Notes under the pieces: generated by a model | The model's input: only the letters and a program-made list of their open reading frames with translations | Databases searched by the model: none | Told to the model about the DNA's origin: nothing | Program-made: the position numbers and the translations under genes | In this document: positions 1-64,000 of the stretch, piece after piece | How the letters are laid out: each line of letters starts with the position of its first letter | Position numbering within the stretch: position 1 is the stretch's first letter | IMG/VR virus record: IMGVR_UViG_3300042731_008397 | Coordinates: 1 to 64,000 of that record | Strand: one strand, 5' to 3' | Length of the DNA stretch: 64,000 nt | Origin: a virus

Positions 1-769
1 CATGTAATTTTGCCAATCGTTTCCTGGCTTTGTCCCGGTTGCGACTGCCTTTCTGCTTTCGAGAGAGTTGTTGTTGTAACCGTTTCAATTTTTTCAACGA
101 CCTTTTGAGCGTTTTAGGGTGTTCAATCGTTTCACCGGATGATAGTGTAGCAAAAACTTTAATACCCATGTCTAGTCCAACAGTTGTTTCAAGACAAATC
201 GGCAATTTCTCCGGGATTTTTTGCTCAGTCTCTACTAAAATTGACACAAAATATTTCCCAGAGGGGGTCTGCCGCAAGGTGACGGTTTTCATTTTACCAA
301 CAAAGGTACGTGTATTCCTTCGCATTTTTAGACGAATATAACCGATCTTAGGGAAATAAATATTTTTATGTTCAAAGTTCACTTTGACCCCTTGCGGGAA
401 TTGACAAGACTGATGATAATTTTTCCGGGATTTGAAATGTGGAAATCCACCTTGTTTCTTAAAAAACCTTGTAAAGGCATTATCTAAGTTCCGCAATGAC
501 ATTTGTAACGCCTGAGAATAGACATCTTTCAGCCAGGAGTATTCTCGCTTGAGACCGGGCAAGCGTTTAATCAGGTCGTGACACGATACCGATTTTCCGG
601 TTTCTTCGTAGACCTTGACCTTTTCGGCCAGACCATTATTATAGACAAACCTGCAACAACCAAACAATTGAGAAATGGCATCGCGTTGTCCTTTTGTTGG
701 GAAAATTCGATATTTGAAAGCTTTTTGTAACACATTTAATAGATAAATACAAGTTTCTATTTTTGTCAA
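1..769 (-). CDS. tnpB: TnpB, IS200/IS605/IS607-type RNA-guided nuclease (3' end beyond window)
   Basis: The reading frame is open from a TTG at 769 to the left edge (about 256 residues) and is cut by the window. A purine-rich AGGAGA lies 6 bases before the TTG. The protein shows the OrfB N-terminal pattern (FKYRIFPTKGQRDAISQLFG), a KSRKNYHQSC segment and the RuvC-I motif TVGLDMGIKVFA with its catalytic Asp. RuvC-II, the zinc ribbon and RuvC-III would lie outside. TnpB uses an omega-RNA from its own transposon end to cut DNA. No tnpA is visible beside it. The frame looks intact as far as it can be read. Confidence 0.85.
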   Translation of the reverse strand, partial: MTKIETCIYLLNVLQKAFKYRIFPTKGQRDAISQLFGCCRFVYNNGLAEKVKVYEETGKSVSCHDLIKRLPGLKREYSWLKDVYSQALQMSLRNLDNAFTRFFKKQGGFPHFKSRKNYHQSCQFPQGVKVNFEHKNIYFPKIGYIRLKMRRNTRTFVGKMKTVTLRQTPSGKYFVSILVETEQKIPEKLPICLETTVGLDMGIKVFATLSSGETIEHPKTLKRSLKKLKRLQQQLSRKQKGSRNRDKARKRLAKLH

Positions 770-911
770 GGTTTTTCTCCTAATGCAAGAAAAAACTTTA
801 CTGGGAAACCGAATCTCTCTTCAAACTCTCCATAAAGTCTCTGATATTGCCTTATAATCGGGGCAACGAAGTTTTTATAAAAGAATTTGTGTAATTTTTA
901 TAGAAAATGAC

Positions 912-960
912 TTGACACTCTCATCATTTGATTATATGGTAGTACAGACGTTACAACAAT
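912..960 (+). promoter_or_regulatory. Early-type promoter with conserved downstream box (copy 1)
   Basis: TTGACA at 912-917 is followed by a TTTGATTATATGG stretch acting as -10 and then GGTAGTACAGACGTTACA. The same arrangement recurs at 4171 and, on the minus strand, near 48980, 50940 and 52530. It ends about 30 bases before the 991 gene, whose leader carries AGGAGGTCAC. Confidence 0.75.
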
Positions 961-990
961 TCACATTCACAATTTTCAGGAGGTCACACT

Positions 991-1221
991 ATGAACCAAC
1001 CACAAGAGCAAAAACCCGATTATATTCACAGTTATGGGCCTGAATCTGATTTAGGCTGGGATGGAGATGAAAGTCCAATCTGGTATGTTACCCTAATGAC
1101 GGACAGAGAAGAAGAGTTAGAAGCGTTTAAATGCTATGATTGGAAGGAAGCGTATGAACTGGGAGACGAATTAGCCGAGAAATACGATGTGGAACACGTC
1201 CCGGAGTGTACGCCAGCATAA
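991..1221 (+). CDS. Small acidic protein, unknown
   Basis: A 76-residue acidic protein starting at an ATG with AGGAGGTCACACT upstream. I recognise no family; it ends ECTPA. It is the first gene behind the conserved early promoter. Its TAA at 1219 lies inside a dispersed hairpin element, and the same reading frame stays open beyond that stop to 1863, so the element may have cut a longer gene or altered this C-terminus. Confidence 0.7.
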   Translation: MNQPQEQKPDYIHSYGPESDLGWDGDESPIWYVTLMTDREEELEAFKCYDWKEAYELGDELAEKYDVEHVPECTPA

Positions 1222-1296
1222 CACTCTGGCGCTCTGAGAGACGCCACAAGCAGTTTTTCAGAGCCGTCCTCTGTAAGTATAGGGGACGGCGTTTCC
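1209..1296 (-). repeat. Dispersed intergenic hairpin element E1
   Basis: Member of a family also seen at 5697, 6091, 11664, 15335, 24078, 39546, 43330 and 49117. It has two hairpins: CTCTGGCGCTC/GAGAGACGCCAC around 1222-1246, and GCCGTCCTCT paired with AGGGGACGGC at 1263-1290. It is inverted relative to most copies and overlaps the end of the upstream gene. Confidence 0.7.
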
Positions 1297-1428
1297 ATAT
1301 CCTTAGAAATAACTAACAAGCGAGGAAAAGCTATAGAAGAAAAATCTTTTTGGTATTGCCCGTTTTGCGGAGAAATCGTTCCAGAACAAGATGTTACGAG
1401 TGAAGAAACCCACGGGAACGATCTTAAT

Positions 1429-1863
1429 GTGTACGGGTGTGGGAGGCCCGTTTTTGTAGTGAACTTAGAAGAATTAAAAAGACTTCTTCAAATGTTCTTT
1501 GAAACGGAAACCTCTACTGAGGCGGGCGTTCTCTTTTTGAGGACAATTTCTTTCAATGAGGCAAAAATCCATCAACTCTTGAAAAAACGGGGGATTACCT
1601 ACACAAGTGGGGCAATTAAGCGATGGGCGCGGCAAGGCTCAATTATTGCCTTCAAGTTAAATCCCGATATTGCTACATCAGAATGGATATTTGACCCGAA
1701 AACGACTTTACGGCGGGTTGAAGGAGAAGCATTTTTGAAAGAACACGGTCACGAAATAAAAAGGACGTATGCCCCCGATAAGTCAAGAACCAAAGATGCC
1801 TTAATTACGGAGATTATAGAAAAACATGACCTTAAAATTACCACACCGGAAGATTTATCATAA
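1429..1863 (+). CDS. Unknown protein with possible upstream CPFCG knuckle
   Basis: The GTG at 1429 gives 144 residues. The frame is open well upstream and encodes FWYCPFCGEIVPEQD just before the GTG, then YGCGRP after it. This looks like a zinc knuckle belonging to the same protein whose start has been lost or is non-standard. The frame is continuous back to the TAA at 1219 through hairpin element E1. The C-terminal half is basic and helical with no recognised family. It overlaps the next gene by 38 bases. Confidence 0.5.
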   Translation: MYGCGRPVFVVNLEELKRLLQMFFETETSTEAGVLFLRTISFNEAKIHQLLKKRGITYTSGAIKRWARQGSIIAFKLNPDIATSEWIFDPKTTLRRVEGEAFLKEHGHEIKRTYAPDKSRTKDALITEIIEKHDLKITTPEDLS

Positions 1864-2317
1864 GTTACAAGAAGGATGGGAGATTAGAGACTACGGGAAG
1901 CAGAATGTCCCGTTATTAGTCCCACCTTTAGAGGAATTTAAACAGACAAAAATAGAGCCTGAACGATTAACAAAAGCTACGTTACGGGCGTTCCTCAAAA
2001 AAGGACTCATCAAGGCCGCTAAAAGCCCGACAGGAAGCGGCTACACTCGTTACATCTCTGTGGACATCGAGGAACGCCCCGAAATACGATGGTTTCAGGT
2101 AAATGAACATGAATTCCGCGCAAGTCTTGGTTCTTTTTCTTTACGAGTTCACCGCCCAGGTAAAGGCAAAGACTGGACGTTTTCGATTTGGGGAGTCCGG
2201 GGCACAGAGAACTATCCTGAAATTGAAATCGCTCAAAATGCCGCTATACGGACGGCTCAGGTGCTTTTTCAACAGGCCAAGGATATAGCGGCAGCATTAT
2301 TAAACCAACAACAGTAA
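1826..2317 (+). CDS. Unknown 163-residue protein
   Basis: ATG start overlapping the previous gene, ending TAA. A mixed alpha/beta protein: a segment rich in Lys and Glu, then a stretch around RWFQVNEHEFRASLGSFSL that looks like beta strands. No family recognised. It sits in a tight rightward run and is followed at once by GGGAGGAACATT and a small ORF. Confidence 0.65.
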   Translation: MTLKLPHRKIYHKLQEGWEIRDYGKQNVPLLVPPLEEFKQTKIEPERLTKATLRAFLKKGLIKAAKSPTGSGYTRYISVDIEERPEIRWFQVNEHEFRASLGSFSLRVHRPGKGKDWTFSIWGVRGTENYPEIEIAQNAAIRTAQVLFQQAKDIAAALLNQQQ

Positions 2318-2343
2318 TTTAACCAAACAACGGGAGGAACATT

Positions 2344-2442
2344 ATGTTAACATTCGTTGAACAAAATCACAAATTAATCCACTTACTTTTTCAAAAAATT
2401 CTGGCAGCGGATGAACCGGCGATTACCAGAAAACGAGTATGA
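2344..2442 (+). CDS. Small 32-residue ORF
   Basis: ATG with a good Shine-Dalgarno (CGGGAGGAACATT). It encodes MLTFVEQNHKLIHLLFQKIL and ends at a TGA overlapping the next gene. Amphipathic helix-like. It may be a real small protein or a leader that couples translation to the downstream gene. Confidence 0.45.
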   Translation: MLTFVEQNHKLIHLLFQKILAADEPAITRKRV

Positions 2443-2950
2443 CGGGCTTTCCGAAGATGACTATTTTCGGTTAACCATAGTCACTGAACAAAACCGGGAA
2501 GCATGGCTAAAGGAAGTGGTACCGATCAAATTCAAATCTATGAACAGCCAGGGCAGTTTTCCCGATCCCAAAAACGAAACACGGGTCAAGGTTATTGAAA
2601 AAATACAGCATATCGCCTTAAGCCGGGGAGGACAAGACCAGATGTTAAAGCTCCTTCAACTAACCGGAAGTTATGAATTGTCTCTTGCCAAAGATCACCA
2701 GAGAGAAGAAGAACCGGAAAAAGAGAGAAAGAAACGGGTCAGCAAGGCATCGTTTGTTTCAGGAAAACAACCCCAAACCTGGAAAGAATATCGAAAGAAC
2801 TTCATTCTTATTTTTGGCAACCAGTATGAAGAAAACCAGGCTTGCCAAATCTACCAAAGTGGGATTAAGGCAATATTTGACCTTTTAGAAAACGAATTCC
2901 CGGAGCCTTATGAAATTTTCGGAGAAACGTTCATTCCTAACGAGGAATAA
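2411..2950 (+). CDS. Unknown charged 179-residue protein
   Basis: ATG at 2411 lies inside the preceding small ORF. The middle (residues about 90-110) is strongly charged (KDHQREEEPEKERKKRV). No family is recognised. It is the last gene of the first rightward block; the next two genes are on the other strand and converge on it. Confidence 0.65.
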   Translation: MNRRLPENEYDGLSEDDYFRLTIVTEQNREAWLKEVVPIKFKSMNSQGSFPDPKNETRVKVIEKIQHIALSRGGQDQMLKLLQLTGSYELSLAKDHQREEEPEKERKKRVSKASFVSGKQPQTWKEYRKNFILIFGNQYEENQACQIYQSGIKAIFDLLENEFPEPYEIFGETFIPNEE

Positions 2951-2951
2951 A

Positions 2952-3275
2952 TTATAGCCCAGGCGTAGTTGACGGGGTTTTTCGGCTTCCCGTCAATAAG
3001 ACGTTGCTCCGGTCATAACAGTGTCCTACGATGTCTTGACCGGAGCGGGATTCAAAATAGAACGCTCCTTGCCCGCCTTCTGGTCCAGGAAATTCGGTTG
3101 CTATGAGGTTTTCAACTTCATCTTCCGTAACCAGATCGGCATAGACCAGCTTTCGGGTGACCACACCGAGCCTCTGTCCGACTTCATATCCGTCAAGGGT
3201 ATCTCTACGGACATCCCGAGGCTCGGACGCTAAAATCTTAATCGTAATGATTGGAACGTCTGTTACTTCAGCCAT
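2952..3275 (-). CDS. Unknown 107-residue protein
   Basis: The start lies two bases after the stop of the larger gene upstream on the same strand, so the pair is a small operon. The N-terminus (MAEVTDVPIITIKILASEP) and the later GAFYFESRSGQDIVGHCYDR are beta-strand rich. It could be a virion or decoration protein, but no motif proves it. Confidence 0.6.
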   Translation of the reverse strand: MAEVTDVPIITIKILASEPRDVRRDTLDGYEVGQRLGVVTRKLVYADLVTEDEVENLIATEFPGPEGGQGAFYFESRSGQDIVGHCYDRSNVLLTGSRKTPSTTPGL

Positions 3276-3277
3276 TT

Positions 3278-3976
3278 TTAGGTATCTGGATAGTTGGTAA
3301 TGGTCTCTGTCAGCCGGGGCGGAGCATTTTCACTCATGACAATTGCCCGTGACAAGGAGCAAAACGTCGCCATAAACGCCTGTGCTTCTGTTGAGAGGGT
3401 AATCAAATGATCCGTCCCGTCAGGGTCTGTAGACTTTTCATCCACTCCGAAATTGACCGTCCATGTCCAGAAATCGGTCAACGGATATTCCTCAGAACAG
3501 TCTCTTTGGATCGTTTCAGGAATATTTAGTGTAAAACTGCCTCGACAAGAAGCTATTGAAAACGGGCTAACCACTTGTCCTCTGGTATCTTCATCATATC
3601 CAGATGGCAACTCTCCTTTCCCGTTAACTGAACACGTAATGTTAAGGAAAGGAAGAATCAAATAATCCGTTTTGAGAAGCAATTCCCCGAATGCCGGGAC
3701 TGTTTCTGGATTTCGGCAAACTTCATGCATAAAGCCGACTTCTTCTCCTTCATTATAATTCACCCCTGCGATACTATCCCGTCCGAACGGGCCAGCTTGA
3801 CGTTCAATTCCCCAAGAATTGTAATACTCTGAATCACACCGGACGGTATCAGTCTTCCGATGAAAGTATTCCGGGCGGTCGCAACCAGCCTGAACTTTTA
3901 ATCCGGTAAAGCCGTAAGTTTTGGCTATGGCGGAAAAAGGGCCGGTCATCCCGAATTTAGCATCAACTGGATCCAT
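3278..3976 (-). CDS. Unknown beta-rich 232-residue protein
   Basis: ATG at 3976 with AAAAGGAGAAC upstream. The sequence is rich in Gly, Thr and aromatic residues and has six or more Cys, with no membrane segment. Composition fits an extracellular or virion beta-sandwich, but I do not recognise it. It is cotranscribed with the 107-residue gene downstream. Confidence 0.6.
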   Translation of the reverse strand: MDPVDAKFGMTGPFSAIAKTYGFTGLKVQAGCDRPEYFHRKTDTVRCDSEYYNSWGIERQAGPFGRDSIAGVNYNEGEEVGFMHEVCRNPETVPAFGELLLKTDYLILPFLNITCSVNGKGELPSGYDEDTRGQVVSPFSIASCRGSFTLNIPETIQRDCSEEYPLTDFWTWTVNFGVDEKSTDPDGTDHLITLSTEAQAFMATFCSLSRAIVMSENAPPRLTETITNYPDT

Positions 3977-4170
3977 ACGTATGTTCTCCTTTTGAGATTA
4001 GTTGGATTGAAATTTCAATTCCTTCTGAGTATAGCAAAACTTTTTGTGGATGTCAACTATACCGCTCTTTATCGAAATTAATCAAAAATTTTTTTAAAAA
4101 ATCTTCGCCCGATACACGGTAAAAACAAGGTTTTCGCCTGATTTTTCCGTAATTTTTTTGCACTTGGCTA

Positions 4171-4214
4171 TTGACATTCTCATCTTTTGATTATATGGTA
4201 GTAAGGACGTTACA
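4171..4214 (+). promoter_or_regulatory. Early-type promoter with conserved downstream box (copy 2)
   Basis: TTGACA at 4171-4176, then TTTTGATTATATGG and GGTAGTAAGGACGTTACA. It is near-identical to copy 1. The leader carries AGGAGGTCACAGC before the ATG at 4249. Confidence 0.75.
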
Positions 4215-4248
4215 AACATTGTTTCCACTACAAATAGGAGGTCACAGC

Positions 4249-4821
4249 ATGACAAAGAAAGAGAAAGCAAACAAAAAACGCAAAGTAACCCGGATCGTCA
4301 ACGGCTTCGGGAATGATAAAGACTGTTTTTATTTAGCAAAGTTAAGCAGAAAATTCAAAGGCAAGGAATATTACGGCGGATACACCCAAAAGACGGTCAA
4401 AGAGCGTTTCACTGATCATGAAAGCGGTAAAGGTTGCGCCTTTTTACGGGCAGCCCAGGAAGCCGGAATTACTTATAAAGTTATTTTCACAGTCCCACGC
4501 CCCGAAAATATGTATTATCTCATCCTGGAATGGGGATTCAAAGAAGCCCGCAAATATAGCAAATTCGATATATTGTTACACGGCGAAAAAGCCCAACAGC
4601 GGGTCGAAGGACTTTCTTTAGATGAACAAAAAAATATTCATATCAAAACACGTGGGAAAAGTATTAAAAATCTAGCCATTGAATTTATGCAAGCAACAAC
4701 CGATAAAGACCCGCAATTATTAGCCAAAACAGCTTTTAACAAGTTTCAAGGCAGAGGAAACCGAACGTATACTTTAAACGACTTTGCAACCTGGGCAGAA
4801 GAAGCAATGATGTCCTTCTAA
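4249..4821 (+). CDS. GIY-YIG-like endonuclease domain protein
   Basis: 190 residues from the ATG preceded by AGGAGGTCACAGC; an earlier in-frame start lies in the promoter and was rejected. FYLAKL at 27-32 and YYGGYTQKTVKERFTDHESG at 41-60 resemble the GIY and YIG strands, the conserved Arg and the following helix of GIY-YIG nucleases. A Glu-containing LILEWGFKEA segment later could supply the metal ligand. The C-terminal part is unassigned. Role could be homing or repair. It is expressed from a strong early promoter, followed by a small gene with the same type of ribosome site. Confidence 0.6.
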   Translation: MTKKEKANKKRKVTRIVNGFGNDKDCFYLAKLSRKFKGKEYYGGYTQKTVKERFTDHESGKGCAFLRAAQEAGITYKVIFTVPRPENMYYLILEWGFKEARKYSKFDILLHGEKAQQRVEGLSLDEQKNIHIKTRGKSIKNLAIEFMQATTDKDPQLLAKTAFNKFQGRGNRTYTLNDFATWAEEAMMSF

Positions 4822-4873
4822 GCCCGTATTTAACTTAACTACAAGTGACATTAACTTTTTTGGAGGTCACATT

Positions 4874-5029
4874 ATGAAAAACTTAAAAATCAGATTCACA
4901 GGAAGCAGAAAAAGCCCGTACCAAAACATCATGACGACAGTTTGGGGAAAAACTCATTTTTTCAGAACACCTAAGCCCGTCATTTGGGCAAAAGAGTTCA
5001 TTGAAGCTACAAAACATCGTAATGACTAG
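4874..5029 (+). CDS. Small basic 51-residue protein
   Basis: ATG preceded by TGGAGGTCACATT. The protein is basic and aromatic (TVWGKTHFFRTPKPV) and ends TAG. Unknown. The strong ribosome site and the position in the early operon support a real gene. Confidence 0.55.
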   Translation: MKNLKIRFTGSRKSPYQNIMTTVWGKTHFFRTPKPVIWAKEFIEATKHRND

Positions 5030-5062
5030 AATGTAGACGTTGAACCTATAACGGGGGATATT

Positions 5063-5245
5063 GTGGAGCTTCCTGATACTTCAGCTTTACAATTCATTTG
5101 CACTTATTTATGGGAAGAGTTTAAAATTTGGCGTTGTCAACATGACTTCATAGATGAAACCGATCCTGAAACAGCCGCCGAACACGGGAGTTTTTGCCTC
5201 GTTTGTCAAAAATGCGGATATACGGTATCAGGATTCATGTGTTAA
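5063..5245 (+). CDS. Small zinc-finger-like protein
   Basis: GTG start, 60 residues. Residues 24-54 hold CQHDF then FCLVCQKCGY, spacing Cys and His as in small treble-clef or zinc-ribbon folds. Function unknown; such proteins are common small nucleic-acid or protein binders in phages. It ends 16 bases before the next ATG. Confidence 0.55.
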   Translation: MELPDTSALQFICTYLWEEFKIWRCQHDFIDETDPETAAEHGSFCLVCQKCGYTVSGFMC

Positions 5246-5261
5246 TGTTAAGGAGAATAAC

Positions 5262-5690
5262 ATGAAAATAAGAATTAGAAGAGTTATCACAGAGCGCCTC
5301 TCTGAGGCATTCTTCCGGTATGCTGCAAAAGGCTGGTTTATTTGTAATGCTCCGAGACCGATCTACGGGACAGAGACATGGCAAGGGAATTTTGTGTCAG
5401 GTGTTTTTTATGCCGCAATTGACCCAACAGATACTCAGGCCGCGTGGATGTTACAACGGAATATTGAATTACAAGCAGACTTTCTTGCCGAAGCAAGTGA
5501 CCAGCTTATGAGAGACTGGGTAAAAGCCCACTGTGCCCGAAATGACTATGATTTCTCTGAAATTGAAGAAGATACGGGCATTATCATTGACACTTATTTC
5601 AATTACCAAGCAGTCCGGGAAATTACGATAAATTCAGTGGAACAACTTTTAGCAGTTAACGCAGTTATCGCCAATCTGTGGGTATCCTGA
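5262..5690 (+). CDS. Unknown 142-residue protein
   Basis: Start chosen at the ATG after AAGGAGAATAAC; a longer frame exists but has no ribosome site. It begins MKIRIRRVITERLSEAFFRY. Mixed alpha/beta, no family recognised. A dispersed hairpin element begins just after its stop. Confidence 0.65.
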   Translation: MKIRIRRVITERLSEAFFRYAAKGWFICNAPRPIYGTETWQGNFVSGVFYAAIDPTDTQAAWMLQRNIELQADFLAEASDQLMRDWVKAHCARNDYDFSEIEEDTGIIIDTYFNYQAVREITINSVEQLLAVNAVIANLWVS

Positions 5691-5696
5691 GCCTCC

Positions 5697-5813
5697 ATAG
5701 TTCAGGTCGGCGTTCAAATTTCGTTTCTAAGGATTTGAACGCCGTGCCTGTATCTTCATAGGGGATGGGCCTATAAAATAGCGTGTGGCGTCTCTCAGAG
5801 AGCCAGAGAGGGA
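5697..5813 (+). repeat. Dispersed intergenic hairpin element E2
   Basis: Carries a perfect stem GGCGTTCAAAT/ATTTGAACGCC around TTCGTTTCTAAGG (5709-5743), then CTTCATAGGGG, TATAAAATAGCGTG and the TGGCGTCTCTCAGAGAGCCA hairpin. It lies between two genes; its 3' end is only a few bases before the next ribosome site. Confidence 0.75.
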
Positions 5814-5818
5814 ATTTT

Positions 5819-6085
5819 ATGTGTCAATTACCATTAAATTTTCAGCCGACAACAGCCTCAAAAAAGCAAAAAAAGAAGAAGCAACGGGTAACGGTAGAGC
5901 CTGACTCCGAGTATTGGCCCGTTGAAATCAGTGATACCGCCAGTGAAGTTTATTTTCGGGATTACCAGCACTTTCAACGATTTTTAAGGCGTTACAGATC
6001 GACATACGGGAAACATTTCCAACACTGTGTTGTCCGTTTTACGGTCAAAGAGAAAGCAGAAACGATAACCGACATTTACAGATAA
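5819..6085 (+). CDS. Small basic 88-residue protein
   Basis: The ATG follows GAGAGGGAATTTT, directly after hairpin element E2. It has a very basic run (KKQKKKKQRVTVE) followed by a compact aromatic domain (VYFRDYQHFQRFLRRYRSTY). Possibly nucleic-acid binding. Flanked on both sides by copies of the hairpin element. Confidence 0.6.
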   Translation: MCQLPLNFQPTTASKKQKKKKQRVTVEPDSEYWPVEISDTASEVYFRDYQHFQRFLRRYRSTYGKHFQHCVVRFTVKEKAETITDIYR

Positions 6086-6090
6086 ACGTT

Positions 6091-6175
6091 TTAAGCATTT
6101 GGGGATGCCAACCCCTATACTCATAGGGGACGGGTCTATAAAACAGCGTGTGGCGTCTCTCAGAGCGCCAGAGTG
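6091..6175 (+). repeat. Dispersed intergenic hairpin element E3
   Basis: Contains CCAACCCCTATACTCATAGGGG (stem ACCCCTAT/ATAGGGG), then GGGTCTATAAAACAGCGTG and the TGGCGTCTCTCAGAGCGCCA hairpin. It ends 8 bases before the next start codon. Confidence 0.75.
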
Positions 6176-6182
6176 TTAAATT

Positions 6183-6470
6183 ATGAGAACAGTAAGGACG
6201 TTTTTAAACGAGTGTATACAACGGGGAGAAATCGAAATAACCGCTCCGGGGATATTATGCCAGAACTTTCGATCCGGAGACCTCGAATGCCGTGAAAAAC
6301 GGGTCGGAGGCAGGTTCACGCAAGGAAAAACAGTCTCATTCCTCTATCTTGACGGGGTAAAGCTTTGTCAACTGCCACTTGAGAGTATTTATCGGGTATT
6401 CTACGGGTATCTAATCATGACAGGCTCCCAGGTTCTCCCGTCAGAAAAGAAAACAAGGGAAGAAAGGTAG
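6183..6470 (+). CDS. Unknown 95-residue protein
   Basis: ATG a few bases after element E3, with no clear Shine-Dalgarno, so initiation may depend on the structured leader. Begins MRTVRTFLNECIQRGEIEI. The last 17 residues (GSQVLPSEKKTREER) are encoded by the left arm of a long inverted repeat whose partner is at 9.4 kb, so the C-terminus may be chimeric. Confidence 0.55.
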   Translation: MRTVRTFLNECIQRGEIEITAPGILCQNFRSGDLECREKRVGGRFTQGKTVSFLYLDGVKLCQLPLESIYRVFYGYLIMTGSQVLPSEKKTREER

Positions 6471-6612
6471 GGGCGGCGAAATATAACGCTTTTATAGCCC
6501 TGTTCGGAGATAAAACGTGAAAAAATAAATTGCCCGGTTCATGGAAGATTTCGGGATTTTGGTATGTATGGGAATACCAATAGTCAGGCGGAAATAAAAA
6601 CGTCTTAGAATC
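6422..6612 (+). repeat. Left arm of a 2.6-kb-spaced inverted repeat
   Basis: 6422-6480 (GGTTCTCCCGTCAGAAAAGA and onward) is inverted at 9399-9459, and 6571-6612 (ACCAATAGTCAGGCGGAA and onward) at 9271-9312, in mirrored order. Identity is high but not perfect. The unit encloses the 6784-8700 genes. No transposase is inside. Confidence 0.7.
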
Positions 6613-6715
6613 GAAATTTGGACGTTTTAGATGGTAAAAAATTTCTAAGGATCACGTCTCAAAACCCCTTCCCCGCAAGGCGGACAATTTTAATAAAAAA
6701 ATAGCTTGACATTTT

Positions 6716-6744
6716 CATTATATATTTTTATATTAGACATAACA
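6716..6744 (+). promoter_or_regulatory. Sigma70-type promoter
   Basis: TTGACA, 17 bases, TATATT. The ATG of the next gene is 40 bases downstream after TTAGGAGGGAAAT. It lies just inside the left inverted-repeat arm. Confidence 0.75.
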
Positions 6745-6783
6745 ACCCGAAACTATTGTCTTGATGGCCCTTAGGAGGGAAAT

Positions 6784-7407
6784 ATGACAGAACTTATAAT
6801 ACCAGAATATGTTACCAATAAATTGAAAACATTTATTACGGTCACAGAATGGATCAGACAAGTGACACGTGAAACGGATATTCCACTTGCTACGATACGA
6901 AGCCGCGTAACTTCATACCGTCCACCAATATTCCCGACCACTGGGGTTCTACAAATCGGAAAAGATAAAATTGCTGTGTTAAATCGGAAGGATGCGGAAA
7001 AATATCTGACTCTATTAAAAGATCATATTGATCCGGAAACGTTTGACTTCTCGGAACGCCCATCTATCGCGGCGAATATAGAATTAATTGAAGGATTCTT
7101 TAACCAACATTACACCATCAGCACCCTTCATGATGCTTTTGAGAAAGCTGGACTAAGCATGAAATTTCGGACATTCCGCGCCCGGTGTACTACGGTTGAA
7201 AGTGAAAAAAAGCGGATTCCTACGCAAAAGGTCAGAATCGGGAATAAGGAGATCCACATTATAACTCAAGAAGACGGGCAGAAAGCTATGAATCAATACC
7301 GGGAAGATGTTTGTAACCGACTTGGTATCTCAGTAGAAACATTTATTGCCATCTTTTCTTCACAAGAAAAGAAACATTCCACAGATGAAGCCCCTGTCAA
7401 AGCGTAA
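6784..7407 (+). CDS. Unknown 207-residue protein, possible DNA-binding domains
   Basis: ATG after TTAGGAGGGAAAT. Two related-looking modules: one with ETDIPLATIRSRVTSYRP (about 30-47) and one with STLHDAFEKAGLSMKFRTFRAR (about 116-137), each followed by a short strand segment (LQIGKDKIAVL; VRIGNKEIHII). This duplicated helix-plus-strand layout suggests a tandem helix-turn-helix regulator. No family name can be given. First gene behind its own promoter. Confidence 0.6.
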   Translation: MTELIIPEYVTNKLKTFITVTEWIRQVTRETDIPLATIRSRVTSYRPPIFPTTGVLQIGKDKIAVLNRKDAEKYLTLLKDHIDPETFDFSERPSIAANIELIEGFFNQHYTISTLHDAFEKAGLSMKFRTFRARCTTVESEKKRIPTQKVRIGNKEIHIITQEDGQKAMNQYREDVCNRLGISVETFIAIFSSQEKKHSTDEAPVKA

Positions 7408-7687
7408 GCAAGCCCGATTACGGGCGTTAGGCAGAGAGGTACAGGCATCTTCAGAGGAAGAATGTTGCTTTCTTTTCGGGAAACTTGTAGGAGAAGACTA
7501 TACCTCACTGGCAGAGGTATCTCCCAAAGACTGGGATATGATTTTAGAGAAGGCATATCCTGAGACCTGGCATCCTAATGAAGACGGCGAAAACGAGAAA
7601 GAGCTTGATCAAAACTTCCGTAGTGAGGCTTTTGTGATTATGCAAAAATACCTTGAACAAAGATTAGGGCAACAACGGTTATTTTGA
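7385..7687 (+). CDS. Unknown 100-residue protein
   Basis: ATG at 7385 overlaps the end of the preceding gene; the longer alternative start is inside it. Begins MKPLSKRKQARLRALGREVQ, with an acidic middle (NEDGENEKELDQ). Unknown. Probably translationally coupled. Confidence 0.6.
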   Translation: MKPLSKRKQARLRALGREVQASSEEECCFLFGKLVGEDYTSLAEVSPKDWDMILEKAYPETWHPNEDGENEKELDQNFRSEAFVIMQKYLEQRLGQQRLF

Positions 7688-7688
7688 T

Positions 7689-7943
7689 ATGGAAGAAGGA
7701 ACATTAACTGTCATCTTTATAGAGCCGAAAGAAGGCGGGTGCCCGCATAAAAACCGGATACGGGCATCTATCAAAAAATATCAGGAAATATCAGATGAAA
7801 AAGCGACCATTTTCCAACAAGACTCGAAAGGTCGGGCGGTTGCATACTTCGCCCGACAAAAAGAAAAGCCGTTTATGGTGGTAGATATTTCAGTGTCACC
7901 GCCCGAAATATACGCCATTAACGGGAAAGGAGAGCGGCAATGA
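7689..7943 (+). CDS. Unknown 84-residue protein
   Basis: ATG immediately after the previous stop. Beta-rich, with IEPKEGGCPHKNR at 11-23. Ends GKGERQ and overlaps the next small membrane gene by four bases. No family recognised. Confidence 0.55.
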   Translation: MEEGTLTVIFIEPKEGGCPHKNRIRASIKKYQEISDEKATIFQQDSKGRAVAYFARQKEKPFMVVDISVSPPEIYAINGKGERQ

Positions 7944-8080
7944 AGACAGTCAAAAAAGTACAAATTGTCGGAATAATTCTGACCATTATCGGAGTCGTTG
8001 GGTACTTTATAAACCCCGGAATAGGGGCTGTAGGTATCATCGGATTTGTTACTTTTGTCATTACCCGGATCGCAGAATAA
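7940..8080 (+). CDS. Small two-segment membrane protein
   Basis: 46 residues: VQIVGIILTIIGVVGYFI and AVGIIGFVTFVI are two membrane segments joined by a short NPG loop. ATG overlaps the previous stop (ATGA type) with GGAAAGGAGAGCGGCA upstream. Could be a holin-like or other small phage membrane protein; no proof. Confidence 0.55.
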   Translation: MKTVKKVQIVGIILTIIGVVGYFINPGIGAVGIIGFVTFVITRIAE

Positions 8081-8094
8081 CCGAGGATTAACGT

Positions 8095-8700
8095 ATGGCA
8101 CGAAACATGTCTTTTATGGCAACGCTTCCACAGATGACCATGTGGCAGGAATATCTGGCAACAAAACTACCTCCTCATATTGTCATAAAGACCGTTACAC
8201 GGCGGTTAGGCTGGTGGTTTCTGCAATCGGGTGACCTTTTGAACGTAGCAAACCGTTGTATGGGATTTAAAAAAGGCGAAAAGATGACCAAATACGGACA
8301 AATTGTAGTCCTGTCTAGCCAGAAAAAACGTTTAAAAGCAATGACTCAAGAAGAATGCCAGAAAGAGGGCTTCCCAGGGATGAATCCGACTCAATTTATT
8401 CAAATGTTTTGTGCCATGCACCGGACAAAACATTGTAACCCGTCTACAGCCGTAAATCGGGTTGAGTTCCGTCATATCCTTATGCTGGTCATTTGGGGCC
8501 TTTATTTAGAATTGGGAGAAAACGAAGAAACTTTAATTCAATTGACAAGAGGGACACTCATAACTCCTTATACCGGGGATATACGAACCATAGAAACGGA
8601 AGATAAAATGTTGGTCCGACGCCTTAAAGGTCGTTATTACGCCTATTTTCGGCGTGAAGATCCGATTTATTACTTATTGAGAGAGGTTATGGAACCATGA
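8095..8700 (+). CDS. ASCH-domain-like phage protein
   Basis: 201 residues. KTVTRRLGWWFLQSGDLLNV, FKKGEK, then EGFPGMNPTQFIQMFCAMH and VNRVEF match the layout of ASCH-fold (PUA-related) phage proteins, which bind RNA or modified bases. Motif order is right but this is by eye. The stop overlaps the start of an IS-derived fragment inserted directly behind the gene. Confidence 0.55.
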   Translation: MARNMSFMATLPQMTMWQEYLATKLPPHIVIKTVTRRLGWWFLQSGDLLNVANRCMGFKKGEKMTKYGQIVVLSSQKKRLKAMTQEECQKEGFPGMNPTQFIQMFCAMHRTKHCNPSTAVNRVEFRHILMLVIWGLYLELGENEETLIQLTRGTLITPYTGDIRTIETEDKMLVRRLKGRYYAYFRREDPIYYLLREVMEP

Positions 8701-8732
8701 TAGTAGTCTGTGAACTGCCTAAACTTAACGTT

Positions 8733-8840
8733 TCAGGCTTCTTGCTTCATGGTCGGCCACCTGTCCGAAGACATGAACTTTACCAACTCCACAGGCGTTA
8801 TCGGTTCGGGCTGTTCCGGTCCTACTGTGTAAAACAACAT
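8733..8840 (-). pseudogene. TnpB C-terminal remnant with transposon right end
   Basis: Encodes MLFYTVGPEQPEPITPVELV, then ending TMKQEA, which resembles the tail of archaeal or bacterial OrfB/TnpB. The TGA is followed by AACGTTAAGTTTAGGCAG and TTCAC, the usual style of an IS200/IS605 right end. A near-identical copy in the other orientation is at 62714-62821. No catalytic domain remains. The family call rests on memory of TnpB tails. Confidence 0.55.
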
Positions 8841-8992
8841 GTTATATTGACAAGAGCTTGGTTATCGCGTTCGTCCTTGTCATACGACCTACAAGATTTT
8901 ACGAAATTCAGGGTTGTAAATTTCAACCATCTATCTTGTCAATGAACTGTAGTAATTTTATAAGACTGTGAAAATAATGTCAAGTATTTATA

Positions 8993-9316
8993 GTAGGCAA
9001 ACATCCTGATCTGGATGACAGAGACTATGAAGTTATCCCGATGTCAGGGAGTTTAGTCAATGAATAATCATGCCAAAAGAAGAGGTCAATTTATCTCTCA
9101 GTAACAGGAAAGCCCATTTACGAAGGTTACGCCAGAAAAAGAAACGGTATCCTGGTCGAAATTGCGGGCAAAGTCGGTTCCATAAAAAATCGTAATGCTT
9201 TAATAACGGGCGGAATCAGCGGTCATGAAAACCGTGAAAAAAATATAGCTCTAAGGCGCTCAAATTTGCGTTTTAAGACGTTTTTTCTTCCGCCTGACTA
9301 TTGGTATTGCCTATAG
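8993..9316 (+). pseudogene. Decayed gene remnant in intergenic stretch
   Basis: Two protein-like segments in different frames: 8993-9064 (GKHPDLDDRDYEVIPMSGSL, then stop) and 9098-9316 (SVTGKPIYEGYARKRNGILV onward). No usable start. The second runs into the right arm of the inverted repeat. It looks like a broken gene between the TnpB remnant and the inverted repeat; otherwise 8946-9501 holds no gene. Confidence 0.45.
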
Positions 9317-9459
9317 TATCAAAATGATGAAAAAGCAAGAGAGAAGGGCAAAGAACTTTTTTGACGTTTCTCGGAGTTCATTGCTTACAGAGCAAGGAAT
9401 TTCGCCATTCCTACCCTTCTCCCCTTGTTTTCTTTTCTGACGGGAGAAGTTGAGAGCCT
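9271..9459 (-). repeat. Right arm of inverted repeat
   Basis: Inverse of 6422-6612, with matching blocks at 9271-9312 and 9399-9459. Together they flank 6613-9270. Confidence 0.7.
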
Positions 9460-9501
9460 ATTATTCCTGTTTCCCCGTTATAACAGATAAGGAGTCATAA
9501 A

Positions 9502-9882
9502 ATGGAAACGTTAAAGAAAATCTGCTTTTTCATGATACTTTGCCTATTACTGGGAGCCTGTAGCTCTTCACAAATCCAGGAGATTGTGAACATCCCGAAT
9601 AAGCCCATTATGATAGGCGAAGTGGAGTTCACGTTTTCGGAAGCCTTAGAAATATGGGCTCTCCTGAGCTACGATGACCGGGAAAAGAATATAAAAGGGC
9701 TTGACATGTTAAAAGAAAAGACGGGAATTGATTTTCTGGCAATGTGCGAAACCGTTGAGGACGCTGTTAAACAGGCATCCCTGTTCACGGGACAAATTAA
9801 AGACGCCTCTGCTCCGATTGAAGGAACTCGAAGTCCTACTGATCCGGTCAAATTCAGTATTATTATCATCCCGGAAGAATAA
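9502..9882 (+). CDS. Small lipoprotein
   Basis: 126 residues. Signal peptide KKICFFMILCLLLGAC with lipobox LGAC and the acylated Cys at about residue 20, then SSSQIQEI. ATG after AAGGAGTCATAAA. Predicted to be anchored in the membrane outer face; could act in superinfection exclusion, as some phage lipoproteins do, but nothing shows this. It lies outside the right inverted-repeat arm. Confidence 0.65.
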   Translation: METLKKICFFMILCLLLGACSSSQIQEIVNIPNKPIMIGEVEFTFSEALEIWALLSYDDREKNIKGLDMLKEKTGIDFLAMCETVEDAVKQASLFTGQIKDASAPIEGTRSPTDPVKFSIIIIPEE

Positions 9883-9897
9883 TTTAAAAAAAATAGC

Positions 9898-9926
9898 TTG
9901 ACATTTTTAACACTTATTTTTATTTT
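9898..9926 (+). promoter_or_regulatory. Sigma70-type promoter
   Basis: TTGACA, 17 bases, TATTTT. It follows the lipoprotein stop and drives the next operon (9987 onward). Confidence 0.65.
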
Positions 9927-9986
9927 AGTATAGAAATGTCAAGAATTTTTTCAAACCCACTGTTAGGCAGTCAAAAGGGGGAGGTT

Positions 9987-10160
9987 ATGAGTACATTCGG
10001 CAACACGTTTCAGGATGATTTATTAGCAGAGTTGGAAAACGCCCGTGAGGAACACGGGTTCTCGTTTGCCCAACTTTTGGCAAACGTATTTGAAGTATTA
10101 GAATATTTCGCCCGTCATGAGGCGGAATTTCCGAAACCAAATCCGGAAGATAATAAGTGA
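9987..10160 (+). CDS. Small 57-residue protein
   Basis: Start at the ATG after GGGGGAGGTT; the longer frame begins in the promoter. Helical and acidic (FQDDLLAELENAREEHGFSF). Unknown. It overlaps the next GTG start by four bases. Confidence 0.6.
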   Translation: MSTFGNTFQDDLLAELENAREEHGFSFAQLLANVFEVLEYFARHEAEFPKPNPEDNK

Positions 10161-10381
10161 GCCGTGCCTATGACCTATATGTCAGATATACCATTGAGGA
10201 ATTACAGGCGAAAATGGATGCACTTCGGGCCGATCCAAAGAACCAGAACCCGGAAGGCAGTTTTTGGAAGTACACGGCAGCCTGTAGACGGAAGACAGAT
10301 GACATCGCCTGGGCAATTACTTATCATCTTAAAGACCTGAGAAAGGTAAAAGACAATGAACGAAAGCCAGAAAATAGCTGA
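10157..10381 (+). CDS. Small 74-residue protein
   Basis: GTG start overlapping the preceding TGA. Starts MSRAYDLYVRYTIEELQAKM. Unknown helical protein in a coupled operon. Confidence 0.55.
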   Translation: MSRAYDLYVRYTIEELQAKMDALRADPKNQNPEGSFWKYTAACRRKTDDIAWAITYHLKDLRKVKDNERKPENS

Positions 10382-10883
10382 CCTATTATCAGATGAAAAC
10401 CTTGAGGTTCTTACATTATCGGGAATTGTTAGCGATATAGACAAGACCTCTATTGAAACCATCCCGTTAACTCATGAGGAATTGGACGAAGTTGAAAGAG
10501 GCGGGATAAAAGGTCTTTGTCTTCACCGTATGTTGGGTTTTGATCTGGATAAAACCAAACCTCTATCTATTTCGATTGATCCGAGGTGGCTAATCTCTAT
10601 GGTACGGGAAATCCGGCAACATAGAGACCGTGACTATATACGGAAATCTATCGAAAATCGGGACTGGTGGGCTAAAATTCCGAAACCCGATCAAGCCGCA
10701 ATTGACCACATTACGGCAGCCTATCAAGGAGGATGGATTTCTGATTTTCAATTATGGGACTGCCTTGCTCACCATGATGGCCCAGTTAGTGGAAACGTAG
10801 CAATACGGATTTACGAAGAGTTAGGATTTGAACCGCTCACCGGATACCCGCTAACCCGAAAACAGGAGAAAACGGATGAATGA
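10356..10883 (+). CDS. Unknown 175-residue protein
   Basis: ATG inside the end of the preceding gene, with GAGAAAGG upstream. The C-terminal half contains HITAAYQGGWISDFQLWDCL. No family recognised. Overlaps the next ATG. Confidence 0.6.
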   Translation: MNESQKIADLLSDENLEVLTLSGIVSDIDKTSIETIPLTHEELDEVERGGIKGLCLHRMLGFDLDKTKPLSISIDPRWLISMVREIRQHRDRDYIRKSIENRDWWAKIPKPDQAAIDHITAAYQGGWISDFQLWDCLAHHDGPVSGNVAIRIYEELGFEPLTGYPLTRKQEKTDE

Positions 10884-11289
10884 GACCAAATTAGTCTTTA
10901 AAAACAGAATTACCGGAGAAGAGAATTCTCCGCAAGAATGGCAAGCAGCCCTTCAGCCGGGAGATTGCTATATTATTGAATGTCCTGTAGGCTATATTGA
11001 TACAAATCCGTTCCATCAACCGACTATTTACGGGGAAATTATCGGAACAGATGATCCGCATGATTCATGGGTTCTTTCGCAACATCCCGGTTATCGGCTG
11101 GTAAGAGGATATAGTGTATGCTGTGAAGATGGAGAGAGCGGATTAATGTGTATAGTTGACCCGACCCGTCTTCTTACCAGAGAAGAATTTGAAGAAGCCC
11201 GTCAACAGGGCTGGCCGAATCTTAATCCGAAATATGAAGACAAGGAAACATACCCGTTACGGGCAAAGGCGTCCGTGTATGAGGAATAA
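10876..11289 (+). CDS. Unknown 137-residue protein
   Basis: ATG after CAGGAGAAAACGG, overlapping the previous gene. Beta-rich, with PGDCYIIECPVGYIDTNPF and HPGYRLVRGYSVCCEDGESG. No family recognised. Confidence 0.6.
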   Translation: MNETKLVFKNRITGEENSPQEWQAALQPGDCYIIECPVGYIDTNPFHQPTIYGEIIGTDDPHDSWVLSQHPGYRLVRGYSVCCEDGESGLMCIVDPTRLLTREEFEEARQQGWPNLNPKYEDKETYPLRAKASVYEE

Positions 11290-11298
11290 TAAGGAATT

Positions 11299-11661
11299 AT
11301 GAGGAAACAATACATCTCTTTGCCCGCCTTACAACGAAAGATAGGGCTCCGTCAGTATGTTCAGGCGGTTAAGCTTGCTAAAGCCCATAAGACGGAAAGA
11401 TTTTCGACCGGGCTTACCTGCTGGTGGCCGTGTACTGGGGAGGATGTTGTTAATCAGTTTAGAACAGGGATGCACGATCGGATCAACCGCCATCTTCCTC
11501 ATTTCGGGAAAGGTCGAAAATGGAAGAGTATTTATCAAACCGAATTGTCCCGAGACTGTAGGCGTATCCGAGAACGTGTGAACGATCGGGTAATCCTACG
11601 TCAAATCATGACTCCTGAGCTAAAACATCGGTTCGGATATTTGCTCTTTGATGATAACTAA
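11299..11661 (+). CDS. Unknown basic 120-residue protein
   Basis: ATG after AATAAGGAATT. Basic, with an N-terminal helix (LPALQRKIGLRQYVQAVKLA), TCWWPCTGEDVVNQFRTGMH and a basic C-terminus. Repeated CWWPCTG-type and IMTPELKHRFGY segments are seen in small phage proteins, but no function is known to me. A hairpin element follows. Confidence 0.6.
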   Translation: MRKQYISLPALQRKIGLRQYVQAVKLAKAHKTERFSTGLTCWWPCTGEDVVNQFRTGMHDRINRHLPHFGKGRKWKSIYQTELSRDCRRIRERVNDRVILRQIMTPELKHRFGYLLFDDN

Positions 11662-11663
11662 AA

Positions 11664-11700
11664 ACATAACTCTGGCGCTCTGAGAGACGCCACAAGACGC
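11664..11700 (-). repeat. Dispersed intergenic hairpin element E4 (partial)
   Basis: On the minus strand: GTTTTAGCGTCTTGTGGCG, then TCTCTCAGAGCGCCAGAG. The CCCCTAT/ATAGGGG hairpin is not clear here. From here to 11840 only a degenerate tail and no gene is seen. Confidence 0.6.
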
Positions 11701-11840
11701 TAAAACTAATATGGTAGGGATGGGACAGCCCAAACCTAACGCTTAGGGAGTGAGTTCGTTGGAATTCACGATGAACTAAGAAGCTAGAGGACTTTAATCT
11801 TCAAAATAGAAGGTTTTAGCTCCCGGCAGTTCACAATGCG

Positions 11841-12974
11841 ATGGAAAAACAAACAGCCGAAACAGCCGAAGAATTACAGATTGACCTTTTGCCGGATAAA
11901 CCGATACCAGAGCCGGAAGTCGGCGTTATCAGCCTTGAGTTTATTGAGCCAGTTATCGGGGCGGAACTGCCGGACAAAGGCTTTCGTGAAAGTTGGAAAC
12001 GGTTAGGCCAACAAGAAGAAATCTGGTTAGGAATGCCGTTAGAAGGTGAACCTACCCCGGATAATCCGTATATTATCCATGCTGGAAAACGTCGGGTGAT
12101 GACTGCCCGATATTGGAAACAGACGGAGATCAAAGCAAAAATTTATCCTGCTTGGGTAACAAGATGCCACATTCGGCATCTTTTGACATTAACCGAAAAT
12201 CACCAACGTAAACCCAACAAAATAGCTTCATGGTTAGCCATTAAAGGGCTTTGGAATGATGCCTTAGCACAGAAAGGCCAGATAACTGAAGAAGACATTG
12301 CCCATGCTGTAGGGATTTCAGTCGCGGAAGTCAAAAGCCTCTTGAAACTACAGGGATTGATTCCTGAACTCCAACAAGCTCTTATTGACGGGAGAATTAA
12401 AGTCTCCGCCGCACAGGAAGCGGCAACCCGACTTTCTCATGACAACCAGAAATTACTATACCAAAAGCTTTCTCAACCAACATTTACCGTCAACCAAGGG
12501 ATGTTAGCCGCGCTAACCGTCTCTGGTGCCCTTGAGACGGATGAAGTGGCAAAACTTCGTCCGCTGCTAAATGAAAGAGTGTCCGGGGAAGAAGCGTTTT
12601 TAAATTCTGTCCAAAAGTGCCTTGAGACGGATGAAGCCTGGATGAAAGAGCATAGCAAAGAGATCATAGCCGCTGCTGACCAGAAACCGGGCAAGATCAG
12701 GATGCACGATGTTGTCACCCTTAAAAAGGGGCAACATCAGAAATTCTTTTCGTCAATGCCTTTGAACCTTTTTGCTGCCCCGTCAAACGGTGGTGGAGAT
12801 ATTGAACCCGGACAACTTGAAACAATTCCTGAAGCAGAGGCAAGCCCGCAAATACGAAGCCTTCAGGCGATTTTAACTCAAACTCAATACGAAAAAACAG
12901 AGACCGTCATCCAATTACAGGCACGGTTGAAGAAAATCGAAGCATTTGCCCGTGACCTGGGAGAGATGCTGTAA
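11841..12974 (+). CDS. ParB-like partition or transcription protein
   Basis: 377 residues. An N-terminal ParB/Srx-like domain (IIHAGKRRVMTARYWKQTEI at about 77-96, LTLTENHQRKPNKIASWLAI at about 116-135), then an HTH (ITEEDIAHAVGISVAEVKSL) and a KorB-like stretch on PELQQALIDGRIKVSAAQEA. This order is that of ParB/Spo0J. The C-terminal third ends in a probable coiled coil. It could partition a plasmid-like prophage or regulate genes. No ParA is seen nearby. The two next genes follow within 2-5 bases. Confidence 0.75.
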   Translation: MEKQTAETAEELQIDLLPDKPIPEPEVGVISLEFIEPVIGAELPDKGFRESWKRLGQQEEIWLGMPLEGEPTPDNPYIIHAGKRRVMTARYWKQTEIKAKIYPAWVTRCHIRHLLTLTENHQRKPNKIASWLAIKGLWNDALAQKGQITEEDIAHAVGISVAEVKSLLKLQGLIPELQQALIDGRIKVSAAQEAATRLSHDNQKLLYQKLSQPTFTVNQGMLAALTVSGALETDEVAKLRPLLNERVSGEEAFLNSVQKCLETDEAWMKEHSKEIIAAADQKPGKIRMHDVVTLKKGQHQKFFSSMPLNLFAAPSNGGGDIEPGQLETIPEAEASPQIRSLQAILTQTQYEKTETVIQLQARLKKIEAFARDLGEML

Positions 12975-12976
12975 AT

Positions 12977-13465
12977 ATGATCATAGAAATTATGCCACCT
13001 GTGCCATTTAAATCCAAAGAAGAGATAAAAAGCGAACTATTGGTAAAATATGGGCTAACTGAGGGCATGTTGACTCTCAAGAATCTGGTAAAATTACGAG
13101 AAAAGAAAAACATTCCGTACCGTGCGCTGGCTGTTCTATACGGGAAAAGCTATACATGGATGAGGAAATTATACAAAGAACGGGTTGATCTAGACTTTCA
13201 AGATGAAATTCCTCAAATAGATACCCCGCGTGCCGGATTTACACAGGAAGAGTTAACAGAAATTCTTGTAACAAAACGGCAACCTTACCGTGTAGCGGCT
13301 GAAACGTTCAAAGTATCCATTGCTTGTATTACGAAATGGGCGAAAAAATGGAAGATTAAGAAAGAAGATGCCCGGTATAGACGAAACCGCCTTTATACGG
13401 ATGATCCAATCGTTACACGGAGATTAGAAGGAATACAACTTATAAAAAGAAAGAAAAGGAGTTAA
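12977..13465 (+). CDS. Helix-turn-helix protein
   Basis: 162 residues, ATG two bases after the ParB-like stop. Two helix-turn-helix-like segments: IPYRALAVLYGKSYTWMRKL (about 46-65) and QPYRVAAETFKVSIACITKW (about 99-118). Basic C-terminus RRKKRS type. Likely a DNA-binding accessory of the ParB-like protein or a regulator. Confidence 0.6.
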   Translation: MIIEIMPPVPFKSKEEIKSELLVKYGLTEGMLTLKNLVKLREKKNIPYRALAVLYGKSYTWMRKLYKERVDLDFQDEIPQIDTPRAGFTQEELTEILVTKRQPYRVAAETFKVSIACITKWAKKWKIKKEDARYRRNRLYTDDPIVTRRLEGIQLIKRKKRS

Positions 13466-13469
13466 TCGT

Positions 13470-14291
13470 ATGAACACATTTAGACTCCCATTATTCCCGC
13501 AAGAAGGCGAAGTTCCGAAATTAATCTTTGAAAAGACCCTTTGCCTATTTGACGGGACATTTTTTGCTAAACAACAGTATTTCGGGCAAGGAAACTTTGC
13601 CCGGAGTTTTGAAGCAATAGCAACGGTCGTTTCCACGGCAGTTCTCTTTGAAGATGCCGAAACGATTATCCAGCGATACCCAGGATTTACCGACTCAGGG
13701 TATCAAAAAGATGTGGATAAAACTATCATTCCTGACGTTATCAAATTTCTGGAAGAGAAAAACGCTGCCTTTTCCCGCTGTGAGCCCGGTTTTCTTTACG
13801 GAGATTATCTGTCCGCATGGATTCCCCGATCACTCAAGTTGTGGGATATGATTTTATTGGCGGGCGGTTCAAGATTATATCCATTTCTCAGAGAAGACGG
13901 AGAAAAACGAGTTTGCGGGCTTTATTCCCGTCCTTCTCAGAGCGTTCGGTTTGAATATGTAACCGTCTCCAACCTTCAAAAGGCATACAAGCTGACACCT
14001 GAACAAATGGAACAACTTGCGGCGCTTACAGGAGACAACCGCTTTCCGGGCGTACATGGGATCGGAGAAAAGACCGCAAGGTCACTTTTGCAGAAATACG
14101 GGAGTATCCGGGCAATTTACATGAATTTGGGTAGAGTCACGTCGGCACAGCGGACCAAGCTACAAAACGGGAAGGCTCAAGTTCCTATACAGTTCCTGAA
14201 CGGAGAAACGTCAATTTTTTCTTCCGAGAATGTCCCGTCTTTTCTCTATCCAAAGACAATTGAGTCGGATTATTATAAGGATCGCAGGTAA
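13470..14291 (+). CDS. FEN-type 5'-3' exonuclease
   Basis: 273 residues, ATG after AAAGGAGTTAATCGT. CLFDGTFFAKQQYFG near residue 30 fits the N-terminal metal Asp strand, LWDMILLAGGSRLYPFL the middle, and GDNRFPGVHGIGEKTARSLL (about 190-209) is the helix-3-turn-helix of the FEN/T5-exonuclease family. Expected to remove RNA primers and flaps in phage DNA replication. Several of the usual acidic metal ligands are not obvious, so activity should not be assumed. Directly behind the HTH gene. Confidence 0.7.
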   Translation: MNTFRLPLFPQEGEVPKLIFEKTLCLFDGTFFAKQQYFGQGNFARSFEAIATVVSTAVLFEDAETIIQRYPGFTDSGYQKDVDKTIIPDVIKFLEEKNAAFSRCEPGFLYGDYLSAWIPRSLKLWDMILLAGGSRLYPFLREDGEKRVCGLYSRPSQSVRFEYVTVSNLQKAYKLTPEQMEQLAALTGDNRFPGVHGIGEKTARSLLQKYGSIRAIYMNLGRVTSAQRTKLQNGKAQVPIQFLNGETSIFSSENVPSFLYPKTIESDYYKDRR

Positions 14292-14381
14292 TGCTTGACT
14301 ATAGCGACTTACCGGAGGTGATACAATGCCACGCCACGAAAACGCAAACCAAAAGAAGTAAGGAAAATTGTAGAAAGTGAT

Positions 14382-15077
14382 TTGGGGTTGGAGGCATCAT
14401 TAAAGCTTGATCCGGAATCATTAGAATTTACGGCAGAGTTTGAATGGATTCCCGTTATCGAGGTAGAAGAGTCTCAATCCTGGCATGATGAACACCAAGT
14501 AGGAACCGCTTTTATCGGGTTCTCTACGGAACGGTATTATATCGCCAAACGCCCGGATAAGCTATTTGTACGGGCAGATTGGAGAATTTTTCATCATAGC
14601 AAAGAGGACGCCCGTTATTACGGAAAACCTCCGATATATCATGCCAAGCGGTTCTATGATAGGAATATCCTCAATGATGACGGGACTCTTGAGGGAGATT
14701 TCCCGTTACCGTTTGTTTCGGACATGACACGAAGGCATTACTATCTCCCGTATTCAGAGGAAACCTGGGGAGGGATACAACAAATAATTGAGGCGATCAA
14801 AGTGCTTAAATCCCGACTCCATGAAGTTTTAGGCACAGATGAAGGACGGAAGCTTCTTCTCAGAGTCGGAGAAAGTATCATAAAAGCTCTGCCAAAGCCC
14901 AACACAAGAGACCTGACAGGTATTCGTTTTATGACGGATGGAATTGAAAACGAAGTGACCGGCCCATGTGAACATTGCCCTGGAATGTGGTGGCATCAGG
15001 CAGTTAAGAAGAAAGATCGGACGGGACTGTGGGCAATTTCAGGGTCGGATATTCTCAAGAATGAGGTCACAAAATGA
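14382..15077 (+). CDS. Unknown 231-residue protein, start region frameshifted
   Basis: The frame is entered at a TTG (14382). The natural start looks like the ATG at 14326, which has a strong GGAGGTGATACA. That ATG frame stops after 11 codons, whereas a one-base shift reads PRKRKPKEVRKIVESDLG in frame into this protein. A one-base indel, natural or from assembly, just after the ATG is the simplest view. CEHCPGMWWH near the C-terminus may bind metal. Unknown function. Confidence 0.6.
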   Translation: MGLEASLKLDPESLEFTAEFEWIPVIEVEESQSWHDEHQVGTAFIGFSTERYYIAKRPDKLFVRADWRIFHHSKEDARYYGKPPIYHAKRFYDRNILNDDGTLEGDFPLPFVSDMTRRHYYLPYSEETWGGIQQIIEAIKVLKSRLHEVLGTDEGRKLLLRVGESIIKALPKPNTRDLTGIRFMTDGIENEVTGPCEHCPGMWWHQAVKKKDRTGLWAISGSDILKNEVTK

Positions 15078-15331
15078 CTTTTATAGACTACATTGGAACC
15101 GGCGAAATAGCCCGACTTTGCAGGAAAGCAGAAAAGGACGATCCAAAATATTTATTAGAGCTTATGCAAGGGCTTAGTAGAGTCTCCCAAATATCGGGGA
15201 ATACGGTAGAAGCCTTACAACAAATGTGCCATTTTCTCCCGATATACTTTGAAGAGCAGAAATATTTGAAATACCAGAAAGTCAAGGCAGCCCTGGTTTC
15301 TAAGAAAGTATGGAAACCAGAAGGCGATTAA
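15074..15331 (+). CDS. Unknown 85-residue protein
   Basis: ATG overlaps the preceding TGA. Helical (IARLCRKAEKDDPKYLLELM, VEALQQMCHFLPIYFEEQKY). Unknown; last gene before hairpin element E5. Confidence 0.6.
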   Translation: MTFIDYIGTGEIARLCRKAEKDDPKYLLELMQGLSRVSQISGNTVEALQQMCHFLPIYFEEQKYLKYQKVKAALVSKKVWKPEGD

Positions 15332-15334
15332 TCG

Positions 15335-15434
15335 CCAAACTTCGATTGTAAAGACTCGGAGAGCCAACCCCTATAACTCATAGGGGTTGTACTTTAAACG
15401 TGTCTTCTGGCGTCTCTCAGAGAGCCAGAGACGT
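15335..15434 (+). repeat. Dispersed intergenic hairpin element E5
   Basis: CTTCGATTGTAAAGACTCGG, then ACCCCTATAACTCATAGGGGT (stem at 15366-15386) and CTGGCGTCTCTCAGAGAGCCAG (15407-15428). It ends about 30 bases before the next ATG and shows both hairpins of the family best. Confidence 0.8.
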
Positions 15435-15466
15435 ATTTTTTAACAGAGAAAAGGAGATTATAACGT

Positions 15467-16000
15467 ATGAATTTAATCGGGACAAAATTCATTTATGACG
15501 GGATAGTTTACGAAGTTCACCGTAAATGGGATCAAACAGGAGAACAAATAACAGTTTTTTGGGGAGCTTCGCCCGTCAATAAACAAATCTTACATGGAAA
15601 GAAGGAAGTTTTCACATCAGAAGAAATCTTAAAGGCAGAAACCCCGGTACAATTCGGGTTTCAGGCAGAAGAGGAGCTTTTACAGCCGCATACGGTCATT
15701 ATGACCAGCGTGGATTATGGATCGGAAAAATTTGAATATGACACATTAATTGAGGCAACAATGGGGCTCCATCGCCTGATGAAAAACGCTTCGATCCGGA
15801 CAGAACAGGAAAACGAGTGTACCCGTTGGTTTACCTTAAAACGGACGGATCGGATGCAAGAAGAGGACATTTCTGATGGTGAGGAACTTGAATGGAGACC
15901 CCACATACTGGACTATGATAGAGAGGAACGCCCGGTATCAGAATTAGATACGGGCACGGCTGTCAACTATGGGGATAAGAAGTACCCGGAAAGTCTATAA
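15467..16000 (+). CDS. Unknown 177-residue protein
   Basis: ATG after AAAGGAGATTATAACGT. Beta-rich N-terminus (MNLIGTKFIYDGIVYEVHRK), acidic C-terminus. Its last eight codons (from GDKKYPESL) overlap the start of the tracrRNA-like element, so that RNA may be processed from the 3' end of this mRNA. Confidence 0.6.
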   Translation: MNLIGTKFIYDGIVYEVHRKWDQTGEQITVFWGASPVNKQILHGKKEVFTSEEILKAETPVQFGFQAEEELLQPHTVIMTSVDYGSEKFEYDTLIEATMGLHRLMKNASIRTEQENECTRWFTLKRTDRMQEEDISDGEELEWRPHILDYDREERPVSELDTGTAVNYGDKKYPESL

Positions 16001-16140
16001 GCTGACCGGCTATGTGGCGTATTTCACGTCCAGTGTGGGAGGGTTTTCCCTTCCTCCGAATGCTTTCAGAGATTGCCAAATAAAGAACCTTTGAAAGGGA
16101 TTGAAAGAAGCTTCCCCTATCACAAGATGAGGAAATGCCG
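15980..16140 (+). ncRNA. Predicted natural single-guide RNA (tracr-repeat fusion), copy A
   Basis: From AAGTACCCGGAAAG it follows the tracrRNA beside the CRISPR array almost base for base through GCTTTCAGAGATTGCC. Copy A then continues with AACCTTTGAAAGGGATTG and AAAG, a 20/22 match to the 3' part of the CRISPR repeat. CTTTCAGAGATT (about 16065) can pair with AACCTTTGAAAG in 11 of 12 positions across an 11-base loop. The guide would start at 16108 (AAGCTTCCCCTATCACAAGA) and runs into the ribosome site of the next gene. No own promoter of the tracr type is visible. Confidence 0.65.
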
Positions 16141-16691
16141 TGAAAAAGAACACATGGGACACGTTAGAATTTTATCGTAACCAGTTTCTTGAAATTGCTG
16201 GAAACGCCCTTGAATGTAGTGTCAAAAACCGAAATCGTTGGCGACAAACAGGACGGCAATTATTCAGAGAACTTTTCCGGGGATGTTATCGTCCTGGTTT
16301 CTGCCGCCATCAGGGATTTTGGGTATATGACTTGCTCTGTCAACCGGCATTGCTTTTTCTCTTTATCAAACCACATAGAGATGATCCAGTCTGGAAACAA
16401 GAGAATGCCGGGACATTCTGGCGGTATAAATGGTTTCTTGGAGTCGGATTTACAAAACCGACTGCCCGGTCTATGGCGTTACTTCACGGGGCAATTGAGA
16501 ACTTTGAAGGACGTCCTGGCGGAACAATTCTTCCGTTCCATGTTCAGTTAGCAAAAAAAGCTTGTCAACAGTTAAATCGTGAAAATCCTTTTATCTGTTC
16601 TTCATCTTCACTTCATACGGCTGCCGAAGAATGGTTGAAGATCGTGGGGTTTGGAGATTCAGAAGAAGATCAGGAGGAACAAAAGCAATGA
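16140..16691 (+). CDS. Unknown 183-residue protein
   Basis: GTG start after GATGAGGAAATGCC; this ribosome site lies in the putative guide of copy A. Contains aromatic, basic segments (GFWVYDLLCQPALLFLF; FWRYKWFLGVGF). Unknown. Overlaps the phosphoesterase start by four bases. Confidence 0.55.
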   Translation: MKKNTWDTLEFYRNQFLEIAGNALECSVKNRNRWRQTGRQLFRELFRGCYRPGFCRHQGFWVYDLLCQPALLFLFIKPHRDDPVWKQENAGTFWRYKWFLGVGFTKPTARSMALLHGAIENFEGRPGGTILPFHVQLAKKACQQLNRENPFICSSSSLHTAAEEWLKIVGFGDSEEDQEEQKQ

Positions 16692-17557
16692 AAATAATTC
16701 ATTTGTCGGATTTACATATCGGGCAAGGATGGAACTTGCTAAAATGTGAGTGGCTGGTACAGGGCTTGATTAAGATGTATGCAGGACTTGATCATGGTCT
16801 TGAAAACGGGAAGATTCCTGAAGATCAGGAATTTAAGATGCTCCCAATTATCATCATTACCGGGGATATTGTGGAAAGCGGCACTCAAAATCAATACCAG
16901 AGACTCCGTGAACTACTCCGTAATCTCCGAAATGTGGGCTTTGTTGTGTATGTCTGCCCAGGTAATCATGATTACGGGTTTAAAGGTAACTGGGCAATAC
17001 GAATCGCCTTAGAACGATTTGGTTTTTATGCTATGAATAGCACTTCCTGTCCTGACTTCCCCGTTGTTTATACAATAGTAGACCCAGGAGATCCGGATAA
17101 CGGCGTAGTCTTTATGTCAGTTGACTCAATGGCGGGTGAATTAGGCGGATTTGACGTGCTTTTTGCTCAAGGAGAGATAGGAGAGCAACAACGGGCAGAA
17201 ATCGCCGCATATTTAGAAGAGTTTGACCGTCCGAACCTTTATACGGTACTTTTCCTTCACCATCATCCATTTTATTACAACTTCTTTTTGAAGTTGAAGG
17301 ATGATCGGGCGTTTAAAGACCTTATTGCAGGAAAAGTAGACATCCTTCTATTCGGTCATAGACATGTGGATAAGAGATTGACTCGGAAAGAAATGAAATA
17401 TGACATTCCACTTATCCATGCGGCGGGCAGTACTGTTGATCTCCGGTTCGATACAAAAGGGAAAGCGTTCTTTGAATTTGCAGAAATAGACACCTGTGCC
17501 CTGGATGAACGATATGACGGGGAACTTATCAAAATGGTTCAACTTTATCCGGTTTAA
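16688..17557 (+). CDS. Calcineurin-like metallophosphoesterase
   Basis: 289 residues from the ATG after CAGGAGGAACAAAAGCA. All metal motifs are present: HLSDLHIG (Asp8, His10), ITGDIVESG, CPGNHDYG, LFLHHHPFYYN and ILLFGHRHVD. The family includes nucleases, phosphodiesterases and SbcD-like proteins; the substrate cannot be told. Length fits a single catalytic domain. No SbcC-type partner is adjacent. Confidence 0.85.
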   Translation: MKIIHLSDLHIGQGWNLLKCEWLVQGLIKMYAGLDHGLENGKIPEDQEFKMLPIIIITGDIVESGTQNQYQRLRELLRNLRNVGFVVYVCPGNHDYGFKGNWAIRIALERFGFYAMNSTSCPDFPVVYTIVDPGDPDNGVVFMSVDSMAGELGGFDVLFAQGEIGEQQRAEIAAYLEEFDRPNLYTVLFLHHHPFYYNFFLKLKDDRAFKDLIAGKVDILLFGHRHVDKRLTRKEMKYDIPLIHAAGSTVDLRFDTKGKAFFEFAEIDTCALDERYDGELIKMVQLYPV

Positions 17558-17571
17558 TATAAAAAAATAAC

Positions 17572-17600
17572 TTGACATTATCATACTTCATTTTTACACT
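17572..17600 (+). promoter_or_regulatory. Sigma70-type promoter
   Basis: TTGACA, 17 bases, TACACT, 20 bases before the ATG at 17621, which has AAAGGAGGGGGTAT. Confidence 0.7.
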
Positions 17601-17620
17601 GTTTAGAAAGGAGGGGGTAT

Positions 17621-17797
17621 ATGTCTTTTTTTCGATTTGTCAAGCCGTATCACTTATATAACCATCATTTCCTTATTCGGTATAGCTGGTGGGGGTCTCC
17701 CCCGTTTTGGGCAACAATACATTATCCAAATCGAAATTATCATGAACGGGTGACCGGAACCCGTCATCCGACATGGGAACGGCGAACCGCTCCCTAA
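17621..17797 (+). CDS. Small aromatic, basic 58-residue protein
   Basis: Starts MSFFRFVKPYHLYNHHFLIR; very rich in His, Tyr, Trp and Arg. A strong ribosome site and its own promoter support translation. Unknown. Confidence 0.5.
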   Translation: MSFFRFVKPYHLYNHHFLIRYSWWGSPPFWATIHYPNRNYHERVTGTRHPTWERRTAP

Positions 17798-17824
17798 AAA
17801 AGGAACGCAAACAAAGGAGAGAAA

Positions 17825-18118
17825 ATGAAAAACAGCCAAAAACACCAAGTAACAGGACAACTTATTGTCCGGGAAACCGGCATGGCCGCTAAAAATGCCG
17901 GGTTAGAAGGAGATGACAAAGACCTGTTTATGGTCTTTGGGGTTATCGCAGTTCCAAAAGACTCTCTTAAAGGAGAGCACCAATACCCAGTTGTTGGGAC
18001 TTCAGAAGTAACAACCGTTTCTTTAAACATGATGAGACTTATGGCAAACAACGTTGAAGAAAAGACCAAAGGTGCAAGTCCTGGCGGGCTTTTACTTCAA
18101 CCGATGTGGCAAGTATGA
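17825..18118 (+). CDS. Unknown 97-residue protein
   Basis: ATG after AAAGGAGAGAAA. Begins with a basic, Gln-rich segment then DLFMVFGVIAVPKDSL. Overlaps the methyltransferase start by four bases (ATGA), so likely a coupled partner. Unknown function. Confidence 0.6.
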   Translation: MKNSQKHQVTGQLIVRETGMAAKNAGLEGDDKDLFMVFGVIAVPKDSLKGEHQYPVVGTSEVTTVSLNMMRLMANNVEEKTKGASPGGLLLQPMWQV

Positions 18119-18822
18119 CCACATTAAAACGATATAAAACGATCCTCTGTGATTCACCGTGGCAGCCGCAGCCCGAGCAAGGAGGACGGGGAGCGGCTAA
18201 GAATCATTACGGGACAATGCCGACTCCCGATATATGCGCCTTACCGGTGATTAATCTGGCAGAGGATCAGGCTGTTCTTATCGCCTGGGGAATGTGGGCA
18301 ATGTTAGTTGACTGCCTTCTGACGATGTGGGCATGGGGCTTTTATCCGAAAACCGGATTCCCGTGGGTGAAGACAACAAGACGCCCGAAAATAGATTTAT
18401 TCGGGAAGCTTGATCTTGACTTTGCTTACGGAAACGGGCACTGGATTCGTGGTTCAACAGAGCCTGTCATCATTGCCCGCCGTGGTTATGCTCCGTGCCC
18501 ACATTCCCAATCAGCGGGGCTAATTTGGGATTATGATTTGTTTTTGGTAGCAAAAAGGACAAAAGTGCATAGCCGCAAACCGCCCGACATTTACGCCTAT
18601 GCAGAACAATTCCCTGGTCCTCATCTTGAGTTATTCGCCCGTGAAAAGAGAGAAGGTTGGGATTGTTTCGGAAACGATAAAGCCGTCAAGCCCCACTCTA
18701 TTGATTTGTCGGCGTATGATTTTGAAACTACTGAACGAGATGCCCGATATAAGGCGATCATGTATATCTATAGTCTATTCGGGCAAGAAGGAGCTTTCAA
18801 GAAACATGGGAACGTTACATGA
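18115..18822 (+). CDS. MT-A70-type adenine methyltransferase
   Basis: 235 residues. YKTILCDSPWQP carries the catalytic motif as DSPW instead of DPPW. The MT-A70 order follows: KNHYGTM, LIAWGMWAMLVDCLLTMWAW, GFYPKTGFPWVKT, GHWIRGSTEPVIIARRG, and HSRKPPDIYAYAEQFPGPHLEL with LFAREKREGWDCFGND at the end. Expected to make N6-methyladenine in DNA. The D-S-P-W change is conservative and may be active. No restriction enzyme nearby, so probably protective for phage DNA. Confidence 0.8.
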   Translation: MTTLKRYKTILCDSPWQPQPEQGGRGAAKNHYGTMPTPDICALPVINLAEDQAVLIAWGMWAMLVDCLLTMWAWGFYPKTGFPWVKTTRRPKIDLFGKLDLDFAYGNGHWIRGSTEPVIIARRGYAPCPHSQSAGLIWDYDLFLVAKRTKVHSRKPPDIYAYAEQFPGPHLELFAREKREGWDCFGNDKAVKPHSIDLSAYDFETTERDARYKAIMYIYSLFGQEGAFKKHGNVT

Positions 18823-19297
18823 CCTACAGATGGATTTATTAGACTGCCATGAAGAGACGTGGCAAGGACAGTTAGGTCGTGATCCTGACCGTTTTTGGGC
18901 GTTAGGCGGAATAATCGGTGATGTATTAGAGGAATTCGGGGGACGGCTTGGAGAATATGAAGGCATGGGACATCAAACCATTACGTTCTCTATTCGATTA
19001 AATGACGGGACACCTGCTACCTTAAAGTTCAGAGAATATGATTATGTCGGGTGGGAAATTCCTGAATCTGAGCATGTATTACAGCCGTTATTTGGGCCGT
19101 TTTACCGAAATGATTTTATTTTTGATGTGTTCCCGTATGCGGAACGGATAGGAGAAATTAGATTGCTTCAATTAGAAAAGCTTATTGTCCAGATAGAGGC
19201 TGAAGGGTTGCCTACGTTGGATATGAAACCAGAAAATGTCGGCTGGCATGATGCCCGCTGGCAGGTCACGGATACGGAATGTGTTCTTGCAAACTAA
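18806..19297 (+). CDS. Unknown 163-residue protein
   Basis: ATG after AAGAAGGAGCTTTCAAG within the end of the methyltransferase gene; longer starts are out of context. Contains SIRLNDGTPATLKFREYDYV and MKPENVGWHDARW. Unknown. Its stop sits just before the tRNA. Confidence 0.6.
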   Translation: MGTLHDLQMDLLDCHEETWQGQLGRDPDRFWALGGIIGDVLEEFGGRLGEYEGMGHQTITFSIRLNDGTPATLKFREYDYVGWEIPESEHVLQPLFGPFYRNDFIFDVFPYAERIGEIRLLQLEKLIVQIEAEGLPTLDMKPENVGWHDARWQVTDTECVLAN

Positions 19298-19373
19298 GAT
19301 TGGGTCGCCAAGTGGCTTAAGGCAGGGGACTGCAAATCCCTTATCGCGGGTTCAAATCCCGCCCCAATCTCCA
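19298..19373 (+). tRNA. tRNA-Cys (GCA), CCA encoded
   Basis: Acceptor GATTGGG/CCCAATC, D-arm GCCAAGTGGCTTAAGGC, anticodon stem-loop GGGGA-CTGCAAA-TCCCT with GCA, T-arm GCGGG-TTCAAAT-CCCGC, discriminator T and encoded CCA. 76 bases, all stems paired. Confidence 0.93.
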
Positions 19374-19385
19374 AAAAGGAGAGTT

Positions 19386-19664
19386 ATGAATAAACAGCAT
19401 AAAATAGAATGGGAAGTCTTACATTACGGGCAAATACGGAAATATACCGACTCCATTTACCGATACAAAATTGTTAGTGACCTTCCAGAAAAGGATGTCA
19501 AGCGGTTCTGTGTAACATTTTTGTATCCAGCAAAACACGAAGCCCCAAATGGACGCTATAATGGGGCAAGCCAATTCCCCTTCGGGTTAGATTCTTATTA
19601 TAAATTTGTCAAAACAGACGAGAACACGTATGAATATACCGTTTGTAGACCATATACCGGGTAA
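19386..19664 (+). CDS. Unknown 92-residue protein
   Basis: ATG after AAAAAGGAGAGTT, 12 bases behind the tRNA. Begins MNKQHKIEWEVLHYGQIRKY. Beta-rich, unknown. Confidence 0.55.
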   Translation: MNKQHKIEWEVLHYGQIRKYTDSIYRYKIVSDLPEKDVKRFCVTFLYPAKHEAPNGRYNGASQFPFGLDSYYKFVKTDENTYEYTVCRPYTG

Positions 19665-19669
19665 ATAGA

Positions 19670-19756
19670 ATGATAACAAAAGGCATTATGATTTGTTTAG
19701 TGATAGTTGCCGTTTGCGTAATTGCCGGGATTCTAAGGGAGATTTTCAGCGGATAA
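19670..19756 (+). CDS. Single-pass membrane micro-ORF
   Basis: 28 residues, MITKGIMICLVIVAVCVIAG, one membrane segment. TAATG overlap with the next gene; weak ribosome site. Plausible coupled small membrane protein. Confidence 0.4.
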   Translation: MITKGIMICLVIVAVCVIAGILREIFSG

Positions 19757-20058
19757 TGGAACAACTTTCTTTCTTTATACAACCTGATCCGACCCCGGAG
19801 CTTCTCCCGTTAGATGAGTATGATATGGTTATTGATATGATAAGCGGGGGAAAAGACAGTACCGGGCAGACTCTCCATATTATGGATTTAGGCGTCCCTG
19901 CTCACAAAATATGGTTATGGCATCAGGCAGTAGACGGGAAAGAAGAGTTTCATAAACCGTTTTTTGACTGGCAAGTTACAGAAGGTTATGTCGAGGCGCT
20001 TGCCCGTCATTGGGAGCTTCCTGCCGGGGCGTTTGGCTCAGGAGGAGGAGCTATATGA
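19756..20058 (+). CDS. PAPS-reductase-like PP-loop protein, N-terminal part only
   Basis: 100 residues. YDMVIDMISGGKDSTGQTLH holds the SGGKDS PP-loop of adenine-nucleotide alpha hydrolases, followed by the usual KIWLWHQAVDG and TEGYVEALARHWELPAG. Phage PAPS-reductase-like proteins usually run on for 150 or more residues; here a stop comes soon after, overlapping a lipoprotein start. Phage relatives occur in DNA phosphorothioation-type or unknown roles. A truncated protein is likely inactive or needs a partner. Confidence 0.6.
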   Translation: MEQLSFFIQPDPTPELLPLDEYDMVIDMISGGKDSTGQTLHIMDLGVPAHKIWLWHQAVDGKEEFHKPFFDWQVTEGYVEALARHWELPAGAFGSGGGAI

Positions 20059-20219
20059 AACAATGGTTTTTAACAGTGCTTTGTGTATTTTCTGTCGGGT
20101 GTTACCCGATTTCACCGTTAAACCCGTTTCTAATCGAAAATATTGGGCGGGAATTGATTCAGGAAGAAGATGGTACCGAAATTATCATTCTTTTCCATGA
20201 TGATGACACCCGTTGTTAG
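20055..20219 (+). CDS. Small lipoprotein
   Basis: 54 residues, KQWFLTVLCVFSVGC with lipobox SVGC, then YPISPLNPF. Start overlaps the PP-loop stop with AGGAGGAGGAGCTAT upstream. Function unknown. Confidence 0.6.
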   Translation: MKQWFLTVLCVFSVGCYPISPLNPFLIENIGRELIQEEDGTEIIILFHDDDTRC

Positions 20220-20221
20220 GC

Positions 20222-20398
20222 ATGAATGAGTTTACTTTTGAAGTTTCTGGTTTCCCTTATACAGAAGGGACGGATGAATTTCATTTCAAGATTTCAGTCC
20301 ATGCGGCTGACCGAGACCGGGCAAAAGAGCTTATAGAGTTCCTGGTTGCGGGAGAATGGGAGACCGATATTTACGATGAAGGGGAAGGTGGCTATTAA
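20222..20398 (+). CDS. Small acidic 58-residue protein
   Basis: MNEFTFEVSGFPYTEGTDEF; ferredoxin-like strand-helix pattern typical of small phage proteins. Overlaps the next ATG by one base. Unknown. Confidence 0.5.
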   Translation: MNEFTFEVSGFPYTEGTDEFHFKISVHAADRDRAKELIEFLVAGEWETDIYDEGEGGY

Positions 20399-20634
20399 TG
20401 TGGATGTTTTGCGAAGATGCCCCGCGTGGCGGGATGCCTGAAGAGCCCTGGGCAGTTTTAAACGAGTGGTTTTCTTCTGAGGCTGAATACAATCTCCTTT
20501 ATTTTTGGGAGAATAACGGGACTTTTTATGTCGTTTGTGAAAAGTCAAGTCGGCTTTACTTCTTGAGACTGTTCAAAATACAAAAGACGTGGAACATCTC
20601 TCAAGATTGGGTTTACTTTATCAATACACCGTAA
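20398..20634 (+). CDS. Unknown 78-residue protein
   Basis: ATG overlaps the previous TAA. Rich in Trp, Tyr and Phe. Unknown; tightly packed in a rightward run. Confidence 0.5.
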   Translation: MWMFCEDAPRGGMPEEPWAVLNEWFSSEAEYNLLYFWENNGTFYVVCEKSSRLYFLRLFKIQKTWNISQDWVYFINTP

Positions 20635-20677
20635 ACTACTCGGCTTTAAAAAACCGGGTCTCCTTGCGCCGAATTTC

Positions 20678-21109
20678 ATGAAACAGGAAACAACAAATTG
20701 GAGAGGAAGAATAACGCTCCGGTGTGTCTTCTGGTATATCAGAAGAGTCTTAAAAGAGGTCTGGTGGTTACCCCATTGGAAGGTAGAAGTTGACAACGGA
20801 AGGCGATGTCGAATTGAAGTTGAAAACGATTTTGAAGCCAGGATCGCCCGTCTTGAGGAACTTGTCTTGAGACAATCCGGGATTGGGTTAGATGTTAGCC
20901 CGCGTTCCGGGAATACGATTATGATCCTTTTCTCAAGAGTGGGGGGCGGGCAAATTCGTTTTATTCCGACAACCATTCAATCATTACAGGACTTTGAACA
21001 TGAATACCGGATGTTACGGGAGAGGTACGGACTACCTGGTTCACCTTATGTGGATGAAAACCCCATGAATCCCGTAGTATCCAGATATTTAGAGGAACAT
21101 GAAGTATAA
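20678..21109 (+). CDS. Unknown 143-residue protein
   Basis: ATG at 20678 without a strong ribosome site. Basic N-terminus, central EARIARLEELVLRQSGIG helix. Unknown. Overlaps the next start. Confidence 0.5.
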   Translation: MKQETTNWRGRITLRCVFWYIRRVLKEVWWLPHWKVEVDNGRRCRIEVENDFEARIARLEELVLRQSGIGLDVSPRSGNTIMILFSRVGGGQIRFIPTTIQSLQDFEHEYRMLRERYGLPGSPYVDENPMNPVVSRYLEEHEV

Positions 21110-21320
21110 CCTATTACCCTGTAAACATTGTGGGAGAAAACCCGCGATCGGACAGCCGCATGACATAGACATCCGAAAAATTTACCACCTATGCGATAAG
21201 CTTTGTGTAGAGATCCGAGTTTTCCCGCCACATGAACAGGAGATGGTTGACTTTTGGAACGCAGCCAATTCCGAAAAAGACCATCAGGAGGATAACAATG
21301 CCGTTACCAATAGATTTTGA
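21099..21320 (+). CDS. Lar-like restriction-alleviation zinc protein
   Basis: 73 residues. LLPCKHCGRKP at the N-terminus and VDFWNAAN near the end give the layout of the Lar family (CPFCG near the start, a later Cys pair, then IxxWN). LCDKLCVEI may supply the second metal pair. Lar relatives modulate type I restriction. Assignment rests on motif layout only. Confidence 0.5.
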   Translation: MKYNLLPCKHCGRKPAIGQPHDIDIRKIYHLCDKLCVEIRVFPPHEQEMVDFWNAANSEKDHQEDNNAVTNRF

Positions 21321-21522
21321 CTTTGAATCCGATGAAACGCTCCGCTGCAAAGGGAAACCAAATACTGATAAAGCGGATGCAGAAGGAGAATATTTCGGGA
21401 ATTTTTTCGTCAAGGATAGATGGTGGGCTCTTGTTTTGTGGGACGGAGAAGAAGATCCGGACTTATTTAAAGCGGAACTTTTGTTAGTCGAAACAAAACA
21501 GTGGAAGCCCTTAAAAAGCTAA
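21298..21522 (+). CDS. Small 74-residue protein
   Basis: ATG after CAGGAGGATAACA inside the end of the Lar-like gene. Begins MPLPIDFDFESDETLRCKGK. Unknown; next gene has GGAGG just before its start. Confidence 0.55.
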   Translation: MPLPIDFDFESDETLRCKGKPNTDKADAEGEYFGNFFVKDRWWALVLWDGEEDPDLFKAELLLVETKQWKPLKS

Positions 21523-21536
21523 ATGGAGGTATGCTT

Positions 21537-22361
21537 ATGAGTGCCCACTTTTTGCTCCGGGAAGAAATTGATCCGGAGTTCACGAATTCTCATATCTGGC
21601 GGGGATACTGCTATGATAAAGATAGTTTCCCTCAATCTCTTTGTTATGAAGAACCGACATATTCAAAGGCAAGGGTCTATATGCAAGACCACCATATGGC
21701 TGATCCTGCCGATGTTTTGGGAATTCAACCGTTAATGTTTCAACCTATAGAGTTTGATGACCTGAAGACGGCGGTTTGGTTGAATATTGTCGGGACTTAT
21801 GCCGGAAAACGGGCAGTCGAAGTCGCCGTTGCTGGAAAACTTTCACTTTTATTGGTTCCTACAGAACTCCATACTTATGCGTGGCTTCTGGCGCAATATG
21901 CCCATTTATACGAATTACCGGCAGTGGTCATTTCTCAAAAATTCGCCCGGAAAGACTTCTGGAAAAATCAGGAAGCGTTCCATCTTATGGTCGAAGTTGG
22001 CGGATTATCTCCTCAGAACACGGCAGAAAACAGGTTTACCGCCGCTATGCGGGAATTCCGATTAAAAGATCACCAAGACATGTTAAAACGTATTGACGGG
22101 ATGTTAACAGCTTCCTACAGGGGCGGGGATTTAGATCTGGATGCTGGAAAATTCTTACAACTTTCTAAAGAACGTTTTGACCTTTCTGAGACTGTTGTCA
22201 AACAAGTTTGTCAAATCGGACGGGTTATTGCTAATTTAGCCCAAAGTCAAAAGATTCTGAGTGAACATATCCTTGAGGCAGTTCACTTCAAACGATTAAC
22301 AGACTTTCCAGTCGGTGATTATGCGGCGTGGAAACACCAACATATTGCTTCCGACTGTTAA
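21537..22361 (+). CDS. Unknown 274-residue protein
   Basis: ATG at 21537 is 8 bases from GGAGG; the ATG at 21531 is too close. Contains YTGKRAVEVAVAGKL-like and HTYAWLLAQYAHLYELPAVV segments; could be an alpha/beta enzyme domain. No family recognised. The C-terminus overlaps the next ORF. Confidence 0.6.
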   Translation: MSAHFLLREEIDPEFTNSHIWRGYCYDKDSFPQSLCYEEPTYSKARVYMQDHHMADPADVLGIQPLMFQPIEFDDLKTAVWLNIVGTYAGKRAVEVAVAGKLSLLLVPTELHTYAWLLAQYAHLYELPAVVISQKFARKDFWKNQEAFHLMVEVGGLSPQNTAENRFTAAMREFRLKDHQDMLKRIDGMLTASYRGGDLDLDAGKFLQLSKERFDLSETVVKQVCQIGRVIANLAQSQKILSEHILEAVHFKRLTDFPVGDYAAWKHQHIASDC

Positions 22362-22629
22362 CAGGGAGGGACGTGTAAGCCAAGAAGCCCGGGGGAAAAT
22401 ACCCAAACTGCGGGGAGAAGAAGAATATAATGCCGAAATTCATGTGCCAGATGATTCCCGTCAAGTCCAGGCTCTCTTTAAAAACGGGGTTTCCGTAATT
22501 GCTTGCTGGAATGGAATGCACTGGATTACTCCGTATGGAAGAGCAGGAACCCGTGGAGTGGGCACTATTGTAGCCTGGAAAGAAATCTTTTGGGAAAGTG
22601 ATTTTTTTCAAGATGAAGGATGGGAGTAA
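22321..22629 (+). CDS. Unknown 102-residue protein
   Basis: ATG at 22321 inside the previous gene (a GTG at 22315 is possible). VQALFKNGVSVIACWNGMHW and RGVGTIVAWKEIFWES. Unknown beta-rich. Confidence 0.5.
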   Translation: MRRGNTNILLPTVNREGRVSQEARGKIPKLRGEEEYNAEIHVPDDSRQVQALFKNGVSVIACWNGMHWITPYGRAGTRGVGTIVAWKEIFWESDFFQDEGWE

Positions 22630-22653
22630 TATCCCAAACAACGGGAGGTAATT

Positions 22654-22896
22654 ATGTTCATACAAGAAGGAATTAGGACGGGCAAAGATGTCCCGAAACA
22701 AGAAATGGAAAGACTTTCAATTTTATCGGACACTGGGGAATGTCTTTTTCATCTCAGGCTCAAGAAAGACGGAACACTTGAAATTGAAGGCGGGATGACT
22801 TGCAAACACGAAGGGAAAGTCCTGATGGAAAGCCTTGTTATCGAACCCCTTACCCATAGCCGAATTTTTGTTAACCGTATTGAGTATAAGGAGTGA
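22654..22896 (+). CDS. Unknown 80-residue protein
   Basis: ATG after ACGGGAGGTAATT. MFIQEGIRTGKDVPKQEMER; unknown. Five bases before the next gene. Confidence 0.55.
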   Translation: MFIQEGIRTGKDVPKQEMERLSILSDTGECLFHLRLKKDGTLEIEGGMTCKHEGKVLMESLVIEPLTHSRIFVNRIEYKE

Positions 22897-22900
22897 AAAC

Positions 22901-23434
22901 ATGGCGGAACAACTTACAATGTTTAATGATTTGACTACCCAGGTCTTGCAGGACTCCCCGATGCCAGAAGATTTTGAGTCGCCTGAATTTAGGATACACT
23001 CTGAGCTTTTCCCACCAAATGGGGATTGGACCGCTGATGACCTGAACGTGTATAAACGAATTGATGCCATGTTACGGGCGGGGATGTCGCCTAAATATGT
23101 AACAATGTTATTTGCCGTATTTATGCCTGCTTCCGGGTTAACCACGGAGCAATTGAATTATTTTGGGGCTCCGATAGTTACCCATAGCTGGATGTGGGCA
23201 GACTCGTTAAAATCAATTCCGTGGCTCTGTGATGCTATTTACCGGGAAAGGTTGATCCTGATTTTCGAGGAGAAATATAATCTGGATCTGAAAAACGCCC
23301 GATATGGAACTGAGGCAGAGGCGTTAGCGTGTTGTTTAACCGCCTCAGCGGAAGCCCCTCTTTCTCATAACATGACCCAAATCCATTGTTGGGCTTTTCG
23401 GCGGATTCTCAACCGGTATGGTATCGGGACATAG
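22901..23434 (+). CDS. Unknown 177-residue protein
   Basis: ATG after AAGGAGTGAAAAC; longer start rejected. Begins MAEQLTMFNDLTTQVLQDSP, helical, with KRIDAMLRAGMSPKYVTMLF. Possible DNA-binding or replication accessory by its style but no motif proves it. Confidence 0.55.
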   Translation: MAEQLTMFNDLTTQVLQDSPMPEDFESPEFRIHSELFPPNGDWTADDLNVYKRIDAMLRAGMSPKYVTMLFAVFMPASGLTTEQLNYFGAPIVTHSWMWADSLKSIPWLCDAIYRERLILIFEEKYNLDLKNARYGTEAEALACCLTASAEAPLSHNMTQIHCWAFRRILNRYGIGT

Positions 23435-23469
23435 GATTTGCCGAAATCAACCAAATGATGGGAGAGAAG

Positions 23470-23607
23470 ATGCCTGAAACACTATCTATCGGAGAGGAAC
23501 AGTCTTACCGGGAACTATTACGAGAAATCAGAAAAAAAGTCACCAAAGAAACATACGGAATCGCCTCAAGGCGGCGAAAGAAAGGAGCAAATAATGGGAG
23601 AAATTAG
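23470..23607 (+). CDS. Small 45-residue protein
   Basis: ATG after GGGAGAGAAG. Short helical, basic end (RRRKKGANNGRN). Overlaps the next gene. Start uncertain (23455 or 23458 possible). Confidence 0.4.
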   Translation: MPETLSIGEEQSYRELLREIRKKVTKETYGIASRRRKKGANNGRN

Positions 23608-24022
23608 TGTATTAAAACAGTTTGTCAGTTTGGCTAAAAGAATGATGGATGAGAATGGCTGTTACCCGTTTCCGGGAATTCTGAAGAAATCGGACGGAAC
23701 GCTTGAGGTTCAATCGTTTATGTGCCAACCGGATGAGATGTTTCGCCGGGTAACGGAGCTTGTCAGCCGCTTTGATTTTGAAGAAGAAATCTTTGGACTG
23801 GATTGCTATACGAAAGAAGGTCAAGGTACAGAGCTTGACTCTTGTGTGGTGATCTTTCATGTAAAACGAGGATCGCCTACGAATTTGGGCGTTTTGGAAT
23901 ACCAATGGGATCAAGAAGAAGGGAAAGCAAGAACAAAACCCGTGAACTGGGAAAATAAGTTCTGGAATGAGGCGTATGCTGCCGTCAAAACTCAATTTAA
24001 CAAAATCACATTAGGTATTTAG
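23594..24022 (+). CDS. Unknown 142-residue protein
   Basis: ATG after AAAGGAGCAAATA. MGEISVLKQFVSLAKRMMDE, then GCYPFPGILKKSDGTLEVQS. Unknown. Followed by hairpin element E6. Confidence 0.55.
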   Translation: MGEISVLKQFVSLAKRMMDENGCYPFPGILKKSDGTLEVQSFMCQPDEMFRRVTELVSRFDFEEEIFGLDCYTKEGQGTELDSCVVIFHVKRGSPTNLGVLEYQWDQEEGKARTKPVNWENKFWNEAYAAVKTQFNKITLGI

Positions 24023-24077
24023 TAGACGAAAGCCCAGGTTTCGGGTATAGTAATGTCCAGACGTAAAAATGGCGACC

Positions 24078-24172
24078 AGATTTCAATTCTAAGGACTCGG
24101 AACGCCAACCCCTATGAAGATATTCGGAAGAAATTTCAAACGATTTTGGAGGGTATTCTGAGCGCCAGAGCT
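24078..24172 (+). repeat. Dispersed intergenic hairpin element E6 (degenerate)
   Basis: GATTTCAATTCTAAGGACTC, then CCAACCCCTATGAAG without a full partner, and TCTGAGCGCCAGAG. It matches the family at both ends but has lost the first hairpin. Confidence 0.55.
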
Positions 24173-24205
24173 ATAAATTTTTAATCTGCGAAGGACATTT
24201 TTATC

Positions 24206-24400
24206 ATGCCAGTTGTAGTTAGATACCGACCTGTTAAATCCCGGAAAAGAGGGAACTGGGCTATAGTTAATAAGAGAACCGGGCGGATCGAAGGCCGCTC
24301 AAAAACAGAATCAAAGGCGAAAGCCGCCGCACGGGTAAGAAATGGCATCGCGGCAGGAACGTTTCGTCCGAAAACAATACGGAGACAAAAAGGTGGCTAA
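24206..24400 (+). CDS. Small basic 64-residue protein
   Basis: MPVVVRYRPVKSRKRGNWAI; strongly basic with an Ala-rich helix (KAKAAARVRNG). Likely nucleic-acid binding. Overlaps the next frame. Confidence 0.55.
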   Translation: MPVVVRYRPVKSRKRGNWAIVNKRTGRIEGRSKTESKAKAAARVRNGIAAGTFRPKTIRRQKGG

Positions 24401-24626
24401 TCTTTTACATCGTTTGATCTTAACTCATCCCGTGGCTTTAAGCTATGTCCTGTCTTTTGTCTTCCTTATGGGTCTTTACATTTTAGGGTTTGGTCTGGGT
24501 CTTTACAGTATCCTTACCCCTTGTCCCCGCCACATGGATTGGTCTTTTTGGATAATTGGTCACGGAACTTTAGAAATACCAATATTGGGTTGGAAACGGA
24601 TCAGAAAGTGGTACTTCAAATTATAA
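24342..24626 (+). CDS. Small membrane protein
   Basis: 94 residues: basic start, one long hydrophobic segment (VALSYVLSFVFLMGLYILGF) extending to about residue 60, then a weaker aromatic segment. Ends 13 bases before the Cas12-like gene, so it may share its transcript. Function unknown. Confidence 0.5.
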   Translation: MASRQERFVRKQYGDKKVANLLHRLILTHPVALSYVLSFVFLMGLYILGFGLGLYSILTPCPRHMDWSFWIIGHGTLEIPILGWKRIRKWYFKL

Positions 24627-24639
24627 AGGAGATAGCTTT

Positions 24640-26475
24640 ATGGAATTAGCAGCAAGAACCATTAAAATTGCCTTAACAAATCTGTCGAAACAAGACCGGG
24701 AACATTTAACACTACTCTGTATCCATGCCGCAAGAATCTATAATGCGGCATTATGGTGTTGTCGGCAGCATTATATTAACCCGTCAATAATCCCTGACTG
24801 CCCTGATTGCCTGGTATGCCCATGTAAAGAGCAGTTTGAAACACTCCGATATTCATTGTCAAAAAATAAGATCGCACAACTGGCGGTTCCTGAAGAAATA
24901 CGGGCTAAATTGCGTCCAATTACCAAGCGCAAGGTATTCCGTTCAGAGTTTGAAGAACACCTCAAAGAGTGTTTATCACGGTCTGAAATGACCGTGTATG
25001 GAGAGAAAATCTTTGAATCTTGCCAATATTACGATAGGTTTCTGACAACCTATACGTTAGATTCAAAAGTGCTTCGACACCGGGAGTCTACACGGGTTCA
25101 CTTTGAAATATCTAGCAAAACCGCCCATTATATGGTAGATCAAGCTGTTAAAGATATACGGAATTATGATAAAAGTATCTGGAAATATTTGCAGAAGCAC
25201 CACCTTTCTTTCTTACAGCTTCGGGCAGAGCAAAAAAAGAAGAAGTATCGTGATGCTCCACGAATTCCAGGATATAAAAAAGACCAGCATTATTTAGGCG
25301 AAAACCATAGAAGTGATCAAGCTCCACCATTCGGACGAATTATCGCCGAAATAGGGAATGGGTTCGTTAAAGTTGATGACCGAACATTACGCCTAAGCCT
25401 TTCAAAAACGCTTAAAGATAAAGGCTTTACACCAATTTGTATCCCGATCCCTGAGTGGCTTCAATTTAATGATATTCGGAAACTTCAAATTACTCCGAAA
25501 TTTCGGAGTGAAGAGTTTTCGGTATCATTGACATACCAAGCATCTGTTCCGACAACTACAACGCCTGACAGCATAAGGATAATGGGAATTGATCTTGGGG
25601 TTAATAATCTTGCGGCCTGTGTGGACATGGAGACTCCATTCGCGTTTTTATTCAAAGGATCTTCTGTCAAATCAATCAATTGGTTTTGGAATAAAGAATG
25701 TGCCCGATTACGGGAATGTATGGCAGATCAAGATCCTCGTTCAAAATATAGTGTAACTGAAGAGAGTATCCAACTTTTACAAACCGTTCTTCCTGATGAC
25801 CTATTATTACGGTATAAACAACTTTGTGGACAGTCTTTTGCCACAGCGCAAAAACTCATTTTAGCATGTCATTTAACAGGAGATGAACAGAAGCAATGGC
25901 AACAATTGGTTGTCCCGTTTTCGACTCAATCTCACAAATTTCCACAGTCACGGCAGCTTTACCGAATCACCCGTCGCCGGAATGCCAAAATTGAATATAT
26001 CATGCAACAGGTTGCCAGATATATTGTAGATTACTGCGTTAAGCATCACATCAATACGGTTGTTGTTGGGGTGAACGTCGGATGGAAACAAGGTGTAAAT
26101 ATAGGGAAACGGAATACTCAAAATTTTGTGCAAATCCCGTTTTTACAGTTACGGAATTATCTAAAATATGCCTGCGAGCCGGAAGGAATAGCTTATATTG
26201 AACATGAAGAAAGTTTCACATCTTTATGTTCTTTTTTGGATTATATGGAGATTCCTACGTATGATGGAAGCAACGAACTCCATACATTTTCCAAATCATT
26301 AAAAAAACGCAGGAAACGAGGACTATACCAGACAAATAACGGGACTCATGTTAACGCCGATTGTAACGGAGCCGCTAATATCGCCGTAAAAAGCGGAAAT
26401 TGGCAAGGGGATCGTAGCCAATTCCTTGCTTGTTTACGCTCACCTAAAATAATAAAATTATCAGAAATTTCTTGA
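24640..26475 (+). CDS. TnpB-derived Cas12-like (type V) effector
   Basis: 611 residues, ATG after AAAGGAGATAGCTTT. RuvC-I IRIMGIDLGVNNLAA (Asp318). At the usual RuvC-II place it reads VVVGVNVGWKQGVNIGKR (about 475-491) with Gly where Glu is normal; a Glu is instead in IEHEESFTS (523/524), as known for TnpBs with a rearranged catalytic site. RuvC-III is NADCNGAANI (Asp574). No C-terminal CxxC zinc ribbon is seen, but CPDCLVCPC (54-62) in the N-terminal part may bind metal. It is larger than TnpB (about 400) and lies next to a tracrRNA and a CRISPR array. Expected to be an RNA-guided DNA nuclease. Subtype not assignable by eye; no cas1 or cas2 nearby. Confidence 0.8.
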   Translation: MELAARTIKIALTNLSKQDREHLTLLCIHAARIYNAALWCCRQHYINPSIIPDCPDCLVCPCKEQFETLRYSLSKNKIAQLAVPEEIRAKLRPITKRKVFRSEFEEHLKECLSRSEMTVYGEKIFESCQYYDRFLTTYTLDSKVLRHRESTRVHFEISSKTAHYMVDQAVKDIRNYDKSIWKYLQKHHLSFLQLRAEQKKKKYRDAPRIPGYKKDQHYLGENHRSDQAPPFGRIIAEIGNGFVKVDDRTLRLSLSKTLKDKGFTPICIPIPEWLQFNDIRKLQITPKFRSEEFSVSLTYQASVPTTTTPDSIRIMGIDLGVNNLAACVDMETPFAFLFKGSSVKSINWFWNKECARLRECMADQDPRSKYSVTEESIQLLQTVLPDDLLLRYKQLCGQSFATAQKLILACHLTGDEQKQWQQLVVPFSTQSHKFPQSRQLYRITRRRNAKIEYIMQQVARYIVDYCVKHHINTVVVGVNVGWKQGVNIGKRNTQNFVQIPFLQLRNYLKYACEPEGIAYIEHEESFTSLCSFLDYMEIPTYDGSNELHTFSKSLKKRRKRGLYQTNNGTHVNADCNGAANIAVKSGNWQGDRSQFLACLRSPKIIKLSEIS

Positions 26476-26501
26476 CAACGGATATTTCATACAAGTAATA
26501 T
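26472..26501 (+). promoter_or_regulatory. Promoter of the tracrRNA
   Basis: TTGACA, 18 bases, TAATAT. It overlaps the end of the effector gene. The same promoter (TTGACAAC, GATATT, TAATATGGGAATTACAAG) precedes the fused copy C at 35003. Confidence 0.8.
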
Positions 26502-26507
26502 GGGAAT

Positions 26508-26604
26508 TACAAGTACCCGGAAAGTATGATACTGACCGGCTATGTGGCGTATTTCACGTCCAGTGTGGGAGGGTTTTCCCTTCCTCCGAACGCTTTCAGA
26601 GATT
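26508..26604 (+). ncRNA. Predicted tracrRNA
   Basis: Starts near GGGAATTACAAGTACCCGG. Stem 1 AGTAT/ATACT, then GGCGTATTTCACG with TCCA pairing, then GGGAGGG-TTTT-CCCTTCC, and the anti-repeat CTTTCAGAGATT (26593-26604), a perfect complement of AATCTCTGAAAG in the CRISPR repeat. After it, CCGAGCA and TGCTCGG (26606-26678) can close a further hairpin. Copies A and C share the body with paired changes in stems. Confidence 0.75.
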
Positions 26605-26744
26605 GCCGAGCAGGGGATGCTGACAAAGCAACATTCTGTATCTGCCTACAAACATGGCTAAGACAAAATGATTGCTCGGAGACTATATATAAGGCATTTG
26701 TACCCTTAAAAAGACAAAATTTATAGTTCTTTGACAGCATTTTT

Positions 26745-26813
26745 AGAGATTTGTGCCAGGTGCTCGGAAACAGGAAATTGACTTACGTGATACCGGGCAG
26801 ATAGAAACAAGCA
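26745..26813 (+). promoter_or_regulatory. CRISPR leader, possible weak promoter
   Basis: TTGACT (26778) and TAGAAA 18 bases on could drive the array; -10 match is weak. The stretch holds no gene. Confidence 0.35.
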
Positions 26814-27433
26814 GTAGAAAAGCTAATAAATCTCTGAAAGGGATTGAAAGCTTCTCATACCCGGCAAATTCTGCTTGTAATGCTGTAGAAAAGCTAATAA
26901 ATCTCTGAAAGGGATTGAAAGGACCGGGATTCGTTAACTGTCCAGGAAGCCCGGTTGAGTAGAAAAGCTAATAAATCTCTGAAAGGGATTGAAAGTCCCA
27001 TACCGTTGACGGGAATAGCCCGTCATTGAGTAGAAAAGCTAATAAATCTCTGAAAGGGATTGAAAGTACCAGAATATCCCCTGTTTGCCCGTCAACAATC
27101 GCGTAGAAAAGCTAATAAATCTCTGAAAGGGATTGAAAGGGGGCATAAAAAAGGCGCCCTCGCCAGGACGCCCAAGTAGAAAAGCTAATAAATCTCTGAA
27201 AGGGATTGAAAGCCGCTGATAGATAGCAGATTCCAGATTATAGATTTGGTAGAAAAGCTAATAAATCTCTGAAAGGGATTGAAAGGTTGAAGTAATTGGT
27301 TCATAATTTTCTCCTTAACGTGCGTAGAAAAGCTAATAAATCTCTGAAAGGGATTGAAAGATATTGGTCTGTTAGGCGTTCCCGGTTTATTTCCATGTAG
27401 AAAAGCTAATAAATCTCTGAAAGGGATTGAAAG
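26814..27433 (+). CRISPR. CRISPR array, 9 repeats of 37 bp, 8 spacers
   Basis: Nine identical repeats start at 26814, 26885, 26959, 27030, 27103, 27176, 27249, 27324 and 27397, beginning GTAGAAAAGCTAATAAATCT and ending GGGATTGAAAG. Spacers are 34-38 bases. Transcribed rightward the crRNA has a 5' handle, as in type V. Spacer 5 reversed is a GC hairpin with a T-run (a terminator), spacer 7 reversed holds AAGGAGAAAATTATG (ribosome site and start) and spacer 8 reversed begins ATGGAAATAAACCGG. No match inside this window was seen. Confidence 0.97.
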
Positions 27434-27453
27434 ACTTTGGATACTTCTTTAAA

Positions 27454-28056
27454 ATGATTCTTAATAGAAACCAAGAAATATGTTCTCTCCCGACACGGAC
27501 ACATTTGAGCTTCCAAAATTACATAATCATTGACTATACAACACAAGACACGATTGAATTATCCAAAGATCAATATAATCCGTTTAGACTAGGGAAACTT
27601 CCTATTACTTTAGATACTTCTTTCAATGTGCTTTATGTTGATCTTTTTGCTCTGAACTTCGGACAGAAAGAACCTTTGATGAAACGGGAAAACCGGACAT
27701 GGGTTTCTATTATTTACAAGTGTTCACGGGCGGTGAGAGATGAAATTTTATTATTACCCATTGAGAAAATCCATGCCGAATTTCGGAAAGAACAGTGTCC
27801 TTACCGGACTTGTCAATACTGGCAAAAAACTCCCGGAGTTAACAGAGAGATTTATTGCCTTTTAGCCCGGTATCGGCTTTTGTCTTCATTTGGAGAGGAT
27901 AAAGGCTACACGTTAGAACAAATAAGCCGGATTTTTTCAGTTTGCCGTGAATGGGTAAGACGTATCGAGGACAGCGGGTTACACCGTTTACGCAAAAGAA
28001 AGAAATCTCTGAAAGAGACTGAAAGTAAAGCGAAAGAAAGGAATAAAACATTATGA
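27454..28056 (+). CDS. Sigma-70 region-4-like regulator
   Basis: About 200 residues from ATG 27454; the frame also opens at a TTG in the last CRISPR repeat, which is less likely. The C-terminal part YTLEQISRIFSVCREWVRRI followed by EDSGLHRLRKRKKS matches sigma region 4.2 (TLEEIGxxxGVTRERVRQIE and LxxLR). Regions 2 and 3 are not evident. It might be a phage sigma-like or anti-terminator factor. It is next to the array, and a CRISPR-repeat-like sequence lies in its last codons. The next gene starts at its stop (ATGA). Confidence 0.6.
   Translation: MILNRNQEICSLPTRTHLSFQNYIIIDYTTQDTIELSKDQYNPFRLGKLPITLDTSFNVLYVDLFALNFGQKEPLMKRENRTWVSIIYKCSRAVRDEILLLPIEKIHAEFRKEQCPYRTCQYWQKTPGVNREIYCLLARYRLLSSFGEDKGYTLEQISRIFSVCREWVRRIEDSGLHRLRKRKKSLKETESKAKERNKTL
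28003..28025 (+). repeat. Degenerate CRISPR repeat 3' half inside a gene
   Basis: AAATCTCTGAAAGAGACTGA then AAG: 21 of 23 bases match the 3' end of the CRISPR repeat. The following bases (TAAAGCGAAAGAAAGGAATA) include the next ribosome site. It encodes KKSLKETESK. Confidence 0.6.
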
Positions 28057-28424
28057 AGGATATTCCAATTTATCCCAAAAAATGGGAAGCAAGTAAACCG
28101 GTAGTTGACAGGATAATGGAAAAAACTGGCCTTCCCCGAGGGACGGTCAAGAAGGTAATCGGGGCTTTTTCACAAGCACTTGTGGAACTATTGTTTGAAT
28201 CTCCTAAATTTACATGGAAACATTTAGGAGTCATTTCCTTAACAAATCGGCGGGCACATTCCCGATTTGACATTGAAACCTTTAATAAAACTGGGGGAGA
28301 GGTTAAACAGATGAGAACCATCCCGGCTTCGCCTGTTATTAACTTCTGTATTTCGACAACTTTTGCCCAGTTCTTGAGAAACTATTGGTGCCCGCTACAA
28401 GAAGAAAACCAGGAGGGAGAATGA
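28053..28424 (+). CDS. HU/IHF-like DNA-binding protein
   Basis: 123 residues. LPRGTVKKVIGAFSQALVEL, FTWKHLGVISLTNRRAHSRF, TGGEVKQMRTIPASPVINFC follow the HU/IHF order (helix pair, GxF/V strand, arm, TGE, IPA, VxF). Longer N-terminus than HU. Would bend or coat phage DNA. Coupled to the sigma-like gene. Confidence 0.65.
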   Translation: MKDIPIYPKKWEASKPVVDRIMEKTGLPRGTVKKVIGAFSQALVELLFESPKFTWKHLGVISLTNRRAHSRFDIETFNKTGGEVKQMRTIPASPVINFCISTTFAQFLRNYWCPLQEENQEGE

Positions 28425-28548
28425 TTTTTATCTTGACGACGGGCAACACCATGCCTTAACAGAAAAGTTTGCCCGTGATTTTAACCAGATGTTTAACTGT
28501 GGAATCCCTGAAGATTCCCGACTGGATGACTTATTGAGTCAACAATGA
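28421..28548 (+). pseudogene. Small ORF with a frameshift at a T-run
   Basis: ATG at 28421 after AGGAGGGAGA opens MIFILTTGNTMP and stops. One extra T in the TTTTT run would give MIFYLDDGQHHALTEKFARD and continue to SQQ at 28548. So this is a 42-residue gene with a one-base loss, or an assembly error. Confidence 0.4.
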
Positions 28549-28748
28549 TGACACCATGCCTCGTATTTAGCATTATAGTACCAGCCTAACACCTTCAGTC
28601 GGGCATGGTCTTCTGTAGAAATTTTCGTGAATTCCGGGCCAGCCCCGATACAGGATGATCCCGCTGCTATAGAATCATGAGTGGCACTAAATTCCCCGTT
28701 ATCACCTTCAGGTAAATACTTCGCTATAATCTGTAATCCTTCAAGAAT
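28539..28748 (-). CDS. Small conserved-type phage protein, start unclear
   Basis: About 70 codons, open from 28757 to a TGA at 28539, ILEGLQIIAKYLPEGDNGEF through LKVLGWYYNAKYEAWCHHC. The LxxLGW...W ending is common in small phage proteins. No ATG, GTG or TTG in frame near the 5' end, so ATT or a sequence change is implied. It follows the next gene's stop in a leftward operon. Confidence 0.45.
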   Translation of the reverse strand: MLEGLQIIAKYLPEGDNGEFSATHDSIAAGSSCIGAGPEFTKISTEDHARLKVLGWYYNAKYEAWCHHC

Positions 28749-29242
28749 CTGTTTGTTTCATCCCGTTTTACTAAGGCGATCTGGCTTGCAGGATAGAATG
28801 TATTTCCGATTGTTACCCCGATAATTGGCGATTGACATTGATCAAACTGTTCTTTGCTCACCGGATCATTACCTACCCGATAAACGGTCATATTCTCGAA
28901 TTCTTCTCCAATAACGGTCAGACCTGACCGTAAAGATTCCATCCTTGTGAAAAGCTCCGATGCCTCAGTTTTTACAAGCTCTTTAAGGTCAAGTATCGTA
29001 ACCTCAAGTGGCTCTATGGGAATCGGATTTGTTGGGCCGATTGCCTCAAAAGACGGGTGTTCATAAAAAATAACTAACCCGTCTCTACTATAATCCCAAA
29101 ATACCTGTTTCACGGTTGCATCTTTCGGAATGTTCAGTATAACGGGAATTGAAAATTTTTCCTGCTCAGGTTTCGCCAGAAACCGGGTTAAAAATGTTAC
29201 CGGAACAATAATCCCTTTAAATCGTTTTTCTTCTACTTCCAT
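28724..29242 (-). CDS. Unknown 172-residue protein
   Basis: Start at ATG 29242 (AACAAGGGAATA), which overlaps the end of the zinc-knuckle gene; longer frame runs antisense to it. VPVTFLTRFLAKPEQEKFSI, then a beta-rich part and an acidic helix. Unknown; leftward operon with the SNase and ATPase. Confidence 0.55.
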   Translation of the reverse strand: MEVEEKRFKGIIVPVTFLTRFLAKPEQEKFSIPVILNIPKDATVKQVFWDYSRDGLVIFYEHPSFEAIGPTNPIPIEPLEVTILDLKELVKTEASELFTRMESLRSGLTVIGEEFENMTVYRVGNDPVSKEQFDQCQSPIIGVTIGNTFYPASQIALVKRDETNRFLKDYRL

Positions 29243-29444
29243 TATTCCCTTGTTCCCGTAATGCAAGAGCTTTCGGGCCAGGATACCGTTCTTTCCCTGT
29301 ACCATCGCAAGCCCCACACGGCGGGCTCCCTGTGTTATCATATACTCCTGACCCGCTACATGCGGAACACGGGCGGAGTCTCCATCCGTAAACATGTTTC
29401 AAATAGTGTTCTTTCCGTGCTTGTTTTCGTTCCTGATATGTCAT
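29217..29444 (-). CDS. DnaJ-type zinc-knuckle protein
   Basis: About 75 residues. CSACSGSGVYDN and CGACDGTGKER are two CxxCxGxG motifs as in the DnaJ zinc-binding domain. Start ATG overlaps the SNase stop. Small phage proteins like this are common; role unknown, perhaps protein folding or assembly. Confidence 0.7.
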   Translation of the reverse strand: MTYQERKQARKEHYLKHVYGWRLRPCSACSGSGVYDNTGSPPCGACDGTGKERYPGPKALALREQGNNGSRRKTI

Positions 29445-30073
29445 GTAAACAACCAAACGATAATTACAATAGCCAGCCCGATCAAGAACCCTTTAAAAAC
29501 GGTCTTTACGACTTTCCCTAAATTAGACGTGTGGGGAAAAGCGGTTTTGACATCCGAAAATCCCCATAATCCGACCTTTTGACGGGCGGCATCCTGCTCT
29601 ACTTGCCGATACCGTTGTAACGCTTCAGGCGCAATAAGATCGGGGGCGTGATAAAGCTTGGCATACCCCGCCTTAAGCATTGCCTCGGATACGTCAATTT
29701 GACGAAACCAACCAGTTTCGACTGTTATAATACCGAGCAACCGCCCGAAAGCACCTCTCCATTGTTTGTTCCCTTCCGAATAATACGTGATCCGGAGTTC
29801 GTCTCCCAGGCTTAGGAGATACCCGAGAAGATCCGTTGCCTCTTTAAACCCAGTTTCCCCTTTCTCAGGAGCCTGTATAGGCCAGACTCTGATCCGTTCG
29901 CGGATCAGCCGCTTTCCAAAACCCCAATATATGGGGACGGCAAACATGACATCTATTGTATCTCCGTCTATAATCCCCGCAACACGGCATTTTCGGGTAA
30001 TTAACTGTCCGTTTTTAAACGTAGCTTTTCCCGTATTACGCCTCTGTGTTGTCTTTTTTGACGGTATTGCCAT
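29441..30073 (-). CDS. Staphylococcal-nuclease-like protein with C-terminal anchor
   Basis: 210 residues. GIIDGDTIDVMFAV, RIRVWPIQAPEKGETGFKEA, WRGAFGRLLGII and AGYAKLYHAPD give the SNase fold with the DGDT metal site. Arg and Glu of the active site fit IRVWPIQAPE. A hydrophobic helix (KGFLIGLAIVIIVWLF) anchors the C-terminus, so the nuclease is held at the membrane. N-terminus overlaps the ATPase gene end by 38 bases. Confidence 0.8.
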   Translation of the reverse strand: MAIPSKKTTQRRNTGKATFKNGQLITRKCRVAGIIDGDTIDVMFAVPIYWGFGKRLIRERIRVWPIQAPEKGETGFKEATDLLGYLLSLGDELRITYYSEGNKQWRGAFGRLLGIITVETGWFRQIDVSEAMLKAGYAKLYHAPDLIAPEALQRYRQVEQDAARQKVGLWGFSDVKTAFPHTSNLGKVVKTVFKGFLIGLAIVIIVWLFT

Positions 30074-31856
30074 CTATCGGATCTCCTGGAAATACGACCT
30101 GGGCCGACCAATCTGTCTGCCAAAGCACCTTATAAAGTTGTTGAATAAACTCCGTAGAAAATCCGCCTTTCGGCTTGACTTTCGGATCAAGAGACATAAA
30201 TTTTTTAATCTGGCTTAATGTCAGGACAGAATCTTCCTTAAAAATTGTTTTCCCCATTGCCTCAATTTTCGGGTAAGAAACAACCGAATTAATTGCTTGA
30301 CTCAGGACGTTTAATCTTGCCCTAACAACCTTGGAACTTTCTGCCATCCGCCAGTATTCGGTTATGTCCTGAGTTTTCGATATTTGTAGGGAAATTGTTT
30401 CTTTTTGTTTGGCTAATTGATCTTCTTCGTATGCGTCCCGTACTTCTTGAGGTACCGGCAATAGCTCTCTCAATTCTTTAGGTTCATAATAGTATCCTTG
30501 AAACTTCGGACGATTCGGATACCGTTCTGTGTTTAATATTCGGGCTTCACCAGCTTTCATGTCAAGGCAGTCCTGAGCTATTTTCTTATTTTGTAACAAA
30601 TGATGAGCCGCGTCCTTATCTGAAGAGAACACAATCCGGTTCTGGATTAACTGATGAAACGGTAAATGGCGTTTGTGTATTTCGTGGGCAATTAGCCCTA
30701 ACGCTAATCCAAATTTCCTTCCAACACGGAGCAAGTTGGCGATAATTTCTTTAATGCCTTCATCTTTGTAAGTATCCACAAATGTAGAGTATTCCTCTAA
30801 CCAGAGATACCAGATCGGGGCGTCTGCCAATGATCTAGGGGGTAAAGCAACCCGGCGATGATATTCCGCTTCAAATTCCCGAAAAATAGCAAGTCCTTTG
30901 CCTTCGTAAACCTCATCATGAAAAGCCGTGCTATGCACCAGAGGAAGGACTCCTTCAATTCGGGTTGTCATAGCGTGGGGATTCCGTCCGATTGGATGAT
31001 AATGTTCGTCAATGATGCTGATCCGGCAAAGGTTACGTAATTGCTGGACAATACAATCCCCGGCGAAAACGGATTTTCCTTGATTGGTCCGCCCGGCAAC
31101 GGCGATAGATTCCGCCTCAAAAAATTTCAAAAAGATTTTGATCGGTTGATGAAATGCCCGTTCTGTCACTACCGGCTCACCAACCCAAATCTGATTTTGA
31201 GGAATATCGTTCCAAATATCTCTAAGCCAGAGAATTTCTTGTCCTCCTCCACCGTCATTCCCGTCATGTGGGGGCAGAGCAATATCCTGTCGGTACGGCA
31301 ACACTTCTGCCGGGATGTTATAGTGTCCCCGTGCCCCATAGCGAGGATGAGGAAATGCTTTTACAAGATGACTCGTTGTTTCGACCAACGCACGGGCTTC
31401 CTCGTTTGCTCTCAAGATCCGGTCAGAGGACGCATTTTCCACCAGCGCCGTCCCCAGTTGACGGATAAAGGGTAACGTATTTCGGATAATCGGAATTCTA
31501 TTTACCATTTGTGTTCCGTCAAGGTTGACTTGAGTACTTGTCAAATACCGAATTCCAACCGTTTTATAGAGAAGGAATACCACTGCTATTACTACCGTAA
31601 TTGTTCCGATTGCTTGTAAATACGGGATAAATGGAGCTATTTTTGTCCATGTTTCTGCTTTTTTCAGAATTGCTTTCCCGTGTTCAATGGCGATCTTTTC
31701 TTCATACGATTCCGGGAGATCCGGAGTACTCCAAAAGAGCCAAATAATCAGAAATGCCACGAAAAAAACAGCGGCAACAATGCCGACCGGTAATAAAATC
31801 CGCTGGATTCCCCCAGTATCCGACCATGATTCATGTGTAAAGTTTTGAAAAGCCAC
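30036..31856 (-). CDS. HerA/FtsK-like membrane ATPase
   Basis: 606 residues. Two N-terminal membrane segments (about 21-44 and 80-102), then an ATPase: SIAVAGRTNQGKSVFAG (Walker A, about 250-266), ISIIDEHYHPIGR, WYLWLEEYSTFVD (Walker B-like, LEE). Then LRVGRKFGLALGLIAHE, RIVFSSDKDAAHHLL. Related to FtsK/HerA/TraG pumps that move DNA; with the anchored SNase it may act in DNA transfer or segregation. C-terminal segment is unassigned. Confidence 0.75.
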   Translation of the reverse strand: MAFQNFTHESWSDTGGIQRILLPVGIVAAVFFVAFLIIWLFWSTPDLPESYEEKIAIEHGKAILKKAETWTKIAPFIPYLQAIGTITVVIAVVFLLYKTVGIRYLTSTQVNLDGTQMVNRIPIIRNTLPFIRQLGTALVENASSDRILRANEEARALVETTSHLVKAFPHPRYGARGHYNIPAEVLPYRQDIALPPHDGNDGGGGQEILWLRDIWNDIPQNQIWVGEPVVTERAFHQPIKIFLKFFEAESIAVAGRTNQGKSVFAGDCIVQQLRNLCRISIIDEHYHPIGRNPHAMTTRIEGVLPLVHSTAFHDEVYEGKGLAIFREFEAEYHRRVALPPRSLADAPIWYLWLEEYSTFVDTYKDEGIKEIIANLLRVGRKFGLALGLIAHEIHKRHLPFHQLIQNRIVFSSDKDAAHHLLQNKKIAQDCLDMKAGEARILNTERYPNRPKFQGYYYEPKELRELLPVPQEVRDAYEEDQLAKQKETISLQISKTQDITEYWRMAESSKVVRARLNVLSQAINSVVSYPKIEAMGKTIFKEDSVLTLSQIKKFMSLDPKVKPKGGFSTEFIQQLYKVLWQTDWSAQVVFPGDPIDGNTVKKDNTEA

Positions 31857-31945
31857 AAAAGCCTCCTTCTGTGTCTCACTTGACGCCCGTCAAGCAACGA
31901 TTCAGGAGTTTACTTGTTACCCCAAATAAACTTTTTCAGGATTAT

Positions 31946-33211
31946 TTAATGCCAAATGAATACGTAAAGAGTTATCAAATATCCATATTTCTTTTGATAA
32001 ATCAATAAATCTCGGTGACGTTTTAAAAAATATCGGTTTTTCTTGGCGTCGGCAACTTGGAATCCCTGTAATTGTTGGGTTGTGTACGGAACAATAATCC
32101 GGGCAATTTGTGTTGCTATTGTATCCAAGAAAAACATAAACTCCTTTGCATGATCATAAATGATTCCATTTTCTTGTGTTGGCCCGATAATCACAGCTAA
32201 ATGTCCATGTGGCGAAAGCTGTTTGAAACACGTCTTGAAAATCGCTTTCATTTGTACCGTATACTCGTTAACGGATACATTTGCCAGATTTGTGGACGCA
32301 TCTGAATAGTCTCCCCGTTTTTGCTTCCAATACGGAGGATCTAAGAAGATTAAATTTGCTTTTACGGCATTTTCTGGCATCCCTTGAGTTATATCATGTT
32401 GTTTTATGTCATCACGAACTGGAGCAAGGTCATAACACTGATAGCGCCGCAACATGGCCTTACAGACATCCAACGTGGTGCCGCCACCGGCCATCGGGTC
32501 AATCACGATGTCAAACGGCTCGGTATAAGCCCATAACACGTTTTCAACAATCTGGCCGGGAATACGGCCAGGATACTTCATGCCATATCGGGAATCATTC
32601 TGTTGAAACATCCAAATCGTGTCCGTTTGCACCGATTCAGGGGCTTTACAAGTTTCAGCAGCTTTGCTCTTTTTTGTATTAATAACATTTGATACGGCTT
32701 GTTGCGTAATCTTACAAGTTTCTGTAAGTTCTGCTGCAATTTTATCTGCCGTGTAACATTGCATCCACAAGGTCCAGATTTTCTCGTTCCGTTCGTCGTT
32801 CTTCCGTTTGCGGTCTTCTTTCGTCCAATCATTTACTGTTCGCTCACTGACACTTAACACAGTACCAATCTCTGTAATCGTTCTGCCTTGCCGATAAAAC
32901 TGCTGTCCAAGTCGTCTTTTATCGGATCGGCTTAATTGATAACCATGTCCGGCATTCCGTGTCACTGATTCCCACAAGATTTGCTCTTTCGGAAGTGTAA
33001 TAATTTCAACTAAAATCGTCTCTCGTTTTTCGACTTTATGGGCAATAAGCCGATGATACCCGTCAACAAGATATTTTTCATGAGTAATAACAATCGGAGG
33101 AAGTTGATCAAGGGCTTCTTGATACTGCTCAACGACTTTGGGATCAAATCCCGACCGTGGATAAAACTCTTCTTCATAAATAATTTCTGAAAGTAATATT
33201 TCTTTATTCAT
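31946..33211 (-). CDS. ParB-like domain fused to DNA methyltransferase
   Basis: About 421 residues from the ATG at 33211. N-terminal ParB-like domain (PPIVITHEKYLVDGYHRLIA), Q/R-rich linker helix with GRTITEIGTVLSVSERTVND (HTH), then a methyltransferase: VIDPMAGGGTTLDVCKAML (AdoMet), NLIFLDPPYWKQKRGDYSD (DPPY catalytic motif) and HLAVIIGPTQ. Alpha/beta class order unclear: motif I before IV fits a gamma or alpha-type shuffle. ParB-MTase fusions are seen in phages. Expected adenine or N4-cytosine methylation. Confidence 0.8.
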   Translation of the reverse strand: MNKEILLSEIIYEEEFYPRSGFDPKVVEQYQEALDQLPPIVITHEKYLVDGYHRLIAHKVEKRETILVEIITLPKEQILWESVTRNAGHGYQLSRSDKRRLGQQFYRQGRTITEIGTVLSVSERTVNDWTKEDRKRKNDERNEKIWTLWMQCYTADKIAAELTETCKITQQAVSNVINTKKSKAAETCKAPESVQTDTIWMFQQNDSRYGMKYPGRIPGQIVENVLWAYTEPFDIVIDPMAGGGTTLDVCKAMLRRYQCYDLAPVRDDIKQHDITQGMPENAVKANLIFLDPPYWKQKRGDYSDASTNLANVSVNEYTVQMKAIFKTCFKQLSPHGHLAVIIGPTQENGIIYDHAKEFMFFLDTIATQIARIIVPYTTQQLQGFQVADAKKNRYFLKRHRDLLIYQKKYGYLITLYVFIWH

Positions 33212-33317
33212 GTTATAGCCTTTATTATAAGTTGTAGCGGCAAGGCAACGAAGTTTTATTGTCGTTACCATGCCACTCTATTCCTTTCTCTTGCCGTGTC
33301 TATCCAGGCACGTCCAC

Positions 33318-33503
33318 TCACTGCCTTCCCCGCTCATCCGTGCCTAGTTTTTGATATTCAGGATGTTCTTGCCACCATTTTCGGAGGAAATCTTCTAATG
33401 CTTGTCTCACAAGTTCAGACTTCGTAAAACCCGTTATAGAACAAATTTCTTCTAATCTGGACTTTTGCTGTTCAGGGACAGACAAATTTAATGGCTTCAT
33501 CAT
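33318..33503 (-). CDS. Ribbon-helix-helix regulator
   Basis: 61 residues. PLNLSVPEQQKSRLEEICSI and GFTKSELVRQALEDFLRKWW match the CopG/Arc fold. No toxin is adjacent, but an XRE regulator follows upstream. Probable repressor of its own operon; a tetra-inverted ATTCTATAACG/GTTATTTG lies before its start. Confidence 0.75.
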   Translation of the reverse strand: MMKPLNLSVPEQQKSRLEEICSITGFTKSELVRQALEDFLRKWWQEHPEYQKLGTDERGRQ

Positions 33504-33559
33504 TATTCGTTATTCTATAACGATATTAGTTATTTGTCAACTAAATATCGGATAGATTT

Positions 33560-33964
33560 TTAAATGTGTGGTAAATATTGTCGTAAAAGTGAGCAGCTTT
33601 GGCACAGCATTTCCTTTACCTGATAGTTTGCAGCTTCCTGGACAAGCTTAAATAATTCTGCCGTCAACTTATCATCAATGGCACAAAGCTTTTCCAATAG
33701 TTCACCACGAAACCGCAAATCCCATTTGAACGCCGCTTCTAATAAAATCGGCATCGGAATTTCTAACTCCACAGCCACCATTTCCAGAAAAAATTCTTTT
33801 CGTTTCTTCGGTGTCCCGATTTTCCCTGATTCAAGCCGACTAATGAACGGCTCACTGACACCCGTTTTATGGCCCAATTCTTTCTTTGTCAGACCTTTTT
33901 CTTCCCGCTGTCTCCGTATCAAATCAGGGAAACTTAGCTCTTTCAACGTTGACATATCATTCAT
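33560..33964 (-). CDS. XRE-family helix-turn-helix regulator
   Basis: 134 residues. LIRRQREEKGLTKKELGHKT and GVSEPFISRLESGKIGTP are the Cro/C1 HTH at about 14-50. The rest is helical. ATG 33964 overlaps the stop of the upstream gene. Candidate phage repressor or Cro-like factor. Confidence 0.8.
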   Translation of the reverse strand: MNDMSTLKELSFPDLIRRQREEKGLTKKELGHKTGVSEPFISRLESGKIGTPKKRKEFFLEMVAVELEIPMPILLEAAFKWDLRFRGELLEKLCAIDDKLTAELFKLVQEAANYQVKEMLCQSCSLLRQYLPHI

Positions 33965-34815
33965 TATTCAGGCTCCCCGTTTAAGGCATATTTAGGTTCA
34001 TAAATGGAGATGATTTGATAATCTTCTTTTCTGAAACCAAACCAACCTTCTTGTAAATGTTTCGACTGGAAGAACCGATATAACCCTTCTTCCACTAACC
34101 CGTACATCCGGTACGCCCGAAATATTGGAAATGAGATTTCAACCTCCGGGAAAATTGTTGCTAATCGGGATTCCATCTCTTCTCTCTTTGTCCGAGTTTT
34201 CCCGATCCAACACCGCCATTCGGTATTAGTATAACGTTGCCACAAATTAACCACTTTCAAGACATATACGTAACCTTCTTCTGGTTCAACGTCAAGCCCG
34301 TCTTGAGAGAGCCAATCTTGAGCCCATAGCCATTCCCCTAATAAAATAGGCTCCGTCTGTGGAAAAGCATCTTTTAACCAGAACCCGGCTAAATATTCAA
34401 TCCGTTCCTGATAAGCCTTTATACGGTCTGACTTCTGCCGTAATTCTTGCGGTGTTCCTTGTTGCCGAAGTTGTACCGGATTTTGTTCTAATGCCCGATA
34501 GACAAGGAGATATGGAGATATTTGGACAATCGCCTGCAACAATTCAAAAACGATGTTTGTTGCCTTGTCATACCCCTTCGCCGGGGAAAAGACGGCTTGA
34601 ATATCCGGATCTTCCAGATAAAACAGCACACGGGGCATAAATGGCGATGCCGTTGTATCGAAAGCAACCCGAAAAGCAATATCCCCCATATACGTGACTT
34701 TTATCTCAGTTTGGGCAGTTCGCTGGACAGTAAAATGTTCCGTTATTCGGGGAACATTCTTTAAAATCCTATTTTGTCCTATTTTGACAAGTGCCTTTTT
34801 GAGTGCATTTTCCAT
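33964..34815 (-). CDS. T5orf172-like (GIY-YIG) domain protein
   Basis: 283 residues. The C-terminal third carries GYVYVLKVVNLWQRYTNTEW and RCWIGKTRTKREEMESRLAT, then LVEEGLYRFFQSKHLQEGWF: the strand, GKT-Arg, Glu-containing helix and GEWF-like end of the T5orf172 branch of GIY-YIG. N-terminal 170 residues unassigned. Could be an anti-phage or homing nuclease. Start after AGGAGAAAATT. Confidence 0.6.
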   Translation of the reverse strand: MENALKKALVKIGQNRILKNVPRITEHFTVQRTAQTEIKVTYMGDIAFRVAFDTTASPFMPRVLFYLEDPDIQAVFSPAKGYDKATNIVFELLQAIVQISPYLLVYRALEQNPVQLRQQGTPQELRQKSDRIKAYQERIEYLAGFWLKDAFPQTEPILLGEWLWAQDWLSQDGLDVEPEEGYVYVLKVVNLWQRYTNTEWRCWIGKTRTKREEMESRLATIFPEVEISFPIFRAYRMYGLVEEGLYRFFQSKHLQEGWFGFRKEDYQIISIYEPKYALNGEPE

Positions 34816-35002
34816 AATTTTCTCCTGAGTTAGCCCATTTTAAGGGCATAGACAGAAGAGGATAAATCTTTGCTAAACTTTTGTCAAGAAAACTTTAGCA
34901 ATTCTGTAAAGGTATTTTTGAAAGATCGCCCCAAATTCTCCTATTGACGGGCAATATCAGGTGAAGAAAAAATGGAAGTTTTCGTGCAAGATAAAAAATT
35001 TC

Positions 35003-35032
35003 TTGACAACAGATATTACTTGTATGTAATAT
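35003..35032 (+). promoter_or_regulatory. Promoter of fused guide RNA copy C
   Basis: TTGACA, 18 bases, TAATAT; downstream ATGGGAATTACAAGTACCCG is identical to that of the tracrRNA promoter at 26472. Confidence 0.8.
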
Positions 35033-35038
35033 GGGAAT

Positions 35039-35165
35039 TACAAGTACCCGGAAAGCCTATAGGCTGACCGGCTATGTGGCGTATTTCACGTCCAGCGTGG
35101 GAAGTGTGACTCTTCCTCCAAACTCTTTTTAGAGATTGAAAGCCTACTTTTTCCCGATGATTACG
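35039..35165 (+). ncRNA. Predicted natural single-guide RNA, copy C
   Basis: Body AAGTACCCGGAAAG, AGCCTATAGGCT, GTGGCGTATTTCACGTCCAG as in the tracrRNA. The stem changes to GGGAAG/CTTCC with its partner, and the first stem is AGCC/GGCT where the tracrRNA has AGTAT/ATACT, so pairing is kept. The anti-repeat and repeat are reduced to CTCT-TTTT-AGAG followed directly by ATTGAAAG (ends 35142). The guide begins at 35143 (CCTACTTTTTCCCGATGATT) and runs antisense into the 3' end of the lipoprotein gene. Confidence 0.65.
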
Positions 35166-35965
35166 TTTGAAATAACCAGACCTTTTGGGGCATAACGCCG
35201 TGGGTTAGCTCCCAGTTGGATTTGATGTTTTGTCGGAGCAAACGGCCCATTATACTGCCCTGTCAAGACATGCTCTCCGTCTCTGAACACTAAAACGGTT
35301 GAATTCCCCCACTCGATCCGGAAATGATATTCTTTTTCGGGATCCCAATCTCTGGTGACGTAACCGCTTTCTTCCCACTCTCCCCGGCTTTTGATCTTTG
35401 CTTTAAAGGCGTTTGAAGCGTCTGGACGGTCTTTGATAAAGCCATATTTCCGAATTTCAAAGATATACGGAGCATTGGCGTAATCATAGCCGTCTTCGCC
35501 CGACCACATTGACACCAGAACACTCTTAAACTCTGTTCCCCCGTATAGTTCGTCCTGTTGAAAGCCTTTTGCCGTAAATTCGATATACCCGGAAGCCGTT
35601 GTCGGAATCTCCCAGTGTGCATACCACCAGCGGGATTCTGTAGTATAAACCCCGTCTTTAACTTTTCCATACCGTGTTTCTGCCTGATCAAATCCGATAA
35701 AAAACACATTATCGGGGAGTGGCACCGGCGTAGCGGTCGGTGTGGGAGTCGGAATCTCAGGAGTTTCGGTTGGCTCTGGCGTTACAGTCGGTAACGGGGT
35801 CTCTGTCGGCGTCGGCGTTTCTTCTGGTCCAGGTGTCGGTGTCGTTTCCGGATCAGGTAATGTGTCAATAAAATCTCCGATGTCATCTAATAGCTCCGCG
35901 CAGGCTACCAAAATGCCCATTACAAGGACACAGGTAAGGATAAACAACGTTTTTGACGTTTTCAT
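35144..35965 (-). CDS. Lipoprotein with Pro-Thr-rich linker
   Basis: 273 residues from ATG after GAGGAAGAGTC. Signal TLFILTCVLVMGILVAC with lipobox LVAC, then an acidic stretch, a long Pro-Thr-Glu linker (TPTPGPEETPTPTETPLPTV) at about 45-85, and a beta-rich C-terminal domain with WYAHWEIPTTASGYIEF and FRIEWGNSTVLVFRDGEHVL, which looks like a concanavalin or glucanase-like sandwich. Such PT linkers are common in Chloroflexota. Possibly a host-surface lipoprotein. Its stop lies in the guide of copy C. Confidence 0.75.
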   Translation of the reverse strand: MKTSKTLFILTCVLVMGILVACAELLDDIGDFIDTLPDPETTPTPGPEETPTPTETPLPTVTPEPTETPEIPTPTPTATPVPLPDNVFFIGFDQAETRYGKVKDGVYTTESRWWYAHWEIPTTASGYIEFTAKGFQQDELYGGTEFKSVLVSMWSGEDGYDYANAPYIFEIRKYGFIKDRPDASNAFKAKIKSRGEWEESGYVTRDWDPEKEYHFRIEWGNSTVLVFRDGEHVLTGQYNGPFAPTKHQIQLGANPRRYAPKGLVISNVIIGKK

Positions 35966-36087
35966 GACTCTTCCTCTTGTTTTTCGGGCTTTTCCGGGAA
36001 AATTCGTTGTTTTATGCGTTTTAGAAGTCCCCGGCAAAACTGGACTATCCCAGTTGCCCAAATAACGGTGTTTTGGCGTATATTCAT
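35962..36087 (-). CDS. Small basic 41-residue protein
   Basis: MNIRQNTVIWATGIVQFCRG with a short hydrophobic core then KRIKQRIFPEKPEKQEEES. Starts right after the next small gene's TAA and overlaps the lipoprotein ATG. Confidence 0.45.
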   Translation of the reverse strand: MNIRQNTVIWATGIVQFCRGLLKRIKQRIFPEKPEKQEEES

Positions 36088-36088
36088 G

Positions 36089-36244
36089 TTAAACAGACGG
36101 AAGATCAAGATTTTTTCGGCGGATATATAACGGAATAACCCCGAAAAGAAACCAACCATCACAAAGTAATCGGGTGTTAGATGGCTCTTGATCTTCTTTC
36201 TTCCGTTTTGTGGTGATCTTCAACCACTGTTTGTAAACAATCAT
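36089..36244 (-). CDS. Small basic 51-residue protein
   Basis: ATG after TGGAGGTCATT. MIVYKQWLKITTKRKKEDQE, then an aromatic part (CDGWFLFGVIPLYIRR). Unknown; not previously obvious because of its length. Confidence 0.5.
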   Translation of the reverse strand: MIVYKQWLKITTKRKKEDQEPSNTRLLCDGWFLFGVIPLYIRRKNLDLPSV

Positions 36245-36255
36245 AATGACCTCCA

Positions 36256-36462
36256 TTAAAATATTTTCCCTGCTTTAACAGACTCTTCAAACCGTTGTAA
36301 TTCCCCTATTGACAAGTCTTTTACAAGATACATGCTTATTTTATCTCCTGTTTTACAACCGGTTAAAATTTGACGTTGAAAGCGAAGTACCGCTTGACGG
36401 AAATCCGGCAACATGTTAAGGTATTCTTGTATCGTGTATGATTCCCCTACAATCGGTTTCAT
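36256..36462 (-). CDS. Small 68-residue protein
   Basis: MKPIVGESYTIQEYLNMLPD; helical. ATG after AGAGGACTCCA, between the terminase gene and the next small genes. Unknown. Confidence 0.55.
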   Translation of the reverse strand: MKPIVGESYTIQEYLNMLPDFRQAVLRFQRQILTGCKTGDKISMYLVKDLSIGELQRFEESVKAGKIF

Positions 36463-36521
36463 TGGAGTCCTCTACATAGACAAATTCATTTCTTCCATGT
36501 TCATGCCGTACAACGGGATTT

Positions 36522-38615
36522 TTAGGCAAGTTCTTCGAGGAGATCCGCGTCAAGCTCTTCTTCAGAGCTTCCACTGCCAAGATCGTCTCTCTGCCTCTCC
36601 CCGTTGCCAGCGTGATCGTCAACTTCATGGTGCGCGTCTAACCGCTGTAAGGCTAAAATCGCCGCTGCTTTCCACACGGGACGGCCTTCTTCTTGACAGC
36701 GGTTAATCAGTTCTTGCAATAACGCCCGGACGATTAAATACTCCTCGGGAACACAGATGTCAACCGCCTGGACTATCGTTCCTGACAATAACGAAACATC
36801 TAACCGGGTTTTCCAACGCTGTTCTATCTGAAACCGCTCCCGTTGCAAGGCTCGAAAGCGTTCCTCCGACTTATCATCTCCTAACGGACGGTCGAATGCA
36901 ATCAGGTCTACCATGTCGCCCGGTACATGGGAAGCATTAGCCAATTCCCCCATTAACCCGTCATCTAAAATCAGTTTCGCCCGAATTGCGGCAGCTAACG
37001 CATGTAAAAAGTGATCCTCCATGCCTCGTTTCCTCTCCCATCCTCTCATCGGAACATCTGAGTTCTTAGGCATTATCTCAACCCGAACAGAGCTTGTCAA
37101 GTGTTCTTTAAGCTCCTTATCTATCAGCGCGTTTCCAGGCAAGATTAAGAGCTTATCCACGATATGGGCATAGACTTGATCTATCATAAACGTCCGGTCA
37201 TCATGGATTAAATGGTTCTTTTGATCCACTTTCGCCCGCTGTTTGGGACCGGTTAAGTAGTATAACCCCCATGTTACCCGCCGCGTCTTCGCCGATTTCT
37301 CCCGTAAATTCAAAAATGTCCGGTATTCCGGCTGTGCATCCATTAAACACGATAATACCTTATACCGGTTGATTAGCCGGTATACCTCATCCACATCTTT
37401 GTACTTGCCCCAGTGTTCCAAAATCAACCATTCTCCCCATACACGGGCAATCACCACATATAACCAGAGCTTCCCCACATCTATCCCCATCACGGTCGTC
37501 TTTTGCCAGTTCGCGGGCCGCTCACTCAAGGCAATGACACAATCTTGTAACATCGCCTCTGTAATCTCTCCACGGGCTTGGCTATACCCCTTCCCTTCCG
37601 TGGTCGCCCAAAATTGCTGCATTCCGTCTATACTGCGTACCGCCTCATTAAAAAACCGAAAGGACATCTGCCTCAAGCTTAAATTCGGGGCCATAATCTG
37701 ATTCACCCAGTAACTATGCACCTCCCGACCCGGAAACATCGCCACCCACTCCGAAGGTAACCCAAAACGCGGCATCGGACGGGTACAATAGCGGCACATA
37801 TAGTGTATGTCCCGCGTATCTTCCCGCGCCCAGGTCGCATCCCTCAAGATATATTTCCACTCTTCTATCTGCCGAACTACCCCCGCAAAAAAACTGTACG
37901 GCTGCCACCGCCCACAATGCGGGCACTTCGCTACCCATATCCGCTGATCACCAGCCCGATACTCCCCGTCTACCATCACCTGGGACGCTTGCGGGTTGCC
38001 CTGTATGATGCTGGCCTGTAACATACTCGCCGTTACACGGTCTCTTGCCATGTCTACCGTCGCCTGCCCGCCCCCTAAGACGTTAAAATCATGTTCATCC
38101 GACACATAAAAATCCCAATCATGCCCCGCCAACGCACTTTTCACCCGCGCCCCAATAAATGTCACCGATCCTAACCCGATGTTCCGTATGTCTACACTCT
38201 GAGTCGCCGCCGCCGCTCCCCGCATTAAATACTGATAATAGGGACTCCGCAATATCGAGGTCTTGATCCGCTGCTGAACAAATTTCTGCGCCTCCCCTAA
38301 TGTCGGTAATATATACCCCCCATGATACCCCGCCCGACACCAATCTACCACCTGTAAATACGCGGCCTCGGTCATATACACCTGAACCGCCTTCCGAACT
38401 ACCCGAAATGGATGCCCGTCTGCATACATCCCGTATAAAAACGCCCGATCACTAAATATCATCCGCTGATAATGCCCCGTCTCCGTGTCCATCCGCCGTG
38501 TCGTGTGAAACCCCAAGGCTAAATGTAACCGACTCCACTCCCCACGCAACGGGTCATATACCCCCCTTACCAACACCTGACGCTTCTCATCCCCTTTCTC
38601 CCGGCGCTTTAACAC
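36522..38615 (-). CDS. terL: Phage terminase large subunit (GpA-like)
   Basis: 697 residues. ATPase part: VVRKAVQVYMTEAAYLQVVD as adenine/Walker-A-like region without a classic GKS/T, and WDFYVSDEHDFNVLGGG as Walker B (DE). Zinc pairs CPHCGRWQPY and CRYCTRPMPRF. Nuclease part: TVMGIDVGKLWLYVVIARVW with Asp, CLMDAQPEYRTF, and GMEDHFLHALAAAIRA. Length and order fit GpA-type packaging motors. The C-terminal tail (about 80 residues) is acidic and unusual. This gene shows the element packages DNA into heads. No small terminase or portal seen adjacent. Confidence 0.85.
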   Translation of the reverse strand: MLKRREKGDEKRQVLVRGVYDPLRGEWSRLHLALGFHTTRRMDTETGHYQRMIFSDRAFLYGMYADGHPFRVVRKAVQVYMTEAAYLQVVDWCRAGYHGGYILPTLGEAQKFVQQRIKTSILRSPYYQYLMRGAAAATQSVDIRNIGLGSVTFIGARVKSALAGHDWDFYVSDEHDFNVLGGGQATVDMARDRVTASMLQASIIQGNPQASQVMVDGEYRAGDQRIWVAKCPHCGRWQPYSFFAGVVRQIEEWKYILRDATWAREDTRDIHYMCRYCTRPMPRFGLPSEWVAMFPGREVHSYWVNQIMAPNLSLRQMSFRFFNEAVRSIDGMQQFWATTEGKGYSQARGEITEAMLQDCVIALSERPANWQKTTVMGIDVGKLWLYVVIARVWGEWLILEHWGKYKDVDEVYRLINRYKVLSCLMDAQPEYRTFLNLREKSAKTRRVTWGLYYLTGPKQRAKVDQKNHLIHDDRTFMIDQVYAHIVDKLLILPGNALIDKELKEHLTSSVRVEIMPKNSDVPMRGWERKRGMEDHFLHALAAAIRAKLILDDGLMGELANASHVPGDMVDLIAFDRPLGDDKSEERFRALQRERFQIEQRWKTRLDVSLLSGTIVQAVDICVPEEYLIVRALLQELINRCQEEGRPVWKAAAILALQRLDAHHEVDDHAGNGERQRDDLGSGSSEEELDADLLEELA

Positions 38616-38676
38616 CCCTCCATCACCTCACGTTCCCCATTATAACCAGAAAGTTATAAACCTGAGTGCATCCCAC

Positions 38677-38877
38677 TCATATTATCTCTAATTTATGGGT
38701 GACATTTTTTGCCAAATCCCATATCTTTTCTTTAACATAACCCATCCCGCTTGTCTTCGCCCCCTGCACGGGGGGAGACAACGCCCAATCGAAGGTTGTT
38801 GCTGTTGTTAATAAACACGCGCCCCCGTCAGGCGGGCGAACCTGCCTTCCCCCGCAATCCGGGCATTTTGAGAACAT
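38677..38877 (-). CDS. Small CxxC zinc-knuckle protein
   Basis: About 66 residues from an ATG at 38877. MFSKCPDCGGRQVRPPDGGA gives one CxxC pair; the rest is unassigned. No strong ribosome site. Could be a shadow frame; its C-terminal ends just before terminase. Confidence 0.4.
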   Translation of the reverse strand: MFSKCPDCGGRQVRPPDGGACLLTTATTFDWALSPPVQGAKTSGMGYVKEKIWDLAKNVTHKLEII

Positions 38878-38938
38878 CCCGTCTGATGGGCGTTTTGGGG
38901 TTGCCCGAATAACGGGGAATTCCGCGCCCCTAATTTGG

Positions 38939-38967
38939 TTGACGGAATCCCCGCCGTCTGGTACAAT
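38939..38967 (+). promoter_or_regulatory. Sigma70-type promoter
   Basis: TTGACG, 17 bases, TACAAT, the best consensus match in the window. Leads to AAAGGAGCGGGATATAT and ATG 39008. It marks the switch from leftward late-type to rightward genes. Confidence 0.8.
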
Positions 38968-39007
38968 GTCCCTAGTACCCAAAAAACGGGAAAGGAGCGG
39001 GATATAT

Positions 39008-39532
39008 ATGAATGATAACACTACCACCCCCAAAAAGTCAACTCTACCCGATAACTTGAAAAAGTTTTGGGAGGAAATGCCACCATCGAAAGCAGGCATG
39101 GCACTTTACAACCTGACTTTCCAGGAATTACTGCGAGCCGGGCAAAGATACCAGCAAGATGAGAGCCTTTCAATTTTTAACAACCCCGGTGAGGTCGCCC
39201 GTGTTCTGGAAGCTGCCGTTCGCCTTGTCGAAATAGATCAAGAGAATGAGCCTGCAATTGACCCGTATATGGTTGAGGACTTGACAAAAGGAGAGTTTGC
39301 GGAACGAGTTATACAGGGATTACTCGCATGGGAGCGGCTTTATGCCCAAAAATTCGGAAAACAAATTCGGAAAGCAGTTCTGAAGACTCTTGAGGACGTT
39401 ATTATCGGATTAGTCACTCAAACCGAGATACGGGAAGGACTGACGGAGCCTTGTGAGACTCCCCCTACAGAAACGGTTCAAGAGCTACGAACCGCGTATG
39501 CCGAAACAGGAACTACCGAGACCTGGGGATAG
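39008..39532 (+). CDS. Unknown 174-residue protein
   Basis: ATG with a good ribosome site behind the strong promoter. MNDNTTTPKKSTLPDNLKKF; helical, acidic C-terminus. Unknown. Stands alone between terminase and the iteron region, so it may control replication or late genes. Confidence 0.65.
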   Translation: MNDNTTTPKKSTLPDNLKKFWEEMPPSKAGMALYNLTFQELLRAGQRYQQDESLSIFNNPGEVARVLEAAVRLVEIDQENEPAIDPYMVEDLTKGEFAERVIQGLLAWERLYAQKFGKQIRKAVLKTLEDVIIGLVTQTEIREGLTEPCETPPTETVQELRTAYAETGTTETWG

Positions 39533-39545
39533 TTTCGGTAATTCG

Positions 39546-39632
39546 ATTTACCTTGCGCCAGAGACTGTCAGCACGTCAACCCTATAAATATAGGGGTTAT
39601 AGCCAGATCGTCGCCATATGACTCTCTCATGA
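39546..39632 (+). repeat. Dispersed intergenic hairpin element E7
   Basis: ACCCTATAAATATAGGGGTT hairpin, then GCCAGATCGTCGCCATATGA and CTCTCTCATG. It ends the 39008 gene and opens a 1.3-kb gene-free region. Confidence 0.65.
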
Positions 39633-39959
39633 AGCCAGAATACTATTTTTTACGCTTCTCATGTCCTACATCGTATAGTCACAAAATAGTTGTAGGTGCA
39701 ACTATATAAACTTTCTGATATTTCAGTCATTTTGCCCACATAGATAGGTTTCTCAGGAAATCGAACTGGTTGACAGGTGTTGCAAATTGCAACGAATATA
39801 TTTCATTTGTAGAAATCCCATTTCTGGTTTTACAAAAAGCCCTTTTGTGTCTTTTTGTAGTAGACGAAATTCGTCAATTTATCCTTTTTTAGTATACTTT
39901 CCACTTATAATCAAAAGATGATTGTGTCAATAGCAAGAAATCCTATGTTACATTGTAGC

Positions 39960-40627
39960 ACTTCCCGTTGAGCGAATTCAAAAAACTTCATATCTTATAA
40001 GATGTCCCGTATCAGGGGATTTCTAGCTTTTTTTTCGAGGCGAATTCAAAAAACTTCATATCCTATAGACTCGTTTTTTACCCGATATTTCGTTATTTTC
40101 TTTAGCAAGTTTAGCAATTTACGCAAGTTTCTTGTAAGCTTTTATAAAGAAAGAGCTTACAAATCCTCATATTTTATCATATTTTATCATATTCTTGTTT
40201 TCGGGAACTTTAGCAAGTTTAGCAATTTACGCAAGTTTCTTGTAAGTGATTATACAATGAAGACTTCTGGCGGCTCATACTTTATCATACTTTATCATAT
40301 TTTGGCTAAACCAGAACACATGTGTCTTAGTTGCGGCCTATAAACCAGAACACATGTGTCTTATTACCAGAACACATGTGTCTCGATTACCAGAACACAT
40401 GTGTCTTATTACCAGAACACATGTGTCTTATTACCAGAACACATGTGTCTTAGTTGCGGCCTTCCTTTTGTGTCTGGGAATACCCGTCTCTCTAAGCAAG
40501 ATATGTGTTCTCTCGCGTGCGCACGCGCGTATTTTTTCTAAAAAAAGAAAAAATAATTAATTAAAATTATTTTAAAAATATTATATTAAGAGAAAATTTG
40601 CCCGCCTTTCTGAGAAAGTCGGCGGGC
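39960..40627. other. Putative replication origin: direct repeats, iterons, AT-rich tract
   Basis: No gene from 39533 to 40896. Two copies of GCGAATTCAAAAAACTTCAT (near 39973 and 40041), two of GCAAGTTTAGCAATTTACGC (near 40106 and 40211), TCATATTTTA tandem repeats, then six CCAGAACACATGTGTCT iterons (40311, 40345, 40367, 40390, 40412, 40434; ACACATGTGT is a palindrome), GCGTGCGCACGCGCG, an AT-only stretch and GCCCGCC/GGCGGGC hairpin with a T-run (40600-40627). A replication gene follows. Confidence 0.75.
40311..40450 (+). repeat. Six iterons of CCAGAACACATGTGTCT
   Basis: Core spacing 22-23 bases for the last five, 34 for the first; each contains a perfect 10-bp palindrome. Typical of initiator binding sites. 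Confidence 0.85.
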
Positions 40628-40674
40628 ATTTTCTCAGAAGAGAAGATCGGACGTTGGGGATAACGAGAAAATAC

Positions 40675-40704
40675 TTGACAAGATTGTTAAGCTTTTGATA
40701 AGAT
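40675..40704 (+). promoter_or_regulatory. Promoter of the Rep-like gene
   Basis: TTGACA, 18 bases, TAAGAT. Its leader contains GGAGGGG-TGACGA-CCCCTCC, a hairpin covering a Shine-Dalgarno-like GGAGG (about 40751), and a 10-codon ORF at 40830 (MIMRYRVNDF). Confidence 0.65.
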
Positions 40705-40896
40705 ATATAGACCGTCTGATGGGTGAGAGTACATCAAAAGGTAGAAGGAAGGAGGGGGTGACGACCCCTCCTATAGGCATTTCTGGTAAGACAAAGTGCA
40801 AGATAACCGCTTACAAGAGAGAAACGGCATGATTATGAGATACAGAGTAAACGACTTCTAAAATTCTGTCAAGTTTTTTCTCCGTGTTTTACGATT

Positions 40897-41691
40897 ATGT
40901 CGGGAATTCTTATGGAATTTCCAAAATTCTTCTGTAAAACTTTTACAAACCTGAAGTTGACCGCCTTTCGGTATGAAGAGAACGCCGTTTTGACATGGTT
41001 CGATAAGTGGCTTGTTATCAACCTCCAACAAGAACGAAACATCTGGAATAACAAAGCCTGGGTTTTCCAAAGCCCGCGCCAACTGACCCGTCAGCCTGAA
41101 TTCAAAACATTCTCATCTTTAACGTTAAGACGAGCATTGAGGGTGCTTTCAGGGCGGTTTTATTCTGGTGATTGTAGGAAAATTCTTACAGTTATCCCGT
41201 TACAAGCAATGTCATTTGAACAGAACAAGCGGGTTACTTGGTATACCTTCACGCCCGAATTTATTAAGTATTCACGGGAGTTTTGTGAATACTCGTTTCT
41301 TATTTCTGAAGGGATGGCAGACGGGCTTGAGAATACCTTACAACCCTTTGATCGGACAGCGGACACCTATGATGCCCTAGTGCGAAAGAAGAGGCGGGCA
41401 AAGAAGAAAGCTCCCGTTACAACCTTCCCGGTTGTTACCCCTGAAAGCGGGAATGGAAACGGAAAGGCTTCTGGTAAAGTCTTGACCTTTGCCTTATTAC
41501 GGGACTTACCAGATGACCAATTTGATAAGCTTACTCAAGAGGATTTCGGGCAGTTACCCCAGTTTATAATGCGAGGAGATCCAGGCTTCGATTCTTACAA
41601 AGCGGCCTGTCAAGCTGGTGCACCCGCCTTACGGAAATGGTTCAAGCAGTTCCTGGAATTGCCCGAAGCTCAAGCTTTGATGGCTTCATAA
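40897..41691 (+). CDS. Probable replication initiator
   Basis: 264 residues (ATG 40912 also possible). The N-terminal half has WFDKWLVINLQQERNIWNNK and SSLTLRRALRVLSGRFYSGD, reading like a winged-helix initiator (TLRRALRVLxxxGxF). The C-terminal part has a basic linker (KKRRAKKKAPV) and a second helical domain. Position after iterons and its own promoter supports a Rep role. Family not named. Confidence 0.5.
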   Translation: MSGILMEFPKFFCKTFTNLKLTAFRYEENAVLTWFDKWLVINLQQERNIWNNKAWVFQSPRQLTRQPEFKTFSSLTLRRALRVLSGRFYSGDCRKILTVIPLQAMSFEQNKRVTWYTFTPEFIKYSREFCEYSFLISEGMADGLENTLQPFDRTADTYDALVRKKRRAKKKAPVTTFPVVTPESGNGNGKASGKVLTFALLRDLPDDQFDKLTQEDFGQLPQFIMRGDPGFDSYKAACQAGAPALRKWFKQFLELPEAQALMAS

Positions 41692-41877
41692 AATCGTTAA
41701 TCGAAAATTTGATACCTGAGAGGCGTTCTAAGGCGTTAAAATGTTGAACCTATACTCTGGTATTCACTGACAGTATTTTTTCGATTGTAGGTATATATAC
41801 GGCTTTAGTTTTATATCATCGTCATATAAAGCGACATGACAACTAGCGGGAAAAGAATGTTACGATAGGTCGTCATA

Positions 41878-41904
41878 GTGAAAAGCTATAACATAGCTTT
41901 TCAC
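41878..41904. terminator. Perfect 12-bp hairpin
   Basis: GTGAAAAGCTAT-AAC-ATAGCTTTTCAC; short T-run does not follow, so bidirectional terminator or binding site. Confidence 0.5.
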
Positions 41905-42034
41905 AGTATAAGTGAAGAAAAGACGAAATGTTTCAATTTTTGTATGTGAAGGTTTTCATAATGCCTGTACTACGGTGATAGTCAGGGGTTGGGTCTGATA
42001 ACATTTTATTATGTAAACTTGCTGACATTATCAT

Positions 42035-42076
42035 AGTTACTTAAAATCTATAAAAATATTCTAAGTTCTTTGTCAT
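42035..42076 (+). repeat. 42-bp inverted repeat, left copy
   Basis: AGTTACTTAAAATCTATAAA to CTTTGTCAT; its perfect inverse is 45248-45289. It bounds the IS607 island. Confidence 0.9.
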
Positions 42077-42080
42077 ACCT

Positions 42081-42230
42081 GACTTCATAGCCGGTTATCG
42101 GCGTGAAGACGCGCCAATTCGATACAGGTACGGGCACTCCGCGACGACGTTCCCAGTTGCGGACCCTGTCACCCCAACACCGACGTCAGGGAACCGTACT
42201 CCCCACAGGATGGGGAGCCTTACAGGACTT
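42081..42230 (-). mobile_element. IS right-end (omega-RNA-like) element, copy P1
   Basis: On the minus strand: CTCCCCATCCTGTGGGGAG hairpin, GTACGGTTCCCTGAC, then CGTCTTCACGCCGATAACCG and GCTATGAAGTC. Same element at 57702 and 63535. Fold and position at gene ends fit a TnpB transposon right end, whose transcript would be the guide RNA; no tnpB is attached here. Confidence 0.5.
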
Positions 42231-42445
42231 TTATAGATAGCGGCGCAAGAAAACCCATTCAATCCCTGAACATACCGAAAGGCGGTCAATGGTGGGATCG
42301 CCCGAAATTCTAAGGGAGGGGGGGTGTCCCCCAGTTCTCCCTTCTCGATCACCCATTTCCAGCCGCCAAACGGTCAGCGGTGCTTTATTAAATAATTGAA
42401 ATTAATTAGGTAGCCCACTAAATACTTAACCAGAAAGGAGACAAG

Positions 42446-43357
42446 ATGGAGTATTCAGGAAACATCTTTTGTCCGTATGAAAGAAGTTTTCAGACGGCAT
42501 TATCAATGACTACAGATGTAGGGATCGCCGCACACCCGGACGATTTGGAGTTATCAATGTTTCCGGGGGTTGTGGCGTGTTTCGAGGATGAGAGCAGGTG
42601 GTTTACGGGGATAGTTTGTACGAACGGGATCGGGTGTCCGATTCTTCCCCGGTATGCGGAGTTTAGCAAGAGTGACTTTATCCGGTTGAGGTGGCAAGAA
42701 CAGTGTCATGCCGCTAATTACGGGAACTATGCGTCGGTTGTCGGACTGAAAGCTGAGGATTCCCCGTATTTTAAGGGAGAAATGGTTGTTGACCAGATTG
42801 CGGGGTATCTTGAGCTTGCCCGTCCAGAGACTGTTTACACGCATGACCCGGCAGACGGGCATCCCCATCACATTCAGGTCTGTCAGGCGGTGGTCGATGC
42901 CGTAAGACGGTTACCTGAAGCGATTCGCCCGAAATATGTTTACGGGTGTGAAGGGTGGCGTAGCATGGACTGGATACCTCCCGATTTACGGGCATGTTTT
43001 GATGTAAGCGGGCATGAAGAGTTAGGCATGTCCTTAATTCAGGTCTATGCAACCCAGGACGCGGGATTATTGGAAGGACTTGTTTTACGTCGGCGGGTCA
43101 ATGCGGCGATAGTGTCCCAGGTAACGGGAGTTCCGTTGACATCCGTGATCAATGCGGTTGATTTACGACCGTTGATTAAGGATAAAGAGCAAGACGTGTT
43201 AACGTTTACAGCCGGGTTAGTAGGGCGGTTCTATGCGTCCGTAGCGAAGTTAACCCATGAGTCTCAAGAATACTGGGAAATCTTACTGTCCAATCCAGAA
43301 AATCCGCTCTCTCCCTTCGATTTTAAGACGTTGGACAGTCAACCCCTATCTTCATAG
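42446..43357 (+). CDS. PIG-L/LmbE-type zinc deacetylase-like protein
   Basis: 303 residues, ATG after AAAGGAGACAAG. IAAHPDDLELSMFPG (His30, Asp32, Asp33) is the metal motif; THDPADGHPHH (about 132-142) gives the later His. Family removes N-acetyl groups from sugars. The C-terminal 20 residues are read from hairpin element E8 and its stop lies in the hairpin, so the end may have been altered. In phages such genes can act on hypermodified bases or glycans. No partner beside it. Confidence 0.75.
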   Translation: MEYSGNIFCPYERSFQTALSMTTDVGIAAHPDDLELSMFPGVVACFEDESRWFTGIVCTNGIGCPILPRYAEFSKSDFIRLRWQEQCHAANYGNYASVVGLKAEDSPYFKGEMVVDQIAGYLELARPETVYTHDPADGHPHHIQVCQAVVDAVRRLPEAIRPKYVYGCEGWRSMDWIPPDLRACFDVSGHEELGMSLIQVYATQDAGLLEGLVLRRRVNAAIVSQVTGVPLTSVINAVDLRPLIKDKEQDVLTFTAGLVGRFYASVAKLTHESQEYWEILLSNPENPLSPFDFKTLDSQPLSS

Positions 43358-43400
43358 GGGACGTGTCCAGATCGTCGCCATATGGCTCTCTCAGAGCGTC
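43330..43400 (+). repeat. Dispersed intergenic hairpin element E8
   Basis: GTCAACCCCTATCTTCATAG then GGGGAC, and CAGATCGTCGCCATATGGCT with CTCTCAGAGCGTC. It shares its tail with E7. From 43400 to 43639 there is only GAACCGCT/AGCGGTTC hairpin sequence and no gene. Confidence 0.7.
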
Positions 43401-43639
43401 AAAAAATGAAATTTTGAACAGTTCGTGGTTGGTTTAAGAATCGGAACGGTTCGGAGAAAGATCAAGAACCGTTCGCAGAAACGGAACTGATGAGAACCGC
43501 TGATTTTCTAAGCGGTTCGTGGGGTAGTTCGGGGCGCAGGAAGGTATCGTATATGAATATTAGTTCTATATAAAAAAAAACATAGGATTTTATATAAAAA
43601 TAACTTGACTATATGATAGCACTATTCCATAGTGTCATC

Positions 43640-44233
43640 ATGAAATTATCACAGTGGGCAAAACGGCAAGGCGTCAGTTATCAGACGGCCTGGAACCTGT
43701 TCAAAAAAGGGCAGCTTCCAGAAGCGTATCAATTAGAATCCGGGACAATTATTGTCCCGGAACCACAGCAACAAGCCAAACCAGAGTATGTCGTCTGCTA
43801 TGCGCGAGTGTCTTCCTCTCAAAACCGGGATAATCTTGACCGACAGGCTGAACGGCTGACCTCCTACTGTCTGGCGAAGGGCTATATTGTGCAAGAAGTC
43901 ATTAAAGAATGCGCCTCTGGCCTGAATGACACACGCCCTAAATTCTGCAAGATGTTGTCGAATCCAAAGATGACACGAATTGTTGTTGAGCATACTGACC
44001 GTTTCGCCCGATTCGGTATCAATCCGATCCGGATTCTGTTGGAACGACATGGATGTACGCTTGAAGTGATCAACCCGGCAGCAAACGACAAAGAAGATCT
44101 GATGCAAGATTTTATCAGCTTAGTGACATCCTTCTGTGCCAGAATATACGGAAAACGCCGCTGTAAACGGAAAACTGAACAATTGATCAAAGACCTTCAA
44201 GATGATACGAAAAACAACGCTCAATCTCAATAA
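43640..44233 (+). CDS. tnpA: IS607-family serine recombinase TnpA
   Basis: 197 residues from ATG 43640; a nine-codon upstream in-frame extension is less likely. N-terminal MerR-like HTH (MKLSQWAKRQGVSYQTAWNL), then the serine recombinase domain: VVCYARVSSSQNRDNLDRQA with the catalytic Ser. VEHTDRFARFGINPIRILLE and the C-terminal basic helix fit IS607 (about 200 residues). Catalyses site-specific DNA recombination via a 5'-phosphoserine link. Overlaps tnpB by 32 bases. Confidence 0.9.
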   Translation: MKLSQWAKRQGVSYQTAWNLFKKGQLPEAYQLESGTIIVPEPQQQAKPEYVVCYARVSSSQNRDNLDRQAERLTSYCLAKGYIVQEVIKECASGLNDTRPKFCKMLSNPKMTRIVVEHTDRFARFGINPIRILLERHGCTLEVINPAANDKEDLMQDFISLVTSFCARIYGKRRCKRKTEQLIKDLQDDTKNNAQSQ

Positions 44234-45251
44234 CGCGAATATCGGCAAACAACAGACCTTGCTCGACATCAGCACGGAGTACAACCGTGTGGTCAATCTC
44301 TGCATTGACGACCTGTGGGAGCAAGAACAGTTTTCCGGCTCCTTTGTCAAAGACACCGCCTGGATTGATACCTATCTCTCCGCTCGAATGAAGCAGTGCG
44401 CCGCCAAACAAGCCCTTGCTATTGTCAAATCACAACGGAAGAAGGAGCAGAAGACAAAACCCGTCTTCAATAAGCGTGTGATGGAACTGGACAGCCGCTT
44501 TGTTGAGCTTGAGCAGGATGTCAATTCATTTGACTGCTGGATTACCCTGTCCTCCATCGGCAAGAAGCTGAAACTTCAGATTCCGACCCAGAAACATGCT
44601 CACTTCAATCGCTTCCTTGAACAGGGCTGGACACTCAAGAAGAGCCTCCGTATCCGAGTGAACGCAAAGGGCTTTTGGGCAGATGTGTATTTCCAGAAAC
44701 AGGCTCCGGCTCCCAAGAAAACCGGGACAGTGAAAGGTTTCGACATCGGGTATAAAAAGCTGCTGGTGAATTCTGACGGTCAACAATTCGGCAAGGACTT
44801 TGAACAGTATGCCGAGAAAATCGCCCGAAAGCAGCAAGGCAGCAAAGGCTTCCTTCGTGCCTTGACGGAGCGCAATCAGTTTGTCAACCAGACGGTCAAT
44901 GCGCTTCCACTTGAGAATGTAAAGACGGTGGTAGTTGAAAATCTGAAGTCTGTCAAACACAAATCAAAAGGCAAAATTCGGAAATCCTTTAATAACAAGC
45001 TCCAACGCTGGACGTACCCGTTGGTGTTGGAACGCCTGACGAATCGCTGTGAATGCGAGGGCATCTCAATGACGTTCATTGATCCCGCATACACGTCTCA
45101 AACTTGTTCCGACTGCGGAATCAGGGACAAGCTCTCTCGGAAAGGAGAACGGTTTCAGTGCCGAACCTGCGGCGTCGAACTTGATGCTGACTGGAACGGG
45201 GCGAAAAACATTCTTCAGAAGGGAGTACGGCAGCCTATAGTCGCCGCATGA
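44202..45251 (+). CDS. tnpB: IS607 TnpB
   Basis: 349 residues. TVKGFDIGYKKLLVNS (RuvC-I Asp), TVVVENLKSVKH (Glu), YTSQTCSDCGIRDKLSRKGE and FQCRTCGVELDADWNGAKNI (zinc ribbon Cys four and RuvC-III Asp). All catalytic residues present, so probably active. Starts MIRKTTLNLNNANIGKQQTL within the tnpA end. The 42-bp right repeat overlaps its stop. Confidence 0.9.
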   Translation: MIRKTTLNLNNANIGKQQTLLDISTEYNRVVNLCIDDLWEQEQFSGSFVKDTAWIDTYLSARMKQCAAKQALAIVKSQRKKEQKTKPVFNKRVMELDSRFVELEQDVNSFDCWITLSSIGKKLKLQIPTQKHAHFNRFLEQGWTLKKSLRIRVNAKGFWADVYFQKQAPAPKKTGTVKGFDIGYKKLLVNSDGQQFGKDFEQYAEKIARKQQGSKGFLRALTERNQFVNQTVNALPLENVKTVVVENLKSVKHKSKGKIRKSFNNKLQRWTYPLVLERLTNRCECEGISMTFIDPAYTSQTCSDCGIRDKLSRKGERFQCRTCGVELDADWNGAKNILQKGVRQPIVAA

Positions 45252-45289
45252 CAAAGAACTTAGAATATTTTTATAGATTTTAAGTAACT
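45248..45289 (-). repeat. 42-bp inverted repeat, right copy
   Basis: Perfect inverse of 42035-42076. It starts within the last codons of tnpB and touches the truncated tnpB on the other strand. Confidence 0.9.
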
Positions 45290-46196
45290 ATTTCCGAGGC
45301 ACTACTAACTGAACGATAACCCCTGCCAATATAGCTTTATAACAAATGAACTGTTGCAATTGATAAAACGACCAGCCATGATGACGGCTTCTCTGAGATT
45401 TCCGTACCCTGATCCTCTCGCGGATACCTTTCAAGTGTTCAAGAACAATTCCCTGAGAGGTGTGTTTGGCTTTCTCAACGAGTGTTTTGCTTATGCAGTG
45501 GTTTACATCACGGCGAAATCGTTGTTCTTTCTTAGCAATTTTCTTGAGTTTCCGTTTTGCCGACTTTGTGCCGGTACTTTGAAGAGTTTTTCTCAATTGA
45601 CTATACTTTTCGCGGATTTGATCAACTTGTTTGCCGGAGAACTGCTCTCCTTCGGAGGTAGTTGCTATATTAATAATTCCCAGGTCAACCCCAAGAAACT
45701 TTTGAGGGGAGGTCGTGGGAGGTTCAGGCAAGTCAAGAGTCGCCAACAAAAAGAAGACTCCCTTGACAAGGATAAGATCGGCTTGTCCTTTGATACGGTC
45801 AACACGGGCTTTTTGATAGTCACCGAGAACCATAGCAACCTTTTGTCGTTTTTCAATTGTCCAGATGCTTACATGGGACAGTCCTTTATACGAGAGAATC
45901 CGTTGATCATAGACTATTGCTCCGTGTTCTTTGAATTGATGCAATGTCTTTTTATCAGCCTTATAACTTTCAGCAACCTTAGAAATAGCTCTGATAACCA
46001 TTTGAGCAGACAGACCATATTTCGACTTTATGTCATGATACACCTGTTTCTGAATGTTGAATTTGCCGAAGCATTTTTGATTAAATGCAAACTGCGAAAT
46101 TTCATTGCAAGCATTATTGAACTGTTCCATCGTTTTCAGGAGTGCTTGACGCTGTGTTTCTGTTGGCATCAGTTTGATTTTCAAGGTTGTTTTCAT
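45288..46196 (-). pseudogene. tnpB: TnpB truncated by the IS607 island
   Basis: 302 residues. LPEPPTTSPQKFLGVDLGII (RuvC-I Asp) and GIVLEHLKGIRERIRVRKSQ (Glu) are present. The frame ends VIVQLVVPRK at the 42-bp repeat, where TnpBs normally continue to NTSRTCSxCG and the final Asp. No continuation is seen past 42035. So the IS607 island inserted in, or recombined with, this gene. Confidence 0.85.
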
Positions 46197-46261
46197 AATA
46201 ATGTCAGGATTACATCATTGAATGTTTTTGTCAATGAAAAAACATCAAAAATTAAGAAATT

Positions 46262-46420
46262 TTTGGGCACAATTCCTCCTCTGCCTAAAGGCGTCGAAGA
46301 GGCTTCCTTGTGCCAAAGATCGTGAAAAACTCGGGGCGGTGATCAAGAAGCAAGAAGTCAAAGAAAAAGCCCCGTCGATTGGGGATGCGCGAAGCATCTT
46401 TCCCGATCTCAGGGGCTTTT
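46262..46420. terminator. Transposon-end hairpin and long bidirectional terminator
   Basis: 46262-46314 has TTGGGCACAA...TTGTGCCAA around CCTCTGCCTAAAGGCGTCG, like an IS200/IS605 end (same fold at 63415-63475). 46365-46420 pairs AAAAGCCCC with GGGGCTTTT with an inner ATGCgcgaaGCAT stem; it ends the leftward operon. No gene in 46197-46470. Confidence 0.65.
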
Positions 46421-46470
46421 CATAAAAATAGTTATGATTTTCAGGGAGTTAGTGCGCGGTCGAAAGAGCG

Positions 46471-47166
46471 TTATTTCGGGATGGAGTTAGAAGGATGGCC
46501 TTCACGGTCGGGGCAATTCGGGTTAAGGTAATGAATCACGTTACAGCCTGGGAGTCGGTCGTCAATCAGAGCGGTTGTCAATTCGCCGTTACTCTCCCAA
46601 ACAGTAATCTTAAATTGACCGGACGCCTTCATCCGGTCAAACAGGGCCTGATCAGCCATCACATTGGTTACATATTGCCCGTCAACTAAGAAAGTCTGGT
46701 ACAGGTGTCGTTGCCGTTCCCCGATTTCTAAACCGGTAATTTGCAAGAAGCGGATCAGCCCGTCTTTAGTCTCAAACGCGGTATGTCCGAGTGCCCCGTT
46801 TTTAATGAGATATTTGTAATTCCCATGTTGTCCGGGATGTTCGCGGCGATATTTCGGCCCTAAGATCGTCAACGTTAGGTGGCATAGAAAACCATATCGG
46901 ACGGCGTAAACCCGACTTGAGGGCAGAATAAAGAGATCGTAATTGTCAAGCAAGGCATCCAAGATCATGAAAATTCGGGGTTCCTTAGTATCGCAGACCT
47001 CTTCAATTCGGGTTGCCAGTTCAAGGGCAAAGAACCCGTTAATCTGCTCTGACTGGCAGAAGAGAAACGAGAAACAGGTCACAGCGAGATCTATCATGGC
47101 CCGGTTAATGGGGTCTTCGACCGTCATATAAGCGGTTTCGTCAAAGTGTGGGAATGTTGCTTTCAT
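46471..47166 (-). CDS. Unknown 231-residue protein
   Basis: ATG after CAAGGAGCTTTACA. MKATFPHFDETAYMTVEDPI; a helical core, YRREHPGQHGNYKYLIKNGA and an Asp/Gly-rich end. Unknown. Last gene of the leftward early operon. Confidence 0.6.
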   Translation of the reverse strand: MKATFPHFDETAYMTVEDPINRAMIDLAVTCFSFLFCQSEQINGFFALELATRIEEVCDTKEPRIFMILDALLDNYDLFILPSSRVYAVRYGFLCHLTLTILGPKYRREHPGQHGNYKYLIKNGALGHTAFETKDGLIRFLQITGLEIGERQRHLYQTFLVDGQYVTNVMADQALFDRMKASGQFKITVWESNGELTTALIDDRLPGCNVIHYLNPNCPDREGHPSNSIPK

Positions 47167-47244
47167 TGTAAAGCTCCTTGTTAAGGTTTAGAATGCCCGT
47201 GTGATGGACATTCTAAACGGTTTAGACATTAAAGTTAGACTGCT

Positions 47245-47301
47245 TTATGTATGTACCGCAAGCGTGATCTCTTGTGAGTAAGATGAGTGATGTTTTTTCA
47301 T
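47245..47301 (-). CDS. 18-residue leader-like ORF
   Basis: MKKHHSSYSQEITLAVHT with AAAGGAGTTATC upstream. Its MKKHH start resembles the gene at 50634. The 47167-47367 interval has nothing else. Confidence 0.3.
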   Translation of the reverse strand: MKKHHSSYSQEITLAVHT

Positions 47302-47367
47302 GATAACTCCTTTGTAAGTGTGCAGAGACCCCGATTAATACGGAGTCCCTGTACGGATATTATACGG

Positions 47368-47934
47368 TTAAAAGTGTTCCGCGTCAACTCCATGCACCAT
47401 GCGATGGGGTCTTGAGAAGCCAGAGTCATCAGGATCGAGAAACACGACTTGAACTTCAAGCAAGAAGTGCATGAACTTAACACCGCTGCCCGTGTTCGTA
47501 GGGCGTTCAATGACTAATTCGACGGAATCCTCTGTCACGCCCCGTGATTTGCCCAGGTCAGAGGAATTGTTAGCTCCCCATTTCAATTTCAGAGTGTCTC
47601 CTTTTCTGATGACATAGTGGGTAAGTGTATAGATCAGCTCATCCTCAAGAGAGTTATAAAACGAGTAACAGGCGTTAACAGACGGGTATTTATTGCGGAT
47701 TCTGGTGCCTTCATCAATGTTTGATTTAGCTTTGATAATGTGCTCTTTGTACTCCCCAAACGGGTCATTAAACCGTTCAGTTTGCGTTTTTTTCTTCAGG
47801 CACTCAACGTAACTATAGCTTTCCCCGTTAAGAGAGCCTGATCGGAAGATAATCCTGTCCGCTTTTTTCAGGGCAGAGATGTCAACGGCGGAAAGCGGGT
47901 AAACAACGTCATAGCGGTTAAATGTAGTTTGCAT
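47368..47934 (-). CDS. Unknown 188-residue protein
   Basis: Start ATG after GGGAGGTCACGACCT; the longer frame lies upstream in the next gene. MQTTFNRYDVVYPLSAVDIS; beta-rich with FMHFLLEVQVVFLDPDDSGF. Unknown. Overlaps the next gene by 17 bases. Confidence 0.6.
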   Translation of the reverse strand: MQTTFNRYDVVYPLSAVDISALKKADRIIFRSGSLNGESYSYVECLKKKTQTERFNDPFGEYKEHIIKAKSNIDEGTRIRNKYPSVNACYSFYNSLEDELIYTLTHYVIRKGDTLKLKWGANNSSDLGKSRGVTEDSVELVIERPTNTGSGVKFMHFLLEVQVVFLDPDDSGFSRPHRMVHGVDAEHF

Positions 47935-48244
47935 AGGTCGTGACCTCCCACAGAGCATAGCCCAAAACAACAGTTTGCCCGCTTGTGGAGATGTAATACT
48001 CTTCACCTTTGCGGTCAATGATGCTTTGGGCATCTTGAGTGATTAACGGTTTCAACTCTTCTGGACAGCCTTCGTAAATCTCTAATTCCAGGTCATTGAA
48101 GGGCAGGAACGCTAATTTTTTATAGTCTCCATGCACGTCAACGTCCTGGTCAGCATACGAAAGACCGGTCGGGAATACCCCGATAAAGAGTCGTTTTCGC
48201 AACTTTGCTTCGTGTTCAACTTCTTGGACTGTTTTGTTCATCAT
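47918..48244 (-). CDS. Unknown 108-residue protein
   Basis: ATG after CAGAGGTCACATG. MMNKTVQEVEHEAKLRKRLF, then beta-rich. Unknown. Confidence 0.6.
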   Translation of the reverse strand: MMNKTVQEVEHEAKLRKRLFIGVFPTGLSYADQDVDVHGDYKKLAFLPFNDLELEIYEGCPEELKPLITQDAQSIIDRKGEEYYISTSGQTVVLGYALWEVTTYANYI

Positions 48245-48263
48245 GTGACCTCTGGTTGATAGG

Positions 48264-48794
48264 TTAAACTTCTTTTGTTTTCAAATATGCTTGACTTTCT
48301 TTTTTGACTGCGAGGAATTCGGCAACGGTCAAAAAGCCCGCATCTAACATGACTTTAGCTACCCGGATTACGGCGTTTTCGGCATATTGTTCTTTTGCAT
48401 AATACACATGATCCTTAGTTGGATAAGACTGTGTAACGGTCTTTTCGAGGTGGATGTCTTCAATATGCCCGAATTCATGGACGACTACCATAGCGACCTC
48501 TAACGGGCTATAATGGGTTTTAAAATCTTGAGAGACCGGGTAAATCGTGATAAGTTTTTGTTTATGAGAGGCAGTTTCACGCAGGTAAGTTCGGGTAACT
48601 TCGCGGTATTGATTAGGAAGGCGTTTTGTTTTTTGTGTTTTTCGTTGTTTAAGTTGAAAACAAATTGTAAACCCTTCGTAATCGGGGATTTTCAGGACTT
48701 CAGGGATAAACTCAAGCACTTGTTCAACTTTCAATGGAGTTAACCAACCACCGGGCTTATTCCCTTTTCTGACAATAACATTTGGTGTATTCAT
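48264..48794 (-). CDS. Zincin-like protein with HExxH motif
   Basis: 176 residues from ATG after GAGGTCACACACT. SPLEVAMVVVHEFGHIEDIH carries HEFGH (about 109-113), the zinc and Glu of metallopeptidases. The third ligand is not clear. Family unassigned; possibly cleaves host protein. In the early leftward operon. Confidence 0.6.
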   Translation of the reverse strand: MNTPNVIVRKGNKPGGWLTPLKVEQVLEFIPEVLKIPDYEGFTICFQLKQRKTQKTKRLPNQYREVTRTYLRETASHKQKLITIYPVSQDFKTHYSPLEVAMVVVHEFGHIEDIHLEKTVTQSYPTKDHVYYAKEQYAENAVIRVAKVMLDAGFLTVAEFLAVKKESQAYLKTKEV

Positions 48795-48818
48795 AGTGTG
48801 TGACCTCACTTTGTTAGT

Positions 48819-48841
48819 GGGGGAAGGGGTTGCCTTCCCCC
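48819..48841 (-). promoter_or_regulatory. GC hairpin before the ribosome site
   Basis: GGGGGAAGG/CCTTCCCCC, no T-run, followed on the minus strand by CACTAACAAAGTGAGGTCAC. Same layout at 51815 and near 52198. Confidence 0.6.
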
Positions 48842-48860
48842 GGTTAACGGTGTTAGAAAC

Positions 48861-48935
48861 CTAACCAATCAATAACGCTTGGGCTGCCTCTAAAACGTCT
48901 TGTTTTAACTCTTCTATTCTTTCCTGTCTTGTCAT
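48861..48935 (-). CDS. 24-residue leader-like protein
   Basis: MTRQERIEELKQDVLEAAQA, ATG after CAGGAGGTCACAAC, right behind the early promoter. A short helical protein or a leader. Confidence 0.45.
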   Translation of the reverse strand: MTRQERIEELKQDVLEAAQALLIG

Positions 48936-48959
48936 GTTGTGACCTCCTGAAAATTGTGA

Positions 48960-49014
48960 ACGTGAATGACTGTAACGTCTGTACTACCATATAATCAAAT
49001 GATGAGAATGTCAA
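48960..49014 (-). promoter_or_regulatory. Early-type promoter with conserved downstream box (copy 3)
   Basis: On the minus strand TTGACATTCTCATCATTTGA, then TTATATGGTAGTACAGACGT and TACA. Same as copy 1 for over 60 bases, including CAGGAGGTCACA. Upstream AT-rich stretch AGAGCAAAAAAATTTA is shared with the 52.5-kb copy. Confidence 0.8.
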
Positions 49015-49116
49015 TAGCTAGAGCAAAAAAATTTATATTTTTTTCAAGAAAAATGTTCCTGAGCCGAATAGCGGGCGAAGATTTTTTTGATTTTTCCGCA
49101 TTTTTTCTTGAGTGCT

Positions 49117-49211
49117 AAATTTCGTTTCTAAGGACTTGGTAATGCTGGCCCTATGAACATAGGGGCTATATCGTTTTAGCGTCTTCTGGCTACCCATACG
49201 TTCGCCAGAGT
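49117..49211 (+). repeat. Dispersed intergenic hairpin element E9
   Basis: AAATTTCGTTTCTAAGGACT, GGCCCTATGAACATAGGGGC hairpin, GTTTTAGCGTCTTCTGGC and CGCCAGAG, with a different hairpin loop. Confidence 0.65.
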
Positions 49212-49520
49212 ATGATTTTTTCGTCTCTGCCTTGCTGGTTTCAAGAGTGTTTAGTATCGGGACAGAAACAGAAAACGCCCTACGCTTCAGAATGCCCAGG
49301 AGGAGGTCACCTTTCCCTAAAGCACCCCGTTTGTAGGGCGTCTTGTCCCGACCGGATCAGGATTCCGAGAGGAGGTCACGCCGTCTCGAAGTGTCCCGTG
49401 TGTCGGGAGATTCATGTCATCATTTCTGCAAACTGCCCGCATGTTCCGTGTGAAAAGCCCTCATTGAGGTCAATTTCAACTTCTTCGTTCCCGTATAACT
49501 CAAGTAACATGCCCTTATAG
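49212..49520 (+). CDS. Doubtful zinc-knuckle ORF with internal duplication
   Basis: Contains PGGGHLSLKHPVCRASCPD and RGGHAVSKCPVCREIHV, two similar units with different codons, suggesting coding selection. Its end is antisense to the next gene. No good start. Low confidence. Confidence 0.3.
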   Translation: MIFSSLPCWFQECLVSGQKQKTPYASECPGGGHLSLKHPVCRASCPDRIRIPRGGHAVSKCPVCREIHVIISANCPHVPCEKPSLRSISTSSFPYNSSNMPL

Positions 49521-49954
49521 AGGGTAACAAAGTATTCCTCAACCAATATTTCATATTGCCGCATCACCTTTGAATCTCCCCATATATGGGTCAATAGACG
49601 CCTAAAATCAAGGCGTTGGGCGACTCCGCTTCTGACCGTTTCACGGTGAACCTGCTCAAGATCGGCGTCTTCTGCCCCCGTTCCGAAAATGACCTGGAAC
49701 GCTTGATCTTTCGCCCGTTCTTCTAAGGCATCAACGGGAATCATATTTTCAATCTGATGATTCGGGACGGTTTGCGGCGTGTAACCCGCTGAAAGGCAGA
49801 TAAGTCCCGATGTCGTTTTTCGCGTCCAGCTATGGAGGTCTTTGACGGTAGCCTTCTTTGTAGGAGCCTCAACGACTCCAATATAAATTTCTCCCAGTGC
49901 CTGGACTAAATACAATGTACTTCCCCGTAAACTTAATAAAATTCCGGTATTCAT
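49412..49954 (-). CDS. Unknown 180-residue protein
   Basis: MNTGILLSLRGSTLYLVQAL; ATG after AAGGGAGTGTAATC. Acidic C-terminal (NEEVEIDLNEGFSHGTCG). Unknown. Start of the last genes before a promoter gap. Confidence 0.6.
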   Translation of the reverse strand: MNTGILLSLRGSTLYLVQALGEIYIGVVEAPTKKATVKDLHSWTRKTTSGLICLSAGYTPQTVPNHQIENMIPVDALEERAKDQAFQVIFGTGAEDADLEQVHRETVRSGVAQRLDFRRLLTHIWGDSKVMRQYEILVEEYFVTLYKGMLLELYGNEEVEIDLNEGFSHGTCGQFAEMMT

Positions 49955-50052
49955 GATTACACTCCCTTTGTTTCTCCCGACAATAGGGTAACGACTTCCT
50001 GAGCTAAGAGTAAGACAATGGCTTCAGCCGCTACCTGGGCTTGCTCATGGGA

Positions 50053-50622
50053 TTAATAAGACAGCGCCTTGTCAAATTGACGTAAACGCCGGGTAATTTC
50101 GTCTTTGCGTTCCCGTGAAACGGTGAAGCCTGCGCGGTCCTGTTCACTCAGAAAGTCAATTTCTTCTGCGAGGCATACCCGTTTTACGGCAAGGTTGAAT
50201 AAAAATTCTTTGTTTTCCTGTTGTAACATAAGAATTCCGACAATGTTTGCCTTGCCCGTCATTCCGTGCAAATGGACGTTAGATAACTTTGCCAGTGCCC
50301 GGAGATCGGGGGTGTTAAATTGTTTAGAGCGGAGTAATCGTTTCAGGGCATCCGGATCAGAGACATGCCAGCCCTCGTCAAGCATCTGACGGGCTTTTTC
50401 TTTTCGTCTCTGTGTTTGTTGCTTCACATAACCCGGTGCCATTGTCTCCTTGAGACGGGCAAGAAAGGCACTCCGTCGATCCTGCAAACCTACGTCAAAA
50501 TTTTTGATGTAGGTTCGGACTGTGGTAACTACTTGAGTTAATCCGTCTGCCTTCTTTGGGCTAAATTCGGCGTGGATGCGCCGGACTTTAATAAGTTCTT
50601 GCTTTATTGCTTCTGCCTTCAT
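50053..50622 (-). CDS. Unknown basic 189-residue protein
   Basis: ATG after TTAGGAGGTCACACT. Helical and basic (YVKQQTQRRKEKARQMLDEG), then SNVHLHGMTGKANIVGIL. Could bind nucleic acid. Follows the 50634 gene. Confidence 0.6.
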   Translation of the reverse strand: MKAEAIKQELIKVRRIHAEFSPKKADGLTQVVTTVRTYIKNFDVGLQDRRSAFLARLKETMAPGYVKQQTQRRKEKARQMLDEGWHVSDPDALKRLLRSKQFNTPDLRALAKLSNVHLHGMTGKANIVGILMLQQENKEFLFNLAVKRVCLAEEIDFLSEQDRAGFTVSRERKDEITRRLRQFDKALSY

Positions 50623-50633
50623 AGTGTGACCTC

Positions 50634-50900
50634 CTAAAGAATTTCTTGATCTAACGCAGACTTAACAGCTTTGGCCCCAAATTCTTTCGTAATGCCTAAG
50701 TCCACAGCAAGATCAAACAATAAATACCTCATAAATGATTTCATGTCCCGTCCTGTTTTTTGACAGGATACTTGAGACTTATGATCATAAAAAAGGGCCG
50801 ACTCAAAAATTTCAGTATCGTCCGACTGTTGTAAAGCATTTAAGATACGTAAAAGAATGGTTCGGTTAGAAACTTGATGGTTGTTATGATGTTTTTTCAT
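50634..50900 (-). CDS. Unknown 88-residue protein
   Basis: MKKHHNNHQVSNRTILLRIL, ATG after CAGGAGGTCACATC. First gene of an operon with the conserved early promoter. Confidence 0.6.
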   Translation of the reverse strand: MKKHHNNHQVSNRTILLRILNALQQSDDTEIFESALFYDHKSQVSCQKTGRDMKSFMRYLLFDLAVDLGITKEFGAKAVKSALDQEIL

Positions 50901-50937
50901 GATGTGACCTCCTGTTAACGGTTAAACTGAAATATTG

Positions 50938-50979
50938 TAACGTCTGTACTACCATAAAATCGAAATATGATAATGTCAA
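50938..50979 (-). promoter_or_regulatory. Early-type promoter with conserved downstream box (copy 4)
   Basis: Minus strand TTGACATTATCATATTTCGA then TTTTATGGTAGTACAGACGT and TACA. Confidence 0.75.
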
Positions 50980-51069
50980 GAGATTTTTTTCGGAAAATTT
51001 CTCTTGACCGCTTAACGGGAACGCTCAGGAGCTATTTTTTACGTAGTCCTAAACGTCCCCGGTATTGCC

Positions 51070-51792
51070 TCAATATTGGGGACGTTCCCCGTCTTGAAAT
51101 CTGCAATGTGGGCAGTCAATCATAAAACCAGGATGAAGATCGACCGTTGTTTGCCCGTCAGTGACGGTCTCATCATATACGGCAATCTGTTCATTGAAGT
51201 CTTGAAAGAATGCCTCGCCTTGACATTCGGGACACGGGGCGAAACGTAACCCGGTCAATTGCAATAACTCTTTCTCAGTTCGCCCGCTTTCAAAGGCTTC
51301 TTTGAGTTCAAGGCGTTTCTTTGTGAAACTATCGAGGACGGCAAGTTGTTGTTTCATATACTTTTCAAACTCATCAAAAACAACCTTGCTTACGATGTCG
51401 CCAGTCAGTTTCAAAAACGCTCTTCCCGTCTGGTCACTCTGAATGTCTTTGAAGTAACGAAATGGGGAAAACTCAATATTCGTAACATCCCCGTCAGGAG
51501 AGAAGTTGACGACAATATACGGCATGGTGGACTGACGTTTTGGATCGGTTTCAGCTTTTTTCGGGACAATCCTGATTTCAGGATCCCCAAAGTTCTCTTT
51601 ATACGGGGCTCTTGGAATGTATGCTTTGACATGATATTCATACCGGGTCAAAACGTGACATGCCTCAGAGACTTTCAAATTGACCACGTTATGGGCAATT
51701 TTCAAAGCATCATTGAACTTTGTCCAATAGTAATTGTTAAGCTTCCAGTAGGTTGCTTTTCGGGTTCTTTCGGGTTCAATAAGTTTTTTCAT
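51070..51792 (-). CDS. Unknown 240-residue protein with zinc pairs
   Basis: ATG after GAGGTCATATC. Two CxxC pairs near the C-terminus, PCPECQGEAFFQ and DCPHCRFQDG, suggest zinc binding. N-terminal two thirds unassigned (KKLIEPERTRKATYWKLNNY). Last gene of an early operon. Confidence 0.6.
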   Translation of the reverse strand: MKKLIEPERTRKATYWKLNNYYWTKFNDALKIAHNVVNLKVSEACHVLTRYEYHVKAYIPRAPYKENFGDPEIRIVPKKAETDPKRQSTMPYIVVNFSPDGDVTNIEFSPFRYFKDIQSDQTGRAFLKLTGDIVSKVVFDEFEKYMKQQLAVLDSFTKKRLELKEAFESGRTEKELLQLTGLRFAPCPECQGEAFFQDFNEQIAVYDETVTDGQTTVDLHPGFMIDCPHCRFQDGERPQY

Positions 51793-51814
51793 GATATGAC
51801 CTCACTTTGTTAAC

Positions 51815-51836
51815 GGGGGAGGGCAGCGCCTCCCCC
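51815..51836 (-). promoter_or_regulatory. GC hairpin before the ribosome site
   Basis: GGGGGAGG/CCTCCCCC without a T-run, followed on the minus strand by GTTAACAAAGTGAGGTCA. Confidence 0.6.
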
Positions 51837-51842
51837 AGTTTA

Positions 51843-52175
51843 CTAAATACGTTTATACGCCGGGGGAAGGGCAAGCCCTTTAATTCGGTTCTTGTAGCCT
51901 TCACAATCGTCAAGGACGATTTCAATTCGGACGATAAGACGATCTGACCCGATTTCACGTTGTCGGTAATACCAATCATAGACCGCATCGCCTTTCTTGA
52001 CGCCTAAATTAGGCTCATCTTTAGAAAAGACTTTGCCTTCATAGCCCGTACATTGGAGTCCGTTAGCGGCAAACATCTGTAACCGCCCGTTTCTTTCGAT
52101 GGCATGGCAGACGGACGTTGAGATTTGTTGCCCGTCAGCATCATACCCGTAAACAGTGGCATTATATTTTGACAT
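51843..52175 (-). CDS. Unknown 110-residue protein
   Basis: ATG after GAGGTCACACT. MSKYNATVYGYDADGQQIST; beta-rich N-terminal, then RLIVRIEIVLDDCEGYKNRI. Unknown. A GGGAAAA/TTTTCCC hairpin precedes its leader. Confidence 0.6.
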   Translation of the reverse strand: MSKYNATVYGYDADGQQISTSVCHAIERNGRLQMFAANGLQCTGYEGKVFSKDEPNLGVKKGDAVYDWYYRQREIGSDRLIVRIEIVLDDCEGYKNRIKGLALPPAYKRI

Positions 52176-52222
52176 AGTGTGACCTCACTTTGTTAGCGGG
52201 AAAAGTCAGGTTTTCCCAGTGA

Positions 52223-52491
52223 TTAATAATTGACAATAACTTCGTTGACATAATAGAGATTATGCTTGACTTGCTTAAACTGAACGATTCTTTTATTGAT
52301 CCACACTTCGATAAAAATGTCAGCTTTGCCCGTTACGAAGTCAGGGATCTCTTTCCCCCGTCATGAAAGAGGTTTGATGCTTCTCTGGTGTGTAAATCCC
52401 AGGGATGAAATTCGTCAAGAACTTCGGCAACTTCAAAAAGCCCTTGTTCAGATGTTTCGATTAATTTATTTAAAATTTGGCTTAAAATCAT
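52223..52491 (-). CDS. Gene with candidate programmed -1 frameshift
   Basis: ATG 52491 after AGGAGGTCACAA. The zero frame (MILSQILNKLIETSEQGLFE...) stops at 52333. At GGGAAAG (52351-52357), read G-GGA-AAG, a -1 slip gives GAG-ATC and EIPDFVTGKADIFIEVWINK on to NEVIVNY at 52223. GGGAAAG is the known lambda G-GT slip site. The joined product is about 89 residues. A simple one-base loss in the G-run would look the same. Confidence 0.5.
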
Positions 52492-52526
52492 TTGTGACCT
52501 CCTGTTATCAGTGAAAAAACAATGTT

Positions 52527-52570
52527 TGTAACGTCGTTACTACCATATAATCAAAGTATGAAAATGTCAA
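52527..52570 (-). promoter_or_regulatory. Early-type promoter with conserved downstream box (copy 5)
   Basis: Minus strand TTGACATTTTCATACTTTGA then TTATATGGTAGTAACGACGT and TACA. Upstream it shares about 80 bases with copy 3. Confidence 0.8.
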
Positions 52571-52716
52571 TAGCCAGAGCAAAAAAATTTACATTTTTTT
52601 TCAAAAAAAATGTTCCTGAGCCGTCTTACGGGCGAATTTTTTTGGAAATATTTTCCTGAAATTTGCTCTTTTTTAAGGCATCTGAAGGATTGAAATTTTT
52701 ATTAAATAAATAAAGC

Positions 52717-52744
52717 TTGACAATTCCCGTATTATGGATATTCT
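52717..52744 (+). promoter_or_regulatory. Sigma70-type promoter
   Basis: TTGACA, 16 bases, TATTCT; nine bases on is the ATG at 52751, so the transcript is nearly leaderless. Region 52571-52716 is AT-rich with no gene. Confidence 0.65.
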
Positions 52745-52750
52745 AAAGAC

Positions 52751-52936
52751 ATGAAAGCAGGAAAGCTTTACAAAAAATCATCCCGATCAAGCCCAAAAAC
52801 AATGTCAAGCCTCTATATTTCGGCAGACCTTTTGACAGATATGGAAAAAATCGCCACAAGTAAAGGGAAAAGTCGGAATGAATGGGCAGCCGAAGTCCTT
52901 GAGGAAGCCGTTAAACGGGAAAAAAGGAGACAATGA
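52751..52936 (+). CDS. Ribbon-helix-helix regulator
   Basis: 61 residues. TMSSLYISADLLTDMEKIAT and KSRNEWAAEVLEEAVKREKR form a CopG-type RHH. Overlaps queC by four bases. It may repress its own promoter and thus the deazaguanine genes. Confidence 0.7.
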   Translation: MKAGKLYKKSSRSSPKTMSSLYISADLLTDMEKIATSKGKSRNEWAAEVLEEAVKREKRRQ

Positions 52937-53595
52937 TGGATAAAAATAATCAAGAATATGGGATGGCGATTATTTCAGGTGGTATGGATAGTGTTACCAT
53001 GTTGTATGATTTCCGTGAAACCATAAAAATGATTGTATGTTTCAATTATGGGAGTAAACATAATCAGAAAGAAATTCCTTTTGCTATTTACCATGCTAAA
53101 TTACTTCAAATTCCTTTTGAAACTATTGACTTACTTTTCATAAATAAACTTTTCAAAAGTTCATTGCTGAAATCAGGAGGATTAATCCCCGATGGGCACT
53201 ATGAAGACAAAAGCATGAAGAAAACTGTAGTGCCGTTCAGGAATGGGATTATGTTGTCTATTGCCGCAGGGCTGGCAGAAAGTCAAGGCTTGACATGTCT
53301 ATTTATGGCTAATCATGCTGGTGACCATGCTATTTATCCCGATTGCCGGGACACGTTTATTCTGCCTATGGCCCAAGCGATTGAACAAGGGACATATAGT
53401 GGAATACAACTTATATCGCCATATCTTACGTTAACTAAACGTGAAATTGCAGTAAGAGGTCGTGAACTAAGAGTTGACTATTCCAAAACATGGAGTTGTT
53501 ATAAAGGGGAGGAATTCCATTGTGGAACTTGCGGGACTTGTGTGGAACGCAAAGAGGCGTTATTAGGGTTCGATCTTACAGAATACCAACAATAA
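52933..53595 (+). CDS. queC: QueC, 7-cyano-7-deazaguanine (preQ0) synthase
   Basis: 220 residues. MAIISGGMDSVTMLYDFRET carries the PP-loop SGGMDS near residues 15-20; FNYGSKHNQKEIPFAIYHAK and FRNGIMLSIAAGLAE are QueC blocks; SCYKGEEFHCGTCGTCVERK gives the zinc Cys set. Converts carboxy-deazaguanine to preQ0 with ATP and ammonia. Starts behind an RHH gene and is followed by QueF at 13 bases. Confidence 0.92.
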   Translation: MMDKNNQEYGMAIISGGMDSVTMLYDFRETIKMIVCFNYGSKHNQKEIPFAIYHAKLLQIPFETIDLLFINKLFKSSLLKSGGLIPDGHYEDKSMKKTVVPFRNGIMLSIAAGLAESQGLTCLFMANHAGDHAIYPDCRDTFILPMAQAIEQGTYSGIQLISPYLTLTKREIAVRGRELRVDYSKTWSCYKGEEFHCGTCGTCVERKEALLGFDLTEYQQ

Positions 53596-53608
53596 AAGGT
53601 GAGATAAT

Positions 53609-54019
53609 ATGCCTATAGCAGAAGGGAAGACGTTTGACTTTGCCGATATATCGCACATAAAAAGTGAAATTTTAGAAACATTTGGCTTTGATTGTCCAGA
53701 GGAACTTATCGTAATTGAAACCTTTGAGTTTACAGCAGTTTGTCCTTTTAGTGGACTTCCTGATTATGGGAAACTTACAATACGATATTATCCACGCGGA
53801 AACGTATGTATAGAGTTAAAAAGTCTCAAGTATTTCGTTATAAGTTTCCGAAATGTCGGTGTATATCAAGAGAAAGCTACCCAAATTATTTATAATACTC
53901 TGCGGCAAATTTTGAAATTAAAAAATGGAGACATTATTGTTTGTACGGATTATAATGTCAGGGGTGGATTCCATACTGTTTGCTCTTTGGGAAAGTTGTC
54001 GCTAACTACTGAAGTCTAA
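53609..54019 (+). CDS. queF: QueF-family protein (preQ0 reductase or QueF-like amidotransferase)
   Basis: 136 residues, one-domain size. EFTAVCPFSGLPDYGKLTIR has the active-site Cys and the following Asp, and CIELKSLKYFVISFRNVGVY the E(x)KSxK substrate-binding part. Q in QPD is L here. QueF makes preQ1; QueF-L turns preQ0 into an amidine; the motif order alone does not decide. ATG after AGGTGAGATAAT. Confidence 0.85.
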   Translation: MPIAEGKTFDFADISHIKSEILETFGFDCPEELIVIETFEFTAVCPFSGLPDYGKLTIRYYPRGNVCIELKSLKYFVISFRNVGVYQEKATQIIYNTLRQILKLKNGDIIVCTDYNVRGGFHTVCSLGKLSLTTEV

Positions 54020-54065
54020 AACGCCTAAACTTGCTGAAATTTTTAAACCCAATGTGCTAAAGATT

Positions 54066-54380
54066 ATGAAAATTTACTTTGCGTCATTGCCATGCCATTT
54101 AGAAACCATCTACAAAGCAGGAGGCCGGAGTCTATTAGTCTCTTTTTTTTACCTCATAAAAAAAATGCCTTTTCCAGAAATCCTTTTGCAAAAAGACGTA
54201 GCTATCATGTTGGATAGTGGAGCATTTTCAGCATGGACACTCTTGTCCGATCTGTGGCCCAGCTACAAAAAAAGGATGGGAAATACAGCCAATATGAGAG
54301 ACTTTCCCAAAGTGCATCTATCCAAAATTATCTTCAATTGGAACGGGATGTCACTTTATTGTGGAAGGCTCGTAAAATGA
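54066..54380 (+). pseudogene. DpdA-like transglycosylase, N-terminal fragment
   Basis: About 105 residues. MKIYFASLPCHLETIYKAGG, LVSFFYLIKKM and VAIMLDSGAFSAWT match the start of phage DpdA/TGT-like proteins that exchange guanine for a deazaguanine in DNA. After SGAFSAWT the family continues for 200 or more residues; here the frame becomes unrelated. Truncation or fusion with a different ORF (54233-54385). The real transglycosylase may lie elsewhere. Context of QueC and QueF fits. Confidence 0.55.
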
Positions 54381-54385
54381 ATTAG
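54233..54385 (+). CDS. 50-residue ORF overlapping the DpdA fragment
   Basis: MDTLVRSVAQLQKKDGKYSQ, then YERLSQSASIQNYLQLERDV; helical and protein-like in another frame. It may be the 3' end of a different gene fused by deletion. Start without ribosome site. Confidence 0.3.
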   Translation: MDTLVRSVAQLQKKDGKYSQYERLSQSASIQNYLQLERDVTLLWKARKMN

Positions 54386-54439
54386 AATGATTTAAATAGT
54401 ATCTATCGGTTAAAGGTGTGCTACACAGAAGGTGAAGAA

Positions 54440-55285
54440 ATGAAAAAAGGTCTGATTGTTGGTGTTGACAAATATCGAAACCCGGCATGGAATCTGCAAG
54501 GTTGCACAATGGATGCTGCCGTTATGCGGGGGATGCTACAAGATCATTTTGGTTTTTCTGGAGAAAGTCTTCGCGTATTATTAAACGAACGGGCAACAAA
54601 GCGGGGCATTGAAGACCGGTTAATGTGGCTGGTCAAAGACGCCCAAAAAGGGGATAGTCTGGTTTTCTTTTTTGCTGGACACGGCTCACAAGTTCGGGAT
54701 CGGGACGGAGATGAATTAAAAGACCATCTTGACGAAATTCTTTGTCCGACTGACCTTGACTGGGATGATCCGTTATCAGATGATATCCTCCATACATATT
54801 TCAATATGCTGCCTACCGGCGTCTTGTTGACGGTCATTTTCGATTGTTGCCATTCCGGGACGGGAACACGGTCATTAGGAGAAGGCGGGTTTAGCGGGCC
54901 TCCTCGCCCATTTTTGGATGATGATGGTTACGAGAAAACCCGTTATTTACCACCTCCACTTGACATAGAATACCGGACAAGAGGCGTATCACTGGAAAAT
55001 ACTAATGAATCGGGCGCGGTCAATCACTCTTCGATAAGACATGTCTTTTTTGCGGCTTGCGCTGCCCATCAAGAGGCGAAAGAGAAACGGATCAAACGTC
55101 AGGTCAGGGGAGCATTTTCATATTACCTGGGACACGTCTTGAAACGGGCAAACTGGCAAATTACTCCGTATCAGGCATTACAACGGGTACGGGCACGGTT
55201 GTCCGATAATCGGATATACCAGACTCCTCAGTTAGAAGGACCGCCCGCCCTTCATACGAACCAAATCTTTTCACTTGAGAAATAG
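54440..55285 (+). CDS. Metacaspase / caspase-like peptidase C14
   Basis: 281 residues. MKKGLIVGVDKYRNPAWNLQ at the start, then DSLVFFFAGHGSQVRDRDGD (His81) and LLTVIFDCCHSGTGTRSLG (Cys137) give the catalytic pair. YLPPPLDIEYRTRGVSL and a FAACAAHQEAKE segment follow, as in type I metacaspases without a prodomain. Cuts after Arg or Lys. Position after the DpdA fragment and before a ParB-like gene, in a rightward operon. Phage-borne caspases are unusual. Confidence 0.88.
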   Translation: MKKGLIVGVDKYRNPAWNLQGCTMDAAVMRGMLQDHFGFSGESLRVLLNERATKRGIEDRLMWLVKDAQKGDSLVFFFAGHGSQVRDRDGDELKDHLDEILCPTDLDWDDPLSDDILHTYFNMLPTGVLLTVIFDCCHSGTGTRSLGEGGFSGPPRPFLDDDGYEKTRYLPPPLDIEYRTRGVSLENTNESGAVNHSSIRHVFFAACAAHQEAKEKRIKRQVRGAFSYYLGHVLKRANWQITPYQALQRVRARLSDNRIYQTPQLEGPPALHTNQIFSLEK

Positions 55286-55289
55286 GTCT

Positions 55290-56168
55290 ATGGAAGAAAA
55301 AGAAGTAAAAGCATATCTGCAAGTACAATTCCCTCAGAACGGGGAAACTATTGAAGAATTTTGGGAATATCTTGTGTCCCGACAAGACATTGTTTCTCTC
55401 TTTTTCCTTCTGCCGGGCGTCGAAAATGAACAGACGTTATACCGGCAACTTTTCATTGCCTTTCAACACGGCTGGTTACAACGCCTGATCATGGTCGAAT
55501 TAGACCGGTTGGTACTGGCAGATTGGAATTATAAGGAGGATGATGACTATAAAGCCCAACAACTTCTTGAAAATATGAAGAATGGCGGGCAAGTAGAGAA
55601 TATCCAAATCCGTGAGTTTTTACCAGAAGAAATTGTCGCCCGCTCTGCGGTCGAAGGGAAATACGAAATTGTCAATGGCAACCATAGACTCCCCGCCTTT
55701 CAAGGAGCGGGAATGACTCACGCCTTATGTTACAACTTCGGGCAAATTTCTAAAGATCAGGCTACGTTAAAGTCTATGGAGCTTAATTTTACCCGATTCC
55801 CGGATAATCCGTATAGTTTAGCCCGGAGTTTACAGGAAATCTTTTCATCTTTGACGTATGAACAGGCAATGAAGACTTTACCATTTACCCCGGATGAAGC
55901 GAAGCGATACCTTCAGGTTTTAGATTTTGATTGGAATAAGTTTACTGACGGGGATGATAGTTACTGGGGCTCTATGACAGAACCGTTAGGTAGACAAGAT
56001 GAAGGCTCTCCGGATCTCCTATATGTGACCATCTTCTATGAAACTGATGAACAACGGGCGTTCCTGGAAGAACTTTTACAGATGAAATTGTCTTCGCCAC
56101 ATTCGGAACTTCAATTTGAAGATGTCGAAAAGGCCCAAAAGGAGGACGATTCACATGAAAAAACGTAA
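55290..56168 (+). CDS. ParB-like domain protein
   Basis: 292 residues from ATG 55290 (the longer start lies in the previous gene). ELDRLVLADWNYKEDDDYKA and KYEIVNGNHRLPAFQGAGMT match the ParB/Srx fold (NGNHR as in 'DGxHR'). C-terminal half has FTPDEAKRYLQVLDFDWNKF. Possibly a DNA- or nucleotide-binding partner of the metacaspase; the genes overlap by a few bases. Confidence 0.7.
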   Translation: MEEKEVKAYLQVQFPQNGETIEEFWEYLVSRQDIVSLFFLLPGVENEQTLYRQLFIAFQHGWLQRLIMVELDRLVLADWNYKEDDDYKAQQLLENMKNGGQVENIQIREFLPEEIVARSAVEGKYEIVNGNHRLPAFQGAGMTHALCYNFGQISKDQATLKSMELNFTRFPDNPYSLARSLQEIFSSLTYEQAMKTLPFTPDEAKRYLQVLDFDWNKFTDGDDSYWGSMTEPLGRQDEGSPDLLYVTIFYETDEQRAFLEELLQMKLSSPHSELQFEDVEKAQKEDDSHEKT

Positions 56169-56229
56169 CGCTGGACAAATAAATTTACCTATACATGACA
56201 TTGTTATTAAATCGGGCGCGAGGAGCTAA
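56155..56229 (+). CDS. 24-residue ORF
   Basis: MKKRNAGQINLPIHDIVIKS with AAAGGAGGACGATTCAC. Ends the rightward operon against the leftward folE. Small and unknown. Confidence 0.4.
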   Translation: MKKRNAGQINLPIHDIVIKSGARS

Positions 56230-56242
56230 CCTAGTAGAAGGC

Positions 56243-56857
56243 TCACCTCATGTTTAGATGGATTTTAATTAGTTCAAAAAATTCTTGTTTCAGGGCATCA
56301 TCCTGCTTGAAATTCCCCCGTAGTGCGGACTTGCCTATTTTCATATTTCGTTGTTTGACTCCACGACCACAAGCACATAAATGTTTGGCACAGCTTATCA
56401 CAATAACACCTTGAGGAGTTAAATATTGCATCAAGGTATCCGCAATTTGGGAAACTAAATGCTCTTCTGTTTGCAGCCGTCTGGCAAAGACATTAACCAA
56501 TCGGGCGAATTTAGACAGCCCCAGGATATGCCCGTCAGGGACATACCCTATGTGCATTTCTCCGAAAAATGGGATTGCGTGGTGTTCACACATCGAAAAA
56601 TATTCAATCCCACTGATTACCACTAGGTCGTCATTTTCTGCTTCTTGGGTGAAGAGTTTAAAGAATCGTTCAGGCTCTTCTTGGTAGCCCCAAAATAACT
56701 CGGACCAGCTTCTGAGAATTCGATCCGGAGTTTCTATCAATCCTTCCCGATCTGGATCGTCTCCGATATAGGCGATAAATTCCCGTAAGCTCTGTCTTAC
56801 AAGCTGAGGAGTCAAGGAATGTGTAGGTATTTGTGAGTTTGTAAGCTTAGTCTCCAT
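56243..56857 (-). CDS. folE: GTP cyclohydrolase I
   Basis: About 204 residues. IGDDPDREGLIETPDRILRS, SMCEHHAIPFFGEMHIGYVP (Cys and His zinc ligands), LSKFARLVNVFARRLQTEEH and SCAKHLCACGRGVKQRNM (third Cys) are all present. Opens GTP to dihydroneopterin triphosphate, the first step to deazaguanine. It overlaps queE; start at ATG 56857 or further upstream. Confidence 0.92.
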   Translation of the reverse strand: METKLTNSQIPTHSLTPQLVRQSLREFIAYIGDDPDREGLIETPDRILRSWSELFWGYQEEPERFFKLFTQEAENDDLVVISGIEYFSMCEHHAIPFFGEMHIGYVPDGHILGLSKFARLVNVFARRLQTEEHLVSQIADTLMQYLTPQGVIVISCAKHLCACGRGVKQRNMKIGKSALRGNFKQDDALKQEFFELIKIHLNMR

Positions 56858-57408
56858 AATGGGCTTTTCATGACCGCTTCGACCGTTTCCTGGGTATTCT
56901 GCATAGAGCACGGCTGAAGGCAATAATGTTCAAAATCTGTTTTGATTAGATATTGATCTAACCGCTGTCCTTCATAGACCACTTTTAACTCATTTCCTGT
57001 TTTCTGTAGCCACGGAAGGTCTTTGCTATTCGGTATTTTAGGCGAAACAGTTATCCAGTCAAGAAAATTTTTGATAGATTCTGGAATTTCAATCGTTCCA
57101 TTTGTCTCTATGTGGGGAGACCAGCCACAATTTTTAAGTTTTTTCAAGAAGGTCAACCCTTCTTCTCCTGATAATTGGAGCATCGGTTCACCGCCCGTTA
57201 GGATAAGTATTCTGGACGGGAATTCACATATCCAGTTTAAAATTTGGTGCTCCGTGATCTTTAAATCCGTTTTAAAATCAGTATCACACCAAGAACAGGC
57301 AAGATTACAACCTGAAAAACGGACAAAGACGGCAGGAGTTCCTGTCCAGATACCTTCTCCTTGGATAGAATAAAAAATTTTCGTTACGTTGTAGTAGGGT
57401 TTCCGCAA
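56812..57408 (-). CDS. queE: QueE, 7-carboxy-7-deazaguanine synthase
   Basis: 198 residues. TTG start (57408) after AAGGAGGACAAGACTC. FSGCNLACSWCDTDF gives the CxxxCxxC cluster; ILTGGEPMLQ and SPHIETNGT are radical SAM motifs; ends LQTHKYLHIP like known QueE. Contracts carboxy-tetrahydropterin to CDG. Sits between folE and queD genes on the same strand. Confidence 0.92.
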   Translation of the reverse strand: MRKPYYNVTKIFYSIQGEGIWTGTPAVFVRFSGCNLACSWCDTDFKTDLKITEHQILNWICEFPSRILILTGGEPMLQLSGEEGLTFLKKLKNCGWSPHIETNGTIEIPESIKNFLDWITVSPKIPNSKDLPWLQKTGNELKVVYEGQRLDQYLIKTDFEHYCLQPCSMQNTQETVEAVMKSPLWRLSLQTHKYLHIP

Positions 57409-57494
57409 AGAGTCTTGTCCTCCTTAGGTTTTGCCAAATGAAAGACTTTTCTCTGTGAAAAAAGCCAATATTGAAACCTGCTGGTATTATTCAT
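57384..57494 (-). CDS. 36-residue ORF before queE
   Basis: MNNTSRFQYWLFSQRKVFHL; its ATG overlaps the previous gene's end and its last codons contain the ribosome site of queE. Possible leader. Confidence 0.35.
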   Translation of the reverse strand: MNNTSRFQYWLFSQRKVFHLAKPKEDKTLCGNPTTT

Positions 57495-57696
57495 TTTCGA
57501 TAATCTCCTTAAGCCGGGCATAAAGGAGCTTTGTTTCATCTTCCGTAAGCTGGATATATGTGGCCTGCCCGTTATCATGAAATTCTATAGCTTTAATCTT
57601 GACAATTTGGGCACTTTTCCCCGGTATTTCTTCAAAAATCACCGCCCGTCCTGTAGCAAAAAAGATTGGTCTATATAGATAGTTTCCTTCTGTCAT
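57487..57696 (-). CDS. Unknown 69-residue protein
   Basis: MTEGNYLYRPIFFATGRAVI; longer frame crosses the IS element. Beta-rich then LTEDETKLLYARLKEIIENE. Lies between queD and queE. Unknown. Confidence 0.5.
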   Translation of the reverse strand: MTEGNYLYRPIFFATGRAVIFEEIPGKSAQIVKIKAIEFHDNGQATYIQLTEDETKLLYARLKEIIENE

Positions 57697-57701
57697 AAAA
57701 A

Positions 57702-57849
57702 TCCTGTAAGGCTCCCCATCTTGTGGGGAGTACGGTTCCCTGACCTGGGTACAGGGGTGTCCGTACCTGCAAGTGGGAACGTCCTCGCAGGGTGTCCGTA
57801 CCTGCATCCGTGTGGCGCGTCTTCACGCCGATAACCGGCTATGAAGTCC
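57702..57849 (+). mobile_element. IS right-end (omega-RNA-like) element, copy P2
   Basis: TAAGGCTCCCCATCTTGTGG, GTACGGTTCCCTGACCTG, AACGTCCTCGCAGGGTGTC, then CTTCACGCCGATAACCGGCT. Same as 42081 (inverted) and 63535. Its last bases give queD its stop codon. Confidence 0.55.
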
Positions 57850-58243
57850 GGTAGCAGACATAACTTGAAGAAGTTTCCCAAAACCGGATTTCGATAATAG
57901 GTAACCCTGCTTCCTTCCCGTAGTTAAAAGCCAATTTGGCTAAATATTCTGCTGTGGGGTTTTCTTCGGCACAAGTAACAGCTTGTCCGTGCTCTTGTAA
58001 TATCGGAGCAAGTGGGTCGTCCTGACGCAGGATGGTTTTATGATCAAAATTCGTCTCAACCCATCTTGCCATAGTCCTTTTAATGTCTCTGAAATCAACG
58101 GAAAGGCTTAAGGAGTCAAGATTTTTTGTTTCAACAATAATTTCGAGCCTTCCGTTGTGTCCATGTAGTTTGCAACATTTTCCGTTATAACCCATCAGCC
58201 TGTGGGCATAGCAGAAGTCAATGAACTTTACAGCTTGGTACAT
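57839..58243 (-). CDS. queD: QueD, 6-carboxy-tetrahydropterin synthase
   Basis: 134 residues. AHRLMGYNGKCCKLHGHNGR has the His triad and Cys of QueD; VDFRDIKRTMARWVETNFDH and ENPTAEYLAKLAF follow. Makes CPH4 from dihydroneopterin triphosphate. The final residues (CYRTS) are coded by the IS element P2, so the C-terminus is slightly altered. Confidence 0.88.
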   Translation of the reverse strand: MYQAVKFIDFCYAHRLMGYNGKCCKLHGHNGRLEIIVETKNLDSLSLSVDFRDIKRTMARWVETNFDHKTILRQDDPLAPILQEHGQAVTCAEENPTAEYLAKLAFNYGKEAGLPIIEIRFWETSSSYVCYRTS

Positions 58244-58255
58244 AGCATACTCTCC

Positions 58256-59071
58256 TTATAAAGGCAACTGACGTGTGATACTCTCTTTTAATCGTATTGT
58301 CACCGAGGGATTATGTAAAGCATCATACTCCGCCCGCAACAATAGGATTCCTTCGATGGTATCTTTAATTTTGTCTGGTGTAATATGTGATAAGACCTGT
58401 TTAACCGTTTCGTCCTTTAACAGGTCTTTCCGAATACGTCTGGTTGGGTTATTCATAAATCCAACCCAAACATCGTCCGTTACATACGCTTTAACAGCCT
58501 CCACAATGGCTTTAAATGTCGCAGAGTCTCCTAATAACGGTTCACATGACACGGATGTCCTGAACCGTTCTTCAAAAAGCCATCGTAATGCCTCAAGCCG
58601 TTCGCCTACACTTGGGGCATTTGGCTCCAATACTTCTCTTATGGTATCATCAGTAGTGCCTAATGTAATCCGGATCAAGAGGTTCTCCCGATATGGCCCG
58701 AAACAATTTGCCAGTTCCCGCATACAGGAAAGATGTGGCTTCGTAACTAATAAAACGTTATTCCCCGGAGTAAGGAGTCGGATTAAGATTGTCTTGAAGG
58801 TCTTCCAGTTCTCGGGCGTAATATCGTGGGTTGTCGGCATCATGGTAACGCCTTGCCGTTTCCCAAATTTTTTCTTGAGAGCATTTTCCCGGATTTTCGG
58901 GGTCTCCCATTCTTCCCATGTAGAAATCCATTTAAATCGGATTGCCTGTTCACGGGCGTAACAATAGACGCAACCATGTCTACAGCCTGTTTGGAAGTTC
59001 ATTCTATACTCTGCCCATTCCTGTACTCCAAATCCTTTTCTTTGTGACGCAAAGTCTTTTTTCATATCCAT
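58256..59071 (-). CDS. Radical SAM protein (spore-photolyase/Rv2578c-like)
   Basis: 271 residues. NFQTGCRHGCVYCYAREQAI gives CxxxCxxC, then GVTMMPTTHDITPENWKTF and SVSCEPLLGDSATFKAIVEA. Members carry an iron-sulfur cluster and act on DNA or other substrates. Next to queD in the same direction; may finish or change the modified base. Start also possible at the next Met. Confidence 0.75.
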   Translation of the reverse strand: MDMKKDFASQRKGFGVQEWAEYRMNFQTGCRHGCVYCYAREQAIRFKWISTWEEWETPKIRENALKKKFGKRQGVTMMPTTHDITPENWKTFKTILIRLLTPGNNVLLVTKPHLSCMRELANCFGPYRENLLIRITLGTTDDTIREVLEPNAPSVGERLEALRWLFEERFRTSVSCEPLLGDSATFKAIVEAVKAYVTDDVWVGFMNNPTRRIRKDLLKDETVKQVLSHITPDKIKDTIEGILLLRAEYDALHNPSVTIRLKESITRQLPL

Positions 59072-59092
59072 TCAACAAGTTGATATAAAAAC

Positions 59093-59121
59093 TTGACAAG
59101 CTTTCTATCTTTTGCTATGCT
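59093..59121 (+). promoter_or_regulatory. Sigma70-type promoter reading rightward
   Basis: TTGACA, 17 bases, TATGCT. The downstream bases (GGACGAACGCGG, AACCACGCTCTTGTCAATAT) are repeated inverted at 8850-8888. No gene follows on this strand; 59072-59287 holds this and an attC-like hairpin. Confidence 0.6.
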
Positions 59122-59224
59122 TAAGGACGAACGCGGCAACCACGCTCTTGTCAATATAACGCCCGCGCTCACGCGCCCAACGAAGGCTCCCAACTTAATG
59201 CTGCCACAAAACTTGATGACATGT

Positions 59225-59287
59225 ACAATGTTCAAATTAAGCCGCGTCCCTCGACTCAGCTTAATTTGCTTGTTATCGTGGAGATAA
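59225..59287 (-). other. attC-like site 3 (degenerate), after Dam gene
   Basis: CAAATTAAGC (59233) and GCTTAATTTG (59259) are perfect inverses; on the minus strand CGATAAC stands before them. The usual R' end (GTTRRRY) is not seen. Sits directly after the stop of the methyltransferase as in an integron cassette. Confidence 0.45.
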
Positions 59288-60439
59288 TTAATTCTTACCC
59301 CCTTTGGCATAATATTCATGAAGATGCTTACGGCAATAGAATCTTGCTGCACGATTGCCGTAATATCCGTATTCATTAGCTTCTACTTTTTCTCCACATT
59401 CTAAACACTTTCCATCCCCAAGTCCATCAGGTAGAGCTTTTTCAATAAGCCATTCCAACTCTTCACGAATTTGACGATTGCCTATTGTTTGCTCTCCGGT
59501 TTTTATTCGGTTGAATTGTGATGGATCTCGATAAAAATGACGAGCCATTTCAGAATAATTCTTAAAATGTCCGTCTTCGAATACTTTCTTAACAAGTTCT
59601 GATGAATCGCCAGCAAGCGGATAATTGATCCACAGTACCTCTGTACGTTCCTGTTTCAAATTATTGGGTCGCGTATTGGTAGAATGAGCTTTTTTGGTAG
59701 GTGATTCGACATGTTTCCAATCATGATACAGATCATCCATAAGTTCACAATGATACCCGGAAAGTGCAACTTTGCCTTGAACGTTGTGAAGAATTTTGGC
59801 TAATTGACAATGTTCGTCATTACTCATTTCAAAGGCATAGGCTTTCGTATCAGCCCGCGATTCATGAACATACGGGGGATCGCAATAAAATAGCGTATCT
59901 GGGCTATCATACCGTGTAATAACCTCTATCGCTGTGGCGTTTTCTATTTGTACGCGTAATAACCGTTGGGCGATTTCCGACAATCCTTCAACACTTCCAA
60001 GCCATCGTGAGACAGCACCGGCCATTCCAGCACGACTTGTCAGTTTGCAATGTGCCCAGCGTCCTTCACTTGCCGTCTGAGCTAGTCCCGTCCGTACCTG
60101 ACGAGCGCGAACATAAAACCGACGTGCTCGCTCTACATCTGAAATTTTTCCGCCATTATTACTGACAGCTATCCGCAATTCCTCTCTTGAAAACGGGGTG
60201 AGACCGATAGCTTCAAGAAGCTGTTCTTTCTGCTCACGAAGCATGCGAAAAAAATTAACAACTTCACCATCAATATCATTATATGTTTCCACAGGCGATG
60301 GTTCCCTGTTTAGTAGTACCGCAGCAGACCCACCAAAAGGCTCACAATAATGTTTTGCTTGCGGCAATAATGGCAAAAGCCATTCAAGATGAACGTATTT
60401 CCCTCCATACCACCCAAATGCTATCTTTCTTCGTCCCAT
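59288..60439 (-). CDS. Dam-like N6-adenine methyltransferase
   Basis: 383 residues. HYCEPFGGSAAVLLNREPSP (motif I/AdoMet) and TLFYCDPPYVHESRADTKAY (catalytic DPPY, about 190). KVALSGYHCELMDDLY fits D12-class. The end carries CLECGEKVEANEYGYYGNRA then FYCRKHL, a zinc finger not usual in Dam. ATG at 60439. Single gene of an apparent cassette. Confidence 0.85.
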   Translation of the reverse strand: MGRRKIAFGWYGGKYVHLEWLLPLLPQAKHYCEPFGGSAAVLLNREPSPVETYNDIDGEVVNFFRMLREQKEQLLEAIGLTPFSREELRIAVSNNGGKISDVERARRFYVRARQVRTGLAQTASEGRWAHCKLTSRAGMAGAVSRWLGSVEGLSEIAQRLLRVQIENATAIEVITRYDSPDTLFYCDPPYVHESRADTKAYAFEMSNDEHCQLAKILHNVQGKVALSGYHCELMDDLYHDWKHVESPTKKAHSTNTRPNNLKQERTEVLWINYPLAGDSSELVKKVFEDGHFKNYSEMARHFYRDPSQFNRIKTGEQTIGNRQIREELEWLIEKALPDGLGDGKCLECGEKVEANEYGYYGNRAARFYCRKHLHEYYAKGGKN

Positions 60440-60684
60440 ACACCAGCTATTGGCTAATACGATATATTACCTATAACGTATACAAATTATTATAAAAGAA
60501 TATTCATACAGTACACTCAATACTCCTTTCGTTCACTTTTATGACAAATTGTCAAGGAGTATCTCTCTGAAATTCAGTTTTTGACACGGGACTGACAGCA
60601 CATTACGGAACAGTGGTGAAAATTCCAAGAACAAGTAATCTAAATTTCGCCTGTGAACAAAAGAATATCTGGGAGGAAAAGACT

Positions 60685-60788
60685 GCCTAACGCTGAATTT
60701 CAGTTGCGGAAACCGCGCCAGGAAAGCCCTGACGCGACCACCGCAACTCGACATCGCGGTTTGCGTCAACTGCAAATTTTTGTTATGC
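60685..60788 (-). other. attC-like site 2
   Basis: Plus strand GCCTAAC (60685) to GTTATGC (60788). On the minus strand GCATAAC, ATTTGCAGTTGACGCAAACC, ... GGTTTCCGCAACTGAAAT, and GTTAGGC at the end. The long imperfect palindrome (with one extra base) and the RYYYAAC/GTTRRRY ends are those of integron attC sites. It starts inside the stop of the preceding gene. Confidence 0.7.
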
Positions 60789-61043
60789 GGTTTTCCATTT
60801 CAATGACCACCACCCGCTATACCCAACACCTTCTTCAGGATCGTCGTCATCCATATTGATATTATCTTCAAGTTCTCCTGACGTAAACCCTTCTTTCATC
60901 ATAGAGATAATTTTTTCCATTGCAGTTTCTTCGAGGGCTTCCGCGTGATTCTGTTTGATTTCTTCATTGTCATGGTCATCAGTCCACCCATGGTCATCAG
61001 TCCACCATTCAAAACTGATTGTTACTTCTTTTTTAATGCTCAT
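60783..61043 (-). CDS. Unknown 86-residue acidic protein
   Basis: MSIKKEVTISFEWWTDDHGW, with a TDDHGWTDDHD short duplication and DDDDPEEG. ATG after AGGGGGAATAATC. Stop at 60783 lies in attC site 2. Unknown. Confidence 0.65.
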   Translation of the reverse strand: MSIKKEVTISFEWWTDDHGWTDDHDNEEIKQNHAEALEETAMEKIISMMKEGFTSGELEDNINMDDDDPEEGVGYSGWWSLKWKTA

Positions 61044-61045
61044 GA

Positions 61046-61189
61046 TTATTCCCCCTTGTTGATATGTTGACGAACTACCCAACAAATCCAAGTCCAAAAT
61101 TTTTCAAACCCGTCCTTTCTCATTTGAGATTTCCAGGTTTGAATTTCTTTTTCTGTCAAATCACCTTGAATACGTTTTTTAGTTTCCAT
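61046..61189 (-). CDS. Unknown 47-residue protein
   Basis: METKKRIQGDLTEKEIQTWK then FEKFWTWICWVVRQHINKGE. ATG is at the expected transcription start, so the mRNA would be leaderless. Just before the 86-residue gene. Confidence 0.55.
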   Translation of the reverse strand: METKKRIQGDLTEKEIQTWKSQMRKDGFEKFWTWICWVVRQHINKGE

Positions 61190-61224
61190 ACTCACAATAT
61201 GAGTATTTTATGAGTATTTGTCAA
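61188..61224 (-). promoter_or_regulatory. Promoter with palindromic operator
   Basis: Minus strand TTGACA, 17 bases, CATATT. ATACTCA-CAATA-TGAGTAT (61188-61206) is a perfect 7-bp inverted repeat over the start codon; a further TGAGTAT is at 61211. Looks like an autoregulated operator. Confidence 0.6.
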
Positions 61225-61247
61225 GAAAAAAATAATTTATTTTAAAT

Positions 61248-61496
61248 TTACCTCAAGTGTGAATTTAAATACGGTGTATCCGCAAAAGCTTCATAAGTTT
61301 CGTAAGATTCATTGTCGAGGACAAAACCGGCAACATTTTCAATACACCATGTAATGTATCTGACATCGTGAAGCATGACACTGATTAACGTTTCCCCTTT
61401 GTGCTTGCCCCAGGGGAACGTATCGTTCTTATTCCACCGCTTTTCTTTCACTTTTGCACCTTCGTTGAAAACCGCATAACTAGAATTATTATGCAA
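61248..61496 (-). CDS. Small ExoX-C-terminal/DUF3820-like protein
   Basis: 82 residues. TFPWGKHKGETLISVMLHDV then RYITWCIENVAGFVLDNE has the GKHKG ... YIxWC pattern found in exodeoxyribonuclease X tails and related small proteins. Function unknown. ATG after its neighbour's stop in a cassette. Confidence 0.6.
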   Translation of the reverse strand: MHNNSSYAVFNEGAKVKEKRWNKNDTFPWGKHKGETLISVMLHDVRYITWCIENVAGFVLDNESYETYEAFADTPYLNSHLR

Positions 61497-61715
61497 TTAC
61501 TCAGGAACCATTGAGTAAACATCTTGCATTGTATCTGTTAAATTAATACCTTCAGCCGACTCCGCAAAACCATTATTATTTGACGCCGTAATTTTAATTT
61601 CATGCCCAAATGATTCGCCAAAGTCGTCTTCCCCGATATATTCCCCACGTTCTATTTTTATAGCGTATCCCTCTTCAATGAGAGTTGTCAACATATCCTC
61701 AAAAGCAGATGTCAT
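61497..61715 (-). CDS. Small acidic 72-residue protein
   Basis: MTSAFEDMLTTLIEEGYAIK; directly in front of the ExoX-like gene. Unknown. Confidence 0.6.
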   Translation of the reverse strand: MTSAFEDMLTTLIEEGYAIKIERGEYIGEDDFGESFGHEIKITASNNNGFAESAEGINLTDTMQDVYSMVPE

Positions 61716-61742
61716 TTTATTCGTTCCCCTTTTTACTACACT

Positions 61743-61797
61743 GCATAACGCTATGCGTCAGACGCCAAACACGCGCCTGTACGCTGTTTATGATAAC
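61743..61797 (-). other. attC-like site 1
   Basis: Plus strand GCATAAC...GCGTCAGACGCC, AAACAC, GCGCCTGTACGC, TGTTTATG. The minus strand ends GTTATGC. Short, imperfect palindrome directly on the stop of the radical SAM gene. Weaker than site 2. Confidence 0.5.
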
Positions 61798-62687
61798 ACC
61801 AAAACCTCGCGGCGCGGGTTTGGTCGTTTGCACGCAATTGTTACACCGGCTTGCAACCGTTTATGTTTATAATACCACTCCATCAGTTTACGGCGTTCAA
61901 ATTTCGACCAGCCGAAAGAATTCTGCGTAAGCGTGACTTGATTGCTTTGCAAGGCGTCTAAAGGATGAAACCACATCGGCAGAACCTTGTCAACATGCTT
62001 CTCGACAAATTCGCAACGCTCCCATGCCTCCGCCGGATCGGAATTAAACCCCACAAGCGCATAGCTCCGAATATTGCCTTTTGCAACTCCGGCACTTCGC
62101 AGCAAGTCAACCGCTTTCAGCCATTGATCGGCATAGGCCATGCTATCAAGTGCAAGCCTGATCATGGGTTTCTTGAGTCCTGCGATGCGCTCCGCGTGAT
62201 ATTCTGAAAGCAACCGACTGTCAACGCCCTGGTTAAAGTCTACAGTGTGGCCTTTCTTCGTGATTGGCGTCAGGTGTTTGGAAAGCCTGTCAATGACTTT
62301 GTCGAAGTGTCGCTGGCTTGCCGCAAATACATTGTCATCTATCAGCACAGGCAGATCCGGCCAATCTTCCAATTCTACAAAATCGCCGTTGATGCGCTTC
62401 ACGCCGCAGAACCCGCATTTATTCGGGCAGCCTGCCGTTGTACGTGTGGCCTGTGGGTTTGCCCGTTGTAGTACTCCCGGCATACTGCGCCCGATGCGAA
62501 CATGTTGCAAGTCTGCAAAAAAATCAGGCATTAAGTAGACAGCCGGGCCACCAACCATCGCACGATCCCACATGAACGACTTTTGCAGCAAGAACAAACG
62601 CACGTCTGGCAGATTCCACGTAAACGGGATTGAGATATACACAACCCGTTTCTCTATCCATTTGACCGGCCCTTTTGCCCAACTCAT
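61788..62687 (-). CDS. Radical SAM protein of phage type
   Basis: 299 residues. GCPNKCGFCGVKRINGDFVE (CxxxCxxC), then LIDDNVFAASQRHFDKVI, VDFNQGVDSRLLSEYHAERI, RLALDSMAYADQWLKAVDLL and YALVGFNSDPAEAWERCEFV are radical SAM domain blocks common in phages. Substrate unknown. First gene of the minus-strand cassette series. Confidence 0.8.
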   Translation of the reverse strand: MSWAKGPVKWIEKRVVYISIPFTWNLPDVRLFLLQKSFMWDRAMVGGPAVYLMPDFFADLQHVRIGRSMPGVLQRANPQATRTTAGCPNKCGFCGVKRINGDFVELEDWPDLPVLIDDNVFAASQRHFDKVIDRLSKHLTPITKKGHTVDFNQGVDSRLLSEYHAERIAGLKKPMIRLALDSMAYADQWLKAVDLLRSAGVAKGNIRSYALVGFNSDPAEAWERCEFVEKHVDKVLPMWFHPLDALQSNQVTLTQNSFGWSKFERRKLMEWYYKHKRLQAGVTIACKRPNPRREVLVLS

Positions 62688-62713
62688 AGACTACTTTTCC
62701 CAAGCGGTGTAAC

Positions 62714-62821
62714 ATGTTGTTTTACACAGTAGGACCGGAACAGCCCGAACCGATAACGCCTGTGGAGTTGGTAAAGTTCATGTCTTCGGACAGGTGGCCG
62801 ACCATGAAGCAGGAAGCCTGA
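62714..62821 (+). pseudogene. TnpB C-terminal remnant with right end, second copy
   Basis: MLFYTVGPEQPEPITPVELV as at 8733-8840 on the other strand; the DNA runs on as TGAAACGTTAAGTTTAGGCA and GTTCACGAC. GTGTAA/TTACAC at its start could pair. No rest of tnpB. Confidence 0.55.
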
Positions 62822-62840
62822 AACGTTAAGTTTAGGCAGT

Positions 62841-63122
62841 TCACGACAGTAAGCTTTTTAATGTTTCCCATGTCTCTTCTAACCCTTCAACAGGGACAAC
62901 GTTGCCATGTTCAAATAACGGAGAGACTCCTTCAATCTCTTTAAAAAAATAGAGGAATGCCCGTATTGAAAACGTTTCATTATCCAACTGGAAGTCAAGT
63001 TCTTTTATAAACTGTAAAGCGAAGTCAACTCCTTGAGCGGCAACAATAGACACTAATTGATGGGCAGTTATTTCCCCTTCTACGATTGTTTTAACCGTTA
63101 ATTCTTTGTTGACTAAATCCAT
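62841..63122 (-). CDS. Unknown 93-residue protein
   Basis: Start ATG 63122 after TTGAGGAATAATGAT (TTG 63137 possible). MDLVNKELTVKTIVEGEITA; helical. A TnpB right end sits at its 3' side, its last codons lie in the element's edge. Confidence 0.55.
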   Translation of the reverse strand: MDLVNKELTVKTIVEGEITAHQLVSIVAAQGVDFALQFIKELDFQLDNETFSIRAFLYFFKEIEGVSPLFEHGNVVPVEGLEETWETLKSLLS

Positions 63123-63133
63123 ATCATTATTCC

Positions 63134-63240
63134 TCAAGTGCGGAGCCTACTGTTAAAAACGGGACTTTCACCCTCTTTGGGTATCTTTTCAACGTTCTTA
63201 ACCCGCCACCCACTTCCGACCTCGGCTCCTTGCAGTATAA
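63134..63240 (-). pseudogene. Gene 3' fragment cut by IS-derived DNA
   Basis: LQGAEVGSGWRVKNVEKIPK, EGESPVFNSRLRT and stop. The 5' part is missing where IS-like sequence begins near 63240. Reads like a real protein tail. Confidence 0.45.
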
Positions 63241-63244
63241 ATTT

Positions 63245-63675
63245 TATAAGCTAACTCCACATTAATATTAGCATCCTTGACGTACTCCCAGGGCTGAAGC
63301 ACCTGGGATTCTGGGGTCAAGCAGCGGTTGCCTCACTCAATGGATGTCTAACACCGCCTTACCCAATGCGTTGACGCCCCAACGCTTTTAAAAAATCAAG
63401 AAATTTTTGTCGAAATTCATCCCTTGGCTAAAGCCATAGAAGGGGCTTTCTTTCGACAGGTCCTGTAACTGATGGCAATGTAATCCGTTAAATTCCTTAT
63501 ATTCGTTATCTGTCGGTTGATGTATCACAATAAGCCCTGTAAGGCTCCCCATCCTGTGGGGAGTACGGTTCCCTGACCTGGATACAAGGGTGACAGGGCC
63601 TGCAAGTGGGACCGTCCTCGCAGGGTGTCAATACCTGCATCCATACGGCACGTCCTTATCCCGATAAGCGGATTA
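63245..63675 (+). mobile_element. IS200/IS605-derived element with right end (P3)
   Basis: 63290-63480 has CCCAGGGCTGAAGCACCTGG and AAGAAATTTTTG with CCTTGGCTAAAGCCATAGAA, a transposon-end fold; 63535-63675 repeats element P2 (GTAAGGCTCCCCATCCTGTG and onward to CCGATAAGCGG). No transposase: MITE- or PATE-like. It stops at the 3' end of the next gene. Confidence 0.5.
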
Positions 63676-64000
63676 CTCTTCACAGACCACAACCGGGATG
63701 TCGGTTTGTTGGTTAGCAGCGTTTACTCGTTTCTCGTCCGCCTCATTCCCTTTATTCTTGTCTTTGACCACATCTACCTGCGTAATCGGGAACGAAGCAA
63801 AAACAGCGGGAATATAAATAGGCGGTTCCTCAAGCTCAGGTTGTCCCCTTCCCCAGTATGTAAACGAAGGCATGGATCGCATAACTGACCGAGGATTAAC
63901 TTCTTTCAATTCCTGTTCATCTCCGTTATCCTCGTCAACTTCGGTAAGAGCGATAAGAGTCCCGCCAAGAATATCTTCCCACCAGAGCCCGGCGCAAAAA
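63673..64000 (-). CDS. Unknown protein, 5' end beyond window
   Basis: Open from the right edge: CAGLWWEDILGGTLIALTEV then DEDNGDEQELKEVNPRSVMR, YWGRGQPELEEPP. The TTG at 63909 is internal, not the start. Ends in DIPVVVCEE. Unknown. Confidence 0.6.
   Translation of the reverse strand, partial: FCAGLWWEDILGGTLIALTEVDEDNGDEQELKEVNPRSVMRSMPSFTYWGRGQPELEEPPIYIPAVFASFPITQVDVVKDKNKGNEADEKRVNAANQQTDIPVVVCEE

What the first reader, a model, noticed from the sequence alone, without database searches (positions are those of the whole stretch)
15980..16140. Natural single-guide RNA far from the array (copy A)
The tracr body is copied about 10 kb upstream and fused, through an 11-base loop, to a repeat-like end that pairs in 11 of 12 positions and ends ATTGAAAG like the repeat. 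This would be a ready-made sgRNA. Its guide (from 16108) covers the ribosome site of the next gene.
Basis: partly seen in the sequence, partly recalled or inferred. Interest (0 to 1): 0.88.

Follow-up and report, generated by a model that had tools for sequence, protein, structure and literature searches.

The report
Phage-encoded natural single-guide RNAs for Cas12
A bacterial virus that carries its own small CRISPR (Cas12-type) system also carries, elsewhere in its genome, three ready-made single-guide RNAs in which the two normally separate guide parts are fused; two of them sit directly in front of operons for DNA-repair nuclease subunits, so the virus may use its CRISPR protein for targets, or for gene control, outside the CRISPR array.

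Summary
At 15980-16107 the tracrRNA body (26511-26607) recurs at 95% identity. It runs through an 11-nt loop (16075-16085) into a repeat-like half that pairs 11 of 12 with the anti-repeat and ends GGGATTGAAAG, as the array repeat does. The window is part of a 132,054-bp phage record that holds four scaffold copies: the tracr beside the array (B) and three fused ones, A, C (35042-35142) and D (104510-104622, minus strand). A, C and D differ in sequence but keep the helices, with two-sided changes, and each ends UUGAAAG. They therefore look like selected single-guide RNAs, not stray duplications.

The effector (611 aa) is TnpB-derived and type V-U-like, with an intact alternative-Glu RuvC triad; no close relative was found in IMG/VR or GTDB. 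C keeps the tracr promoter. A and D have none and sit inside operons, upstream of SbcD-like and SbcC-like genes, where the 'guide' overlaps the next gene's ribosome site or start codon.

No guide matches the phage, INPHARED or PLSDB above chance, and guide A's first 19 nt match nothing in IMG/VR. Whether these RNAs guide Cas12 in trans or regulate the downstream mRNA in cis is unresolved. No expression data exist.

The parts
15980..16107 (+). Copy A: fused single-guide scaffold (tracr body + 11-nt loop + repeat half)
   Evidence: 95% identity to tracr B; fold -36.6 kcal/mol, z -1.84; coordinates
16063..16074 (+). anti-repeat CTTTCAGAGATT of copy A
   Evidence: pairs 11/12 with 16086-16097
16075..16085 (+). 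11-nt loop joining anti-repeat and repeat half
16086..16107 (+). repeat half AACCTTTGAAAG + GGATTGAAAG end of copy A
   Evidence: 3 mismatches in 23 to the array repeat over 16085-16107
16108..16130 (+). putative guide A (AAGCTTCCCCTATCACAAGATGA), runs into the SD of the next gene
   Evidence: sequence; no target above chance found
16140..16691 (+). ORF of 183 aa downstream of guide A (GTG start), followed by an SbcD-like phosphoesterase
   Evidence: no Pfam match; no relative in INPHARED
16631..17557 (+). SbcD-like calcineurin phosphoesterase
   Evidence: PF00149 E=4.5e-14
24640..26475 (+). effector P0001, 611 aa, TnpB-derived Cas12
   Evidence: PF01385, PF07282; NF040570; nearest PDB folds are Cas12f; D318/E524/D574 invariant in the 51-sequence alignment
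26472..26501 (+). promoter of tracrRNA B (TTGACA-18-TAATAT)
26511..26607 (+). tracrRNA body, copy B
   Evidence: anti-repeat 26593-26604
26814..27433 (+). CRISPR array: nine 37-nt repeats GTAGAAAAGCTAATAAATCTCTGAAAGGGATTGAAAG, eight spacers of 34-38 nt
27454..28056 (+). sigma-70 region-4 protein between the last repeat and a degenerate repeat
   Evidence: PF04545 E=1.4e-7 on ORF 27427-28056; ATG 27454 is the likely start (inference)
28003..28025 (+). site E: stand-alone repeat end (2 mismatches in 23) inside the 3' end of the sigma gene, followed by the SD/ATG of an HU-like gene
35003..35032 (+). promoter of copy C, duplicated with the scaffold
   Evidence: TTGACA-18-TAATAT; region 34991-35055 is 88% identical to 26460-26524
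35042..35142 (+). Copy C: fused scaffold with a 4-bp CUCU/AGAG stem, ends ATTGAAAG; free-standing, antisense between minus-strand genes
   Evidence: 86% identity to A; fold
35143..35165 (+). putative guide C (CCTACTTTTTCCCGATGATTACG), antisense to the 3' end of ORF 35144-36061
   Evidence: no match above chance in searched collections

Best explanation
Copy A is a genuine natural single-guide RNA for the phage's own tracr-dependent, TnpB-derived Cas12 effector, one of three in this genome (A, C, D). Shown by sequence: tracr and repeat halves are fused, helices and the terminal UUGAAAG are conserved in all three, effector and array are in the same genome, and C keeps the tracr promoter. Inferred: A and D are cut out of operon mRNA by the effector and/or RNase III; the effector loads them without needing a separate crRNA; the ~20 nt after UUGAAAG (from 16108 in A) then guide it to DNA in trans. 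The target is not in the sequences searched and may be another phage's allele of the same region or a host locus. Because the guide overlaps the ribosome site or start codon of the next gene, loading would also lower expression of that gene in cis.
For: Four scaffold copies in the record, three fused. All three fused copies keep the same architecture with different loops and stems. A, C and D break 3 of 45 helix pairs against B; random placement of the same number of changes breaks about 11.7 (no run in 20,000 as low), or about 9.9 if only variable columns may change (P about 4e-4). Pairs 15-22, 16-21 and 64-69 have two-sided changes; 96% of cells pair, against 41-63% for slid registers. Between the variable tips, about 30 positions of the core (TGACCGGCTATGTGGCG.ATTTCACGTCCAG) are invariant. 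The repeat half is absent from the tracr locus itself, so a copied tracr alone cannot give the fused 3' half. C carries a copy of the tracr promoter. The effector has an intact D318/E524/D574 triad and Cas12f-like fold matches.
Against: No RNA data. No target: best matches of guide starts in the phage are 8-12 nt runs, near chance; nothing in INPHARED or PLSDB below E=2; guide A's first 19 nt are absent from IMG/VR. A and D lack a recognisable promoter. No relatives exist to show that guides are conserved. Guides of A and D coincide with mRNA leader or start-codon sequence, which a pure trans guide would not need. With only four paralogous rows, the letter-shuffle control on covariation is modest (26/500).
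Confidence: 0.5

Rival explanations
1. sgRNA-shaped mRNA leader: A and D are cis-regulatory elements. The effector binds the sgRNA-like fold in the operon mRNA and blocks or removes the ribosome site of the next gene, so free effector level tunes the SbcD-like and SbcC-like operons. No DNA target is needed.
For: A and D have no promoter of their own and lie between co-directional genes. In D the Shine-Dalgarno AAGG is inside the repeat/anti-repeat helix (pairing probability 0.95-0.99) and the start codon is guide nt 1. Site E (stand-alone repeat end, 28003-28025) and the last array repeat also lie within ~30 nt of the next start codon. The phage has another dispersed structured element, F2, which often sits 5' of start codons. 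Guides have no known target.
Against: C has its own promoter and no same-strand gene downstream, so it cannot be a leader. In compact phage operons any intergenic insert lies near a start codon. The exact tracr+repeat architecture ending UUGAAAG is what loading a guide needs, not just binding.
Confidence: 0.3
2. Sponge or decoy: the fused RNAs occupy the effector without productive targeting and thereby limit its activity, as RNA anti-CRISPRs do, but against the phage's own effector.
For: Fused scaffolds without known targets; C has a good promoter match.
Against: A phage has little need to inhibit its own effector with three loci; the 3' ends are complete rather than truncated.
Confidence: 0.06
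3. Dispersed or decaying non-coding element: tracr-like copies spread by duplication, as other repeated intergenic RNAs of this phage did, and have no present function.
For: The phage carries two further dispersed structured families (F2, F3) and six further TnpB-like genes, so element spread is common here.
Against: Helices preserved through two-sided changes; a repeat-derived 3' half in register in three different fusions; invariant core; no broken copies.
Confidence: 0.08
4. RNA-guided homing: the scaffold was inserted so that the downstream flank is the guide, and the effector cuts alleles lacking the insert, like IS605 TnpB with its guide RNA.
For: TnpB ancestry of the effector; guides A, C and D equal their own downstream flank and overlap phage genes.
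Against: Left flanks of A, C and D share no common motif that could be a TAM; no empty-site relative found; no transposon ends seen.
Confidence: 0.06

Closest known systems
tracr-L of Streptococcus pyogenes type II-A (natural single guide RNA, PMC11417352)
   Same: A single RNA in which one transcript supplies both tracr and guide function; known to redirect Cas9 to a promoter with an 11-nt match
   Different: tracr-L is an isoform of the one tracr gene with its guide at the 5' end and represses cas genes; here three separate fused genes for a type V effector carry the guide 3', and no cas-promoter match was found
omega/reRNA of IS200/IS605 TnpB and TldR guide RNAs (PMC13418256)
   Same: Single RNA with the guide at its 3' end; effector is TnpB-derived; B lies directly 3' of the effector gene, where TnpB guide RNAs lie; an RNase III-split TldR guide is described there as an intermediate towards crRNA/tracrRNA
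   Different: Here split (tracr+array) and fused forms of one scaffold coexist in one genome, the fused ones far from the effector
Type V-U / Cas12f-like CRISPR-Cas (PMC12669027)
   Same: TnpB-derived single effector with array and tracr; about 50 independent such origins inferred
   Different: The effector belongs to the alternative-Glu TnpB group, no adaptation gene was recognised beside it, it is phage-borne, and it has extra solo guide RNAs
Delocalised crRNAs of CRISPR-associated transposons (PMC11656645)
   Same: Guide units located away from the array
   Different: Those are crRNAs using a tracr in trans; A, C and D carry their own tracr half (site E alone resembles a delocalised repeat)
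dCas12f-gRNA complexes (PDB 9n9c series) and Cas12 with sigma-factor partners
   Same: A sigma-70 region-4 gene follows the array immediately
   Different: This effector keeps its catalytic triad; the sigma partnership reported for dCas12f is from my own knowledge and was not tested

Membership tests
Natural single-guide RNA (tracr-L-like) | One RNA holds the tracr scaffold, a paired anti-repeat/repeat hairpin and a guide | tested here: met
Natural single-guide RNA (tracr-L-like) | Guide matches a DNA target, e.g. the cas promoter | tested here: not met
   no significant match in phage, INPHARED or PLSDB; guide A not in IMG/VR; host genomes not tested
Natural single-guide RNA (tracr-L-like) | RNA is made and bound by the effector | not testable with these tools
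   needs RNA-seq or RIP-seq
Type V (Cas12) CRISPR-Cas, V-U group | TnpB-derived RuvC effector next to a CRISPR array | tested here: met
Type V (Cas12) CRISPR-Cas, V-U group | tracrRNA with anti-repeat complementary to the repeat | tested here: met
   CTTTCAGAGATT (26593-26604) is the exact complement of AATCTCTGAAAG in the repeat
Cas12f (V-F) | Match to a Cas12f family profile over its cut-off | tested here: not met
   NF049972 32.9 bits against a 450 cut-off; PADLOC Cas12f models match weakly; structural neighbours only
TldR / nuclease-dead Cas12 transcription factor | RuvC catalytic residues lost | tested here: not met
   D318, E524 and D574 invariant with 50 relatives; the canonical RuvC-II Glu site is Asn, as in the alternative-Glu TnpBs aligned
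IS200/IS605 TnpB with its guide RNA | Scaffold at the 3' end of tnpB, single RNA, no CRISPR array | tested here: not met
   B lies 3' of the effector but is split, with an array about 200 nt downstream

The most novel reading that the evidence does not exclude
A phage uses its own Cas12 as an RNA-binding regulator. sgRNA-shaped leaders placed in front of operon genes (A before an SbcD-like operon, D before an SbcC-like operon) are bound by the effector, so one protein both interferes with DNA through the array and sets translation of a recombination nuclease, with a promoter-driven sgRNA (C) feeding or competing for the same pool.
Probability: 0.25. Interest if true: 0.87.

Novelty: new variant of a known kind. 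Interest (0 to 1): 0.64.

Why it matters
tracr-using CRISPR effectors are thought to descend from TnpB, which uses one RNA. A genome that keeps split (tracr + crRNA) and fused single-guide forms of the same scaffold beside one TnpB-derived effector makes the one-RNA/two-RNA transition testable in a single organism, shows which scaffold positions tolerate change (a natural mutational scan for sgRNA engineering), and suggests that phages run Cas12 on fixed, hard-wired guides in addition to an array.

Tried and rejected
Relatives of the effector by peptide scan in IMG/VR and GTDB: none. Scan with a family alignment: 77 viral TnpB loci, none with this scaffold; L022, L071 and L089 have unrelated CRISPR-like repeats near their TnpBs. 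Relatives by terminase: none close. Tracr core and repeat as DNA patterns: 0 in IMG/VR with long patterns; shorter patterns gave 8 viral and 44 GTDB hits, with no similarity beyond the pattern region. Guide or spacer targets: none above chance. A degenerate scan for the start of the gene after D gave one unrelated phage gene. The nuclease-dead effector idea was rejected on the conserved alternative Glu. TnpB guide-RNA ends of relatives do not resemble the scaffold. One search used a helix register off by one and is superseded.

Full report
Setting. The window is positions 1-64000 of a 132,054-bp IMG/VR phage record that may be a fragment. It holds a terminase, a ParB-like protein, methyltransferases and an SbcD-like phosphoesterase. 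The CRISPR locus is: effector 24640-26475, tracrRNA from about 26508 with a TTGACA-18-TAATAT promoter, array 26814-27433 (nine identical 37-nt repeats, spacers of 34-38 nt), then a sigma-70 region-4 protein and an HU-like protein. No Rfam family covers the tracr, copy A or the array at the curated threshold; the only match in the window is a tRNA.

Observation. Every statement of the finding checks out in the sequence (details in the observation check). Searching the whole record for the 131-nt element gives four places: A 15980-16110, B (the tracr) 26511-26607, C 35042-35138 and D 104528-104622 on the minus strand; a word-7 BLAST of the core gives the same four and only short chance matches otherwise. 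A, C and D are fused: A with a 12-position stem and an 11-nt loop, D with an 8-bp CUUUCAGA/UCUGAAGG stem and a 4-nt loop, C with a 4-bp CUCU/AGAG stem and a 4-nt loop. In all three an outer 3-bp C(A/G)A/UUG helix is predicted and the RNA ends (A)UUGAAAG before the putative guide, as the array repeat does.

More than chance. The similarity itself is beyond doubt (E 1e-22 to 1e-38). Are the copies kept as RNA? Against B, the three copies have 3, 7 and 6 changes in helix columns yet break only 1, 2 and 0 of 15 pairs; the same number of random changes would break about 11.7 in total (none of 20,000 trials reached 3), and about 9.9 if changes may fall only in variable columns (P about 0.0004). Three pairs show two-sided changes (15-22, 16-21, 64-69), and the structure pairs 96% of cells against 41-63% when slid. 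The letter-shuffle control is weaker (26 of 500), as expected with four rows, and the helices were read from folds of these same sequences. Single-sequence folding z-scores are modest (-1.55 to -2.81). The long core between the helix tips is invariant. I read this as selection for a protein-bound RNA scaffold.

The effector. P0001 matches OrfB_IS605 and Cas12f1-like_TNB and the RNA-guided TnpB subfamily above its cut-off. Its nearest relatives are IS605 TnpBs at 29-35% identity. The canonical RuvC-II Glu position is Asn in the motif VVGVN, but a Glu in the motif (E)ES(Y/F)TS (E524) is invariant in all 51 aligned proteins together with D318 and D574. This is comparable to the alternative Glu described for some TnpBs and Fanzors (PMC10711439), although here no zinc-finger cysteines follow it in P0001. 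By sequence the nuclease should be active. The AlphaFold2 model (pLDDT 74, weak between residues 51 and 173) finds Cas12f structures first. It is not a Cas12f by the curated model (32.9 bits against 450). I file it as a type V-U-like, TnpB-derived effector. The updated classification counts about 50 independent TnpB-to-type-V events and treats such candidates as V-U (PMC12669027).

Context of the copies. C is a duplication of the tracr locus with its promoter: 34991-35055 is 88% identical to 26460-26524, which includes the last codons of the effector gene. It lies antisense between minus-strand genes, so its guide is antisense to the end of ORF 35144-36061. A and D have no homology upstream of about 10 nt before the RNA start and no promoter call; they lie in operons, A between ORF 15467-16000 and ORF 16140 + SbcD-like gene, D between a 248-aa ORF and an 81-aa ORF + SbcC-like ATPase gene (the SbcC label is from my reading of its P-loop sequence, not a profile search). 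In D the only plausible Shine-Dalgarno of the 81-aa ORF is inside the repeat/anti-repeat helix, paired with probability 0.95-0.99, and its ATG is the first guide base. A stand-alone repeat end (site E, 2 mismatches in 23) lies in the 3' end of the sigma gene, about 28 nt before the next ATG.

Targets. No guide or spacer has a convincing match in the phage itself, in 50,697 phage records or 72,556 plasmids (best E about 2-3); guide A's first 19 nt do not occur in IMG/VR. Host genomes could not be tested because the host is unknown. One curiosity is that array guide sp9, which runs into the sigma gene, matches a later part of the same gene in 18 of 20 positions (27607).

How it works. Shown: scaffold identity, fusion, structure conservation, promoter for C, effector with an intact triad. 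Inferred: effector loading, because the scaffold is the effector's own tracr and the repeat half restores exactly the duplex that tracr+crRNA would form; processing of A and D out of mRNA; use of the following ~20 nt as a guide. Because A and D put the ribosome site or start codon in or next to the guide, loading must affect the mRNA in cis whatever happens in trans. I give about 0.5 to a trans-acting guide as the main role, 0.3 to cis control of the downstream operon as the main role, and the rest to decoy, homing or no function. C, with its own promoter and no downstream gene, is the best argument for a trans role; D, with its buried Shine-Dalgarno, is the best argument for a cis role.

Known relatives. 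The closest precedent for a natural single guide is tracr-L of Cas9, which represses the cas promoter (PMC11417352); geometry and location differ. TnpB and TldR guide RNAs are single RNAs with 3' guides, and an RNase III-split TldR guide has been proposed as an intermediate towards crRNA/tracrRNA (PMC13418256). This phage would be a complementary case, with both forms of one scaffold in one genome. I found no report in the held library of solo sgRNA genes for a tracr-using Cas12, but that library is partial.

Limits. One genome, no relatives, no expression data; four paralogous rows for the structure test; no host; the record may be incomplete.

Noticed in passing
G000 phage coordinates: 1210-1322(-), 5706-5826, 6075-6192, 11648-11769(-), 15327-15445, 24068-24186, 39574-39652, 43299-43423, 49112-49222, 101350-101466, 106393-106520(-), 111171-111297, 128333-128453(-): A dispersed ~115-nt intergenic element (F2...TTTCGTTTCTAAGGACTTGGAACGYCAACCCCTATACTCATAGGGG...GTGTGGCGTCTCTCAGAGCGCCAGAG) in 13 copies, about half of them directly 5' of a start codon; no Rfam match at the curated threshold.
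   Followed up: partly
G000: 42063-42234(-), 57695-57866, 63536-63671, 64670-64799, 100054-100177, 105411-105533, 107443-107562, 107827-107946(-): A second dispersed, G+C-rich ~120-170-nt element (F3; CCTGTAAGGCTCCCCATCYTGTGGGGAGTACGGTTCCCTGAC...GTGGGAACGTCCTCGC...) in 8 copies; no Rfam match up to E=5.
   Followed up: partly
G000: 2-820(-), 44202-45251(+), 45288-46196(-), 71511-72692(+), 92953-94119(+), 123709-124827(-): Six further TnpB-family genes besides the Cas12 effector, one beside an IS607-like recombinase (43613-44233): an unusually TnpB-rich phage.
   Followed up: partly
window 27427-28056: A sigma-70 region-4 gene lies between the last array repeat and a degenerate repeat (site E), as if it were a giant spacer; possible partner of the effector.
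   Followed up: no
window 26740-26753: A second anti-repeat-like stretch (TTTTTAGAGATTTG) in the array leader, resembling the TTTTTAGAGATT of copy C; could pair with the first repeat.
   Followed up: no
L071:9300-9640; L022:11100-11270 and 4118; L089:11140-11840: Viral TnpB loci with CRISPR-like repeat arrays near the TnpB gene; possible further TnpB-to-Cas12 transitions.
   Followed up: partly
window 26851-27396: Reverse complements of array spacers 7 and 8 read as starts of genes (AAGGAGAAAATTATGAACC...; ATGGAAATAAACCGG...), suggesting start-region targets; no match found.
   Followed up: partly
window 40310-40472: Tandem and near-tandem copies of ACCAGAACACATGTGTCTTATT (22-nt unit).
   Followed up: no

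What the first reader, a model, noticed from the sequence alone, without database searches (positions are those of the whole stretch)
24640..27433. Phage-borne minimal type V CRISPR locus
A 611-residue TnpB-derived protein, a promoter and tracrRNA overlapping its 3' end and nine perfect repeats form one unit without cas1, cas2 or cas4. The genes around are phage-type. The effector is larger than TnpB yet far smaller than Cas12a, and I cannot place it in a named subtype. It may be a phage weapon against rival phages.
Basis: partly seen in the sequence, partly recalled or inferred. Interest (0 to 1): 0.9.

Follow-up and report, generated by a model that had tools for sequence, protein, structure and literature searches.

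The report
Phage CRISPR nuclease with two guide formats
A phage carries a small CRISPR-type DNA-cutting protein that evolved from a transposon protein, with a CRISPR array and tracrRNA beside it and, unexpectedly, three ready-made single guide RNAs of the same design elsewhere in its genome, which catches in one genome the proposed step by which transposon guide RNAs were split into CRISPR guides.

Summary
The locus is real: a 611-aa TnpB-derived effector (24640-26475), a promoter-driven tracrRNA (26511-26604 and on) and nine identical 37-nt repeats (26814-27433), on a 132-kb tailed-phage record without cas1 or cas2. The effector descends from TnpBs with the relocated RuvC glutamate (Ealt) and no zinc finger. 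It keeps D318, E523/E524 and D574 and has two inserts (about 100 and 70 aa) seen in none of 159 fetched relatives, none of which has a CRISPR array of its own. It fits no Cas12 profile better than plain TnpBs do, and it is unrelated to the phage V-U2 system of CL131. A covariance model built without the 35-kb copy finds it at E=3e-22. One effector thus appears to be served both by undivided omegaRNA-like guides and by split tracrRNA/crRNA. No target of any spacer or guide, and no relative of the system, was found. 'Weapon against rival phages' is plausible but untested. New variant of a known kind.

The parts
24640..26475 (+). TnpB-derived Cas12-like effector, 611 aa. RuvC residues D318, E523/E524 (Ealt position) and D574; no C-terminal CxxC zinc finger; two lineage-specific inserts (about residues 49-146 and 362-435).
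   Evidence: AF2 model pLDDT 75, pTM 0.68; closest folds are Cas12f and TnpB
26472..26501 (+). Promoter TTGACA-18-TAATAT for the tracrRNA, overlapping the effector's stop codon
   Evidence: the same hexamers and spacing are kept at the sgB copy (35003-35032) although the bases between them differ
26511..26604 (+). tracrRNA scaffold: stem-loops CCGG/CCGG, GGCG.., GGGAGGG.., then anti-repeat CTTTCAGAGATT at 26593-26604. The transcript may run on to about 26740.
26814..27433 (+). CRISPR array: nine identical 37-nt repeats and eight spacers of 34-38 nt
15980..16107 (+). sgA scaffold: tracr-like body fused to a repeat-like 3' end (CTTTGAAAGGGATTGAAAG)
   Evidence: blastn 92.8% over 111 nt, E=1e-40; cmsearch 137.5 bits, but it is one of the model's training sequences
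16108..16140 (+). Predicted guide of sgA: AAGCTTCCCCTATCACAAGATGAGGAAATGCCG (3' end of guide not known)
   Evidence: position right after ATTGAAAG, as in the array; no match within 4 mismatches of 20 in own genome
35003..35032 (+). Promoter of sgB, TTGACA-18-TAATAT
35042..35142 (+). sgB scaffold: tracr-like body fused through the hairpin CTCTTTTTAGAG to ATTGAAAG; intergenic
   Evidence: cmsearch 90.5 bits, E=3.3e-22, with a model built without it; no ORF of 60 aa or more overlaps it
35143..35175 (+). Predicted guide of sgB: CCTACTTTTTCCCGATGATTACGTTTGAAATAA (3' end not known)
27427..28056 (+). Neighbouring gene with a sigma-70 region 4 domain (209 aa from TTG 27427, 200 aa from ATG 27454). Possible but unproven partner; may be an ordinary phage regulator.
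   Evidence: PF04545 E=1.4e-7

Best explanation
This is a phage-encoded, RNA-guided DNA nuclease of the type V (Cas12) kind that arose separately from a TnpB of the Ealt, zinc-finger-less group. Shown by sequence: the effector gene with a complete RuvC triad; a tracrRNA gene with promoter and anti-repeat; a CRISPR array whose repeat 3' end matches the 3' end of the scaffold; and three unlinked copies of the scaffold in which tracr part and repeat part are already one RNA, each followed by a different guide. Inferred: the effector binds both formats, (a) tracrRNA paired with array crRNA and (b) the undivided single guides, recognises targets with a 5' PAM and cuts them. The array would hold guides against invaders met earlier, with spacers added by Cas1-Cas2 supplied in trans or inherited. 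The single guides would be fixed guides in the manner of trans-acting omegaRNAs, aimed at host or rival-phage sequences or at alleles lacking the insertion. The likely benefit to the phage is exclusion of competing elements in the shared host.
For: RuvC: D318, E524, D574 and neighbours are invariant or nearly so with 44 TnpB relatives. Array and tracr. Scaffold paralogues: blastn E=1e-40, 8e-36 and 3e-22. A 17-nt block TGACCGGCTATGTGGCG and a 13-nt block ATTTCACGTCCAG are identical in all four copies. Held-out copy found at 90.5 bits; exactly four copies in 132 kb. 98.9% of proposed pair cells are standard pairs, with two pairs changed on both sides; sliding the partners by one column drops this to 50-61%. 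The promoter is kept in the two copies that start at their own promoter, tracr and sgB. A canonical TnpB in the same phage has a different omegaRNA end and R1 finds no copy next to the other four TnpB genes, so the scaffold belongs to this effector. No self-target within the phage.
Against: No expression or activity data. No spacer or guide target found, so PAM and purpose are unknown. No second genome with this effector or scaffold, so conservation across phages cannot be shown. Only three sequences support the scaffold structure, and shuffle control (a) is weak (113/500 for covariation). AF2 is poor over insert 1 (pLDDT about 45).
Confidence: 0.7

Rival explanations
1. The three fused copies are not working guides but leftovers: right ends of IS605-like elements from the TnpB ancestor of the effector. 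Only the CRISPR locus works today.
For: Fused scaffold plus unique flank is what a TnpB right end looks like. The phage carries four other TnpBs and a trans copy of a canonical omegaRNA with a nearby second duplicated piece, possibly a left end (63277-63468). Many other dispersed intergenic repeats exist.
Against: No shared left end upstream of the copies. sgB keeps the promoter hexamers and spacing while the bases between drifted. Hairpins are kept despite sequence change. Remnants need not keep the core blocks unchanged.
Confidence: 0.2
2. The system works like a TnpB homing device: each single guide equals the flank of its own insertion and directs the effector to cut allelic sites lacking the insert in related phages, spreading the insert, while the array is a later addition.
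For: In all three copies the guide is simply the flanking DNA; in sgA and sgC it covers the start of the next gene. This is how TnpB omegaRNAs work (own knowledge).
Against: No related phage with an empty site is known; no left end or transposase nearby.
Confidence: 0.2
3. RNA-guided gene control rather than cutting, analogous to the nuclease-dead Cas12f-sigma systems, with the sigma-region-4 protein as partner.
For: A sigma-70 region 4 gene lies directly after the array. The reverse complement of spacer 7 reads as a ribosome-binding site plus ATG, and that of spacer 8 begins with ATG. A dCas12f structure is among the structural hits.
Against: The RuvC triad is intact. The sigma-like protein matched only region 4, with no other Pfam domain. 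Such regulators are common in phages. dCas12f scores below active Cas12f in sequence and fold.
Confidence: 0.1
4. A TnpB that happens to lie beside an unrelated CRISPR array.
For: TnpBs are frequent in this phage, and arrays occur in phages.
Against: Anti-repeat and promoter sit exactly between gene and array. The scaffold 3' end and the repeat 3' end are homologous. The effector has large inserts that none of the fetched TnpBs have.
Confidence: 0.04

Closest known systems
Ealt TnpB proteins (IS605-type, GxNxxWKQ / EESYTSK / NADxNGA group)
   Same: 30-35% identity, same RuvC layout with relocated glutamate, no zinc finger; the tree places the effector inside this group (SH-aLRT 96)
   Different: Effector is 611 aa against mostly 410-460 aa, with two extra inserts; CRISPR array, split guide, no tnpA or transposon ends
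Aphanizomenon phage CL131 type V-U2 locus (PMC6293099)
   Same: Phage-borne, TnpB-like effector beside an array, no adaptation genes
   Different: Effector from another TnpB branch (best BLAST 22 bits), different repeat, no tracrRNA reported
Phage-encoded V-U / Cas12f / Cas12m-like loci from landfill viromes (PMC12607003)
   Same: Compact type V effectors next to arrays in phages, without spacer acquisition genes
   Different: Single guides sharing the tracr scaffold are not mentioned in the sections read; sequences could not be compared here
Cas12f (type V-F)
   Same: Best structural hits (AsCas12f 8j3r, E=3e-12); tracrRNA plus crRNA
   Different: Matches Cas12f profiles no better than plain TnpBs do; Ealt instead of the canonical glutamate; no zinc finger
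TranC transposon-CRISPR intermediates (Jin et al., Cell 2025, doi 10.1016/j.cell.2025.09.004; title seen in a reference list, content from memory)
   Same: TnpB-derived effectors between TnpB and Cas12, with guide-RNA splitting as the key step
   Different: Paper not held, so sequences not compared; here both guide formats are encoded side by side in one phage genome
TnpB omegaRNA as natural single guide, with split-omegaRNA hypothesis (PMC10097598)
   Same: sgA, sgB and sgC have the predicted layout: tracr-like part, short loop, crRNA-like part, guide
   Different: Here the undivided RNAs are unlinked to the effector gene and coexist with the split form

Membership tests
Type V CRISPR-Cas (class 2, Cas12), in general | single effector with a RuvC domain and complete D-E-D residues | tested here: met
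   D318, E523/E524, D574; PF01385 and PF07282 above cut-off
Type V CRISPR-Cas (class 2, Cas12), in general | adjacent CRISPR array | tested here: met
   nine identical repeats
Type V CRISPR-Cas (class 2, Cas12), in general | crRNA-guided target cleavage or binding | not testable with these tools
   needs experiment
Type V-F (Cas12f) | membership by family profile | tested here: not met
   NF049972 32.9 bits against cut-off 450; PADLOC Cas12f 39 bits, while plain TnpBs of the group reach 2e-19 on the same profile
Type V-F (Cas12f) | C-terminal zinc finger (target nucleic-acid-binding domain, CxxC) | tested here: not met
   no CxxC after residue 60
Type V-U2 (CL131 type) | homologous effector | tested here: not met
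   best local alignment 22 bits, E=0.04; 15% identity in the alignment
Type V-U3 | membership by family profile | tested here: not met
   Cas12u3 profile only 20.9 bits; TnpBs reach 5.6e-17 on it
Type V-M (Cas12m), CasLambda, Cas12o, V-K | sequence match to solved members | tested here: not met
   only fold-level similarity ranking below Cas12f; none found by sequence
IS605/IS607 TnpB | Ealt RuvC core related to TnpB | tested here: met
   NF040570 103.5 bits, cut-off 100; tree
IS605/IS607 TnpB | part of a transposon with tnpA and ends | tested here: not met
   no transposase among the neighbours searched; no shared left end
dCas12f-sigma RNA-guided transcription | inactivated RuvC | tested here: not met
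   triad intact
dCas12f-sigma RNA-guided transcription | linked sigma factor of ECF type (regions 2 and 4) | tested here: not met
   only region 4 matched in the neighbouring gene
TranC | sequence relationship to published TranC proteins | not testable with these tools
   paper not held
Natural single-guide (omegaRNA-like) RNA | one RNA with tracr-like body, hairpin joining anti-repeat and repeat, then guide | tested here: met
   (sequence and structure only)

The most novel reading that the evidence does not exclude
A living intermediate of the TnpB-to-Cas12 transition: one phage effector uses both undivided omegaRNA-type guides encoded in trans and a split tracrRNA plus CRISPR array derived from the same scaffold, in a lineage (Ealt TnpB) from which no CRISPR effector was found in the sources searched.
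Probability: 0.5. Interest if true: 0.87.

Novelty: new variant of a known kind. Interest (0 to 1): 0.74.

Why it matters
How transposon guide RNAs became tracrRNA and crRNA has been argued from comparing different systems (PMC10097598 proposes splitting). Here both forms sit in one genome with one plausible effector, so the step can be tested directly: does the same protein load both, and what does splitting gain? It would also add the Ealt TnpB lineage to the roots of CRISPR effectors and give a compact nuclease with a new scaffold. For phage biology it suggests a programmable array working beside fixed, dispersed guides.

Tried and rejected
V-U2 kinship with phage CL131: rejected. Cas12f, Cas12m, V-K or V-U3 membership: rejected. 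Relatives of effector, repeat, sigma-like protein or scaffold: none in IMG/VR, GTDB contigs, INPHARED or PLSDB, nor in 399 genomes sampled from the phylum of the nearest TnpB. Of the 159 TnpB loci fetched, two showed repeats near the gene: L045 is a tandem duplication, and L039 has a different array 4.8 kb away. Spacer and guide targets: spacer 7 gave one 20-nt match (L181), which ends there and is chance. Self-targets: none convincing except a partial match of the segment after the last repeat to the sigma-like gene (18/20 at 27607; none of 108 shuffled trials had 3 mismatches or fewer); local duplication is as likely. Rfam: only the tRNA-Cys at the gathering score. Host: not determined; nearest SbcC-like protein is 32% identical to that of a Moorella phage, too weak to use. 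Duplex search elsewhere in the window: six of 499 windows reach the -25.9 kcal/mol level, and the two best are the degenerate repeat at 28000 and sgA, which is how the single guides came to light.

Full report
What is there. The window is bases 1-64000 of a 132,054-bp virus record. The record is a tailed phage: terminase, portal, tape measure, head protease, DnaG, DnaB, SbcC/SbcD. At 24640-26475 lies a 611-aa protein with the OrfB_IS605 and Cas12f1-like domains. It scores just over the cut-off of the guided-TnpB model (103.5 against 100 bits). The stop codon overlaps a promoter-like TTGACA-18-TAATAT. Then come a structured RNA with an anti-repeat, and nine identical 37-nt repeats with spacers of 34-38 nt. 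The repeat pairs with the stretch between gene and array at -25.9 kcal/mol; 3 of 1000 dinucleotide shuffles do as well. Cas1 and Cas2 are absent from the whole record.

What the effector is. All relatives found are TnpBs, mostly 410-460 aa long, at 28-35% identity. The RuvC-II glutamate is not at the usual place (VVVGVN, residues 474-479) but in EHEESFTS (521-528), the arrangement called Ealt in PMC10711439, which Fanzors share; the C-terminal zinc finger is missing. D318, E523/E524 and D574 are kept. Against these TnpBs the effector has two inserts, about 100 aa after the first helix and about 70 aa between RuvC-I and RuvC-II. No relative carries them. In the tree it sits inside the Ealt TnpBs (SH-aLRT 96) on a long branch, so its nearest neighbour there is unsure. 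Its AlphaFold model (pLDDT 75, pTM 0.68) matches AsCas12f best, with TnpB and other compact Cas12 structures further down. Known Cas12 profiles fit plain TnpBs of the group better than they fit this protein. It is unrelated to the V-U2 effector of phage CL131.

A search for degenerate repeats led to three more copies of the tracrRNA scaffold: sgA at 15980-16107 (+), sgB at 35042-35142 (+) and sgC at 104510-104622 (-) of the record. In each, the tracr body runs straight through a hairpin into a repeat-like end ...ATTGAAAG, and then a unique sequence follows where the guide should be. sgA ends in CTTTGAAAGGGATTGAAAG, one base from the repeat's last 19. The four copies share TGACCGGCTATGTGGCG and ATTTCACGTCCAG without change. 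Elsewhere they vary in ways that keep the hairpins, for example AGTAT/ATACT against AGCC/GGCT against GGCA/TGTT in the first stem. A covariance model built from tracr+repeat (joined by a GAAA linker of mine), sgA and sgC finds sgB at 90.5 bits, E=3.3e-22, although sgB was not in the training set, and finds nothing else of note in 132 kb. With three sequences, covariation statistics alone are weak (113/500 shuffles); the register control is strong (98.9% of cells paired, 50-61% when slid by one column).

How it probably works. The tracrRNA promoter and the sgB promoter have the same hexamers and spacing though the 18 bases between them differ, and both put the start of the RNA at about the first base of the scaffold. 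sgA and sgC have no such promoter and lie at the 3' ends of genes on the same strand, so they would be cut from mRNA ends, as omegaRNAs are (inference). The most economical reading is one effector with two guide formats: an array giving crRNAs that need the tracrRNA, and dispersed RNAs that need nothing. PMC10097598 describes the omegaRNA as a natural single guide and proposes that tracrRNA and crRNA came from splitting it; this phage appears to hold both states. Which came first here is not proven: the TnpB origin of the effector favours undivided first, but secondary fusion is possible.

What remains open. No target was found for any spacer or guide, so PAM, purpose and host are unknown. The single guides could be working guides, homing guides for their own insertion sites, or remnants. 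The sigma-region-4 gene after the array recalls the dCas12f-sigma systems (own knowledge; the dCas12f structures turn up), but the intact triad and the missing region 2 argue against that. The finding is a single genome; conservation elsewhere could not be shown. Phage-borne compact type V loci without adaptation genes are known (PMC6293099, PMC12607003), and TnpB-to-Cas12 intermediates have been published (Jin et al. 2025, not readable here). I therefore rate it a new variant of a known kind, with high interest because of the coexisting guide formats.

Noticed in passing
record 42063-42234(+), 57695-57866(-), 63532-63671(-), 64668-64804(-), 100052-100177(-), 105411-105533(-), 107443-107567(-), 107822-107949(+): Eight dispersed ~130-nt copies of another structured element with a conserved 3' end (GGTCAGGGAACCGTACTCCCCACAAGATGGGGAGCCTTACAGGA) followed by unique sequence; no Rfam match. 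Possibly another family of guide-like or omegaRNA-like RNAs.
   Followed up: partly
record 92971-94119 and 63277-63468: A canonical TnpB with a classical omegaRNA end (...CCCTGGGAGTACGTCAA) and a trans copy of that end plus a piece resembling the region upstream of the TnpB 30 kb away; the phage holds four TnpBs besides the effector.
   Followed up: partly
window 27434-27453 and 27607-27626: The segment after the last repeat matches the neighbouring sigma-like gene at 18 of 20 bases (no shuffle trial reached 3 mismatches); could be local duplication or a self-directed regulatory guide.
   Followed up: partly
window 27989-28025: Degenerate repeat (23 of 26 core bases) inside the 3' end of the sigma-like gene, 556 bp after the array; array relic or repeat-derived regulator.
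   Followed up: partly
window 27140-27175, 27286-27323, 27361-27396: Spacer 5 contains an intrinsic-terminator-like hairpin on the minus strand; the reverse complement of spacer 7 reads AAGGAG..ATG and that of spacer 8 starts with ATG, suggesting protospacers at gene ends and gene starts.
   Followed up: no
window 48919-49089, 50890-50987, 52488-52644, 904-995, 4151-4267: Dispersed ~100-nt element that on the reverse strand reads as a strong promoter plus leader plus ribosome-binding site before start codons.
   Followed up: no
window 54416-55285: Caspase-family (Peptidase_C14) gene in a phage genome; the first 20 nt of spacer 4 match inside it with 3 mismatches, which may be chance.
   Followed up: no
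L039:10597-10822 (IMGVR_UViG_3300037249_000806): Another phage CRISPR array (CTTTTAGAAGTATGTAATTTTGCATAGGTGTAAAG) 4.8 kb from an Ealt TnpB; its effector was not looked for.
   Followed up: no

Follow-up and report, generated by a model that had tools for sequence, protein, structure and literature searches.

Copy C, its promoter and its sister copies

The window, i.e. the whole stretch of 64 kb that was analysed, is the first part of a phage record of 132,054 bp, and its positions 35003-35165 hold a dispersed copy of a tracrRNA gene (copy C) with its own promoter, a full scaffold, a short hairpin, the sequence ATTGAAAG and a guide-like tail. All parts are on the plus strand: a sigma-70-type promoter (35003-35032), read directly as TTGACA (35003-35008), an 18-nt spacer and TAATAT (35027-35032); a guide-RNA scaffold (35042-35137), which the covariance models R1 and R2 described below score at 109.5 and 103.4 bits, respectively, and which includes helix 1 (CCGG-AA-AGCC-UAUA-GGCU-GA-CCGG; 35048-35071); a small hairpin inside the anti-repeat (CTCT-TTTT-AGAG; 35123-35134), taken from direct reading and folding energy; ATTGAAAG itself (35135-35142), which on direct reading is identical to the 3′ end of the CRISPR repeat; and the tail (35143-35165), beginning with CCTACTTTTTCCCGATGATT. 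The tail overlaps a putative lipoprotein open reading frame (ORF; 35144-36061, minus strand), which is convergent with copy C and has its stop codon at 35144-35146, and the gene for the phage terminase large subunit is found at 36522-38615 (minus strand).

Within the window, BLAST aligns copy C with the tracrRNA region at 26465-26605 (84.7% over 144 columns, E 6e-39) and with copy A at 15968-16075 (84% over 109, E 1e-28). Sequence and BLAST both uphold the original prediction of a guide RNA that has a separate promoter and shares its body with the tracrRNA, here that of a resident Cas12, and also the succession of a CTCT-TTTT-AGAG hairpin and a repeat-like end. A 30-nt core of the scaffold is unchanged among the tracrRNA (T), A and C copies, the loops differ, and the 3′ hairpin of copy C is divergent.

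The effector gene, 8.5 kb from copy C, encodes a TnpB-derived Cas12 of 611 residues (24640-26475, plus strand). Directly 3′ of it lies T (26511-26611, plus strand; scaffold 26511-26604, then the anti-repeat), with a promoter at 26472-26501 of the TTGACA/TAATAT pattern, followed by a CRISPR array (26814-27433, plus strand) of nine identical 37-nt repeats and spacers of 34-38 nt. Exactly four scaffolds (A, T, C and D) are present in the whole record. Copy A (15968-16107, plus strand; scaffold 15980-16074) is a fused single guide between the ORFs at 15467-16000 and 16140-16691, in which the anti-repeat and the 3′ part of the repeat form a single 9-bp hairpin; the scaffold of copy D (104528-104622, minus strand) falls outside the window, and its hairpin has 8 bp and a 4-nt loop. 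The two copies share the terminal sequence TTGAAAG, and both sit between same-strand ORFs, in operons just before ORFs; from their sequences, A and D are plainly fused single guides. Copy C had been announced as the ‘second’ single guide: its single-guide-like make-up stands, but it is one of three copies (A, C and D) other than the tracrRNA. As a separate observation on copy D (G000 104264-104622, minus strand; L007 264-622), its tail begins precisely at the start codon (ATG) of an 81-aa ORF, and a probable Shine-Dalgarno sequence is found within the repeat strand of the hairpin.

The pattern TTGACA-N16..19-TAATAT occurs twice in the window, where 0.02 occurrences are expected, and only at T and C; such a promoter is absent at copies A and D. 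The promoter that C was said to share with the tracrRNA does agree in hexamers and spacing, with the middle 8 nt of the spacer inverted: CATACAAG in T and CTTGTATG in C are exact reverse complements, flanked by inverted repeats, so that one micro-inversion would explain most of the difference between the two spacers. For this reason, the conservation of the hexamers says less about selection than the percentage would imply. The sequence common to T and C begins at the promoter, and no further shared ends were seen.

Homologous RNAs at tnpB 3′ ends and the fold

The relation of the scaffold to transposon RNAs was examined with two covariance models. R1, built from the four copies only and run on 84 tnpB loci and 12 of 46 pattern loci, matches L072 (25.6 bits, E 1.6e-4) and L123 (22.7 bits, E 1.3e-3), in each case across the tnpB stop codon. 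R2, built from six sequences (the four copies with L072 and L123 as further training rows), gives 11 matches with E<=10, each on the same strand as tnpB. They are spread over 10 of the 84 tnpB loci, the other 74 having none, and the best new one is L062 (44.2 bits, E 1.1e-9). Ten of these matches are found at the 3′ end of tnpB, the position of the omegaRNA; the remaining one (L137, 2191-2269) is upstream and next to a repeat array. L137 is the only one of 79 tnpB-like loci from IMG/VR with such an array. From 2299 onward this phage contig merits a remark of its own, as the array is directly upstream of the TnpB-like gene and weak matches to the scaffold model are found on both sides.

In the L123 omegaRNA, a hairpin of 4 bp with a 4-nt loop (UCUC-UUAU-GAGA) occupies the position of the CTCT-TTTT-AGAG hairpin of copy C. 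The ‘shortened repeat helix’ of the original prediction is therefore one possible reading of this element, since tnpB-borne omegaRNAs carry a small hairpin at the same position.

Folds of single sequences are modestly stable (z-scores of -0.8 to -2.9; -1.94 for copy C). Among the four copies, 96.9% of helix 1 is paired and two pairs, in its upper stem, show two-sided, compensatory changes; the covariation score of the whole structure is reached in 18 of 500 shuffles and the number of two-sided pairs in 55 of 500, and this control is not decisive, four paralogues being too few rows to settle helix 1. When the tnpB omegaRNAs are added, helix 1 has two-sided changes at seven of its eight pairs, and in the 12 distinct rows 97.9% of its cells are paired. 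The alignment used (A7) contains 13 aligned matches, 12 of them distinct; its positive loci number nine, and L137 is left out. Its whole-structure covariation score is 0.642, versus 0.187 in shuffled alignments (0/500) and at most 0.167 in slid controls; every shuffle is beaten on all measures except further pair types (11/500), and every slid control on all. Since the model both selected the rows of A7 and shaped their alignment, the result is biased towards its structure, but the scores of the slid controls are far lower. Both the claim that stem changes are compensatory and the fold selected, and the proposed check by covariation on homologues, are borne out, with stem pairing kept and helix 1 covarying across the 12 distinct sequences.

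Among the 79 tnpB-like loci, 56 hold a complete ORF of 350 aa or more that is distinct from the others (48 of these 56 are in structure alignment A3), and the RuvC residues D318, E524 and D574 of the effector are identical in all 56 viral TnpBs, so that the effector is, judging from its sequence, probably a nuclease. The glutamate belongs to an EES-T motif, the layout of RuvC that is termed ‘rearranged’. Profile searches give 32.9 bits for NCBIfam CRISPR_Cas12f2, which fails the cut-off of 450, only 39 bits for PADLOC Cas12f and 103.5 for guided_TnpB, which just passes the cut-off of 100. The predicted structure (pLDDT only 72, and low in a large part of residues 48-177) has Cas12f, Cas12m, TnpB and LaTranC (9jfq, E 1.6e-6) as its nearest folds. 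In agreement with the RNA matches, a tree of 62 rows (the effector P0001, 56 viral TnpBs and five named TnpBs) places the effector in the clade (99/100) that contains all seven model-positive TnpBs, and the 29 rows across from it include no positive; two further positives (L085 and L131) lie outside the tree, and the long branch of the effector makes its exact position unsure. RuvC catalytic residues, a CRISPR array and a tracrRNA with a complementary anti-repeat are features of type V systems that are all present.

Closer relatives were sought in several ways. In IMG/VR, exact searches gave no hit for a 32-mer and a 21-position core and 46 stretches for a 16-mer core, none of which passed E 0.01 when scored with an HMM built on the copies. 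By blastn, copy C has no match in INPHARED and PLSDB and T a single one in INPHARED (E 5). Patterns of eight residues recovered no relative of the Cas12 or of the terminase. The 3′ half of the repeat gave one single match in IMG/VR and six in GTDB genomes, all without Cas12 or scaffold, which look like chance.

What copy C may do

The homology of the scaffold with RNAs at tnpB 3′ ends and the covariation of helix 1 together argue for an omegaRNA-type single guide. Copy C is very probably a real RNA gene and is likely bound by the resident Cas12; that it acts as a single guide, and not as a tracrRNA, is the reading we favour with some reserve, and the fuller proposal, that it is a complete single-guide gene of the omegaRNA type, belonging to the TnpB-derived Cas12 of the phage itself, has a little better than an even chance. 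The RNA would be transcribed from 35003-35032, fold without a crRNA and be loaded into the 611-aa Cas12, with about the first 20 nt of the tail, CCTACTTTTTCCCGATGATT, as the guide; its target may, with less assurance, lie beyond the phage genome, in the host chromosome, a rival phage or a plasmid. The hairpin of A-type RNA is flanked by GATTG direct repeats, and a plausible origin of copy C would be an A/D-type fused guide that lost its repeat strand by deletion between these repeats, leaving ...AGAG-ATTGAAAG, after which one G-to-T change would have created the CTCT/AGAG stem.

The suggestion of a foreign target derives from the fact that none was found in the record, and we give it slightly less than an even chance. 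Elsewhere in the record the best match to the 20-nt guide is 15/20, equalled by 33 of 40 shuffled guides; IMG/VR holds no exact 20-mer, and the hits in ten records of INPHARED phages are none better than E 0.2. The target search called for by the original prediction has thus returned no target in these three collections. The guide had also been described as antisense to the 3′ end of the lipoprotein gene. It is antisense, but the overlap of the two in cis, with the stop codon inside the tail, explains this by itself. Self-targeting or silencing of the lipoprotein gene is not sustained, as the guide matches only its own locus there, next to the repeat end: the tail is preceded by GATTGAAAG, the flank common to every array spacer, so that the effector must tolerate that site.

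The main rival is a tracrRNA role, because the anti-repeat of copy C still pairs with the CRISPR repeat (-16.7 kcal/mol, versus -4.8 for its own hairpin with flank). Copy C would then be a second tracrRNA gene, whose anti-repeat pairs with the crRNAs of the array, the tail being read-through and the AAAG after ATTG either chance or the trace of an older fused form. A 12-bp pairing with the repeat is indeed kept, with wobbles and at -16.7 kcal/mol, compared with -22.4 kcal/mol for T, the promoter resembles that of T, and ATTG already belongs to the anti-repeat of T. However, AAAG at exactly this place is expected about once in 200 by chance (an estimate from base composition), the scaffold family also occurs as fused single guides (A and D), and the changes specific to C weaken the pairing with the repeat and create an internal hairpin; on balance, we consider this role unlikely, if worth serious thought. 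That copy C is a functionless, decaying duplicate would suit its divergent 3′ hairpin, the targets sought in vain in the record, IMG/VR (exact 20-mer) and INPHARED, and the lack of relatives in the searches above, but it sits badly with the promoter hexamers (T and C) and the 30-nt core, unchanged while the loops differ, and with the compensatory changes in helix 1, and is judged improbable.

Two regulatory readings were also weighed. The guide could act through a short seed on a phage or host gene, without cutting, in the manner of TldR, for which one report on phage TldR gives guides as short as 6 nt as sufficient (PMC13418256). A 10-nt seed match does occur at G000:113295 (minus strand), and A and D are placed in operons directly before ORFs; yet about 0.4 such matches are expected by chance from base composition, and the catalytic residues of the effector are intact, which makes this, too, a reading of low probability. 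Alternatively, transcription of copy C might control the lipoprotein gene by antisense pairing or interference, independently of Cas12, given that its promoter is directed towards the convergent ORF (35144-36061), which transcription would enter from the 3′ end. Such control would leave the conserved scaffold and handle unexplained, and an overlap of 3′ ends is easily incidental, so it is deemed very unlikely.

Relation to known systems

The omegaRNA (reRNA) of TnpB (IS200/IS605) is a close model, having a homologous scaffold at the tnpB 3′ end and scaffold and guide in one RNA, with the guide being whatever sequence follows the scaffold. Copy C differs in that it is remote from the effector gene, whose 3′ end is occupied by T, carries a separate promoter, has the CRISPR-repeat-like ATTGAAAG at its end where a GC hairpin and GTCAA(G) would be expected, and shows no transposon ends. 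TranC, reportedly presented by Jin et al. in Cell in 2025, is said to comprise transposon-CRISPR intermediates with a TnpB-derived effector, a CRISPR array and an omegaRNA split into tracrRNA and crRNA, and to use both crRNAs and reRNAs. The effector, array and split RNA of the phage are alike, and unsplit RNA genes are also present; on the other hand, the system described here is phage-borne, has a 611-aa effector whose sequence matches none of the TranC chains at E<=1, and carries its unsplit guides as several dispersed genes.

The long tracrRNA isoform tracr-L acts as a natural single guide and resembles copy C in being tracrRNA-related beside an ordinary crRNA system. In type II-A, it represses the cas promoter (PMC11417352). 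Copy C is instead a separate gene, and a tracr-L-like reading was set aside as its guide matches neither the effector-gene promoter nor any other site in the record better than chance. The TldR guide RNAs of prophages (PMC13418256) likewise combine a phage-encoded TnpB-family protein with a stand-alone guide; TldR is nuclease-dead, whereas the effector here keeps its D/E/D residues, and identity with TldR was rejected on these grounds. A Racr-like reading was also weighed and set aside. Phage mini-arrays and single-repeat anti-CRISPR RNAs are small CRISPR-related units dispersed in phage genomes and consist of repeats only, with host Cas proteins used or blocked (PMC11656645); copy C, by comparison, has a complete scaffold, and the phage encodes the effector itself. 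In two further sources, about 50 independent TnpB-to-CRISPR associations are inferred (PMC12669027, the 2025 classification) and phage TnpBs are found beside CRISPR arrays in a landfill study (PMC12607003). A full-text literature search with limited subscription coverage turned up no paper whose title concerns natural single guides scattered in a phage and serving its Cas12.

The evolutionary route from the one-piece guide RNA of transposons to the tracrRNA and crRNA pair of type V CRISPR has yet to be settled. The phage system has the look of a TnpB that was domesticated into a Cas12 and retains unsplit guides alongside its split tracrRNA and CRISPR array, and, with split, two hairpin-fused and minimal forms beside one effector, the working forms and their order of origin become directly testable. 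If the single-guide reading is true, the phage would run free-standing single guides outside its array. A bolder picture, which we regard as doubtful, is that of a phage Cas12 between transposon and CRISPR, served by a split array and by dispersed unsplit omegaRNA-like genes programmed by local 3′ sequence, with A and D in operon leaders, where the mRNA start would be the guide tail; in that case, Cas12 binding at A and D could both arm the nuclease and gate translation.

Some minor observations concern the array and the wider genome. After the last repeat, 27434-27453 matches 18 of 20 nt at 27607-27626, inside the downstream sigma-70-region-4-like ORF, with the 5′ flank CCTATT and no equal among 40 shuffles, for which self-regulation or a local duplication is possible. 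At the 3′ end of the same sigma-like ORF, a solitary repeat-like stretch (28004-28025; 20/22 nt to the array repeat) is in frame. Spacer 4 has a 17/20 match in the phage itself at window position 54664 (minus strand), equalled by none of 40 shuffled spacers, and spacer 7 (27286-27323) is antisense to a Shine-Dalgarno sequence and ATG start, the source gene of which was not found. At 43613-45251, a resolvase and a second TnpB-like ORF resemble an IS607-type element, and repeated 22-nt units, ACCAGAACACATGTGTCTTATT, at 40310-40472 are a possible binding-site cluster or origin.
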